From Pseudomonadota bacterium (lineage in GTDB: Bacteria > Chloroflexota > UBA5177), in the NCBI GenBank assembly GCA_021324655.1, contig JAJPIP010000113.1, forward strand, positions 1 through 37,175: 37,175 bases of DNA, given 5' to 3'. The position numbers and the translations under genes were made by a program. Each line of letters begins with the position of its first letter. The stretch's first letter is position 1. The notes beneath the pieces are model-generated. The model had not been told where the DNA came from, ran no database searches, and worked only from the letters and a program-made list of their open reading frames with translations. Positions 1-37,175 of the stretch are shown piece after piece.

Positions 1-141
1 CTCTCCCACGAGCCGATGCACATCGACGACCTGGCTCGTGGCGCCTCCCTGCCTGCGCCCACCGTCGCCGGTACTCTCCTCATGCTGGAGCTCAAAGGCA
101 CCATCCGTCAGGTCGGGGCCATGTCCTTCGTGCTCGCCTGA
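1..141 (+). CDS. dprA: DprA (DNA processing protein A), C-terminal end only
   Basis: The open frame enters from the left edge and ends at TGA 139-141, giving 46 residues. Visible text includes PMHIDDLARG, then LPAPTVAGTLLMLELKG, then IRQVGAMSFVLA. This is the pattern of the winged-helix DprA_WH domain that closes most DprA/Smf proteins (helix-turn-helix, then 'LLxLELKGxIxxxxGxxxxx'). DprA loads RecA onto incoming single-stranded DNA during natural transformation. The Rossmann-like DNA-binding domain lies outside the window, so this call rests on the C-terminal domain alone. It is convergent with the next gene, with a gap of about 70 bp and no obvious terminator. Confidence 0.8.
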   Translation, partial: LSHEPMHIDDLARGASLPAPTVAGTLLMLELKGTIRQVGAMSFVLA

Positions 142-212
142 CCTTCCGGATCGTGAACGTAGCGCATGGCCGATTAGCGGTGCGCCGACTCGGCGAGAGT
201 CTGCCTGGCGTC

Positions 213-566
213 CTACCCCTCGTTGATCTGGCGGAGGCGTATGGTGATGAGCTTCTCCACCAGCGGCCGGGGAAGCGGTTGATCGATGGGGAAGTGCAAC
301 GCGCTCTTGGTGCCGCCATAGCCGGCGACGTCATCCCCCAGCGCGGGAAGCACGGACCCGCTATGCGGTAGGTAGCTCAGGTGGTTCTTGAAGGCGGCGA
401 ACCCGGCGACGACCTGGCCCTGCACGCGGAAGGCCGGCAAACCGTACGAGATGCCCTGCTCGGCGTCGGGAACGATCTCCAGAATCGCCGTGCGCAGCTG
501 CTGCAGCGTGTCCCGCTTGGGCTCATCCAGACTCTCTAGATAGGCATCGATCTCTTCTGCCGGCAT
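213..566 (-). CDS. DUF1801/YdhG-like small protein
   Basis: This 117-residue protein begins MPAEEIDAYLESLDEPKRD and contains 'LRTAILEIVPDAEQGISYGLPAF', 'VAGFAAFKNHLSYLPHSG' and 'KSALHFPIDQPLP'. These are hallmarks of the YdhG/DUF1801 superfamily, whose Bacillus member is a frataxin-like iron chaperone. Length matches the family, so it looks complete. The ATG is preceded by an AAAGGA Shine-Dalgarno 7 nt upstream. The biochemical role of this clade is not established: iron chaperone is family knowledge, not something seen here. It lies 64 bp downstream of the DUF4262 gene on the same strand and may be co-transcribed with it. Confidence 0.8.
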   Translation of the reverse strand: MPAEEIDAYLESLDEPKRDTLQQLRTAILEIVPDAEQGISYGLPAFRVQGQVVAGFAAFKNHLSYLPHSGSVLPALGDDVAGYGGTKSALHFPIDQPLPRPLVEKLITIRLRQINEG

Positions 567-630
567 TTCTCATTCCTTTCACTCATTTCGCGTCTCGGGC
601 AGCACAGGGCGGATCGCGCGTCGAGCGCCA

Positions 631-1134
631 TCATTCACGAGCAGTTTCCGGATCCACCGCCGGGGAGGTGAGATTGGGCTGCAGGGGCCGGAGGATCGGA
701 TCGAAGTCGTGCGACCACGGCATGTGCCCCGCCGCATCCGCCCAGATGCAGTGGAGGATCGGGAAGTTCAGGGTCCCGTAGAGGTCGATGGCGCGCCCGA
801 AGAACATCTCGTACCACGCCCCGTCCACCGGCATGAAAGCGACCGTCCGGCCCTCGACCAGATCGGCGTATTCCACGCCCGGCTCAAACTGTCGCCCCTC
901 TTGAATGTGCCCGAGGAGCGTGGCAAGCACCGCATGCGCATCGTCCGGAGAAAGGGCGAAGATGGCCAGCTCGGGCCGGCCATACGATTGGTAGACGCCG
1001 ATGGTGTACGAATACGGCTCGCCCTGGTCGTCGCCCAGCACGTGCATGACATGCCAGCCGTAGCGAGCGATGTCGGCGACGATCTTCTGCTCGATGCCGT
1101 CGAGCTCTCCGTCGCCGATCTTGTACCGTCTCAC
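631..1134 (-). CDS. DUF4262 domain protein
   Basis: A 167-residue soluble protein using a GTG start with GGAGG six bases upstream. The visible pattern is typical of DUF4262: an early 'YGWHVMHVLGDDQGEPYSYTIGVYQSYGRPELAIFAL', in which histidine and YTIG residues are conserved, followed by 'GRTVAFMPVD' and a C-terminal 'ILHCIWADAAGHMPW'. Function of the family is unknown; it is common in Actinobacteria and Chloroflexota as an orphan cytosolic protein. No signal peptide or membrane segment is seen. A REP-like palindromic pair and the promoter of the next operon lie upstream on the other strand. Confidence 0.8.
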   Translation of the reverse strand: MRRYKIGDGELDGIEQKIVADIARYGWHVMHVLGDDQGEPYSYTIGVYQSYGRPELAIFALSPDDAHAVLATLLGHIQEGRQFEPGVEYADLVEGRTVAFMPVDGAWYEMFFGRAIDLYGTLNFPILHCIWADAAGHMPWSHDFDPILRPLQPNLTSPAVDPETARE

Positions 1135-1247
1135 TCGCCGCCTCCGTCCTCACTACATACCACTCGGAGCACGTGCTGCAAAACCGGCGGCCCTTTCTCC
1201 CGGTCAGTTGCGGCGCAGGGTTCGTGCATTCTCGGCATCGCCGGGTC

Positions 1248-1328
1248 GTCGTGGCCGGCCCGAGTGCCGGCCAGCCTGACGCCGGCGTAGACCAAATCAG
1301 GCTGGTCGCCACGCGGGGCGACCACGAC
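1248..1328. repeat. REP-doublet (REPIN-like) palindromic element, copy A
   Basis: Two inverted copies of a roughly 30-nt unit. The plus unit reads GTCGTGG, with stem GGCCGGC (1253-1259), loop CCGAGT and GCCGGCC (1266-1272), then AGCCTGA. The minus unit starts at 1328 with GTCGTGG, and has stem GGTCGCC, loop CCGCGT, GGCGACC, then AGCCTGA. Farther out, 1218-1230 and 1334-1346 pair with one mismatch in 13 bases, so the whole intergenic block can fold into a branched structure. Copies B and C (13396-13490, 31621-31724) share the design. It lies between divergent promoters. Confidence 0.75.
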
Positions 1329-1366
1329 GGGACAATGCACGAGCCCTCGTTGCGGCGGATTCCCTC

Positions 1367-1395
1367 TTGACAGGAAGTACCGTTCCCTCTACTAT
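1367..1395 (+). promoter_or_regulatory. Sigma-70 type promoter of the YtrA-family operon
   Basis: A perfect -35 box TTGACA (1367-1372) is followed after 17 bp by a -10 box TACTAT (1390-1395). The start codon is at 1433, after an AAGGAGGGG Shine-Dalgarno (1422-1430). The short leader fits a strong, repressible promoter. The -10 overlaps the dyad at 1392-1419. Confidence 0.8.
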
Positions 1396-1419
1396 AGTTC
1401 TATCTTCATAGCACTATAG
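1392..1419. promoter_or_regulatory. Probable operator of the GntR/YtrA repressor (autoregulation)
   Basis: A 28-bp dyad: CTATAG (1392-1397), TAT (1401-1403), ATA (1408-1410), CTATAG (1414-1419). The arms are symmetric around 1405/1406; only two 3-base gaps and the centre break the pairing. It overlaps the -10 box and runs into the transcription start region, so a bound dimer would block transcription. YtrA-family repressors usually control their own ABC operons this way. The assignment to the adjacent gene is inference from position. Confidence 0.7.
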
Positions 1420-1432
1420 ATAAGGAGGGGTT

Positions 1433-1825
1433 ATGATCACCTTTCGGCTCGATACCCGCTCCGGGCTCGCGCCCTATCTCCAGATTGTGCAGCAGGTGCG
1501 GCACGCCCTTCGCCTCGGCCTGCTCGACGTCGGCGACCAGCTGCCGACGATCAAGGACGTCGTCGCGACGCTCGCCATCAACCCCAATACCGTGCTCAAG
1601 GCCTATCGCGATCTGGAGCGCGAGGGTTTGATCGAGAGCCGTCCGGGACAGGGCACATTCGTGACGAAGACGCTGGCCGGTCCGTCGATCAAGAGCCACG
1701 CCGCGCTGCGCCGCTCCCTGGACCGCTGGCTCAAAGAGGCCCTCGCGGCCGGCCTCGACGAGGAGAGCATTACCGCTCTTTTCGTGGACACGCTCCGCCA
1801 CGCCGCGGAAGAGGGTGTAGCATGA
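1433..1825 (+). CDS. GntR-family transcriptional regulator, YtrA subfamily
   Basis: A 130-residue repressor. The N-terminal half (about 1-75) is a GntR winged helix: 'GLAPYLQIVQQVRHALRLG', 'GDQLPTIKDVVATLAINPNTV' and 'AYRDLEREGLIESRPGQGTFV'. The effector domain is short, about 50 residues, as in the YtrA subfamily. YtrA-type regulators repress ABC transporter operons that respond to cell-wall stress or antibiotics and are usually the first gene of the operon, as here. The ATG is preceded by a strong AAGGAGGGG. The stop overlaps the ATPase start as ATGA at 1822, implying translational coupling. The dyad at 1392-1419 is the likely binding site. The inducing ligand cannot be read from the sequence. 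Confidence 0.9.
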   Translation: MITFRLDTRSGLAPYLQIVQQVRHALRLGLLDVGDQLPTIKDVVATLAINPNTVLKAYRDLEREGLIESRPGQGTFVTKTLAGPSIKSHAALRRSLDRWLKEALAAGLDEESITALFVDTLRHAAEEGVA

Positions 1826-2724
1826 GCACCGCGCTGGAAACGACCTCTCTGGGAAAGCGTTACGGACGCCTCTGGGCCCTCCGCGACTGCTTCCTCCAGG
1901 TACCGGCCGGCTGCGTCGCGGCGCTGGTTGGCCCCAACGGCGCCGGCAAGACCACCCTGCTGCATCTCGCCGTCGGATTGAGCCGGCCCACCACAGGGCA
2001 CGTCACGGTGTTCGGCCGGACCCCGCGCGACGGGACCGCCTTCCTCTCCATGGTCGGCTTCCTGGCACAGGACCATCCGCTCTACCGCACCTTCACCGTC
2101 GCCGAGATGCTGGAGATGGGCCACAAGCTGAACCCCCGCTGGGACGCCTCTCTCGCCGCGTCCCGCCTGCAGGCGCTGACCATTCCACTCGAGCAGAAGG
2201 TGGGCAAGCTCTCGGGTGGCCAGCAGTCACAGGTGGCCCTGGCGCTGACGCTCGCCAAGCGTCCACAGATCCTCCTGCTGGATGAGCCGCTGGCGTCACT
2301 CGATCCGCTGGCGCGCCGCGAGTTCCTGCAGATGCTGATGACTGCGGTCGCCGAGGACGGCCTCACCGTCCTCCTCTCCTCCCACATCATCACCGACCTC
2401 GAGCGGGTGTGCGACTACCTCGTCATCCTCTCCGGTGGCCGCGTCCAGCTTGCCGGGGAGATCGACGAGATCAGCCGCCGGCACAAGGTGCTCTCCGGAC
2501 CACGCCGCGACGAGGAGGCGGTCGCCGCCGTCCATAACGTCATCGAGGTCAATCACACCGTCCGTCAGACCACTCTGCTGGTGAAAGTGAACGGGCAGCT
2601 TTTTGATCCCTCCTGGGATGTGCACGACGTCTCCCTCGAGGACATCGTGCTGGCCTATCTCGGACAACCTCCCATCAATGACCTGGCAGCCGGCACACGG
2701 AACCACGTGGAGGCGCTCGTATGA
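1822..2724 (+). CDS. ABC transporter ATP-binding protein (YtrB-like)
   Basis: A 300-residue nucleotide-binding subunit. Walker A is GPNGAGKTT (residues 37-45). The Q-loop region reads 'VGFLAQDHPLYRTFTV', the signature LSGGQQSQ, and Walker B ILLLDEPLASLDP, followed by the H-loop 'LLSSHIITDLERV'. The last 90 or so residues form the variable accessory domain usual in ABC-2 type exporters. It energises the permease encoded immediately downstream (ATGA overlap at 2721). The operon is regulator, ATPase, permease, a typical arrangement for GntR-controlled ABC-2 systems. The substrate is unknown; peptide antibiotic or lipid-II-interacting compound export is a family-level possibility only. Confidence 0.92.
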   Translation: MSTALETTSLGKRYGRLWALRDCFLQVPAGCVAALVGPNGAGKTTLLHLAVGLSRPTTGHVTVFGRTPRDGTAFLSMVGFLAQDHPLYRTFTVAEMLEMGHKLNPRWDASLAASRLQALTIPLEQKVGKLSGGQQSQVALALTLAKRPQILLLDEPLASLDPLARREFLQMLMTAVAEDGLTVLLSSHIITDLERVCDYLVILSGGRVQLAGEIDEISRRHKVLSGPRRDEEAVAAVHNVIEVNHTVRQTTLLVKVNGQLFDPSWDVHDVSLEDIVLAYLGQPPINDLAAGTRNHVEALV

Positions 2725-3683
2725 TCTGGCTCACCTGGCGTCAGCAGCGCTTTGAAGTCCTCATCGGCGCGGCAGTGCTCGGACTGATCGCCGCGGCGTT
2801 GATCGCAACCGGCCTCCAGATGGCCGCCGACTATCAACAAACCGGTGTGGCGGCCTGCGTCGGTCCGCACCCGAGTACCAACTGCTTCACCATCGTCGAT
2901 GCCTTCCGCAACCGCTTCGGCGGATGGGAGGGCACCGTCGGCCGGCTCAACTTCCTACCTCTGGTCTTTGGCCTGCTGTTCGGCGCGCCCTTCGTCCTCG
3001 AGATGGAGCAGGGCACCTATCGGCTGGCCTGGACGCAGAGCATCACGCGGACGCAATGGGTCGCGATCAAGCTCGCCGTCATCCTCGGCCTCACCCTGCT
3101 GGCGGCCGGCATCTTCACCCTCCTCATGACCTGGTGGCGCCTCCCCTTTGATCACCTGGACGGCGTCTTCAACTCGCAGGATGGGTTTGACTTCGAGGGA
3201 ACGGCCCCTCTCTCCTACGCCGTCTTCGCGGTGACGCTCGGCATCGCCGTCGGCACCCTGATCCGCAAGACCGTTCCCGCCGTGGGGATCGCCGTCGCCG
3301 GTTTTCTGGCCCTTCGGCTGTCCATCCTCAACTTCCTGCGGCCGCACTACCTGCCGCCGGCCCACATGGTATCGAGCTTCGCGGGGCCGGCCCGTCTATC
3401 CGGGCCGGGGAGGGGCGCCTGGATCCTGAGCAGCGGGTGGAGCGACCGCCTGGGGCATCCCATCTCCGATGTCACCGTCATTCAGCTCTGTAATCCGGCC
3501 TCCTTTCCCAGCAAGATCGCCGTCTTCTCCTGCTTCGCCGCTCACCACATCTACAGCGACACCGTCTACCAGCCGGCGAGCCGTTTCTGGCTCTTCCAGG
3601 GCATCGAGACAGGCATCTTTCTGGGCCTGAGTGCGCTGCTGCTCGCCGTCACCGTGTGGTGGATCCGGTACCGCATCACCTAG
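2721..3683 (+). CDS. ABC-2 type transporter permease
   Basis: A 320-residue integral membrane protein. It begins 'MIWLTWRQQRFEVLIGAAVL', an N-terminus seen in permeases of Actinobacteria and Chloroflexota partnered with YtrB-like ATPases. About six hydrophobic segments are visible: residues 15-35, 75-95, 105-130, 155-175, 180-200 and 295-315. A large extracytoplasmic loop lies between about 205 and 290. 'VLEMEQGTYRLAWTQSITRTQW', at about residue 92, is the conserved cytoplasmic coupling loop of this group. It overlaps the ATPase gene by 4 bp, so the two are presumably made at equal stoichiometry. The transported substrate is not inferable. Confidence 0.88.
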   Translation: MIWLTWRQQRFEVLIGAAVLGLIAAALIATGLQMAADYQQTGVAACVGPHPSTNCFTIVDAFRNRFGGWEGTVGRLNFLPLVFGLLFGAPFVLEMEQGTYRLAWTQSITRTQWVAIKLAVILGLTLLAAGIFTLLMTWWRLPFDHLDGVFNSQDGFDFEGTAPLSYAVFAVTLGIAVGTLIRKTVPAVGIAVAGFLALRLSILNFLRPHYLPPAHMVSSFAGPARLSGPGRGAWILSSGWSDRLGHPISDVTVIQLCNPASFPSKIAVFSCFAAHHIYSDTVYQPASRFWLFQGIETGIFLGLSALLLAVTVWWIRYRIT

Positions 3684-3693
3684 AGGAGAGCCG

Positions 3694-4092
3694 ATGGCCG
3701 GTCACGTCCCCACCGTCGCGCTCATCATCGGCATGGCGGCGTGGCCGCTCGGCTCCTCACGGCCCGCCGCCCGGGATGTCCACCGCATGCCGGCTCCGCC
3801 CGCCAACATCCGCATCACGCGTGATAGATGTCCGGCCCACGCCGAGCCGTCTCTGGCGATCAACCCCCGTCATCTGCTCGGCGCGGCCCAATACCTGAGC
3901 GGCGCCGGTCTCCCGCTCGCCGGCGCCTTCGCGTCCTTTGAGGGGGGACGGTCGTGGCGGGACAACGAGCCACTCCCGCTGCCGGCCGTCTCCCTCGTGC
4001 CCAGTGCCATCACCGTCCCAACGGAGCCCGATGAGCCAGGGATGCCGAGTGATGGCCACGCCCAACCACCCACCACCAGCTCATGCCTGTGA
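3694..4092 (+). CDS. Truncated secreted Asp-box (sialidase-like) protein, probable decayed gene
   Basis: A 132-residue frame with GAGGAG ahead of the ATG, 10 bp after the permease and thus in the operon. It has a signal-like N-terminus, then 'ANIRITRDRCPAHAEPSLAINPRHLLGAAQY' and an Asp-box-like 'ASFEGGRSWRDNEPLPLP'. Together these resemble the first blades of secreted BNR/sialidase-fold proteins, which normally run to several hundred residues. After residue 95 the sequence loses that character. Shifting frame by one base near 4045 restores 'RVMAT', the kind of text expected there, so a frameshift is likely. The 3' end overlaps the convergent acetyltransferase gene by 12 bp, suggesting the rest was lost. 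It may be a pseudogene. Confidence 0.5.
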   Translation: MAGHVPTVALIIGMAAWPLGSSRPAARDVHRMPAPPANIRITRDRCPAHAEPSLAINPRHLLGAAQYLSGAGLPLAGAFASFEGGRSWRDNEPLPLPAVSLVPSAITVPTEPDEPGMPSDGHAQPPTTSSCL

Positions 4093-5058
4093 CGAGTCGC
4101 TTCCGGCGCCACGCGGCCACGCCTCGATCTCACGCCGATAGGCGAGCGCCCGCCGGAGGTCACGGAATCCCTGCGACCGATACAGCTGGATCGTCTCGGG
4201 CTCGTCTCCCCACGATTCCAGATGCATCACGTCGTGCCCATGCGCCTGGAGCCACCGCATAGCCGTCCGGAGCAGACCGATGCGCAGCGAGTGGTTCTGC
4301 CGATGCCCGCGGACCAGACCCGGGCTGTCGATATAGCCCGCCACACCTCCGCCGCTGTCGCTCCTGACCTCGACCCGGCACATGCCGGCGACCTGTCCGG
4401 CCGCGTCGAGGGCCAGAAAGGTGCCGTCCGGAAGCAGGGAGGGGAGGAAGGCATCCAGCACCTCCCGCGTGATCTGGTGGTGGCCCCACAACCCCTCGAA
4501 GCTCCGGTTCATTGCCTGGCGCAGGATTTCCGGATCAGCAAGCGCCGCAAAGCTTCTCACCTGGAAGCCGGGAGGAGGGGGCAGCTCAGGAACCGGGACG
4601 TCCATCTCGGCCCGCATCGCCACGAAGGCGGCGACCGCAAGAAAATCGTGCCGGAGGACGAAATCCCGCGCCGCGATGTCCCTTTCCTCGACGTAGACCC
4701 CAAGCTCAGTCACCCCGAGCAGGCGCGCACGCTCGAGCAAGCGGCGCATCAAATCGGCGCCGATTCCGCCGCGGCGCCATGCCGGATGCACTGCTCCCAT
4801 GGCATCTGCCTCGGACCCGGCCGTCGCAGGGATCAGAATGGTGTAGGCGATGAGACGATCAGGCTCGGCCGGATCCTCGACCACCCAATCATCCCACCCC
4901 AGGGCGCGTCCGGGTGTCTCGAGGAAGCCGTGGAGCGCCTCCTCGCCAATCTCCTCGCCCGATTGATCGGCAGCCTCGATCTCGCGCAGCAGGCGGACCA
5001 GGCGCGGCAGGTCATCGTCCAGCCGGATTCCTCGTACCAGAGGGTATCGCTCGGTCAT
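4081..5058 (-). CDS. Tandem GNAT-domain N-acetyltransferase
   Basis: A 325-residue protein with two GNAT folds. The first (about 1-155) carries the acetyl-CoA pyrophosphate loop 'VHPAWRRGGIGADLMRRLLER'. The second (about 160-315) has 'GYIDSPGLVRGHRQNHSLR' followed by 'GLLRTAMRWLQAHG', then 'LESWGDEPETIQLYRSQGF', the usual beta-6/alpha-4 region. The layout resembles mycothiol-synthase-like double GNATs, but I do not claim that activity. I chose ATG at 5058; a TTG at 5085, abutting the DedA stop, would add nine residues. It lies 27 bp after the DedA gene and is probably co-transcribed. The acceptor substrate is unknown. Confidence 0.85.
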   Translation of the reverse strand: MTERYPLVRGIRLDDDLPRLVRLLREIEAADQSGEEIGEEALHGFLETPGRALGWDDWVVEDPAEPDRLIAYTILIPATAGSEADAMGAVHPAWRRGGIGADLMRRLLERARLLGVTELGVYVEERDIAARDFVLRHDFLAVAAFVAMRAEMDVPVPELPPPPGFQVRSFAALADPEILRQAMNRSFEGLWGHHQITREVLDAFLPSLLPDGTFLALDAAGQVAGMCRVEVRSDSGGGVAGYIDSPGLVRGHRQNHSLRIGLLRTAMRWLQAHGHDVMHLESWGDEPETIQLYRSQGFRDLRRALAYRREIEAWPRGAGSDSSQA

Positions 5059-5085
5059 CTGGCTTGTCGGTTTCAGGGTACCCAA

Positions 5086-5814
5086 TCAGCGTGCAACCGA
5101 CACCGCTTCCTCCTCGTGCTCTCCTCGCGCGCCGGAGTTCAGGGGATGCTCGGCGAGCGGCCGGCCGGCGGGAGCCGGCACCACAGATTCGACCTCCAAC
5201 CGGATTCCCTCATCGGTCACGGCCATCCGGCGCACCGCGACCGCCGCCAGGAAGGGAACGACGGCCGCGGCGGCAAGGCCGGCGACGCCGAGAATGCCGC
5301 CGGCCCGCGCGGCAAGTCCTCCCAGCTCGTCGCTGCCGAGCCCCATCACGCCGGCCCACACGATGCCGCCCGCCGCATTGAAGACCAGGAACCGCCGCCA
5401 GGGCAGGTGATACGTCCCGGCCAGAAAGGCGGCCCACATGCGCAGGAAGGCCATGAAGCGCCCGAAGAACACGATCCTGGTGCCGTGCCGGCCAAAGAGC
5501 TGCCCGCTGAGCCGGAGTTTGCGCTCGTCAAGCCGCACCAACCTGCCGTAGCGGTGCAGCAGGCGCGCCCCACCCAGTCGTCCCAGGAGGTAGCCGAGGT
5601 TGTCGCCGAGAATCGCTCCCGCCGCGGCAGCGGCGATGACAAGCGCGATGCTGAGGTGATGCGTGGTGCCGGCATAGAGGGCGGCCGCGATCAACGTCGC
5701 CTCACCGGGTAGCGGGAGGCCCATGCTCTCCAGCGCGATGATGAGCAGAATCGCGGCATACCCGTCGGTCGCGATCAGATGGGCGAGTGTCTGGCTGGTG
5801 ATGAAATCGAACAT
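5086..5814 (-). CDS. DedA family membrane protein
   Basis: About 242 residues from ATG 5814. An ATG three codons earlier (5823) directly abuts the GGGAAGG Shine-Dalgarno, leaving no spacing, so the second ATG fits better. Family features visible are an N-terminal re-entrant/TM segment 'YAAILLIIALESMGLPLPGEATLIAAALYAG' and a central 'GAILGDNLGYLLGRLGG'. The signature 'FGRFMAFLRMWAAFLAGTYHLPWRRF', followed by 'NAAGGIVWA', is also present. DedA proteins are inner-membrane lipid flippases or transporters (undecaprenyl phosphate or phosphatidylethanolamine) needed for envelope homeostasis. The C-terminal 50-residue soluble tail is longer than usual. It is divergent from the PadR operon. Confidence 0.9.
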   Translation of the reverse strand: MFDFITSQTLAHLIATDGYAAILLIIALESMGLPLPGEATLIAAALYAGTTHHLSIALVIAAAAAGAILGDNLGYLLGRLGGARLLHRYGRLVRLDERKLRLSGQLFGRHGTRIVFFGRFMAFLRMWAAFLAGTYHLPWRRFLVFNAAGGIVWAGVMGLGSDELGGLAARAGGILGVAGLAAAAVVPFLAAVAVRRMAVTDEGIRLEVESVVPAPAGRPLAEHPLNSGARGEHEEEAVSVAR

Positions 5815-5982
5815 GAAACACATCCTTCCCGGCTGCCCGGCGCACCCTCCTGGGACAGGGGGCCGTCACCAGGGTCAGCGTAGGGAAGGGATGTGCCCCG
5901 CGTATGGTCAATGTGTGTCGGATCGGGAGCAAAAGTATGGCGAAAGTGTCAGGATCCACACGCCTGGTCGAATAACTTCCCC

Positions 5983-6011
5983 TTGACAGGCCATCTCTTC
6001 CCCTGTATTGT
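5983..6011 (+). promoter_or_regulatory. Promoter of the padR-ABC operon
   Basis: TTGACA (5983-5988), a 17-bp spacer and TATTGT (6006-6011) form a near-consensus sigma-70 promoter, directly followed by palindromes at 6013-6044. The GTG start of the regulator is at 6081. Confidence 0.75.
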
Positions 6012-6012
6012 G

Positions 6013-6044
6013 ATGCATACATGGTATGCATACCGAGCATGTAT
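6013..6044. promoter_or_regulatory. PadR-type operator, two overlapping palindromes
   Basis: ATGCATAC (6013-6020) and GTATGCAT (6024-6031) form a perfect 8-bp inverted repeat with a 3-bp spacer. A second inverted repeat, ATACATG (6017-6023) and CATGTAT (6038-6044), overlaps it. ATGTAT/ATACAT half-sites are the known recognition elements of PadR-family repressors. The sites lie immediately downstream of the -10 box and fit autorepression by the regulator that follows. Confidence 0.75.
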
Positions 6045-6080
6045 GAGAGGTGAGAGCGCCGTCATGAGGAGAAACCGGCA

Positions 6081-6623
6081 GTGTCGCTGAGATACGGGAT
6101 CCTCGGACTGCTGGCCGAGCAGCCGCTGCACGGCTACGAGGTGAAGACGCGCTACGAGGCGCTCTTCGGCGGGACCTGGGATCTCAACATCGGCCAGGTT
6201 TACACCACCCTGCAGCGTCTGGAACGCGACGGACTGGTCGGCGAGGTTGGGGAGCGCGGCGACCGGGGCAAGCAGCGCTACGACCTGACCCCGGCCGGCC
6301 GGGATGCCTTGCACGACTGGCTACAGACGCCGGAAGAGGAGCCGCCGCAGCTCCGTCAGGACATCTACCTGAAGCTGCTCCTCATCAGCCGTCTCGCCAA
6401 CGGCAATCTCGACACCTTACTGGCCCGTCAGCGGCGCGTCTACCTGCAGCGCCTCAAGGATCTCGGAGAGCTCGAGCATCAGGCACGGCGGCAGGGACGG
6501 GACGATCTTGTCCTGCTCGTCCAGGGAGCGATTCTCCATACCGAAGCCGATCTGAAGTGGATAGACGTCTGCGCCGACGAGTCCAGGCGCGCCGCACACA
6601 GCATAGGAGGGACCCACCAATGA
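6081..6623 (+). CDS. PadR-family transcriptional regulator
   Basis: A 180-residue protein with a GTG start; GAGGAG lies about nine bases upstream. The N-terminal winged helix reads 'RYGILGLLAEQPLHGYEVK', 'WDLNIGQVYTTLQRLERDGLV' and 'GKQRYDLTPAGRDALHDWL', the PadR signature. The C-terminal half is the Vir/PadR_C coiled-coil dimerisation domain: 'YLKLLLISRLANG', then 'RQRRVYLQRLKDLGELEHQARRQG'. PadR repressors frequently govern adjacent multidrug or lipoprotein ABC exporters and are released by the exported compound. The stop overlaps the ABC ATPase start (ATGA at 6620), so the operon is padR, ATPase, permease. Operator palindromes are at 6013-6044. Confidence 0.92.
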   Translation: MSLRYGILGLLAEQPLHGYEVKTRYEALFGGTWDLNIGQVYTTLQRLERDGLVGEVGERGDRGKQRYDLTPAGRDALHDWLQTPEEEPPQLRQDIYLKLLLISRLANGNLDTLLARQRRVYLQRLKDLGELEHQARRQGRDDLVLLVQGAILHTEADLKWIDVCADESRRAAHSIGGTHQ

Positions 6624-7360
6624 CCCAGGTCATCGAGCTGACGCAGGTCAGCAAAGTGTATAACGGCGGTGCCGCCCAGACGGCGCTCGATGGGATCAGC
6701 ATGTCGGTCGCGTCCGGCGAGTTCGTCGCCGTGATGGGGCCGTCCGGCAGCGGCAAATCAACGCTCCTCAACATGGTGGCGGGGCTCGACCGGCCCACCA
6801 GCGGCAGGGTGTGTGTCGGTGGCCGGGATCTGACCGGCCTGAGCGAGGGGGAGCTGGCGAAATTCCGGCGCACGCACGTCGGCATCGTCTTTCAGTTCTT
6901 CCACCTGCTCAACGACCTGACCGTCCTCGACAACGTGCTGGTGGCGGCCGAGCTGGCCGGCATCAAACGGTCCGCCGCCCGGCAGCAGGCGACAGCCCTC
7001 CTCGCGCGACTCGAGATTGCCGACAAAGCGGACGTCTATCCCGCCGAGCTCTCCGGTGGTCAACGGCAGCGCGTCGCCATCGCCCGCGCCCTCGTCAACC
7101 GTCCGCCGCTGCTCCTGGCCGACGAGCCGACCGGCGCGCTGGACAGCCGGAGCGGCGATCAGATCATGGAGTTGATCGCCGCCATCAATGCCTCCGGTCA
7201 GACGGTCGTCCTGGTCACCCACGACGCCAAACTGGCCGCTCGCCACGCGCAGCGTGTCATCAGCATGAGCGACGGCCGCATCGTCGACGACGCCGTGCTG
7301 GAACCGGCGGCCGGTACTCGGTCCTTGTTGACGTTTCAACGGGAGGAGGCACGGCGATGA
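6620..7360 (+). CDS. ABC transporter ATP-binding protein, MacB/LolD type
   Basis: 246 residues from the ATG that overlaps the PadR stop; AGGAGGG lies upstream. It has Walker A GPSGSGKST (about residue 40), a Q-loop in 'GIVFQFFHLLNDLTV', signature LSGGQRQRVAIARAL, Walker B LLLADEPTGALD and H-loop VTHD. The 'EPTGALDS' and 'FQFFHLL' wording is characteristic of the MacB/LolD/FtsE-like branch, which drives mechanotransmission by FtsX-fold permeases rather than classical transport. It pairs with the permease beginning at 7357 by ATGA overlap. The substrate is unknown. Confidence 0.93.
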   Translation: MTQVIELTQVSKVYNGGAAQTALDGISMSVASGEFVAVMGPSGSGKSTLLNMVAGLDRPTSGRVCVGGRDLTGLSEGELAKFRRTHVGIVFQFFHLLNDLTVLDNVLVAAELAGIKRSAARQQATALLARLEIADKADVYPAELSGGQRQRVAIARALVNRPPLLLADEPTGALDSRSGDQIMELIAAINASGQTVVLVTHDAKLAARHAQRVISMSDGRIVDDAVLEPAAGTRSLLTFQREEARR

Positions 7361-9729
7361 CCGCGGTCTGGCGCAAGACACTCGCCTCCCTGCGACGCCG
7401 CCGCCTGCAGGCGGTCATTATCGGGCTCGTCGTCCTGCTGGCCGCGGGCACGGCCACCCTGGCCCTCACCCTCCTCTTCGGCTCGACCAACGCCTACGAT
7501 CAAGCATTCGCCCAGCAGCGCGGCGCTCACGTCCTGCAGGAGTTCACCGGCGGCGCTACCACGGTTCAACTGGCGCATACGGCTCGGGCGCCGGGCGTCA
7601 CCGCTGCTGCCGGCCCCTGGCGGACCGACAACATCACCGTCGAGCCGGCCCGTGTCCCGCCGGATGAGCGGCAAATGGTCGCCGACTTCGGGCCGCCCAA
7701 GCTGGGTCTGGAAGTCGTGGGGCGCGCTTCCCCCGCCGGGCCGGCCGACGATCTACGCCTGGTCGCCGGCCACTGGCTGCGCTCGGGTAACCAGATCGTG
7801 CTGACACGCTCCTTCGCGCTGGCGCAGAGCCTCGCCGTCGGCGAGACACTCAACGCCGTCGTCGGCAGCCGGCGCGTCCCGCTCATCATTGCCGGCGAGG
7901 TGATCGACGTCGACGAGATGGATGCCGCCAACCAGAGCCCGCAGCATGCCTGGGTCTTGCCGGCCACCCTGCCGCGCCTGATCGGCCCCGGCGATCAGCC
8001 TGGCTACGAGATGGCGTACCGGTTCCGGCACGCCGCGACCAACGCCGCGCTCCGCGCTGACCTCGTGCCGATCAAGGCGCTCCTGCCGGCCGGTGCGCTC
8101 GGCTTCACGCGTTCCTATATAGATGTCCGCAACAACTACAACATCACCTCGGCGCTCGTCCTGACCTTCCTGCTGGCCTTCAGCGTCTTCGCCCTCGGAG
8201 CGGCCGCCCTCATCGTCGCCAACATCGTCACCGGCGCGGTGCTGGCCGGCTTCCGTGACATCGGCATCATGAAGGCGATCGGCTTCACGCCCGGGCAGGT
8301 CGTGCAGATGCTCGTCCTGCAGATGCTGGTACCGGCGCTCATCGCCTGCGTTGTCGGCATCCCGCTCGGCCTCCTCCTCAGCCGCCCCCTGGTGACGCAG
8401 AGCGCCGATGCGCTCGGTCTGCCGCCGCCGGCCGCCCTCTCGCTGCCCGCCGTGCTTCTGGTCATTGCCGGTGTGGTGACCGTGGTCGCCGTCTCGGCGG
8501 CGCTCCCCGCCTGGCGCGCCGGCCGGCTGAGCCCGGTCCGGGCCATCGTCTCCGGCACGGCACCGCAGGGACGTAAAGCGGTGGGTCTGGCCCGGGCCCT
8601 CGACCGGCTGCACCTGCCGCCGACCGTTCGCCTCGGTGCCGGTCAGGCCTTCGCCCGGCCGCTGCGGGCCGGCTTTACCGCCGTCGCCGTCCTGGTCGGC
8701 GTGGCGACCGTCACCTTCGCCGTCGGTTTGCGCACCACCCTGATGCACGGACTGAACGATCCCGCCTTCAACGGCGGAGACTACCAGATCGAGGTCAGTC
8801 GCCTCATGCAGTACCCGGATGCGCGTCTCATGCACACGCTGCGCGCCCAGCCACAGACTCAGGCGATCGTGGCGCGTGACTGGGCAAGCGTCCAGGTCAA
8901 CGGCATCTCGCAGCCGGTGCAGTCCGTCTTCACACGTGGTGACGCCACCAAACTCGGGCTACGCGCCTTGCAGGGCCGGTGGTATGCCGCGCCCGGCGAA
9001 GCGGTGGCTCCGGAAGCCTTTATGAAAGAGGCGCACCTGCGCGTCGGCGACTACTTCACCGGCTCAATCAATGGCCGCCGCCTGCGCTTCCATCTGGTCG
9101 GCATGATGTTCGATACCGCCGAGTTCGGGCGCATCCTCTACATGGACTTCTCCACGCTGCACCGTGCCATGCCCGGCGAGGTGCCCGCGGATTACCTCGT
9201 CCGCCTGCGCCCGCGAAGCGATCCCACCGCCTACGCCATCCGCGTCAACCGCACCTCGCGTGCCGACCTCACCGTCAACATTCAGAACAACACCGCCTCC
9301 AGCGTGATTGCCACGGTGAATGACGTGGTCCTGGTCCTCGCCCTGGTGCTGGCCGTCATCGCTGCGGCCGCCGTCTTCAATACCGTCCTGCTCAACACGC
9401 GCGAGCGCGTGCGAGATACGGCCGTGCTCAAGGCGGTCGGCATGGCGCCCCGGCAGGCCATCCTGATGGTCGCCACCTCCGCCGCCATTCTCGGCCTCAT
9501 CGGCGGCATCCTCGGGATTCCCGCCGGCGTCGTGCTCCACGGCGTCATCTTGCAGCTCATGGCCAACCTCGTCGGAAACACCATCTCTCCCTTGCAGTAC
9601 CAGGCTTTCAGCGCCCCACTGCTGCTCGGCCTGGTGATCGCGGGCATGCTCGTCGCCGTCCTCGGCGCGCTCCTCCCGGCGCGCTGGGCCGCCTATACCG
9701 GCGTCGCGGAGGTGCTGCACGCCGAGTGA
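7357..9729 (+). CDS. FtsX-like ABC permease (duplicated FtsX domains)
   Basis: A 790-residue membrane protein whose ATG overlaps the ATPase stop. One N-terminal TM ('LQAVIIGLVVLLAAGTATLAL') precedes an extracytoplasmic MacB-like domain. A first FtsX block follows (about 265-395), with 'ITSALVLTFLLAFSVFALG' and 'FRDIGIMKAIGFTPGQVVQM'. A fifth TM begins the second half ('FTAVAVLVGVATVTFAVG'), followed by another extracytoplasmic domain. A second FtsX block sits at the C-terminus, with 'RDTAVLKAVGMAPRQAILM'. This ten-TM duplicated architecture is common in Gram-positive and Chloroflexota exporters of the MacB superfamily. Its position under PadR control suggests an inducible efflux or envelope-stress role (inference). 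Confidence 0.9.
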   Translation: MTAVWRKTLASLRRRRLQAVIIGLVVLLAAGTATLALTLLFGSTNAYDQAFAQQRGAHVLQEFTGGATTVQLAHTARAPGVTAAAGPWRTDNITVEPARVPPDERQMVADFGPPKLGLEVVGRASPAGPADDLRLVAGHWLRSGNQIVLTRSFALAQSLAVGETLNAVVGSRRVPLIIAGEVIDVDEMDAANQSPQHAWVLPATLPRLIGPGDQPGYEMAYRFRHAATNAALRADLVPIKALLPAGALGFTRSYIDVRNNYNITSALVLTFLLAFSVFALGAAALIVANIVTGAVLAGFRDIGIMKAIGFTPGQVVQMLVLQMLVPALIACVVGIPLGLLLSRPLVTQSADALGLPPPAALSLPAVLLVIAGVVTVVAVSAALPAWRAGRLSPVRAIVSGTAPQGRKAVGLARALDRLHLPPTVRLGAGQAFARPLRAGFTAVAVLVGVATVTFAVGLRTTLMHGLNDPAFNGGDYQIEVSRLMQYPDARLMHTLRAQPQTQAIVARDWASVQVNGISQPVQSVFTRGDATKLGLRALQGRWYAAPGEAVAPEAFMKEAHLRVGDYFTGSINGRRLRFHLVGMMFDTAEFGRILYMDFSTLHRAMPGEVPADYLVRLRPRSDPTAYAIRVNRTSRADLTVNIQNNTASSVIATVNDVVLVLALVLAVIAAAAVFNTVLLNTRERVRDTAVLKAVGMAPRQAILMVATSAAILGLIGGILGIPAGVVLHGVILQLMANLVGNTISPLQYQAFSAPLLLGLVIAGMLVAVLGALLPARWAAYTGVAEVLHAE

Positions 9730-9737
9730 GCGCCGGT

Positions 9738-9770
9738 GACGTCCCACGGGTCGGTGACCCGTGGGACGTC
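9738..9770. terminator. Perfect 15-bp hairpin after the first ABC module
   Basis: GACGTCCCACGGGTC (9738-9752), loop GGT, then its exact complement (9756-9770), begins 8 bp after the permease stop. No U-run follows, so it is either a strong stem acting as a terminator or 3'-end stabiliser, or a bound DNA palindrome. It separates the PadR operon from the promoter of the second ABC module. Confidence 0.55.
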
Positions 9771-9801
9771 GCGTCTTCCAGACGCGGACACAATTGGGCA
9801 A

Positions 9802-9837
9802 TTGACATCACCGGGTGTCTTTCCTACCATCAGACAC
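9802..9837 (+). promoter_or_regulatory. Promoter with flanking dyad for the second ABC module
   Basis: TTGACA (9802-9807), a 17-bp spacer and TACCAT (9825-9830). GTGTCT (9815-9820) and AGACAC (9832-9837) form an inverted repeat bracketing the -10 box, a plausible operator. No regulator gene accompanies this module, so the binding protein would act from elsewhere, or be the PadR protein with a different site. Confidence 0.6.
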
Positions 9838-9955
9838 GTCGGATATCGGCCGTGGCCTCTCTCGGGTCACACCCACCCCGAGCAAGGTGCCCCAAAAAAC
9901 GCAGGAATGTAGTGGTAGAGCCCCGCTCTGCCCCGGCCCCGCCGGCTCGCCATGC

Positions 9956-9979
9956 GGGGAGACATCTATTCATCTCCCC
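9956..9979 (+). other. Leader hairpin before the second ABC ATPase
   Basis: GGGGAGA (9956-9962) pairs with TCTCCCC (9973-9979), 25 nt before the start codon. A smaller stem, AGAG-CCCCG-CTCT, lies just upstream (about 9917-9929). The transcript leader from the predicted start is about 165 nt, long for this window. Function is unknown. Confidence 0.35.
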
Positions 9980-10004
9980 ATTTCACGAAAGAAACGGAGA
10001 CCCC

Positions 10005-10760
10005 ATGTTGGAAGCACCAGACACCACCGTGACGAGCGCCCGCCCCGTGGTGGCGGCGGAGCATCTCACCCGCCTCTACGGCGAGGGCCAGGCGCAGGTC
10101 GCCGCCCTCCGCGACGTCGAGGTGGCCTTCCAGCCCGGGACCTTCTCCGCCGTCATGGGACCCTCCGGCTCCGGCAAGTCAACCCTCATGCATCTGCTGG
10201 CCGGACTCGATCGTCCCACCTCCGGCACCGTCACCATCGACGGCGTCGAGCTGAACGGTCTGAACGACAAGAAGCTCACCCTGCTGCGCCGCCAGAAGGT
10301 CGGCTTTGTTTTCCAGTTCTTCAACCTTCTGCCCATGCTGACCGCGGAGGAGAACATCACGCTCCCGCTGCGGATCGCCGGTGAGCGGGTCGACGAGGCG
10401 TCGCTACGGCAACTCCTGGAGGCGGTCGGTCTGGCCGATCGGAAGGAGCACCGTCCGGCTGAGCTCTCCGGCGGTCAACAGCAGCGCGTCGCCATCGCCC
10501 GGGCGCTCATCACCCGGCCCGCGGTGATCTTTGCCGACGAGCCGACCGGCAACCTGGACTCCCAATCGAGCCGGGAAGTGCTTGACATGCTGCGCCGGGC
10601 GGTCGACGACCTCGGACAGACCATCGTCATGGTGACGCACGATGCCCAGGCGGCCGCTGTGGCCGACCGGATCGTTTTCCTGGAAGACGGCCGGATCGTG
10701 CGCGATGAGGGCCATCTCACGGCCGACCAGATTCTGGACGTGATGAAGGTTCTGCGATGA
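10005..10760 (+). CDS. ABC transporter ATP-binding protein, MacB/LolD type (second module)
   Basis: 251 residues from ATG 10005, with GGAGA six bases upstream. Motifs are Walker A GPSGSGKST (about 52-60), 'GFVFQFFNLLPMLTAEEN' with the Q-loop, signature LSGGQQQRVAIARAL, Walker B VIFADEPTGNLD and H-loop VTHD. It is a clear paralog of the ATPase at 6620. The closest family descriptors are the 'EPTGNLDS' ATPases that pair with FtsX permeases in lipoprotein-release, efflux or antimicrobial-peptide systems. The stop overlaps the start of the permease at 10757 (ATGA). It is preceded by its own promoter and a structured leader, so it is regulated separately from the PadR operon. Confidence 0.93.
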   Translation: MLEAPDTTVTSARPVVAAEHLTRLYGEGQAQVAALRDVEVAFQPGTFSAVMGPSGSGKSTLMHLLAGLDRPTSGTVTIDGVELNGLNDKKLTLLRRQKVGFVFQFFNLLPMLTAEENITLPLRIAGERVDEASLRQLLEAVGLADRKEHRPAELSGGQQQRVAIARALITRPAVIFADEPTGNLDSQSSREVLDMLRRAVDDLGQTIVMVTHDAQAAAVADRIVFLEDGRIVRDEGHLTADQILDVMKVLR

Positions 10761-13318
10761 GCGGCGTCACCCTGCGAGGGCTCTTCAGCCGCAAGCTCCG
10801 CACGATCCTGACCATGATCGCCATCGTGCTCGGGGTGTCGATGATCTCCGGGACTTACATGCTCACCGACACCATCAACACCGCCTTCAATCAAATCTTT
10901 CAGACGGCCGATCGCAATATTGACGCGGTCGTCGTCCCTACCTCGCCGATCGGCGGGTTCTCCGGCGGCCCGACACCACCGCTGCCGGCCTCGGTCCTCG
11001 CGCTGGTGCGGCATACACCGGGCGTCGCCTTCGCCGAAGGGGATGTCGGTGCTGAGGCCTCGATCTATGACCTGAACGGCAACGCGATCGGGGCCGTCGG
11101 CGGCGCGCCAACCCTGCTGTTCAGCGTCGCCGCGCCACGCTTCCGCTCGACCACGCTCGTCAGCGGACACTGGCCGGTCGGCAACCAGCTGGTGATCGAC
11201 AAGACGATGTTTGCCAAGCACCACCTCCATCTCGGCCAGGTCGTCAAGGTCATCGCTGCCGGACCGGCGACGCGCATGACGATCGTCGGGACCACGCGCT
11301 TCGGCTCGACCGGCAACCTCGGCGGAGCGGCCACCATCGACCTGCCGCTCGCCGTGGCGCAGCGTGTCACCGCCGAGACCGGGAAGTTCAATCAAATCTC
11401 GGTCGCGGCGGTCTCCGGCGTGACGCCGGCCGACATCGTCCAGCGCATCCGGGCAGAGATTCCCCACAGCCTGCGGGGACGGGTCAAGGTGGAGACGGGA
11501 ACTCAAAGCGCGCAGGATGCCTCAAGCGCCATCAGTAACGGGCTGCAGTTCCTGACAATCGCACTCCTCGTCTTCGGCGGTATTGCCGTCTTCGTCGGCG
11601 CCTTCATCATCTTCAATACCTTCTCGATCACGATCGCCCAGCGCGTGCGTGAGATCGGTCTGCTGCGCACACTCGGCGCGACCCGGGCGCAGATTCTGCG
11701 CTCCGTCCTGCTGGAAGCCTTCCTCATCGGACTGGTGTCCTCGCTCCTCGGACTACTGGCCGGGATCGGTCTCGCCCAGCTGATCCACGCCGTGTTCAAA
11801 GCGTTCGGCGCCGACCTGCCCAGCGCCGGGCTGGTGCTGGAGGTTCGCACCGTCATCGTGGCCATTCTGGTCGGGGTCCTCGTGACCATGGCGGCGGGCT
11901 TTGTACCCGCGCTGCGCGCCACGCGTGTTCCCCCGATCGCCGCCCTGCGCGAAGGCGCTCAACTGCCGCGGTCTCGCTTCGCGCGATTCACGCCCTGGAT
12001 CGCCGGCATTGTCGGCGCGCTCGGCGTCCTGGTCCTGATCGCCGGCGTCTTCGCCTCGATTTCCAGCGTCGGCACGCGCCTGTCGATCATTGGAGCCGGC
12101 GCCGTGCTGCTCTTCCTGGGCGTGGCCATGGTCACCCCCAAGCTGGTCCGTCCCTTGGCGGCGGCTCTCGGCTGGCCGATCGAGCGGATGACACGCATCA
12201 CCGGCATGCTGGCGCGCGACAACGCCTCCCGCAATCCAACGCGCACCGCGGTGACGGCGGCCGCCCTCATGATCGGCCTGGCCCTGGTCTCCTTTGTCAC
12301 CATCTTTGCCGCCGAGCTCCGCGCCAGCGCCGATGCGGCCGTCAACCGCGAGATCGCCGGGATCTACTCGATCTACAACGACCAGGGGCAGCCGATTCCC
12401 CGGGCCGTCGCCCCGGCGGTGGCCCGTATCCCGGGTGTCGGCGCCGTCTCCGCTCTCGACGGGGATGCGGCGCGTGTCAACGGCAGCGTGTCGAACATCT
12501 ACGGCATTCAGCCGTCGACGATCCTGGCAATTTACCGATTCCAGTGGAAGCAGGGCAGCGACGCAGCCGTGACCGGCATGGGCCCTCTCGATGCCCTGGT
12601 CTCCGACACCTTCGCCTCGGGGCACAAGGTCGGCGTCGGCTCCTCGCTGCGCGTGACGACCGCGACCGATAGACATCTGACGGTCCACGTCGTGGGCATC
12701 TACAAGTCCTCCCAATTCCTGACCGACGTCACGCTGCGCTACGACACCGTCCGATCCGACTGGTCACAGGGACAGGACGAGATTGTGTCGGCCAATCCCC
12801 GACCGGGAGCAAACCAGAAGGCGGTGCAGCGCCGCATCACGGCGCTTCTCAAGAGTGAGTTCCCGATCGCAGCTGTGCACTCCCAACAACAGATCAAGCA
12901 AAACGCCGAGAAGAGCGTCAATCAGCTCCTCACCCTGATCTACGTGCTGCTGGCGATGAGCGTCCTGGTGTCCCTGTTCGGCATCATCAACACGCTCGTG
13001 CTCTCCATCTACGAGCGCACCCGTGAGATCGGGATGCTGCGCGCCATCGGGACAACACGCGGTCAGGTGCGCTGGATCGTGCGCTGGGAGAGCGTCATCA
13101 CGGCCGTCATCGGCGCCATTCTGGGGCTGGCCGTCGGCATCCTGCTGGCAGCCGTCGTGACGCAGGGTCTGTCGAGCCAGGGCATCGTCTTCACGCTCCC
13201 CATCGGCTCACTGCTCATCTGGGTCGTGTTCGCCATGCTCTTCGGCATTGTCGCCGCGGCCTGGCCCGCTCGCCGTGCCGCCCGCCTCGACATCCTGCAA
13301 GCGATTGCCTACGAGTAG
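10757..13318 (+). CDS. FtsX-like ABC permease (second module)
   Basis: 853 residues. The N-terminal TM reads 'FSRKLRTILTMIAIVLGVSM', the standard opening of MacB-type permeases. A large extracytoplasmic MacB_PCD-like domain follows (about 45-255). The first FtsX block (about 260-400) contains 'VREIGLLRTLGATRAQILRSVLLEAF'. A linker with TM pairs is followed by a second periplasmic domain, and the terminal FtsX block contains 'TREIGMLRAIGTTRGQVRWIVRWESV'. The protein ends 'ARRAARLDILQAIAYE', the usual C-terminal coupling helix motif. It overlaps its ATPase by 4 bp. No membrane-fusion protein is encoded nearby, consistent with a monoderm-type system. Substrate unknown. Confidence 0.92.
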   Translation: MSGVTLRGLFSRKLRTILTMIAIVLGVSMISGTYMLTDTINTAFNQIFQTADRNIDAVVVPTSPIGGFSGGPTPPLPASVLALVRHTPGVAFAEGDVGAEASIYDLNGNAIGAVGGAPTLLFSVAAPRFRSTTLVSGHWPVGNQLVIDKTMFAKHHLHLGQVVKVIAAGPATRMTIVGTTRFGSTGNLGGAATIDLPLAVAQRVTAETGKFNQISVAAVSGVTPADIVQRIRAEIPHSLRGRVKVETGTQSAQDASSAISNGLQFLTIALLVFGGIAVFVGAFIIFNTFSITIAQRVREIGLLRTLGATRAQILRSVLLEAFLIGLVSSLLGLLAGIGLAQLIHAVFKAFGADLPSAGLVLEVRTVIVAILVGVLVTMAAGFVPALRATRVPPIAALREGAQLPRSRFARFTPWIAGIVGALGVLVLIAGVFASISSVGTRLSIIGAGAVLLFLGVAMVTPKLVRPLAAALGWPIERMTRITGMLARDNASRNPTRTAVTAAALMIGLALVSFVTIFAAELRASADAAVNREIAGIYSIYNDQGQPIPRAVAPAVARIPGVGAVSALDGDAARVNGSVSNIYGIQPSTILAIYRFQWKQGSDAAVTGMGPLDALVSDTFASGHKVGVGSSLRVTTATDRHLTVHVVGIYKSSQFLTDVTLRYDTVRSDWSQGQDEIVSANPRPGANQKAVQRRITALLKSEFPIAAVHSQQQIKQNAEKSVNQLLTLIYVLLAMSVLVSLFGIINTLVLSIYERTREIGMLRAIGTTRGQVRWIVRWESVITAVIGAILGLAVGILLAAVVTQGLSSQGIVFTLPIGSLLIWVVFAMLFGIVAAAWPARRAARLDILQAIAYE

Positions 13319-13395
13319 AGATTCAGGGAAATCGTCGGCCGCCCCCCTAATAATCGGCACCTACCACTACCTACCGCCGTCGCCGTGGCGGCCCC

Positions 13396-13490
13396 GTAGT
13401 GGCGGCCCCGAGTGGCCGCCAGCCCTGACCCCCTTGTCAGGCCGGCGGGCCGGACGCCCAGGACCAGCCGGCCCCCGGACCGGCCACCAC
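13396..13490. repeat. REP-doublet (REPIN-like) palindromic element, copy B
   Basis: The plus unit starts GTAGTGG (13396-13402), with stem GGCGGCC (13401-13407), loop CCGAGT and GGCCGCC (13414-13420), then AGCCCTGA. The minus unit ends the element at 13490 with GTGGTGG; its stem, GGCCGG with GCCGGC and loop CCGGGG, is less perfect. A short central stem, CTGAC with GTCAG, joins the two. A partial duplicate, GTGGCGGCCCC, precedes the plus unit. It lies between convergent genes, where a REP would be tolerated. It is homologous in design to copies A and C. Confidence 0.75.
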
Positions 13491-13543
13491 CGCGCCGAAC
13501 CGGCATCGCCGCCCCGGCGACAACTCCTCGGGAAACGTCCATG

Positions 13544-13571
13544 AAAAAGGGGCGGTGCCAGGCACCGCCCC
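13544..13571 (-). terminator. Rho-independent terminator of the secreted-protein gene
   Basis: On the minus strand, GGGGCGGTGCC pairs with GGCACCGCCCC (13549-13571, folding with a small CCTGG-type loop) and runs into TTTTT (13548-13544). It lies 20 bp after the stop codon of the minus-strand gene that ends at 13591. Confidence 0.9.
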
Positions 13572-13590
13572 CGTCGCATCATGACGCAAA

Positions 13591-14289
13591 CTATCCGATC
13601 CCGAACACTCCGCGCTCATTCACGCCGACATTGAGAGGGCCACCCGGCTGCGCCGAGCAGGACATCGTGCCGTAGGTGGTACCACCCGAGCCGTAAATCG
13701 GACCGGTGATGGTGGCCTTCAGCGACCCGGACAGCATGGTCTCCGTCACATTGTTGGCCGTATCCGCGCCGGTGACATGAACCGAGCCGTATCCCTCGGC
13801 CTGCAGGACAGGACCGGGTACTCCCGAAGCAGCCAGCAGGCCGAAGGCCGAGGTGCTCGTCGGCGTCCCGGGTGCAATACCGATCCCGCTGGTCGAGCTG
13901 CCGACGATGTAGGAGGACGGGCCCGGATAGTTCGCATCGACACCGAAGCCCACGGCCTCCTGGGAGACACCGGCAGTGCTCTCGTGCTCGCAGAGAGCGA
14001 CCACCTCATCCGGCTTGCCGGCGACGGCCGTCGAAAACTGAACCGCCACGATGTAGGACAAGTTGTACCCGAGGCCCGTGCTGAAGCACGACGTCGTTCC
14101 ATCGTCACAATGCTCGCTCTCCGCGAGGATCAGGTAGTCGGGTGCCCCGGTCGCCGGGATGAGTGATTGGACCGACTGCAGCGCGGTCTGAAACTGCGGC
14201 AGACCGGCGGCGTGCGCCGGAGTGCCGTAACCGACCCACACCAGGCCGCCGGCCACCACGACGGTCGCCAGAGATAGTCGAAGCTTCAT
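13591..14289 (-). CDS. Secreted protein of unknown function
   Basis: 232 residues from ATG 14289, with GGGGGGAA nine bases upstream. An upstream in-frame extension to 14433 lacks a Shine-Dalgarno and would bury the signal peptide. The N-terminus 'MKLRLSLATVVVAGGLVWVG', followed by 'YGTPAHA|AG', is a Sec signal with an AHA cleavage site. The mature part is rich in Gly, Ser, Thr and Val, with four cysteines (in 'SEHCDDGTTSCFS', 'VALCEHES' and 'GTMSCSAQ') that could form disulfides outside the cell. I recognise no family. It is transcribed alone and has its own terminator. Confidence 0.75.
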   Translation of the reverse strand: MKLRLSLATVVVAGGLVWVGYGTPAHAAGLPQFQTALQSVQSLIPATGAPDYLILAESEHCDDGTTSCFSTGLGYNLSYIVAVQFSTAVAGKPDEVVALCEHESTAGVSQEAVGFGVDANYPGPSSYIVGSSTSGIGIAPGTPTSTSAFGLLAASGVPGPVLQAEGYGSVHVTGADTANNVTETMLSGSLKATITGPIYGSGGTTYGTMSCSAQPGGPLNVGVNERGVFGIG

Positions 14290-14329
14290 GCGTAGATTCC
14301 CCCCAAACTCCGCTTCAGAGCGGATCACA

Positions 14330-14360
14330 AGAACTGACGCCCCGTGATCGGGGCGGTTCT
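14330..14360. other. Hairpin in the divergent intergenic region
   Basis: AGAAC (14330-14334) plus CGCCCC (14338-14343), loop GTGATC, then GGGGCG (14350-14355) plus GTTCT (14356-14360): an 11-bp stem with a 3-base bulge. It lies in the 5' leader of the minus-strand secreted-protein gene. It could be a leader structure or a bound palindrome. Confidence 0.35.
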
Positions 14361-14468
14361 CACATCCTAGACGCGAACCAAACGATCGTCCAGAGTCCTT
14401 CGGCCCCACATAACGGGGACTGTCCGTGGGCACGGCTTTTGCCGGGCCGCGAGCGAGGAGGCACGCCC

Positions 14469-15056
14469 ATGGTCCACAACACCCTCATCCCGATGTTCGT
14501 TCCCAGCATTCCGATCCTGCAGCTGATTCTGCGTCCCATCCTGCTCTATCTCTTTCTCCTCGTCGTGCTACGCCTGGCCGGCAAGCGCGAGCTGGCTCAG
14601 GCCGACACCTTCGACTTCGTGGTCTTTCTCACCCTGGCCAACCTCGTCCAGAATGCGGGCATCGGACCCGATACCTCACTGGTCGGCGGGTGGATCGCCG
14701 CCGGCGTGTTGATCGTCATCAACTACGTCATCGTGCGCTTTCTCTTTCACCGCCCCCGCATCCGCACCCTCCTGCAAGGCACGCCCACCATCCTGATCGA
14801 CAACGGTCAGGTCTGCGAGGACAACCTGAGCAGGGAGCTGATCACGATGGATGACCTCCTGGGGATTGTTCACGCGCAGGGCGTCCCGGAGATCGCGCAG
14901 GTGGAGCGGGCGGTCCTCGAGCCGGGCGGGTCGATTGCCGTCTTCGAGAAGCATCCCCGGGAGATGGAGGTCCTGCGCCAGGAGCTCCAGGAGATCGGGC
15001 AGAAGGTCAACGAGCTGCTGACACGCGTCGAGCCACGCTCGGCCACCATGGAATAA
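14469..15056 (+). CDS. DUF421 (YetF-like) membrane protein
   Basis: 195 residues from ATG 14469, preceded by GAGGAGG. Three N-terminal TM segments (about 12-33, 50-68, 75-95) are interspersed with family markers 'LRLAGKRELAQADTFDFVVFLTLANL'. The cytosolic domain carries 'LLQGTPTILIDNGQV', 'NLSRELITMDDLLGIVHAQGV' and 'ERAVLEPGGSIAVF', the conserved DUF421 core. Length is typical. The C-terminal 35 residues are a predicted charged helix. Family function is unknown; Bacillus YetF-like proteins are associated with spores and membranes. It starts a plus-strand run of four metabolic or repair genes. Confidence 0.9.
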   Translation: MVHNTLIPMFVPSIPILQLILRPILLYLFLLVVLRLAGKRELAQADTFDFVVFLTLANLVQNAGIGPDTSLVGGWIAAGVLIVINYVIVRFLFHRPRIRTLLQGTPTILIDNGQVCEDNLSRELITMDDLLGIVHAQGVPEIAQVERAVLEPGGSIAVFEKHPREMEVLRQELQEIGQKVNELLTRVEPRSATME

Positions 15057-15073
15057 TTGGGCAGGAGGGTGCC

Positions 15074-15472
15074 GTGAACGAGGGAGAGAGGGGATTCCTG
15101 CGCGCGAACCACCGAGCGATCCTGGCGACCAAACGTGCTGATGGGGGCGTCCAGATGTCGCCGGTCCTGGCCGTCCTCGACGGTGACGAACTGCTGATCA
15201 GCACGCAGGAGGCGACTGCCAAGTACCGCAATCTGTCTCGTCACCCGTATGCCTGGGTCTGTGTCATCAACGAGCGCTTCTTTGGTCAGTGGCTGGACGT
15301 CAGCGGCCCGGTCGAGATCGTTCGCGGCGAGGAGGCGATCGAGCCTCTCGTCCACTACTACCGGCTGGCCTCCGGCGAGCATTCCAACTGGGATGAGTAC
15401 CGGCAGGCCATGCGTACCGACCGGCGCGTGCTGGTCAAGGTCCGCGTCGAGCGCACGGTCGGACCGGTGTGA
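15074..15472 (+). CDS. PPOX-class (FDOR-B-like) F420/flavin-dependent protein
   Basis: 132 residues with a GTG start at 15074, preceded by GGAGGG. The pattern 'RGFLRANHRAILATKRADGGVQMSPVLAVLDGDELLISTQ' is that of the split-barrel PPOX fold. It is followed by 'ATAKYRNLSRHPYAWVCVIN', 'WLDVSGPVEIV' and 'KVRVERTVGP'. This subgroup usually binds F420 or FMN and reduces or oxidises small substrates; which one cannot be told here. It overlaps the LLM-class oxidoreductase (TGATG at 15470-15474), suggesting a functional pair, for example F420-linked redox (inference). Confidence 0.85.
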   Translation: MNEGERGFLRANHRAILATKRADGGVQMSPVLAVLDGDELLISTQEATAKYRNLSRHPYAWVCVINERFFGQWLDVSGPVEIVRGEEAIEPLVHYYRLASGEHSNWDEYRQAMRTDRRVLVKVRVERTVGPV

Positions 15473-16320
15473 TGGAGATCGGCATCGGCCTCCCGTCGAC
15501 CGTCCCGGATACTCCCGGTTCCGAGCTGCCGATCTGGGCGCGCGAAGCGGAAGAGGCCGACTTCAAGAGCCTTGGCATCATCGATCGTCTCGTCTACCCT
15601 AACCCCGATCCGCTCATCACGCTGGCAGCGGCGGCCGCCGTCACTCGTCACATCCGCCTCACCACCAGCATCCTCGTCGCTCCTCTCCGGCTCACCGCCG
15701 ATCTTGCCAAACAGGCGGCGTCCATTGCCGATATCTCCGGCGGCCGCCTTGTGCTCGGCCTGGGGGTGGGCGCGCGCGAGGACGACTATACGGCTGTCGA
15801 GCGGCCGTTCCACCGCCGTGGTCGCCTGATGGATGCGCAGATGCAGGAGATGCGGCGTCTCTGGCAGGGAGGTGAGATCAACGGGGTAGGACCGATTGGT
15901 CCAACGCCACCCGGTGGTCATATCCCGCTTCTCGTCGGCGGCTACAGCGATGCCATGGTGCGCCGCGCCGTCAACTGGGGGGACGGCTACATTTTCGGCA
16001 GCGGCGGCCTGACCGCCGGTTTGCCGGCCTTCCGAAAGGTGGCGGAAGCCTGGCGGGATGCGGGACGCGATGGGCGCCCCCGCTTCGTCGGCTGCACCTA
16101 TTTCGCTATCGGAGAGCAAGCCGCTCAGCAGACGGCGAACGCTCTGCGGTCGTATTACGGCCCACGCGCCGAGGGCCTGATCGCCAACTCACCCCTGACC
16201 GCCGAAGCCGTCCGCCAGACGGTCGCCGACTTCGCCGCCGCCGGTGTCGACGAGATGATCCTCTGGCCCGGCAGCAACGACCGTCATCAGATAACGCTGC
16301 TGGCGGATCTGGTGTTGTAG
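15472..16320 (+). CDS. LLM-class flavin/F420-dependent oxidoreductase
   Basis: 282 residues from ATG 15472; a GTG one codon earlier is also possible. It has the bacterial luciferase-like TIM-barrel layout: 'MEIGIGLPSTVPDT', 'AREAEEADFKSLGIIDRL', 'TRHIRLTTSILVAPLR', 'ADLAKQAASIADISGGRLVLGLGVG', then 'EMRRLWQGG' and 'PLLVGGYSDAMVRRAVNWGDGY'. The 'LxLGxGxG' and 'DxxSGGRxxLGLGxG' segments bind the cofactor phosphate. Slightly shorter than typical (300-350), as in several F420-type members. Translationally coupled to the PPOX protein upstream. Substrate unknown. Confidence 0.9.
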   Translation: MEIGIGLPSTVPDTPGSELPIWAREAEEADFKSLGIIDRLVYPNPDPLITLAAAAAVTRHIRLTTSILVAPLRLTADLAKQAASIADISGGRLVLGLGVGAREDDYTAVERPFHRRGRLMDAQMQEMRRLWQGGEINGVGPIGPTPPGGHIPLLVGGYSDAMVRRAVNWGDGYIFGSGGLTAGLPAFRKVAEAWRDAGRDGRPRFVGCTYFAIGEQAAQQTANALRSYYGPRAEGLIANSPLTAEAVRQTVADFAAAGVDEMILWPGSNDRHQITLLADLVL

Positions 16321-16367
16321 GCGGCCGGGTGCCGTCCACCCTGCCGGCACCCCATCGACGGTCGACC

Positions 16368-17243
16368 ATGCCCGCCTTCACCCTTCCTCTCTCCTCCCCC
16401 CTCGATCTCTCTGCCTCTCTCCTCCCCCTTGGCGCCGCCGGCGACGATCTCCTCGAGCGCTGGGACGGAAACCGGCTCCTCCGCACCGTTCCCGTCAAGG
16501 GCCGGCTCGTCGCCTATCGTGCGGTCCCGCAGGGAACGCCGGAGCAGCCGGCCCTCCAGATACAGACTGAGGAGGACGTGCCCGGCCTGGATGCGGCCAT
16601 CCGCGGCCATTTCGTCCCGACGCCCGGCGGCTGGCAGGAGCTACTGCAGCGCGATCCCGTCCTCGCCACCCTCGACCGGTGTCTACCCGGAGTCCGCCCC
16701 CTCCGCCAGCAGAACCTCTTCGCCGCGTTGGTGCGGGCCGTCAGCGCCCAGCAGGTCAACCTGCGCTGGGCGGCGACGACGCGAGCGCGGCTCGCCGACG
16801 CCTTTGGCGACCGCCACGAGGTGGCCGGCGAAAGCGTCTATAGCCTCAGCCCGGCCCACATCGCTGCTCTCGATCCGGCCGACATCCGCGCCCTCCAGTT
16901 CACGACGCGCAAGGCCGAGTTCATTGTCGGCATTGCCGAAGAGATCGCCGCGGGACGACTGACTAGGGCGATGCTGACGGCATTGCCGGACGAGGCAGTG
17001 ATTGCGCGTCTCACCGCACTGCGCGGCATCGGCCGCTGGACGGCGGAATGGGTCCTGGCTCGCGTCCTGGGGCGACCCGTCGTGGTCGCGGGCGATCTGG
17101 GTGTGCGCAAGGTGGTGGCGCGTGCCTATCTCGGCCGCGAGGTCGCCTCGGAGGCGGAGGTGCGGCAAGCGACGGCGCACTGGGGAGAAGGCGCCCTCCT
17201 GGCGCAGACCCTGCTGCTGCATGATGCCTACGGGACGATGTGA
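16368..17243 (+). CDS. DNA-3-methyladenine glycosylase, AlkA/HhH-GPD family
   Basis: About 291 residues from ATG 16368; a GTG at 16329 would add 13. It has an N-terminal AlkA_N-like beta domain (about 1-100). The helical HhH-GPD domain follows, with 'QNLFAALVRAVSAQQVNLRWA', a hairpin 'LTALRGIGRWTAEWVLARVLG' and the catalytic Asp243 in 'VVAGDLGVRK'. AlkA enzymes excise alkylated purines such as 3-methyladenine to start base-excision repair. No FeS cluster cysteines of the EndoIII/MutY type are present. It ends 27 bp from the convergent peptidase gene. Confidence 0.9.
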   Translation: MPAFTLPLSSPLDLSASLLPLGAAGDDLLERWDGNRLLRTVPVKGRLVAYRAVPQGTPEQPALQIQTEEDVPGLDAAIRGHFVPTPGGWQELLQRDPVLATLDRCLPGVRPLRQQNLFAALVRAVSAQQVNLRWAATTRARLADAFGDRHEVAGESVYSLSPAHIAALDPADIRALQFTTRKAEFIVGIAEEIAAGRLTRAMLTALPDEAVIARLTALRGIGRWTAEWVLARVLGRPVVVAGDLGVRKVVARAYLGREVASEAEVRQATAHWGEGALLAQTLLLHDAYGTM

Positions 17244-17270
17244 CGGGAGAAACTCGCCAGGGACCTCGCC

Positions 17271-19079
17271 CTACACCGCCTCCAACAACCTCTCCAGCCG
17301 GTCCACCAGCCCATTCAGCACATCGAACGCGTCCTGCACCGGCTGGGGCGACATCATATCCACCCCGGCGCGCCGTAGCGTCTCCAGTGGATACTCCGAG
17401 CCGCCGGACTTGAGAAAGCCCAAGTACTTCTCGGCGGCGTTGGGGCGGATCTCCAGGACTCCCCTGGCCAGGGCGTGGGCGGCCGAGATACCGGTGGCGT
17501 ACTGGAAGACGTAGAAGTTCATGTACAGATGACCGGAGAACTGGGCCCAGGTGATGCCGATTCGGTCGCGATCGAACACCACCTCGTCCCCGTACCCTTC
17601 TTTAAAGATGTCGGCCATCAGCCCGATCATCCCGTCTGCCGTGAGTCCCTTACCCCGCTCCACCTGCTCGTGCACCGCCAGCTCGAAGCGGGCCAGTGCC
17701 GGCATGATGAAGAAGTACCGGTGGAAGTTGGACATTGCCTCCTCGATGAGGGCGATCTGGAACACGGGATCGGGGTTGCGTCCCATGAGATAGGCCCGCA
17801 CCAACGCCTGGTTGAAGGTCGAGGCGACCTCCGCCAGGAAGAGGCCGTAGCGCGTGTAGATGAACGGCTGGGTGTGCGTGCTGTAGTACGAGTGCATCGA
17901 GTGACCCAGCTCGTGGGCCAGGGTGGAGAGGCCGTACAGGTCACCGCTGTAGCTCATCAGGATGAAGGGGTGCGTGCCCTGCGTTCCGGAGGAGTAGGCG
18001 CCGCTGCGCTTGCCCTGGTTGGGCATAATGTCCACCCACCGCTCCTCCAGCACGCCCCGCCTGAGGATGTCGGCGTACTCGTCACCCAGCGGACGCATCC
18101 CCTCGCTGATCCACTCCGCCGCCTGCTCCACGCTGACCGACGGCGGCTCCGGACTGAGCGGCGCCTTGATGTCGTACACGTAGAGCTCGTCGTAGCCCAG
18201 CGCGCGCCGCCGCAGATTCCAGTAGCGGTGCCAGATGGGCAGGTTACGCCGGTAGGTGGCGATCAGGTTGTGGAAGACCTCCACCGGGATATGATTCGGC
18301 CCAAGCGCCGCCTCCAGGGAGGACGGATACTTCCGGGCACGGGCGTTGAAGACGTCCTGCTTGATGCCGGCGGCCAGCGCATTGGCCATGGTGTGCTTGA
18401 AGGCGAGGTGCGCATCGGCATAACTCTCCCAGGCCGTGCGGCGGACCTCCCGGTCGCTGTCGGAGAGCAGGGCGTTGACATTCCCCTGCGAGATGGGGAT
18501 CGTGTCCCCCGTCTCGGTGCAGGCGACGCCCAGCGGGAGATCGGTGTCGGTGAGGGTGCGGTGCGTGCCGGAGGCGGCGCTGAACGGATCACGGACGAGC
18601 CCGAGGATCTGCTCCACCTCAGCGGAGCGGATATGGGATCGGCGGCTCTCCAGAATGTCGAAGTAATGCGCGTACATCTGGAGTCGCGGGTCCTCTCGCA
18701 TCCACCGCTGCAGCGTGTCGCCGATGGCCAGGATTTCCGGCTCGGCGAAGGACGCGGCCGCCGTTGCCCGCGCCATCAGCCCCTGCGCCTGCTCCTGCCG
18801 CGCCTTGGCCGCCTCGTCCAGGGTATTGACGTTGTACTCGGAATTGGCATAGAGAAAGACCTGCCCGAGGCGGCGAAACACATCCTGGTGCAGCTCCAGC
18901 CATGCGGCCAGCACATCCGGTCCCTCGCCGAGCCTCCCCGCAAAGCTCTCCAGATGCGGCAGCTCTCCTTCGATCTGCCGCACGGCCTCCTCCCAGTCCG
19001 CCGTGGTGGGAAAGATGCTGCTCGTGTCCCAGGTGTACTGAGTGGGAATCTCGCTGCGAGGCGGGACGGCAACGGCCAT
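17271..19079 (-). CDS. pepF: Oligoendopeptidase F (peptidase family M3)
   Basis: 602 residues from ATG 19079, with AAGGAG upstream; an in-frame extension to 19148 has no Shine-Dalgarno. The zinc motif is HELGH (His389, Glu390, His393) within '[21 protein letters not shown]'. The third ligand region is '[19 protein letters not shown]', giving the downstream Glu of M3 peptidases. N-terminal '[19 protein letters not shown]' and C-terminal '[17 protein letters not shown]' match PepF. PepF is a cytosolic zinc peptidase that degrades oligopeptides of roughly 7-17 residues. Length is normal and all key residues are present. Transcribed alone. Confidence 0.95.
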
Positions 19080-19366
19080 GATGGTCTCCTTGGGGTTATG
19101 AGGTAGGCGAACCCGGCATGGTGACACTGCCGAGCACGCCCCTATCATCCATCATCACCGCGCCAAGCCGGGTTCGCACCGGTCCGGCGTAGGGGAGTGC
19201 CCCTGGTCCGTGTCCGCCTACCGGCCGACTCCCCTGGCGGAACCAACGCCGTGTCCTCCGACGGGACGAAAGAAGCTGCATGTAACTCATGTCCAGTGGG
19301 CACGCAACTTGCGCAGATACAGGCGGGCCGGTTGGCCACATCGCGAGACGCCACAAGGAGACGGAC

Positions 19367-19864
19367 ATGAACGGGAAAGATCAGCTGCTCAACTGGTTGA
19401 ACGATGCCTATGCGATGGAGACCTCCATCACCAAGACGCTGGAGAGCCAGGCAGGGCAGGCCAAGGACAATCCCACGATGCGGCAGGCCATCGAGACCCA
19501 TCTACAGCAGACCAAGCAGCACGCCGATCTGGTGAAGTCGACCATCGAAAGTCTCGGCGGGGACACCTCGGCGTTGAAGACGGGCATGGCCAATGTGATG
19601 GGCTGGATGCAGGGCCTCTCCACCAGCCCGGCGGGTGACACCTTGGTCAAGGACTCGATCGCCGACTTCGCGACCGAGCACTTCGAGATCGCCTCCTATC
19701 GGTCGATCATTGCGGCCGCCGAGGAGCTCGGACTGACCCAGGTCGTGCAGATGGCCAATCAGATCATCCCGCAGGAAGAGCGGATGGCCAACTTCCTCCG
19801 CGAGCATCTGGCGACGGTGACGCAGGAAGCGCTTGCCAAGCTCACCGCCGGCGCCACCAGCTAG
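19367..19864 (+). CDS. DUF892/YciF-like ferritin-fold protein
   Basis: 165 residues from ATG 19367, with AAGGAG upstream. It is all-helical: 'DQLLNWLNDAYAMETSITKTLESQAGQ', 'AIETHLQQTKQHADLVKSTIESLGGD', 'DFATEHFEIASYRSIIAAAEELG' and 'IIPQEERMANFLREHLA'. The Glu and His residues on helices (E in AMETS, ETHxxxTxxHA, EHFEIASY, PQEE) match the diiron ligand pattern of the DUF892 family. Members are stress-induced ferritin-like proteins, sometimes regarded as carboxylate-bridged diiron oxidases or storage units. A strong terminator follows. The 287-bp region upstream, shared with pepF, holds no gene that I can support. Confidence 0.88.
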   Translation: MNGKDQLLNWLNDAYAMETSITKTLESQAGQAKDNPTMRQAIETHLQQTKQHADLVKSTIESLGGDTSALKTGMANVMGWMQGLSTSPAGDTLVKDSIADFATEHFEIASYRSIIAAAEELGLTQVVQMANQIIPQEERMANFLREHLATVTQEALAKLTAGATS

Positions 19865-19882
19865 CAGCGACAACCATTCGGA

Positions 19883-19918
19883 GCCTCGCCGCGACGTCGC
19901 GGCGAGGCCCTTTCTTTT
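19883..19918 (+). terminator. Rho-independent terminator
   Basis: A perfect 26-bp palindrome (19883-19908), GCCTCGCCGCGA followed by CG and its complement, then CCTTTCTTTT. It lies 18 bp after the stop codon of the DUF892 gene. Confidence 0.9.
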
Positions 19919-20033
19919 CCCCAGATGCGGGTGACGCCGCTTTTGAGGCGGCAGGGGAGCGCAGGCTAAGCTAGCGACATGCATCACATCGTCTCGCCGG
20001 CTGCACGTTGGTTGCTGTCAAAGGAGGTAGACG

Positions 20034-20180
20034 GTGTGGGGGTTCGTTCCACAGCAAGGACCGGCCATCCGCGTCAGGGATGATCCCGCCTGCTGGCTCG
20101 TAACGGCCAACGGAACGGCCCTGAACGACCGCCCCGGCGGCGTCTGGGACACGGTCACCAAGCTGCTCCATCAGCAATAG
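20034..20180 (+). CDS. Small protein (48 aa), unknown
   Basis: GTG 20034 is preceded by AAAGGAGGT with a 5-base spacing, one of the strongest ribosome binding sites in the window. The frame runs to TAG 20178-20180. The product begins MWGFVPQQGPAIRVRDDPAC and continues 'WLVTANGTALNDRPGG', then 'VWDTVTKLLHQQ'. It has a single cysteine and no TM segment or signal. A weak promoter (TTGAGG 19943, TAAGCT 19967, 18-bp spacing) lies upstream. I do not recognise the family. Support comes from the Shine-Dalgarno and protein-like composition; the opposite-strand frame over the same bases (19971-20210) lacks such a site. Confidence 0.5.
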   Translation: MWGFVPQQGPAIRVRDDPACWLVTANGTALNDRPGGVWDTVTKLLHQQ

Positions 20181-20201
20181 CCCGGTAAGCCCCTCCCGGC
20201 T

Positions 20202-20414
20202 GACTCTCATTGCCGACCTCGAAGCGTTCTTTGCGGTGAATACGGAGATGTGCTCCCGGATGCCTCGCTGTTGGCCATTGCCCCGGGCAGTGAAATCGCT
20301 GCTGCTATCCTCACCGTCGAGCGCGCCCCCTGGGACGATCTTCCTGAGTGTCCTTTCATCTATGAAGATCTCCGCTTCCGCGAGTGGAGGCCGGACAGCT
20401 CCACCACCTCATAA
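20202..20414 (+). pseudogene. Remnant of a GNAT acetyltransferase
   Basis: The 335-bp stretch between the 48-aa ORF and the gene at 20516 has no intact gene. One frame (ending TAA 20412-20414) reads 'YGDVLPDASLLAIAPG', then 'SEIAAAILTVERAPWDDLP' and 'ECPFIYE'. This resembles the beta-3/beta-4 region of a GNAT enzyme. The acetyl-CoA loop (R/Q-x-x-G-x-G/A) expected next is missing. Another frame just upstream reads 'LIADLEAFFAVN', plausibly the preceding part, so a frameshift and a deletion seem to have occurred. No start codon or Shine-Dalgarno fits. Low-confidence decay product. Confidence 0.35.
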
Positions 20415-20515
20415 TGCTTATTCATCGCACCCGGCCGCTGGAAACGGAGTGACGGCCACGCGGGACCGTCACGGCGGAAAAACTGGTAGGCCTCGCGAGG
20501 CGACTCAGTGACAAG

Positions 20516-20824
20516 CTAGCGAACCACCGTTGCGCCCGACACCGACAGCCGTCCGTGCAGAGCATCGTAGACCGCCTGCGGCACCATCAGCGTCCCGACC
20601 ACCGTCAGGTGCTCGATGGTCCCGGCCGCCAATTCCGGGGACACATCGTCAGGAATGCGCGCCAGACCCACCACCGTCTCGCGGAGGGTCTGCCCCTCGG
20701 CGCGGGCCCGCTCCAGCCGCTCCCGATCAAACACGCTGTCGCCGACAGCCACCCCCGCCAGTCCCCGCTGCAGGACGAACGCAGCGATAATGGCCGTCAA
20801 CACGCCGAGTATCATTCGTCGCAT
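20516..20824 (-). CDS. Membrane-anchored protein of unknown function
   Basis: 102 residues from ATG 20824, with GGGAGGATC upstream. An N-terminal hydrophobic segment, 'MILGVLTAIIAAFVLQRGLAG', lacks a clear cleavage site and is probably a membrane anchor. The rest is soluble: 'DRERLERARAEGQTLRETVVGLARI' is likely helical, then 'AGTIEHLTVVGTLMVPQAVYDALHGRL'. No family recognised. It is divergent from the HEXXH gene at 20869, with only 44 bp between the two start codons. Confidence 0.65.
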   Translation of the reverse strand: MRRMILGVLTAIIAAFVLQRGLAGVAVGDSVFDRERLERARAEGQTLRETVVGLARIPDDVSPELAAGTIEHLTVVGTLMVPQAVYDALHGRLSVSGATVVR

Positions 20825-20868
20825 ACGCTGATCCTCCCACCGTCATACCGATCGAGGATTATACGTCC

Positions 20869-21429
20869 ATGGACCTCCGGATCTCTCTGGTCCACGGCTC
20901 CGAGGCCGAGATCATGACACGCGCGCAACTGCAGCGCCTCCGGCAACGCTACGGCGTGCTGCCTTTCGAGTTCACCGATGAGGCCGTCATCGACGAGACG
21001 GCCATCCCGCACAGCCACCCGGTTCTAACCCTCCACACGCGCCACCGCGACGACGACCTCCTGCTGCTGTCCACCTATCTCCACGAGCAGCTGCACTGGT
21101 TCCTGACGCAGCAGCCCGACGACCGGCTCGAGCCGGTGCTGGCCGCCCTGACCGCCCGCTACCCCAACCCACCAATTGGATTCCCGGCCGGCTCGGACAG
21201 TTCCCTCGGCGATTACTTCCACTACCTGATCTGCCGGCTGGAATATCTGTGCCTGCGGCACCTCGCCGGCGAGGACGCGGCCGAGCGCGCTATCGCCTTC
21301 TGGCAACTGGATCACTATACGGAGATCTACCGCACCGTCATGGAGGATGGAGAGTTCCTCGACGCTCTGCTGCGGGAACATGACCTGATGCTCCCGACAT
21401 CCGATACGGCGAGCCGGGAAGGCGAGTGA
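20869..21429 (+). CDS. Putative small zincin-like protein with HEQLH motif
   Basis: 186 residues, ATG preceded by GAGGA. The stretch 'DDLLLLSTYLHEQLHWFLT' places an HEXXH motif (His72, Glu73, His76) in a hydrophobic helix, as in zinc metallopeptidases. A downstream 'DYFHYLICRLEYLCLRHLAG' could carry a third ligand (His or Glu). No signal peptide is seen, so it is probably cytosolic. I do not recognise a named family and catalytic activity is unproven; HEXXH alone is weak evidence. It is divergent from the small membrane protein gene. Confidence 0.75.
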   Translation: MDLRISLVHGSEAEIMTRAQLQRLRQRYGVLPFEFTDEAVIDETAIPHSHPVLTLHTRHRDDDLLLLSTYLHEQLHWFLTQQPDDRLEPVLAALTARYPNPPIGFPAGSDSSLGDYFHYLICRLEYLCLRHLAGEDAAERAIAFWQLDHYTEIYRTVMEDGEFLDALLREHDLMLPTSDTASREGE

Positions 21430-21482
21430 CAATCGGTGCGGGCGCGGCGTTAAGGCGAAAGAACACCTGGAGGAGGGATCAC

Positions 21483-21554
21483 GTGGGCCGATATCCCGAA
21501 CACGTCCATAGAGCCGAGAGATGCCGAGTCTCACGAATGCCATACTGCCCGTAA
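21483..21554 (+). CDS. Possible 23-aa leader ORF upstream of the lipoprotein
   Basis: A GTG at 21483 sits behind a very strong GGAGGAGGGATCAC ribosome site and opens MGRYPEHVHRAERCRVSRMP, then YCP and TAA (21552-21554). It overlaps the lipoprotein gene in another frame and ends 2 bp before that gene's second in-frame ATG (21557). The lipoprotein's own first ATG has almost no Shine-Dalgarno, so translation may enter through this leader. Alternatively, an upstream frameshift could have separated a longer original start from the gene. Confidence 0.3.
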   Translation: MGRYPEHVHRAERCRVSRMPYCP

Positions 21555-21964
21555 CCATGACGGTCGCACTCGCCGTATCCCTTGGAGCCTGTTCCACGCG
21601 TCCGGCAGGGACGGGACTCGACCTGGCGATGGCGCCGAAGGGCACTGTCGTGGGTGGGATCGAGCCGTGTGAGGGGCCGCCCATCCGGCACGGGCCCCGC
21701 TATGCCGCCGGAACCGTCACCGTCCTGGCCGGACGTGCGAGCTGGATACACAGGCGCCACCAGGGCCGGCGCTGGACCTTTCCACACCGTGTCGTCGCCA
21801 CGACGCGCGTCCGCCGGAACCAGACGTACCGCTTCATCCTGCCTCCGGGCCACTACGTGTTGCAGGGACGCTATTCGCCCCCCGGCAACATCGAGCCGTT
21901 CACCCAGGTCACCGTGAAAGCGGGGCACACTGTGCACGCCAACATCCCGGACATCTGTAGGTAG
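21521..21964 (+). CDS. Predicted lipoprotein
   Basis: 147 residues. The N-terminus 'MPSLTNAILPVTMTVALAVS', followed by 'LGACS', ends in a lipobox (L-G-A-C), so Cys25 should be lipidated and the protein membrane-tethered outside. The mature part contains 'GPPIRHGPRYAAGTVTVLAG', 'TTRVRRNQTYRFILPPGHY' and 'VTVKAGHTVHANIPDIC'. That pattern suggests a carboxypeptidase-regulatory or transthyretin-like beta sandwich, in which the 'LPPGxYxLxG' turn is typical. Function unknown. The start is uncertain: ATG 21521 has a poor ribosome site, ATG 21557 would remove residues before the hydrophobic core. It is 8 bp upstream of the GNAT gene. Confidence 0.65.
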   Translation: MPSLTNAILPVTMTVALAVSLGACSTRPAGTGLDLAMAPKGTVVGGIEPCEGPPIRHGPRYAAGTVTVLAGRASWIHRRHQGRRWTFPHRVVATTRVRRNQTYRFILPPGHYVLQGRYSPPGNIEPFTQVTVKAGHTVHANIPDICR

Positions 21965-21972
21965 CGCCGCAT

Positions 21973-22509
21973 ATGCTGGGACCCGTCCTGCGCGGATCGT
22001 TGATTAGCCTGGAGCCGGCGCGGCCCGAGGATATCCCGCTGCGCCGGCACTGGTTCGCCGATCGGGAGGTGACGCGCCTCTTCACCACGCCCGATGTCCC
22101 CTCCCTCGCCCAGGAAGAGGAATCGTTTGAGCGTGCGGCGCGGGACGAGTCCACGGTGCTGTGGCGGGTCGCCCTGGAGGGCGCCGCCATCGGCCAGGCC
22201 TTCCTCTTCAACATCAACTGGATCGATCGGCAGACCTTGTCCGGTCTGTGGATCGGGGAACGCGACCAGTGGGGAAAGGGCTACGGCAGCGAGGCCGTTC
22301 GTCTGCGCACCGCGTTTGTCTTCGAGGAGCTGGGGCTCGACCGCATCGAGACCTCCTCGATGGACGTGAACATCGGGATGCACCGGGCGCTGGAACGCTC
22401 CGGCTTCCGCTGCATCGGCACCCGCCGGAACCGGTTCCGTCAGGATAACCGCCGGCACGACGAGTACATCTTTGAGCTGCTGCGCGGCGAGTGGCTGGAA
22501 CGGCAGTGA
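21973..22509 (+). CDS. RimJ/RimL-type GNAT N-acetyltransferase
   Basis: 178 residues. 'GSLISLEPARPEDIPLRRHWFAD' opens the fold, 'LSGLWIGERDQWGKGYGSEAV' supplies the acetyl-CoA loop (Q-W-G-K-G-Y-G), and 'LGLDRIETSSMDVNIGMHRALERSGF' matches the RimJ/RimL C-terminal segment in which an Asn-x-x-(S/A)-x-(R/K) motif is typical. Such enzymes acetylate protein N-termini, antibiotics or small amines; the substrate here is not predictable. The ending 'RRHDEYIFELLRGEW' is usual. The next gene is a methyltransferase 59 bp downstream on the same strand. Confidence 0.88.
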   Translation: MLGPVLRGSLISLEPARPEDIPLRRHWFADREVTRLFTTPDVPSLAQEEESFERAARDESTVLWRVALEGAAIGQAFLFNINWIDRQTLSGLWIGERDQWGKGYGSEAVRLRTAFVFEELGLDRIETSSMDVNIGMHRALERSGFRCIGTRRNRFRQDNRRHDEYIFELLRGEWLERQ

Positions 22510-22568
22510 CGCTAGAGCGACAATCTCTCGGGGAAAGCAGCGGCCACCGCCGCATCGAGACATATCCC

Positions 22569-23396
22569 ATGGCCAACGAGACCGGCCGGACGGTCGAGAG
22601 CTACTACGATCTGGCGGCAGAGCGCGAGCTAAGCCGCCTAGCCGTGCATCGCATGGAGCACGCGATCACCACGCGTGCCCTCCGGCAATACCTGCCCGCG
22701 CCGCCGGCCGTGATCGCCGACATCGGCGGGGGACCGGGCCGCTACGCCGTGGAGTTGGCCGAGGCCGGCTACAACGTGACGCTGGTCGATCTCTCGCGCC
22801 GACTGCTGCATCTGGCCCGGCAGTTTGCCGACAGCAAGGATGTGGCCCTCGACGCCTATATCCATGGCAACGCCCTGGACCTCTCCGCCCTGCCCGGCGA
22901 CACCTTCGACGCCGTCCTGCTGCTCGGACCGCTCTACCACCTCCTGCTGGAGGAGGAGCGGCGCCGCGCGCTGGGCGAAGCCTGCCGTCTACTGCACGAC
23001 GGGGGCATCCTCTTTGCCGCCTTCATCACGCGCTACGCCCCCGTCCGCAACATGGCGCAGCGCGAGCCGGATGCCATCGTGCGCGACCGTGCCCTGCTCG
23101 AACACGCCCTCGTCACCGGACAGCACCACAGCGCCGCCAATGACCGCTTCACCGACGCCTACTTCGCACATCCCGCCGAGATCGTCCCGCTGCTGGACTC
23201 CTGCGGCTTCACCTTCCTCGATCTCATCGCCTGCGAGGGAGTCGTCAGCAGGATCGACCAGGGGATCAATGAGCTGCAAGGAGAAGGGTGGGATGCCTGG
23301 GTCGACGTGAACTACCGCCTCGCCCACGATCCCTCCGTCCACGGCGCCGCCGAGCACCTTCTCTATGCAGGAAAGAAGACAGAGCCGGCGTTGTAA
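22569..23396 (+). CDS. Class I SAM-dependent methyltransferase
   Basis: 275 residues from ATG 22569; an alternative GTG at 22491 overlaps the previous gene and adds unlikely sequence. Motif I is 'VIADIGGGPGRYAVELAEAGY', motif II 'VTLVDLSRRLLHLA', and post-motif 'DTFDAVLLLGPLYHLL' is typical of Methyltransf_11/25 family enzymes, where 'GPLYHL' recurs. The C-terminal half carries 'DAYFAHPAEIVPLLDSCGF' and 'HLLYAGKK'. It probably acts on a small molecule; substrate unknown. The ribosome site is weak, suggesting coupling to the upstream GNAT gene. Confidence 0.88.
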   Translation: MANETGRTVESYYDLAAERELSRLAVHRMEHAITTRALRQYLPAPPAVIADIGGGPGRYAVELAEAGYNVTLVDLSRRLLHLARQFADSKDVALDAYIHGNALDLSALPGDTFDAVLLLGPLYHLLLEEERRRALGEACRLLHDGGILFAAFITRYAPVRNMAQREPDAIVRDRALLEHALVTGQHHSAANDRFTDAYFAHPAEIVPLLDSCGFTFLDLIACEGVVSRIDQGINELQGEGWDAWVDVNYRLAHDPSVHGAAEHLLYAGKKTEPAL

Positions 23397-23602
23397 ATAC
23401 GAAGGTTGTGGCAGCAGGAGAACGCAGGGACAGTGAGCGCTGCGCTCCATCGGCAGGGCGGCGCTCATCGCCACGTCTGGTGGGGCACACGATACTCGGC
23501 GATCGCCCGAACCCATGGAGCGGAGGTTGTCTCTCCCTACGGCATAACGAGAGCCAAACAGCAGGATGATCAAGGCGCGACAATAATCAGGAGGACATAC
23601 TC

Positions 23603-23974
23603 ATGGCCATCCTCTCCAACCGCGCCCACATCTTCGCCCCACCTGACGCCAAACAACCCCTCGCTGACCTCTTCACCAACGCCCTCGACTGTACCGTCGC
23701 GGAGGTTGCCGTCCCCGGCAAAGCGATCCCGTTTCTGCTGATCCAGTTCCGCAACGGCGCCGGCATGACGGTTGAGTTCGTGGACGACGCCCTGACACCG
23801 GAACTCGCCCGGCGAGGCGCCTATCTGGAACTGCTGGACGCCGATCCCGACGGCGTGCGCGAGCGAGTACTGGCGCACGGCGCAACCGTCGTGGATTACC
23901 CCGGCACGCCGTACTTCTACTTCCAGGCACCGGGCGGCCAGGTGTTCCGCATCGTCCCGGCGGACGACATCTAG
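23603..23974 (+). CDS. Glyoxalase/VOC superfamily protein
   Basis: 123 residues, ATG preceded by AGGAGG. The beta-alpha-beta-beta-beta repeats of the VOC fold are suggested by '[26 protein letters not shown]', '[23 protein letters not shown]', '[23 protein letters not shown]' and '[15 protein letters not shown]'. The last stretch is the typical final strand pair. Candidate metal ligands are His9 and glutamates in the strands, but the enzyme or binding role cannot be assigned. It follows a 206-bp gap that holds only an imperfect TGAGCGC/GCGCTCA pairing and no gene I can support. Confidence 0.8.
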
Positions 23975-24159
23975 ATCACGGACTCGAGCGCGCGGCGTTC
24001 CCTGGGGATTCGGTGTCCACCCGGTCCTCCTCGCCGCCTGGATCTGTCTCGGCCTGGCCTTGCTGCGGCGCTCTGCCTCACACCGGATCATGCAGCCGGG
24101 CTAGCGTGCAGCCTCACCGCTATCCTGCTACCCTGGGAACCAGATCGGAGATAGCGGAC

Positions 24160-24540
24160 ATGTCCAAACTCAAGACGGGGAATCCACGGGTGCAATACCG
24201 CTGCTCGTTCTGTGGCAAGGGACAGGAGGGGGTCCATCGCCTCATTGCCGGGCCCGGCGGCGTCTACATCTGCAATGAGTGTGTTGATCTTTGCAACCAA
24301 ATCTTCGCCGAGGAGTCGAAACCGCCCTCCGTCCATGAACCTCCTCAACAGGCGGCACGGGACGCGGCGGACGACTGGATCAGACGGCGCGCTTTCTCCA
24401 CGGCGCAGCAGGTCGCCGGCTTCCTCTACGCGGGCGACGACTCCTCAGCGCTCGCCTCCACCGAGCGCCTGCTCCTCGATCTCCGCCATCTGCAGGGCCC
24501 GGCACCACCCGAGACGCCGGACGATCCGGGGACAGACTGA
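24160..24540 (+). CDS. Stand-alone ClpX-type zinc finger protein
   Basis: 126 residues from ATG 24160, with GGAG upstream. Residues 12-50 read '[20 protein letters not shown]', then '[17 protein letters not shown]'. Cys15, Cys18, Cys38 and Cys41 form the treble-clef zinc-binding domain (ZBD) of ClpX (zf-C4_ClpX). In ClpX this domain dimerises and recruits substrates and adaptors ahead of the AAA+ module. Here no AAA+ domain follows: after a Pro/Glu linker comes a short helical region, '[20 protein letters not shown]', and '[13 protein letters not shown]'. It may be a regulator or adaptor of ClpXP (inference). Confidence 0.85.
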
Positions 24541-24623
24541 GCGCCGGACGCTCCGAAAAACACCTTCATCTCACCTGTTACTGATTCCACCCTTCGCGCG
24601 TTTCATGTGCAGAGGTGAGAGTC

Positions 24624-25769
24624 ATGACCTCCGTCGCTCGCGTCGTCGCCATCGCGGCCGTTCTTGGGTGTGCGTTCGCCGGCAGCGTCGCACAGGGGGC
24701 GACGGCGCAGCTCACGATCCTCAGCATGACCGTCACCGATACCCAGCACGTCTGGGTCCTCGGCCTCTCCTGCCCGCCGAGTCCCAACCAGTCGTGCTCC
24801 AATCTCGTGGTGCGCGGCAGCCAGGACGGAGGCCTGAGTTGGCCAATTCAGGAGCACGTGCCGGCCGCGCCCAACTTCTTCGGCAAGGGCGTGAGTCACG
24901 CCTACGTGCGCAACCTGCAGTACGCCACACCGCAGGATGCCTACGCCTCCGGTCCCTCTCTGCTCACCAGCCATGACGGCGGCGAGACGTGGACATGGCA
25001 GCGGTCCATCTATTCGGTCGAGGCGCTCGCGCCGGTCGGCAACGAGGTCTGGGCCGTGTCCGATCTCTGCCCTCGGTCCGGCGCCTGTCCCGTCTACCTC
25101 TACCGTAGCCCGGCAAGCGGCGACGCCTGGCATCGCACCACCCTCCCCCTCCGCGCTCCCGCCGGTGCCAGCCAGATCGTGACCGCGGACAACGGACACG
25201 TCTGGATCCTGACCACGCAGGTGACAACGCGCGTGCCGTGGGGCCGGCCCACGCTGATCGAGTCGACCACGTCCGGCCGGAGATGGGTGCGCCGGCCCGA
25301 TCCATGTCCGGTCGGCGAATCCAACATCGATCGCCTCGCCACCGACGACGGAGTCCACCTGTGGCTGGTGTGTGGGGGCCAACCGGCGGCCGGCGGCGAG
25401 CTGATGTCCCTCTACCGCTCGCCCGACGGTGGCCGGCACTGGCGCCTCGTCGCCAGCAATGAGTACATCCTCGCCAAGCACAAGAAGCTCCCCGCCGCCC
25501 GGTTCGTCTACGGCGGCTACGTCGACAGCCTGGCTGTGACCGGCCCGCAGACGGCCTGGTTCTCCCTCGATCGCGGCACCCTGTTCACCACCAGGGATGG
25601 CGGAAAAATCTGGCATCCCGCCACCCGCCAGAACGTCGATCCCGAGGACGCCACCGTCGGCCCCGTCCTGTTTGCCACTCCCTCCGACGGCTGGCTCGCC
25701 TCCTATCCCAACCTGATATTCCGCACGGTCAACGGCGGGAAAGCCTGGCAGCGCATCCCTGTCGGTTAA
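24624..25769 (+). CDS. Secreted Asp-box (BNR) beta-propeller protein
   Basis: About 381 residues from ATG 24624, with AGAGGTGAG upstream; a GTG three codons earlier is possible. The signal peptide is 'VARVVAIAAVLGCAFAGSVA', then 'QGA'. Seven repeats end in an Asp-box-like S/T-x-D/N-x-G-x-x-W: 'SQDGGLSW', 'SHDGGETW', 'SPASGDAW', 'STTSGRRW', 'SPDGGRHW', 'TRDGGKIW', 'TVNGGKAW'. This fits a six- or seven-bladed propeller of the sialidase/YCF48 class. The catalytic residues of sialidases (Arg triad, Tyr/Glu) are not evident, so it is better seen as an exported binding or structural protein than an enzyme. Confidence 0.85.
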   Translation: MTSVARVVAIAAVLGCAFAGSVAQGATAQLTILSMTVTDTQHVWVLGLSCPPSPNQSCSNLVVRGSQDGGLSWPIQEHVPAAPNFFGKGVSHAYVRNLQYATPQDAYASGPSLLTSHDGGETWTWQRSIYSVEALAPVGNEVWAVSDLCPRSGACPVYLYRSPASGDAWHRTTLPLRAPAGASQIVTADNGHVWILTTQVTTRVPWGRPTLIESTTSGRRWVRRPDPCPVGESNIDRLATDDGVHLWLVCGGQPAAGGELMSLYRSPDGGRHWRLVASNEYILAKHKKLPAARFVYGGYVDSLAVTGPQTAWFSLDRGTLFTTRDGGKIWHPATRQNVDPEDATVGPVLFATPSDGWLASYPNLIFRTVNGGKAWQRIPVG

Positions 25770-25781
25770 TGCCTCCGGCCA

Positions 25782-26198
25782 CTAGAGAAGCGTGATGTAC
25801 CTCCCAACCGGGGTATCCCGCAGGGCATTGCCAAGCCGCTCGTCAGCGGTAATGAGCCGGCAGTCTTCGCTCACGGCCAGCGACAGATACAGTGCATCGT
25901 CCAAGGGCCGGTCGTAGGTACAGGCTATAGACAAGGCTCCAGAGAGGAGAAGGCGAGATGGGTACAGGGCGACTGGAAGATCGGAGATAAGCTCTCCGGC
26001 AATCGACTGGATCTCCTCTATCTACAACTCTCGTCGGCTCTTCCATAGAACGTTGGCAACCTCAGCCAGCAACAGATCGGGAGCGATCAGCCGTCGATCA
26101 GTCTCCAACAGAGCGGCGGCTCGGTCGCTCCCCGACTCCGGGATGTACCACTTCACGACAACGCCGGCATCCACAACCAGCGTCCCCTCATCGCTCAC
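25782..26198 (-). pseudogene. PIN-domain (VapC-like) toxin with internal in-frame amber codon
   Basis: From GTG 26198 the frame reads 'LVVDAGVVVKWYIPESGS', 'LIAPDLLLAEVANVLWKSRREL', then TAG at 26022-26024. The same frame continues 'IEEIQSIAGELISDLPVALY', 'YDRPLDDALYLSLAVSEDC', 'RLITADERLGNALRDTP', to TAG 25782. The parts make a full VapC (138 codons) with its acidic residues: Asp10, Glu46, the Asp in 'DDAL' and the Asp in 'TADERL'. A single stop codon splits it. The start overlaps the antitoxin by 11 bp, as expected for an intact pair. Either the toxin is dead by nonsense mutation, or suppression occurs. Confidence 0.8.
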
Positions 26199-26427
26199 GG
26201 TCGGCGCGTATCAACGGAGTGCTGTCCGGGAAGGTCCCGTATTGGCCGGCCAATCGCTGGCGAATAATGCGAGCCCTGTCCGCAGCTGTCTGAGGACTGG
26301 TTTCCTCAGCCACCTCTTCCAGAATCTCCAGCATTTCCTGCTGGAGCGAGCGGTGATGATCTGCCGCGCGGCGCTTTAGCGCCGCCATCACACGCTCCGG
26401 GACATCACGTACCAGTAGATTGGGCAT
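26188..26427 (-). CDS. FitA/VapB-like ribbon-helix-helix antitoxin
   Basis: 79 residues from ATG 26427, with GGAGGTC upstream; the longer frame to 26565 is not supported. 'MPNLLVRDVPERVMAALKRR' is the RHH DNA-binding domain, followed by 'AADHHRSLQQEMLEILEEVA', as in FitA. The C-terminal tail, 'RARIIRQRLAGQYGTFPDS', is the likely toxin-binding segment. Such antitoxins repress their own promoter and neutralise the PIN ribonuclease. The toxin gene starts within the last codons of this gene. The antitoxin appears intact though its toxin is interrupted. Confidence 0.85.
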   Translation of the reverse strand: MPNLLVRDVPERVMAALKRRAADHHRSLQQEMLEILEEVAEETSPQTAADRARIIRQRLAGQYGTFPDSTPLIRADRER

Positions 26428-26591
26428 GACGACCTCCGTGCCAGCAAAACGATAGCAAGTTGCTCCTTTCAGTCCACCCTGGCCCATAACGATATCTTCC
26501 CTGACATTCGTGCCAGGTGGCATCATGACTTGACCGTCAGCATTGCGGTGCCCGCCTCTACGCACTGCGTGACCTGCATCCGGAGATCATC

Positions 26592-27527
26592 GTGGCCTAT
26601 GCCATCCGCCAGATCAGCTTCTTCCTCCTCGCGCTCTGGGTCGTCATCACCCTCAGCTTCTTCCTGCGGCAGATGGTGGGGCTGCAGCCCTTCACGGCGC
26701 CGGAGTTCCTGCCCGGCCACAGCACCCACTCCGCACCGCTCCTCACCCTCTACCTCAACTACCTCGGTCACGTGCTCCGCCTGAACTTCGGGCAGTCACT
26801 CGCCACGCCCTTTGGGTCCGTCAATGCGCTGGTGGGACGCTCCCTGCCCTGGACGCTGGGTCTCGTCGGCATCGGCACCGTCCTCTCGCTTCTGTTGGGT
26901 ACGGCGCTGGGCATCATCCTCGCCTGGCACCGTGGTTCGCTGCTCGATACCGTTCTCACACCGGCTGCCGTCTTCGCCAGCTCCATTCCCTATTACTTTG
27001 TCGCCATGATCCTCGTCTATGTCGCCGGCCTCAACCTCGGCTGGTTCCCGGTGGGCGATCCCTACAATCCCGATCTCACGCCCCAATGGAGCGACACATT
27101 CATCGCCGACGTTATCCGGCACGGCGTTCTGCCGCTGTTCGCCGTCGTCGTCGCCACCTTCGGGCTCTGGGTCATCCCCATGCGCAATGCGATGGTCGGC
27201 GTGCTGGATGACGACTTTATGGCGCTGGGCCGAGCCAAGGGCCTCCGGGCGCGGCGTCTCATGCTGGGCTACGCTGCTCGCAATGTCCTGCTGCCCATTG
27301 CCACCAACTTCGCCATCCAGTTCGGCTACATCCTGGGCGGCGCCGTCTTCGTCGAGGTCGTCTTCAACTATCCGGGCCTGGGATGGCTCCTGGTCCAGTC
27401 CGTCTACGACCACGATTACCCGACCGTCCAGGCGCTCGTCATCCTGGTCGCCGCCCTGGGTCTGCTGGCCCATCTCGCTGCGCGGCTGCTGTATCCCTGG
27501 CTCGACCCGCGAACACGCCGTGGCTAG
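26592..27527 (+). CDS. ABC permease, dipeptide/oligopeptide type (DppB-like)
   Basis: 311 residues from GTG 26592, with GGAG upstream. It opens 'AYAIRQISFFLLALWVVITL', the conserved first TM of DppB/OppB proteins. The central binding-protein-dependent transport domain has six TMs. The EAA loop region reads 'DFMALGRAKGLRARRLMLGYAARNVLLP', consistent with an ATPase-coupling helix, followed by 'GGAVFVEVVFNYPGLGWLLV'. It normally works with DppC, a solute-binding lipoprotein and two ATPases; only the DppC partner is encoded here (8-bp overlap at 27520). Substrate likely peptides, nickel or sugars by family, not determinable. Confidence 0.9.
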   Translation: MAYAIRQISFFLLALWVVITLSFFLRQMVGLQPFTAPEFLPGHSTHSAPLLTLYLNYLGHVLRLNFGQSLATPFGSVNALVGRSLPWTLGLVGIGTVLSLLLGTALGIILAWHRGSLLDTVLTPAAVFASSIPYYFVAMILVYVAGLNLGWFPVGDPYNPDLTPQWSDTFIADVIRHGVLPLFAVVVATFGLWVIPMRNAMVGVLDDDFMALGRAKGLRARRLMLGYAARNVLLPIATNFAIQFGYILGGAVFVEVVFNYPGLGWLLVQSVYDHDYPTVQALVILVAALGLLAHLAARLLYPWLDPRTRRG

Positions 27528-28413
27528 CCCCGCGGCCGTCTGGGCGCCGGCCCGCTCCCTTCCCCGACGCGTTCTGCGCCTCGGTCTGGGCCACCATCAA
27601 CTGTGGATCGGTGCCATCCCGCTCGGGGTCATGGTGGCTCTGGCGGTGATCGCGCCGTTCTTCGTGCCGCTGCAGGTCATCGGCACGGCGACCCCCGATC
27701 TGCCGCCTTCCGTTCAGCACCTCATGGGGACCGGCACGCACAGCCAGGAGATCTTCAGCGAATGGATCTACGCCGCTCGTTACTCTCTGGGTATCGGGTT
27801 CGCCGCAGGCCTCGGCACCACGATCCTTGGCGCCGTTATCGGCATCACGGCCGGCTACGTCGGCGGTCTCCTCGACGACGTGATCAGCTTTGTCATCAAT
27901 CTCTTCCTGGCGGTGCCGCCGTTCCCGGCCATCTTCGTCATTGCCTTCAGCGTCGGCGTGGTGGGCGCCATGCCGCTCGTCATCGTGCTGACTCTCACCA
28001 CCTGGGCCTATGGCGCCGGACTGCTCCGCAGCCAGACCATCTCTCTCAAGCAGCGCGAATTCGTGCAGTCGGCCGTTGCCGTCGGCGAGCGCCCGTGGTC
28101 CGCCATGTGGCATGAGCTCATGCCGCATCTCCGTGGCCTGGTGCTCTTCGTGCTGGTCGGCGCGGTTCTCATCGCCCTGCAGACCGAGTTCGGCCTGGAG
28201 TTCCTGGGGTGGGGGGTGCTGGCCGACTCCAATGCCCTCGGCGGCGGCTGGGGCGCGATGCTCTTCAACGCGCACTTCGACAACGACTTCGCCGCCGGCA
28301 TCTGGTGGACCTGGGTCTTTCCCGGTCTCGGCATCACGCTCACCAGCGCCTCCCTCGCCCTCATCAGCTCCGGGGTCATAGCGGCAACCAATCCGCGAGA
28401 GAGCAAGCCATAG
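27520..28413 (+). CDS. ABC permease, dipeptide/oligopeptide type (DppC-like)
   Basis: 297 residues from GTG 27520, overlapping the DppB-like gene by 8 bp. The N-terminal TM is 'LWIGAIPLGVMVALAVIAPF', then 'QHLMGTGTHSQEIFSEWIYAARYSL'; the 'GTdxxGrDxxSrxiyGaRxSL' pattern is typical of DppC/OppC. The EAA-loop equivalent is 'QREFVQSAVAVGERPWSAMWHELMPHL'. The C-terminal 'EFLGWGVLADSNALGGGWGAML' and 'PGLGITLTSASLALI' fit the family. It is the last gene of the pair; hairpins follow at 28413-28445 and 28476-28512. No binding protein or ATPase is nearby. Confidence 0.9.
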   Translation: MASPAAVWAPARSLPRRVLRLGLGHHQLWIGAIPLGVMVALAVIAPFFVPLQVIGTATPDLPPSVQHLMGTGTHSQEIFSEWIYAARYSLGIGFAAGLGTTILGAVIGITAGYVGGLLDDVISFVINLFLAVPPFPAIFVIAFSVGVVGAMPLVIVLTLTTWAYGAGLLRSQTISLKQREFVQSAVAVGERPWSAMWHELMPHLRGLVLFVLVGAVLIALQTEFGLEFLGWGVLADSNALGGGWGAMLFNAHFDNDFAAGIWWTWVFPGLGITLTSASLALISSGVIAATNPRESKP

Positions 28414-28445
28414 CCGCCACCCGCGGGAGCAACGCGGGCGGTGGC
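28413..28445 (+). terminator. Stem-loop directly after the DppC-like gene
   Basis: A 13-base arm (28413-28425) starting at the last base of the stop codon pairs with 28433-28445 with two mismatches. The loop is 7 bases. No U-run follows. Confidence 0.5.
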
Positions 28446-28475
28446 CCACCGCTTTCCGGATGGATCACTCACAGG

Positions 28476-28512
28476 GGCCAGGCGGGGAAGATCGGCTCTT
28501 CCCCGCCTGGCC
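28476..28512. terminator. Perfect 16-bp hairpin between convergent genes
   Basis: GGCCAGGCGGGGAAGA (28476-28491), loop TCGGC, then the exact complement (28497-28512). It lies 12 bp from the 3' end of the minus-strand gene and 60 bp after the plus-strand permease, so it may serve both. Inner A/T pairs but no external U-tract. Confidence 0.65.
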
Positions 28513-28524
28513 GGTGGCTGTTGA

Positions 28525-28905
28525 CTACCTGATCACCTGGACCGTGGTCACCGGAACCTGCTGTCCCCCCAGATCGACCGTACCCGTGCACGTCACAACC
28601 TGCGCGTTGGGATCGTTCACGCCGCCCCCGTTCTTCGTGTAGGTGGGTCCTCCGCCCATGGTCAGAGACACCGTCGTCATCACGCCGGAACCGTTGCCGA
28701 TGATGTGTGCGACCACCCACGGCGCTCCGGTGTTCGGGTTGCCGGGCGAGTTACCGGCATTGATGACCAGCGTGTACGTCTGCCCGTTGGTGCAGGTGAC
28801 GATCGAGGTCATGGAGGTGGGAGCGTTGGTCGGGTCGGCCAGGGCTCGACCCGGCAGCACGAGCGCTCCGGCAATGGCGGCGAGGACGAGAAAACGTCGA
28901 GTCAT
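28525..28905 (-). CDS. Small secreted protein of unknown function
   Basis: 126 residues from ATG 28905, with AAGGAG upstream; the frame extends to 28938 without a ribosome site. The signal peptide is 'MTRRFLVLAAIAGALVLPGR', then 'ALA|DP'. The mature region, about 100 residues, begins 'DPTNAPTSMTSIVTCTNGQTY' and includes 'VVAHIIGNGSGVMTTVS' and 'QVVTCTGTVDLGGQQVPVTTVQV'. Two cysteines sit in TCT contexts and may pair. It is rich in Thr, Val and Gly, compatible with an all-beta fold. No family recognised. Transcribed alone. Confidence 0.7.
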   Translation of the reverse strand: MTRRFLVLAAIAGALVLPGRALADPTNAPTSMTSIVTCTNGQTYTLVINAGNSPGNPNTGAPWVVAHIIGNGSGVMTTVSLTMGGGPTYTKNGGGVNDPNAQVVTCTGTVDLGGQQVPVTTVQVIR

Positions 28906-29029
28906 GTCTGTTCTCCTTATCGGCCCTGCGCGGGGCACAGGGAGTGAGATCGAGCGGTTGTGTCTATCGGCCGGCCGGACTGGCTACGTGATCAGTCTGC
29001 ACCCGCTCGCCGCCGGCGACCACGAACGA

Positions 29030-29063
29030 TGACACGATTAGCTGACACGATGACGGATGTGTC
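29030..29063. promoter_or_regulatory. Direct-repeat cluster upstream of the STAND regulator
   Basis: TGACACGAT occurs at 29030-29038 and again at 29043-29051 (13-bp period), followed by the inverted element GTGTC at 29059-29063. It lies in the 304-bp gap between the divergent secreted-protein gene (start 28905) and the regulator (start 29210), about 70 bp above the predicted -10. Plausible binding sites for a regulator, possibly the XRE protein itself. Confidence 0.45.
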
Positions 29064-29131
29064 GGTTGTCTCCGGATCGAGACTCCCTCCGTCTCCGGTC
29101 TGCCCCCGCCCGCTCGACATCTCGGGGTGTG

Positions 29132-29140
29132 TGCTATCAT
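29132..29140 (+). promoter_or_regulatory. Extended -10 promoter of the STAND regulator gene
   Basis: TGCTATCAT gives an extended -10 (TGn-TATCAT; hexamer 29135-29140). A weak -35, CTCGAC (29113-29118), lies 16 bp upstream. The start codon is 29210. No other gene or structure is evident in the rest of this 304-bp gap. Confidence 0.5.
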
Positions 29141-29209
29141 GCTGGCCAGCCCAATTTGTCAACCCATCCTGGGGGCCCGACGGACGGGAGCGAGGCTGGA
29201 GAGTGCGCG

Positions 29210-31624
29210 ATGGTGAGTGACAGCGAGGCGTCAGCGCCTCTGCGGGCTGCCTCCTTCGGCGACCTCTTGCGCCACTTTCGCCGGCGTGCCGGCTTGACCC
29301 AGGAGGAACTGGCAGAGCGCGCCACTCTCAGCGTCCGTGCCATCAGCGATCTGGAGCGTGGCGCCAAGCAGGGGCCGCACCGCACCACGGTGGAGCTCCT
29401 TGCCTCCGCTCTCGCGCTCTCCGGGGAGGAGCGCAATCAGCTGGAGAGCAGCGCGCGGCGGAAGCGGGGACCATGGCGGGCCGCCGGTTCGGGACGCCGT
29501 CCCTCTCCGCTCCCTGAGCCGCTCACGCCTCTGGTCGGACGCGACCGCGATGTGATCGATGCGGTCCATCGCCTGCGCTGGGGAGGCGTGCGCTTGCTGA
29601 GCCTCACGGGACCCGGCGGCGTGGGCAAGACCCGCGTGGCGATCGCCATCGCGCACGCCCTTCAGGAGGACTGCGCCGGCGGGCCGACGTATGTCTCGCT
29701 CGCGCCCATCCGTGATGCTCGTCTGGTGGCCACCTCGATCGTCGCGTCACTGGGCCTGGAGGACGCACGTGGACACGGCGACGAGGAGATCCTGATTACC
29801 CACCTGCAGGGGCGGGAGTCGATCCTCGTGCTCGATAACTTTGAGCACGTGCTGGAGGCGTCGACATTGGTCGCGCGTCTTCTGCGGGAGTGTCCGCGAC
29901 TCAAGCTCATCGTGACCAGCCGCGTCGCCCTGAAGCTGCAGGGAGAACAGCGGCTGACAATCGCGCCGCTCGAAGTGCCGGCATCCGGCGACCTCGCCGC
30001 TCTGGAGCCGGCTGCCCGCTACCCGGCCATGCAGCTCTTCGTGCAGCGTGCCGGGTCGGTGCGGCACGACTTTGCGCTGACCGACGCCAATCTGGCCACG
30101 GTGGTCGAGATCTGCCGCCGGCTCGACGGCCTGCCGCTGGCCATCGAGCTGGCGGCGGCCCGGGTTGCGCATCTCTCCCCGTCCGCCCTGCTCTTGCGGC
30201 TGAGCGGACGGCTCCTGACGGACGGTCCCACCGATCTACCGGCTCGTCAGCAGACCATGGCCGGCACGATTGCCTGGAGCTACGATCTCCTGCCCGAGTC
30301 CGAGCGGCGCCTGCTGCGGCGGCTTTCCGTCTTCGCCGGCGGCTGGAGCCTGGAGGCGGCGGACGCGATCGCTGGGGAGGACGGCGCCGGCACCCACGCC
30401 CTCTTCGCCGGCTTGAGCCGCCTCGTCGACGCCAGTCTTATCGTCAGCGACGATGGGGCGGAGGACGAGCCGCGCTACCGCATGCTGGAGGTGATTCGGG
30501 AGTATGCCGCGGAACGGCTGACCGAATCGGGCGAAGAGGAGCGGATGCGAGCCGCGCACGCCGCCTTCTTTAGCGAACTGGCGGTGCGGGCGGAGCCGGA
30601 GTTCTGGGGGGTGCGCGAGAAGGCGTGGCTGGCCCGGTTGCAGCGCGACAACGCGAACGTGCGCGTCGCCCTCTCCTGGTACCTGCAGCGGGGAGACGGC
30701 CCGGCCGGACTCCGCCTGGCCGCGGCTCTGGGCATCTTCTGGCACGACAGCGGGCAGCTCACCGAAGGGCGCCACTGGTTTGAGTCGCTCCTGGCGGCGG
30801 ATGCCGGGACCGCGATCGCCGAGCGAGCCAAAGCGCTGGACCGCCTTGGGATGCTGGTCCGTGCCCAGGGTGATTTCGACCACGCCCGGCGCCTCCTCGA
30901 GGAGAGCCTGTGCCTGTACCGTGAGATCGGAGATCAGTGGACAGCGGCCATTGTCCTCACCCACCTGGGCGGACTCGCCGGCATGATGGGCGAGCTCGAG
31001 CGGGCGGAGCAGCTGCTGGCGGAGAGTCTCACCCTGCACCGCCGGCTGGGCAATCGTGGCTATGCGGCGTCTGCGCTGGACCGCCTGGGAGAAGTGCGTC
31101 TGCGGCAAGGGGACCTGGCTCGGGCCCGAGAGCTGCTCGACGAGGCCCACGCCATGCACCAGGAGGTCGGAGATCTCGTCGGAGCGGCCGAGAGTCTGCT
31201 CGCCCTCGGTCGAATTGAGCAGCGCCAAAGGGATCACGCCCGCGCCCGTGCCTTCTATCGCGACGCTCTGACCCTGCTCGGCCGGATCGGCGCCGTGGGC
31301 CGGATGCCCGATGTCGTCGAGGCCCTGGCCACTCTGCTGAGCGACGGCGGGGACGGGTCTCAAGCAGCCCGGCTGTGGGGCGTTTCCGCCGCCATCCGCG
31401 ACGCGATCGGCCGCCCCGCTGCAACCGCTGGTCCGTCCAGACTCGAGCCACCCCCGACAAGCCCTCACACCGGACTGACCGAGGAAGCCTGGCGAGCCGC
31501 CTGGCAGCAGGGATACGCGGTGAGTCTGGAAGACGCCGTCGAGTACGTCCTGGCGGAGAGCGAATGGCAAAGCGAGTCCACCGACGGCCGGCCCCCTAAC
31601 CACCGTTTCTCCCCGCCACTGTAG
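29210..31624 (+). CDS. XRE-HTH / STAND-type NB-ATPase / TPR regulator
   Basis: 804 residues from ATG 29210, with GGAGAG upstream. Residues 16-70 are an XRE helix-turn-helix: 'FRRRAGLTQEELAERATLSV', 'RAISDLERG'. Residues 105-400 are an NB-ARC/AfsR-like ATPase with Walker A GPGGVGKT (134-141), Walker B 'ILVLDNFEHVL' (about 204), 'LKLIVTSRVAL' and 'LDGLPLAIELAAARV'. A winged-helix-like part follows ('LRRLSVFAGGWSLEAA'), then 'YRMLEVIREYAAERL'. From about 540 to 700 there are several TPR-like helices: 'ALDRLGMLVRAQGDFDHARRL', 'ALDRLGEVRLRQGDLARARELL'. This architecture is abundant in Chloroflexota; targets unknown. Its stop codon falls within REP copy C. Confidence 0.92.
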   Translation: MVSDSEASAPLRAASFGDLLRHFRRRAGLTQEELAERATLSVRAISDLERGAKQGPHRTTVELLASALALSGEERNQLESSARRKRGPWRAAGSGRRPSPLPEPLTPLVGRDRDVIDAVHRLRWGGVRLLSLTGPGGVGKTRVAIAIAHALQEDCAGGPTYVSLAPIRDARLVATSIVASLGLEDARGHGDEEILITHLQGRESILVLDNFEHVLEASTLVARLLRECPRLKLIVTSRVALKLQGEQRLTIAPLEVPASGDLAALEPAARYPAMQLFVQRAGSVRHDFALTDANLATVVEICRRLDGLPLAIELAAARVAHLSPSALLLRLSGRLLTDGPTDLPARQQTMAGTIAWSYDLLPESERRLLRRLSVFAGGWSLEAADAIAGEDGAGTHALFAGLSRLVDASLIVSDDGAEDEPRYRMLEVIREYAAERLTESGEEERMRAAHAAFFSELAVRAEPEFWGVREKAWLARLQRDNANVRVALSWYLQRGDGPAGLRLAAALGIFWHDSGQLTEGRHWFESLLAADAGTAIAERAKALDRLGMLVRAQGDFDHARRLLEESLCLYREIGDQWTAAIVLTHLGGLAGMMGELERAEQLLAESLTLHRRLGNRGYAASALDRLGEVRLRQGDLARARELLDEAHAMHQEVGDLVGAAESLLALGRIEQRQRDHARARAFYRDALTLLGRIGAVGRMPDVVEALATLLSDGGDGSQAARLWGVSAAIRDAIGRPAATAGPSRLEPPPTSPHTGLTEEAWRAAWQQGYAVSLEDAVEYVLAESEWQSESTDGRPPNHRFSPPL

Positions 31625-31724
31625 TGGCCGCCTCGAATGGCGGCCAGCCCCGAGTGCCTTCTCGTGGGGTGCAGCCATCGCCGCCGGGGCTGGTGGGCTG
31701 GTGGCCACTCGGGGCCACCACTAC
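31621..31724. repeat. REP-doublet (REPIN-like) palindromic element, copy C
   Basis: The plus unit starts GTAGTGG (31621-31627), with stem GGCCGCC (31626-31632), loop TCGAAT and GGCGGCC (31639-31645), then AGCCCCG. The minus unit starts at 31724 with GTAGTGG and has stem GGTGGCC (31719-31713), loop CCGAGT and GGCCACC (31706-31700), then AGCCC. AGCCCCG (31646-31652) and CGGGGCT (31685-31691) form an extra central stem. It is the best preserved copy. Its first bases supply the TAG stop (31622-31624) of the regulator gene. Confidence 0.8.
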
Positions 31725-31784
31725 AGGACCACCGCTACAGGATTACCACGACAGAGACACAACGACAGAAACACCGCGATACGT
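31715..31784 (+). repeat. Degenerate 14-bp tandem repeat abutting REP copy C
   Basis: CCACCACTACAGGA (31715-31728) is followed by CCACCGCTACAGGA (31729-31742, one mismatch), then weaker versions, TTACCACGACAGAGA (31743-31757), CACAACGACAGAAA (31758-31771) and CACCGCGATACGT (31772-31784). The first copy includes the outer arm of the REP unit, suggesting slippage or repeated duplication from it. Confidence 0.5.
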
Positions 31785-31864
31785 CCACCACCGCGGGACT
31801 CCTCGATACCTATGCCTCGGCATGAGGTTTGCACCCGAAGGGGCGATCCATCACGGAGGCAGTA

Positions 31865-32377
31865 ATGACGCGACACATCGTCTCCATCCTCACCCTCATC
31901 GCGGCCGCGACCCTCTTCGCGACTCCCCCGTCCGCGCCGGCACACGCCGCCGGCTCCTGCTACGGCACCGGCAAGCGCATCACCATCAATACGCATCTGG
32001 AGCGGCTCCGTGCCTGGGACGGATGCACGGTCGTGCTCGTGACGCTCGTCACCACCGGAAACGCCGAGCTGCCGACGCCGCTCGGCCACTTCGAGATTTA
32101 CGCCAAGTACAGCCCCTATACCTTTATCTCCCCCTGGAGTCGCAGTTCCCCCTACTGGTATCCGCCCAGCCGGGTGAGCTTTGCCATGGAGTTCCTCCGC
32201 GGCTACTTCATCCATGACGCGCCCTGGCGTAGCGTCTTCGGTCCCGGTAGCAACTCCGGCACCCAGCCCGGCACCAACTATGGTGGAACCCACGGCTGCG
32301 TCAACGTCCCTTACTGGGCCGAACGATTCCTGTACTACTGGGCGCCGATCGGGACGCCGGTGCACATCATGCGCTGA
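31865..32377 (+). CDS. Secreted L,D-transpeptidase (YkuD fold)
   Basis: 170 residues from ATG 31865, with GGAGG upstream; an earlier in-frame start at 31829 has no ribosome site. The signal peptide 'HIVSILTLIAAATLFATPPS' ends at 'APAHA|AG'. The catalytic motif is 'GGTHGCVNVP' with Cys145 and its neighbouring His143. An earlier His117 in 'FIHDAP' matches the second conserved histidine of YkuD domains (consensus H-x(14-30)-S/T-HGC-x-N/R). Here the spacing is about 26. 'TPLGHFEIYAKY' is also typical. L,D-transpeptidases make 3-3 crosslinks or attach proteins to peptidoglycan. No LysM or Ig domain is present. Confidence 0.88.
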   Translation: MTRHIVSILTLIAAATLFATPPSAPAHAAGSCYGTGKRITINTHLERLRAWDGCTVVLVTLVTTGNAELPTPLGHFEIYAKYSPYTFISPWSRSSPYWYPPSRVSFAMEFLRGYFIHDAPWRSVFGPGSNSGTQPGTNYGGTHGCVNVPYWAERFLYYWAPIGTPVHIMR

Positions 32378-32493
32378 GCGTCCCGGAGGCTGTCAGCCCG
32401 ACCGCGCCGTATCGCGCCGTCATCCGGTCCTCGTTACACTTCGCTTCCATTCAGCGTTGTCATAAAGGAAAAGGCTGAAAGAAGGAAGACGAG

Positions 32494-33321
32494 ATGAAAT
32501 CGCCGGCCGCGGCGCGTCTTCTCCTCGCTGGTCTGCTGGTTCCCCCGCTGCTGACCGCCCACGCCGGTCAGGCCGCGCGTGCTCACCCGCAGTCCGCCAT
32601 CGGAGGCAAACAATCCGTCACCGCCGAGTCCCACGGCATCCGTCTCACCCTGGCCGTGCCCCGGCACTCGTACCCAGACAATGCACTGGTGCGGTTCGGT
32701 TTGCGGTTGGAAAACACCACGAACCACACTGTCGAGGTTCTCGAGCAACCGCGAGTATGCGGCTATCCCAACCCGGGGATCGATGTCCTGACCGCCGCCG
32801 GGCAGATCGTCTATCCGCCGGCGCTCGTCCCCTTTCCCGCGATGTCATGTCCACCACCGATCGGTACCCGGCTCGCTCCCCATCATGCGATCAAGCGCCG
32901 TCTCCTCGTGATCCTGCGTGACCAGTCTCTCCGTGGCACGGCGTCGCTCGAGCGCATGGCCGGAGGGACTGCTAGCTATTTCACCCTGCAGACGCCCCGG
33001 ATAGCGGTTCACCTCGTGCCCACCGCCCCACTCGATGTCTCCTTGTCATTGGGCGCCGGTACGGCCTCCGCCACCATCACACGTCCGGCTCATGCCGCCG
33101 GATCCTTGTGGTCTGAGGAATGGACGCAGTGTCGGGATGCCGGCACCGGGGGCCTGGAGACAACCGTGACGAGCTGGGGACGATTGTCGTCGCCGACGAT
33201 CACTGCCGACTGCGCCGGAGAGACGCTCTCGCAGTGGCATGTGGTCGCCGGCTGGCTGGGCTATCCGGTCGCCACGGTCAACGACCCGGCGCCCCAGTCG
33301 CACCGGCGTTTCTTCCAGTGA
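32494..33321 (+). CDS. Secreted protein, possibly with BsuPI-like domain
   Basis: 275 residues, ATG preceded by AAGGAAGACGAG. The signal peptide 'AAARLLLAGLLVPPLLTAHA' is followed by 'GQAA'. The segment 'GIRLTLAVPRHSYPDNALV', then 'FGLRLENTTNHTVEV', resembles the opening of BsuPI/intracellular proteinase-inhibitor-like beta-sandwich domains ('x-hydrophobic-x-N-x-T/S' in beta strands). The second half, from about 170, has cysteines in 'WTQCRDAG' and 'TADCAGE' and no recognised fold. It belongs to a run of exported proteins. The fold suggestion is weak. Confidence 0.75.
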   Translation: MKSPAAARLLLAGLLVPPLLTAHAGQAARAHPQSAIGGKQSVTAESHGIRLTLAVPRHSYPDNALVRFGLRLENTTNHTVEVLEQPRVCGYPNPGIDVLTAAGQIVYPPALVPFPAMSCPPPIGTRLAPHHAIKRRLLVILRDQSLRGTASLERMAGGTASYFTLQTPRIAVHLVPTAPLDVSLSLGAGTASATITRPAHAAGSLWSEEWTQCRDAGTGGLETTVTSWGRLSSPTITADCAGETLSQWHVVAGWLGYPVATVNDPAPQSHRRFFQ

Positions 33322-33368
33322 CGCTTATCACGCGGGGGCCGGCCGATTTCATGTATGAGGTGAAGCAC

Positions 33369-33908
33369 ATGATGGCAGTATCACGACGGATAGCAGCTCT
33401 CGGGCTGGCTCTGGCCGCCGGGATCGGGTTGTCAGGCGCTCATGGTCAGACGGCAAGCACCATGGTTACCTATCCCGCCGGCTGGAACATGGTTGCGGTG
33501 AGCGATCTCATCAACGGCACCCTCTCCGCGCCGTATGCGACTCCGCTCTGGACCTACGGCCACGGCGCCTACAGCGCTCTGTCTCCGGCCGGAGGTGCTG
33601 TGAACCCGAACTCCCCGCTCGGCGCCTGGGCGTACTTTCCCGGGACTGCGACCCTGACCATTCCGGCGCCCACGCGCCCCAACGACCTGATCGTGGATGC
33701 CCTCGCGCCCGGCTGGAATATCGTGGGGAACCCCTTCCCCGGCCAGGTCGCCCTCCCGGGTCTCACCGGCGGCGAGGTTGCCTACGCCTGGGATCCGGCC
33801 TCCGTAACCTACCACCAGGTGACACAGATTCCCAACGGCGATGCGGTCTGGGTGTATTCACCGGCCGCGACCACGACCTCTCTGTCCCTTACGACGCCCG
33901 TTTCGTAA
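33369..33908 (+). CDS. Secreted 'GWN' repeat protein, paralog 1
   Basis: 179 residues from ATG 33369 (or 33372); GAGGTGAAG lies upstream. The signal peptide is 'RIAALGLALAAGIGLSGAHG', then 'QTAS'. The mature protein shows two similar halves: 'YPAGWNMVAVSDLI' with 'GAYSALSPAG', and 'APGWNIVGNPFPGQVALPG' with 'AYAWDPASVTYHQVTQIPNG' and 'AVWVYSPA'. The GWNxVGNPF motif plus a following W-D-P strand recurs in the next gene and is reminiscent of surface or adhesin beta-domains. Function unknown. Tandem duplicate of 33962-34474. Confidence 0.75.
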   Translation: MMAVSRRIAALGLALAAGIGLSGAHGQTASTMVTYPAGWNMVAVSDLINGTLSAPYATPLWTYGHGAYSALSPAGGAVNPNSPLGAWAYFPGTATLTIPAPTRPNDLIVDALAPGWNIVGNPFPGQVALPGLTGGEVAYAWDPASVTYHQVTQIPNGDAVWVYSPAATTTSLSLTTPVS

Positions 33909-33961
33909 CGGTAAGCCATGTCAATCAGCGAGAAGGACTGCTCGGTTAAGGAGGATGGGGG

Positions 33962-34474
33962 ATGATGAGCCCAGTCGTCGCGGCAATCATAGTCGGCGTG
34001 ATCGCGCTGACGACGCCCTCTGCGCATGCGCAAACACCCACAGCCCATTACGCGGCCGGGTGGAACATGACCACCACGATCGGCATGCGGTACGTGGGCG
34101 GCGCTGCATCGGGAACGGTCAGCAGGTGGGGATACGATTCCAGCACAGGCCAATACGTCAGCCTCAATCTCCCGATCATGTTCGGTCTGTGCGCGGGCGT
34201 GTGGGAGTATCTGTCGGCCCCGGTCGACGCGGTGCCTGAGGTCGGCACCGTCAGTCATGCTTCCTCGCTGGTCTGTCCAACTCTGGGGGCCGGCTGGAAC
34301 ATAGTCGGAAACCCGTTTGCCTACCCGGCGCAGCTGCCCTCCGGCACGACCGGATTCTTCTGGGATCCGGGTACCGGGAGCTACCAGGTGGTGAGCGCTA
34401 TTCCCGTCGGAGGGTCCGTCTGGATCTATGAATCGGACGCCCAGTCGCTAACACTGCGAAACGGCGGCAGCTAG
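33962..34474 (+). CDS. Secreted 'GWN' repeat protein, paralog 2
   Basis: 170 residues, ATG preceded by a strong AAGGAGGATGG. The signal peptide is 'SPVVAAIIVGVIALTTPSAH', then 'AQTP'. 'YAAGWNMTTTIGMRYVGGA', then 'GAGWNIVGNPFAYPAQLPSG', then 'GFFWDPGTGSYQVVSAIPVGG' and 'VWIYESDAQSLTL' line up with paralog 1 in order and spacing. Two cysteines (in 'FGLCAG' and 'SLVCPT') are absent from the partner. 53 bp separates the two genes. It is probably exported and structural; function unknown. Confidence 0.75.
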   Translation: MMSPVVAAIIVGVIALTTPSAHAQTPTAHYAAGWNMTTTIGMRYVGGAASGTVSRWGYDSSTGQYVSLNLPIMFGLCAGVWEYLSAPVDAVPEVGTVSHASSLVCPTLGAGWNIVGNPFAYPAQLPSGTTGFFWDPGTGSYQVVSAIPVGGSVWIYESDAQSLTLRNGGS

Positions 34475-34546
34475 TAAACCGAAATGGGCGGAGTTTTGTC
34501 TCCTCAGCAGAGAGCCCTACCGTCCTCCGTGGAGTACACTCTCCCT

Positions 34547-35635
34547 ATGGCGGACGTGGCCATGGATCCTGGATTTGCCGGCCTGACGTCGCGATCGCGA
34601 ACGTTGCTGCTCTCTCTGGCTCTCGTCCTGTCCTCGCTCCTTCCCGCCACGGTGGGCCACGCCGACGCTTCCAGCTGCCGACATGTCTTCGGAGCAACCA
34701 TGATCGGCGTCCCACAGTTGTGTGTTTCCCGATCACAGGCTGCTGCTCTCGCCCGGACCGCCCCGTTCGTCGATGTCGATCCCACCACGCAGATCCGGCA
34801 TGACACGGGGCTCACCCTTGCCGGCATTCGTCTCCTCCGGTTTGGCGGACAGCCGGTTCAGCGCCCGGGCACCAGCACCAGCCCGTATGGTCCGTCACCG
34901 ACCCCCTATGGTCCCCCCATCGTCTTCTTTTACCGCTACGGCCGCCCGCCGAACCCGAATCGCTTCACCCAGCCGCCCGGGGCACGCGCCACGTTCGTTG
35001 ATGTTCACGAGTCCATCGAGCGTGAGAACCGGGGTATTTTTCTGATTCGTGAAACGAACGGAGCTCCCGGTCCGCCGGTGCGCACCGGCATCTGGACCTT
35101 CGGCGCCGACCTGGTGCGACAGCACGTGACCCTGGAGGTGGAGAGCGACGGGCCGAAGGCGGTCGTCGCCCGCATCGGTTGGGGCTTGGTGCGGCTCCTG
35201 CGCCACGCCCCCATTCCTCCCTCACCCCCGGTCCGCGTCTACGTCGGCGCACCGCACGGCACCCTCCGGGTGGGGCGCGCTGCCACCTTCTGGGTGGCGA
35301 TGGACGCACCCATTCTCACCATCAATGACGGCATCGACTACGCGTTCCGGCTCAGCGGCGGGTGGAGTCGACCTCAGACGATCACGCCGGATGGGAGCCA
35401 AGCGTGTGGCGGCGACAACGTCGCGGGGCAGCCGTTCCGGCGACATGGCCTATGGCACTTCGCCTGGGGAGACTGTGAGGAACTGGGGCTTGTGCTGACG
35501 CCCACGCGTGCCGGCTCCCACACTCTCACCATTTACGGCTACCGCGTGCCGCTCAATTCCCGACACGCCCCCGACTTTGCCCGCGAGCGGCTCGACGCAC
35601 GTGGCACATACACCTGGCGCGGCAGCGTCCGCTAA
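34547..35635 (+). CDS. Secreted protein of unknown function
   Basis: About 362 residues from ATG 34547 (GGAG 12 bases upstream); ATG 34562 is also possible, and an upstream extension to 34484 lacks a ribosome site. The signal peptide is 'LLLSLALVLSSLLPATVGHA', then 'DASSC'. The mature sequence contains a Pro/Ser/Thr/Tyr-rich stretch 'GTSTSPYGPSPTPYGPP', then beta-rich text 'TFVDVHESIERENRGIFLIR', 'VYVGAPHGTLRVGRAATFWV' and 'PTRAGSHTLTIYGYRVPLN'. That last part resembles an Ig-like sandwich. No family recognised. Last plus-strand gene of the secreted run. Confidence 0.7.
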   Translation: MADVAMDPGFAGLTSRSRTLLLSLALVLSSLLPATVGHADASSCRHVFGATMIGVPQLCVSRSQAAALARTAPFVDVDPTTQIRHDTGLTLAGIRLLRFGGQPVQRPGTSTSPYGPSPTPYGPPIVFFYRYGRPPNPNRFTQPPGARATFVDVHESIERENRGIFLIRETNGAPGPPVRTGIWTFGADLVRQHVTLEVESDGPKAVVARIGWGLVRLLRHAPIPPSPPVRVYVGAPHGTLRVGRAATFWVAMDAPILTINDGIDYAFRLSGGWSRPQTITPDGSQACGGDNVAGQPFRRHGLWHFAWGDCEELGLVLTPTRAGSHTLTIYGYRVPLNSRHAPDFARERLDARGTYTWRGSVR

Positions 35636-35716
35636 GCGAGGACATCCCGCGAAACGTCAGTTGTTGCCTGCTTGCCCTCGCGCCGTATGCTGTCGCCACT
35701 CCTGGCAATGACGCAT

Positions 35717-36113
35717 TTAGCCGTAGTTCGTGCACCTGTGGGAGGGATTTCCGGCATCGTAGGGGTTCGTTCGCCGTGAAGAAGAGGCGAGCCTCGCAGC
35801 CGGCGCCATCCCAGAGATTGCCGGTCGCCCAGACGATGCTGCCTGGCCTCCGCGCGATGACCACCGCCGGGTTATCCTCGTCACAAAAGAGCCGGCTTTC
35901 ATATCCGCCCGGGCCGAACAGTCGTCCTCGCCATCCAGCCACACCATCCACCCGGACGAGCGTGACAATCGGATACCTCTGCTCCCAGTTGGCCATCACG
36001 CGCAGTTCACCGACCGCGCCGGTCCTGAGTGACGCCGGCAGGTGCGCGGGGAACAGTGGGCCACTGGCCGACGCCACGGCCGATCCGATGATCCAGGCAA
36101 CTCCGGCCAGCAC
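35717..36113 (-). pseudogene. Frameshifted secreted protein gene
   Basis: From GTG 36113 the first frame encodes 'VLAGVAWIIGSAVASASGPL' (signal-like), 'ELRVMANWEQRYPIVTLVRV', 'GGYESRLFCDEDNPAVVIAR' and 'GCEARLFFTANEP'. At a GGGG tract (35762-35765, CCCC on the coding strand) the original frame runs on with shadow-like sequence into the opposite gene. One base fewer gives 'YDAGNPSHRCTNYG' and a stop at 35717-35719. That end is protein-like and stops before the convergent gene. Either a real 1-base frameshift or a sequencing error in the homopolymer. Family not recognised. Confidence 0.5.
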
Positions 36114-36259
36114 GACGCAGCGCGCGTCTCACCACTGCGGGTGATACTGCATCAGGACTGCCCCGCCCTCTCTGCCGGATTCCAGCTCCATCCAGTTCGT
36201 CCCGGGAGCGCGACAACCCCTGGACCTGAGCTCAACTTACCGTGACGGAGGCCATGCCC

Positions 36260-37175
36260 ATGCCGGACACATCGCGGACGAACGACGCCGAGCGCGAAGC
36301 CGAAATCGCCTCGGCCCACCGGCTGATGGATCTCGTCCTGGGAATGTGGTGGTCACGCGCGGTCTACGTGGCGGCAGACCTGCGGCTGGCGGACTATCTG
36401 GCCGATGGGGCCAAAGATGTTGAGACTCTGGCACGCCTGACCCACACCCATGCCCCCTCCCTCTACCGTTTGCTGCGCTTCCTGACAGGAATGGGCGTGT
36501 TTGCCGAGAGAGAGCCGGGCGTGTTCAGTCAGTCGCCTCTATCGGCGCTGCTACGTTCTGATCTCGCGACCTCGGTTCGCGACGACGTGCTACTGCAAGG
36601 GGACGACTGGCATTGGCAGGCCTGGGGAGCACTCGGTCACACGGTGCGTACCGGTGAACCCGCGATCGATCACCTCTTCGGCGAGGATCTATTCGGCTAC
36701 TTTGCCCACCAGAATCCGGAAGCCGGCCGGTTATTTCATCGCACGCTCTCGTCGGAGCGGCACGAATCCGTCCTGGAGGCGTACGACTTCTCAGTAACCG
36801 ATCTGGTGGTGGATGTCGGAGGCGGTCAGGGAACCCTCCTCAGCGCGCTCCTCGAGACGTATCCGGCCGTGCACGGCATACTCTTCGACCGGCCCGAGGT
36901 GATCGACGCCCTCGGAGCGCGGAAGACGGAGATGGGGCTGAACGAGCGGGTCGCCCTGATCAGTGGCGACTTCTTCTCGTCCGTCCCACCGGCCGATGTC
37001 TACCTCCTCCGCAATATCATCCACGATTGGTCGGATGACGAGGCAGCGACCATCCTGACGGCGTGCCGAGCAGCCATGAACGAGGGAGGACGCATCCTGG
37101 TGATTGAGCAGATCGTGCCGGAATGGGACTCCTGGTCGAGCATCAAGTTCGGGGATCTGGAGATGATGGTGCTGA
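36260..37175 (+). CDS. SAM-dependent O-methyltransferase (PF00891 type), 3' end beyond the window
   Basis: At least 305 residues from ATG 36260; an ATG at 36254 is too close to the GGAGG (36247-36251). The N-terminal part is a dimerisation winged-helix: 'AHRLMDLVLGMWWSRAVYVA' and 'LADYLADGAKDVETLARLTH', then 'SLYRLLRFLTGMGVF'. The catalytic domain has motif I 'LVVDVGGGQGTLLSALLETYP' and the characteristic 'VYLLRNIIHDWSDDEAATIL', followed by 'EGGRILVIEQIVPE'. This is the plant-type or polyketide O-methyltransferase family, which methylates hydroxyls on small aromatic metabolites. The catalytic His is in 'HDW'. The substrate is unknown and no biosynthetic cluster is visible. Confidence 0.9.
   Translation, partial: MPDTSRTNDAEREAEIASAHRLMDLVLGMWWSRAVYVAADLRLADYLADGAKDVETLARLTHTHAPSLYRLLRFLTGMGVFAEREPGVFSQSPLSALLRSDLATSVRDDVLLQGDDWHWQAWGALGHTVRTGEPAIDHLFGEDLFGYFAHQNPEAGRLFHRTLSSERHESVLEAYDFSVTDLVVDVGGGQGTLLSALLETYPAVHGILFDRPEVIDALGARKTEMGLNERVALISGDFFSSVPPADVYLLRNIIHDWSDDEAATILTACRAAMNEGGRILVIEQIVPEWDSWSSIKFGDLEMMVL

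What the first reader, a model, noticed from the sequence alone, without database searches (positions are those of the whole stretch)
25782..26427. Toxin-antitoxin pair with an amber codon in the toxin
The PIN toxin reads cleanly on both sides of TAG 26022-26024, all acidic residues are present across the break, and the antitoxin is intact and overlaps as usual. The single change looks recent. Options are a disarmed toxin kept for the antitoxin's DNA binding, sequencing error, or low-level stop readthrough limiting toxin dose.
Basis: partly seen in the sequence, partly recalled or inferred. Interest (0 to 1): 0.5.

Follow-up and report, generated by a model that had tools for sequence, protein, structure and literature searches.

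The report
VapBC pair with broken toxin gene
This is an ordinary bacterial toxin-antitoxin gene pair whose toxin gene is cut short by a stop codon and so probably makes no working toxin, while the antitoxin and its own control site look intact.

Summary
The observation largely holds. On the minus strand a FitA/VapB-type antitoxin (26427-26191) is followed by a VapC-type PIN toxin frame cut at TAG 26022-26024 (residue 59), which stays in frame to its own terminator, also TAG. The catalytic acidic residues are present if it is read through. The other 11 close hits in 400 genomes have no stop, and the codon lies in a loop where relatives vary.

It may not be a lone change. In 10 of 12 relatives examined an in-frame toxin start lies in an RTGA overlap; here the ATGA is kept but is one base out of frame, leaving an upstream GTG. 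A near-invariant aromatic (residue 100) is also replaced.

Readthrough has little support: RF1 is present, none of 45 tRNAs found reads UAG, and the toxin's own terminator is TAG. Broken PIN genes are usual: 4 of the other 149 listed PIN hits in 31 genomes carry one in-frame stop.

The antitoxin's putative double operator is intact and its pattern occurs once in the genome, which argues against a kept regulator of other genes.

Verdict: an ordinary VapBC pair with a decaying toxin; consensus error or strain variation cannot be excluded.

The parts
26439..26457 (-). Putative operator of the antitoxin: two TGCTRKCR half-sites 11 bases apart; it ends 11 bases before the antitoxin start codon
   Evidence: Single match in the window, 0 in 100 shuffles; single match in the 3.8 Mb genome; double sites of this kind upstream of 7 relatives' antitoxins. 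The pattern was drawn up from these same sequences.
26188..26427 (-). Antitoxin gene, 79 aa, FitA-like ribbon-helix-helix (VapB type), intact, stop TGA
   Evidence: PF22513 E 7.4e-14, 51.9 bits over a cut-off of 27; 62% identical in the nearest relative G001
26188..26191 (-). ATGA: the place where most relatives examined have an in-frame toxin start; here out of the toxin frame by one base
   Evidence: Junctions compared in the window and 12 relatives
26022..26198 (-). N-terminal part of the VapC toxin frame, 58 codons from GTG to the premature TAG; holds D10 and E46
   Evidence: PF01850 24.4 bits on its own; alignment
26022..26024 (-). Premature TAG (residue 59), in the loop between helices 42-56 and 60-72
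   Evidence: Sequence; model with mean pLDDT 95.3; variable column in relatives
25785..26021 (-). C-terminal part of the toxin frame, 79 codons, no further stop; holds D101 and D119
   Evidence: PF01850 47.2 bits when read across with X, 20.8 bits (below cut-off) on its own; alignment
25782..25784 (-). Native terminator of the toxin frame, also TAG
   Evidence: 9 of the 20 aligned relatives whose stop was seen also end in TAG

Best explanation
This is a type II VapBC (FitAB-like) operon in which the PIN-domain toxin gene is a young pseudogene. Translation from GTG 26198, if it starts there, would stop after 58 residues. That fragment holds two of the four acidic residues of the active site and only the first part of the fold, so no active ribonuclease is expected. 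The antitoxin and its putative operator are intact, so the promoter may still be controlled by the antitoxin alone, probably more weakly, since in FitAB the toxin strengthens DNA binding (PMC3920265, passages). Shown: the frames, the stop, the conserved residues, the intact relatives and the start one base out of register. Inferred: loss of activity, autoregulation, and the order of the changes.
For: PIN homology on both sides of the stop. None of the other 11 hits at E <= 1e-15 in 400 genomes of the phylum has a stop inside, and of 42 hits in 61 near genomes only this one has. The usual start is out of frame, unlike 10 of 12 relatives examined. A position that is Y or F in 21 relatives is changed. 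RF1 is present; none of the 45 tRNAs found has a CUA anticodon. Single in-frame stops in PIN genes are usual: 4 of the other 149 listed hits in 31 genomes. Youth: no second stop in 79 codons, and D101 and D119 kept.
Against: dN and dS against G001 give similar ratios before and after the stop (0.24/1.55 and 0.33/1.97, dS saturated), so there is no clear relaxation. The part after the stop is less conserved (50% before, 31% after, against 17 relatives), but so it is in four intact relatives used as controls (ratios 0.68-0.71, window 0.62). Changes after the stop, 7 on the window's branch and 3 on G001's, are not significant (Fisher p 0.35). The lack of a second stop dates the break weakly: 97 neutral changes still give p about 0.05. 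One relative, L084, has only the same GTG start at -11 and an open toxin frame, so the start shift need not be damage. Openness of 79 codons alone is not improbable (p 0.11).
Confidence: 0.74

Rival explanations
1. The TAG (and perhaps the one-base start shift) is a consensus error or a minority strain variant in an assembly that looks like a metagenome bin (my inference); the living population has an intact toxin.
For: The genome is 114 contigs, 95.96% complete, 2.4% contamination; one genome per species is held, so no second copy could be checked. The rest of the frame is open and keeps the active-site residues.
Against: 0 of 63 ABC_tran hits in the same genome carry a stop and 12 of 13 PIN hits are open, so the assembly is not generally broken; this bounds the base error rate only weakly. 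Two oddities in one gene would need two errors if both are errors.
Confidence: 0.19
2. Low-level UAG readthrough by near-cognate tRNAs makes a small dose of full-length toxin, which tunes toxicity.
For: The residue-59 column varies (8 residue kinds in 21 relatives) and lies in a loop of the model, so many inserted residues should be tolerated. TAG readthrough was measured in E. coli, ranking between TGA and TAA, and G-rich, T-poor sequence after the stop raised it (PMC11126739, passages); here the next 15 bases hold 5 G and 2 T.
Against: RF1 present, no UAG-reading tRNA among 45 found, no PylS match, no notable fold, no other hit has the stop, native terminator also TAG, usual start out of frame.
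Confidence: 0.03
3. The toxin was disarmed under selection and the antitoxin kept, either as a regulator of other genes or to neutralise a related toxin.
For: Antitoxin and putative double operator intact. Twelve other PIN hits in the genome are possible partners. Orphan antitoxins beside broken toxins are described (PMC7354431, passage).
Against: The operator pattern is found only here in 3.8 Mb (exact pattern, no mismatches), and this is the only FitA-like antitoxin over the family cut-off (1 of 3 hits), so no second target or matching pair is seen. Intactness also fits a recent break.
Confidence: 0.04

Closest known systems
VapBC / FitAB type II toxin-antitoxin systems (PIN toxin PF01850 with FitA-like RHH antitoxin PF22513)
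   Same: Gene order, overlapping genes, PIN family match with four acidic residues, RHH antitoxin, a putative operator upstream of the antitoxin
   Different: Premature TAG in the toxin; toxin start out of register with the usual RTGA overlap; D in place of the usual aromatic at residue 100
PAE0151 (2fe1), solved protein called 'conserved hypothetical protein' in the listing
   Same: Best solved match to the family profile, E 1.5e-25
   Different: Distant; open frame. That it is a VapC of Pyrobaculum aerophilum is recalled.
Orphan antitoxins beside broken toxins (YacB of Shigella flexneri, ParE of Caulobacter crescentus; PMC7354431, passage)
   Same: Antitoxin kept next to an inactivated toxin gene
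   Different: Other toxin families; for YacB the paper gives a frameshift that causes a premature stop, here a nonsense codon and a start out of register

Membership tests
VapBC / FitAB type II toxin-antitoxin | PIN domain toxin with conserved acidic residues | tested here: met
   PF01850 47.2 bits with the stop as X; D10, E46, D101, D119 present. No NCBIfam model matched the toxin.
VapBC / FitAB type II toxin-antitoxin | Toxin encoded as one uninterrupted frame | tested here: not met
   TAG 26022-26024. It is filed as a broken descendant of the family, not as a working member.
VapBC / FitAB type II toxin-antitoxin | Upstream RHH antitoxin in one operon | tested here: met
   PF22513 51.9 bits, directly upstream, overlapping. 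The one NCBIfam match (VapB_Myco, 21.1 bits) is under its cut-off of 60.
VapBC / FitAB type II toxin-antitoxin | Operator upstream of the antitoxin bound by the pair | tested here: inconclusive
   Double half-site found; binding not testable here
VapBC / FitAB type II toxin-antitoxin | Ribonuclease activity neutralised by the antitoxin | not testable with these tools
   Needs an assay
Programmed UAG readthrough or recoding | UAG-reading tRNA or loss of RF1 | tested here: not met
   RF1 495.5 bits; no CUA anticodon in the 45 tRNAs found; no PylS match. No GAT or TGC anticodon was seen, so the tRNA set is slightly incomplete.
Programmed UAG readthrough or recoding | Stop conserved among relatives | tested here: not met
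   No stop in the other 11 hits or the other 41

The most novel reading that the evidence does not exclude
The amber codon is a dose limiter: rare readthrough yields trace amounts of full-length VapC, held in check by an intact antitoxin acting on its single operator.
Probability: 0.03. Interest if true: 0.5.

Novelty: new member of a known kind. Interest (0 to 1): 0.1.

Why it matters
It matters little by itself: it is one more toxin gene being lost from a toxin-antitoxin pair. Its use is as a warning. A clean downstream frame suggested a single recent change, but comparing the start with relatives showed a second oddity. The double site upstream of this antitoxin subfamily could help to find its operators elsewhere.

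Tried and rejected
Recoding or suppression: looked for RF1, UAG-reading tRNAs, PylS (13 of 14 control genomes matched that model but only 1 passed the cut-off, so the model's weak matches mean little) and an RNA fold. No support. Mobile origin: no phage match; 59 plasmid records match, all under 60% identity. The promoter scan found no sigma-70-like site; two overlapping terminator-like sites lie after the toxin at 25611-25635 on the minus strand, 2 against 0.6 in shuffles. Age of the stop: dN/dS, branch counts, segment identities and stop decay are too weak to date it. Inverted-repeat search upstream of the antitoxin gave nothing useful. Literature: searches for broken toxins with kept antitoxins and readthrough gave only general parallels in what I looked at; this is not a claim that none is in print. 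The half-site TGCTATC as a FitA site is recalled from the Neisseria FitAB work and was not confirmed.

Rows dropped: of the hits I aligned 21 relatives in full; the others were left out, among them 8 aligned only (L045, L048, L049, L050, L051, L061, L091, L094), which also have Y at the residue-100 column. In one search one relative (L044) was read in the wrong orientation, corrected. L046 was left out of the conserved-column count and of alignment A1 (window plus 20 relatives) because its frame was extended wrongly. The start comparison took 13 of the 21; L107 fell out because no antitoxin was found on its contig. The other 8 were not given to it; one search had found no antitoxin, or only very weak matches, upstream of them.

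Full report
What is there. On the minus strand the window carries a two-gene operon. The antitoxin (26427-26191, stop TGA 26190-26188, 79 aa) matches the FitA-like RHH family at 51.9 bits. The toxin frame runs from GTG 26198 to 25785, is interrupted by TAG at 26022-26024 (residue 59), and ends at its own TAG (25784-25782). Read with X at the stop it matches the PIN family over residues 8-122 at 47.2 bits; the parts alone give 24.4 bits (N-terminal) and 20.8 bits (C-terminal, under the cut-off of 23.6). D10, E46 and D119 occur in 21 of 21 aligned relatives and D101 in 20 of 21. An AlphaFold2 model of the read-through frame, with 20 relatives in the alignment, has mean pLDDT 95.3 and puts residue 59 in the loop between helices 42-56 and 60-72. 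The column is free: 8 kinds of residue in 21 relatives. That these four residues are the PIN active site is established knowledge of the family.

Relatives. The nearest are G001 (same family, 61% identity), G096 (54%), two copies in G136 (50 and 52%), G128 (47%) and G032 (47%). Of 12 hits at E <= 1e-15 in 400 genomes of the phylum only the window's has a stop inside; of 42 hits in 61 near genomes only the window's has. In the named collection 17 loci were found, the nearest at 45%.

A second oddity. I compared the antitoxin-toxin junction in the window and 13 relatives, 12 of which have an antitoxin on the contig. In 10 of the 12 an in-frame start lies in an RTGA four-base overlap (three of these 10, all from one genus, have further in-frame starts beside it). 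In the window the ATGA is kept, but the toxin frame is shifted by one base against it, so that from this ATG only a 12-residue peptide would be read (by eye). The only in-frame start upstream of residue 8 is GTG at -11. One relative (L084) has the same arrangement with an open toxin frame, and one (L109) starts 6 bases after the antitoxin stop, so this may be a tolerated start or a second lesion. Residue 100, beside catalytic D101, is Y in 20 and F in 1 of 21 relatives and D in the window. Together these make 'a single recent change' doubtful.

How old. After the stop the frame has no further stop in 79 codons, but only 22 of 711 single substitutions would make one, so about 97 neutral changes are still compatible at p 0.05, and chance openness of 79 codons is 0.11 in this composition. 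Against G001, dN is 0.24 before and 0.33 after the stop, dS 1.55 and 1.97, saturated. Polarised changes after the stop are 7 on the window's branch and 3 on G001's, before it 3 and 4; Fisher p 0.35. The C-terminal part is less conserved than the N-terminal part (31% against 50% over 17 relatives), but this holds in four intact relatives too (ratio of after to before 0.68-0.71; window 0.62). So the break looks young compared with the split from G001, without a firm date.

Readthrough. RF1 is present (495.5 bits, cut-off 423.25). The 45 tRNA genes found have ordinary anticodons and none is CUA; no GAT or TGC anticodon was seen, so the set is not quite complete. PylS gave no match. RNA folding around and after the stop is not unusual (z -0.81). 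The frame's own terminator is also TAG, as in 9 of the 20 aligned relatives whose stop was seen. In E. coli TAG readthrough ranks between TGA and TAA, and G-rich, T-poor sequence after the stop raises readthrough (PMC11126739, passages only); the 15 bases after this stop hold 5 G and 2 T. Trace readthrough is therefore possible, but nothing here points to selection for it.

How usual. In 31 near genomes the PIN family gave 234 matches, of which the best 150 were listed; 5 of these 150, the window's included, hold one in-frame stop (3 TAG, 2 TGA). In the window's genome 1 of 13 PIN hits and 0 of 63 ABC_tran hits hold a stop. Antitoxins left beside broken toxins are described (PMC7354431, passage only). 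In PMC2701414 the authors' answer to a reviewer, as seen in one passage, names PIN proteins as an example of possibly inactivated toxins and says that solo toxins and antitoxins are many.

The operator. Upstream of the antitoxin lies TGCTATCG-TTT-TGCTGGCA (26457-26439). Double sites matching the same pattern, half-sites 11 bases apart, lie upstream of the antitoxin in 7 relatives: on the gene's strand in G001, G096, L110, L111 and L114 (L114 on both strands), on the other strand in G032 and L112. Variants lie in L108, L113 and L083, and L084 has one half-site. It is the only match in 3.8 Mb. The pattern was made from these sequences, so the count in relatives is partly circular. Its single occurrence argues against a kept antitoxin that controls distant genes. 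In FitAB the toxin does not touch DNA but strengthens binding (PMC3920265, passages only), so loss of the toxin would probably weaken repression.

Conclusion. The best reading is a VapBC pair with a recently lost toxin, of low interest. A consensus error or strain variant is the main rival and needs reads.

Noticed in passing
26439-26457 (-): A double TGCTRKCR site upstream of the antitoxin, seen in this antitoxin subfamily and with one match in the genome.
   Followed up: yes
26188-26198 (-): Toxin start shifted by one base against the RTGA overlap usual in the relatives examined; the kept ATGA is out of frame.
   Followed up: yes
24157-24537 (+): Short 127-residue frame with a ClpX-type C4 zinc finger (PF06689, 69.8 bits) and no ATPase domain match.
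   Followed up: no
29057-31624 (+): 855-aa protein with helix-turn-helix, weak AAA and TPR repeats, a likely regulator.
   Followed up: no
G022:C19:29362-29682, G023:C36:28593-28952, G028:C249:1772-2098, G019:C126:108-491: Four other PIN genes with a single in-frame stop (2 TGA, 2 TAG).
   Followed up: no
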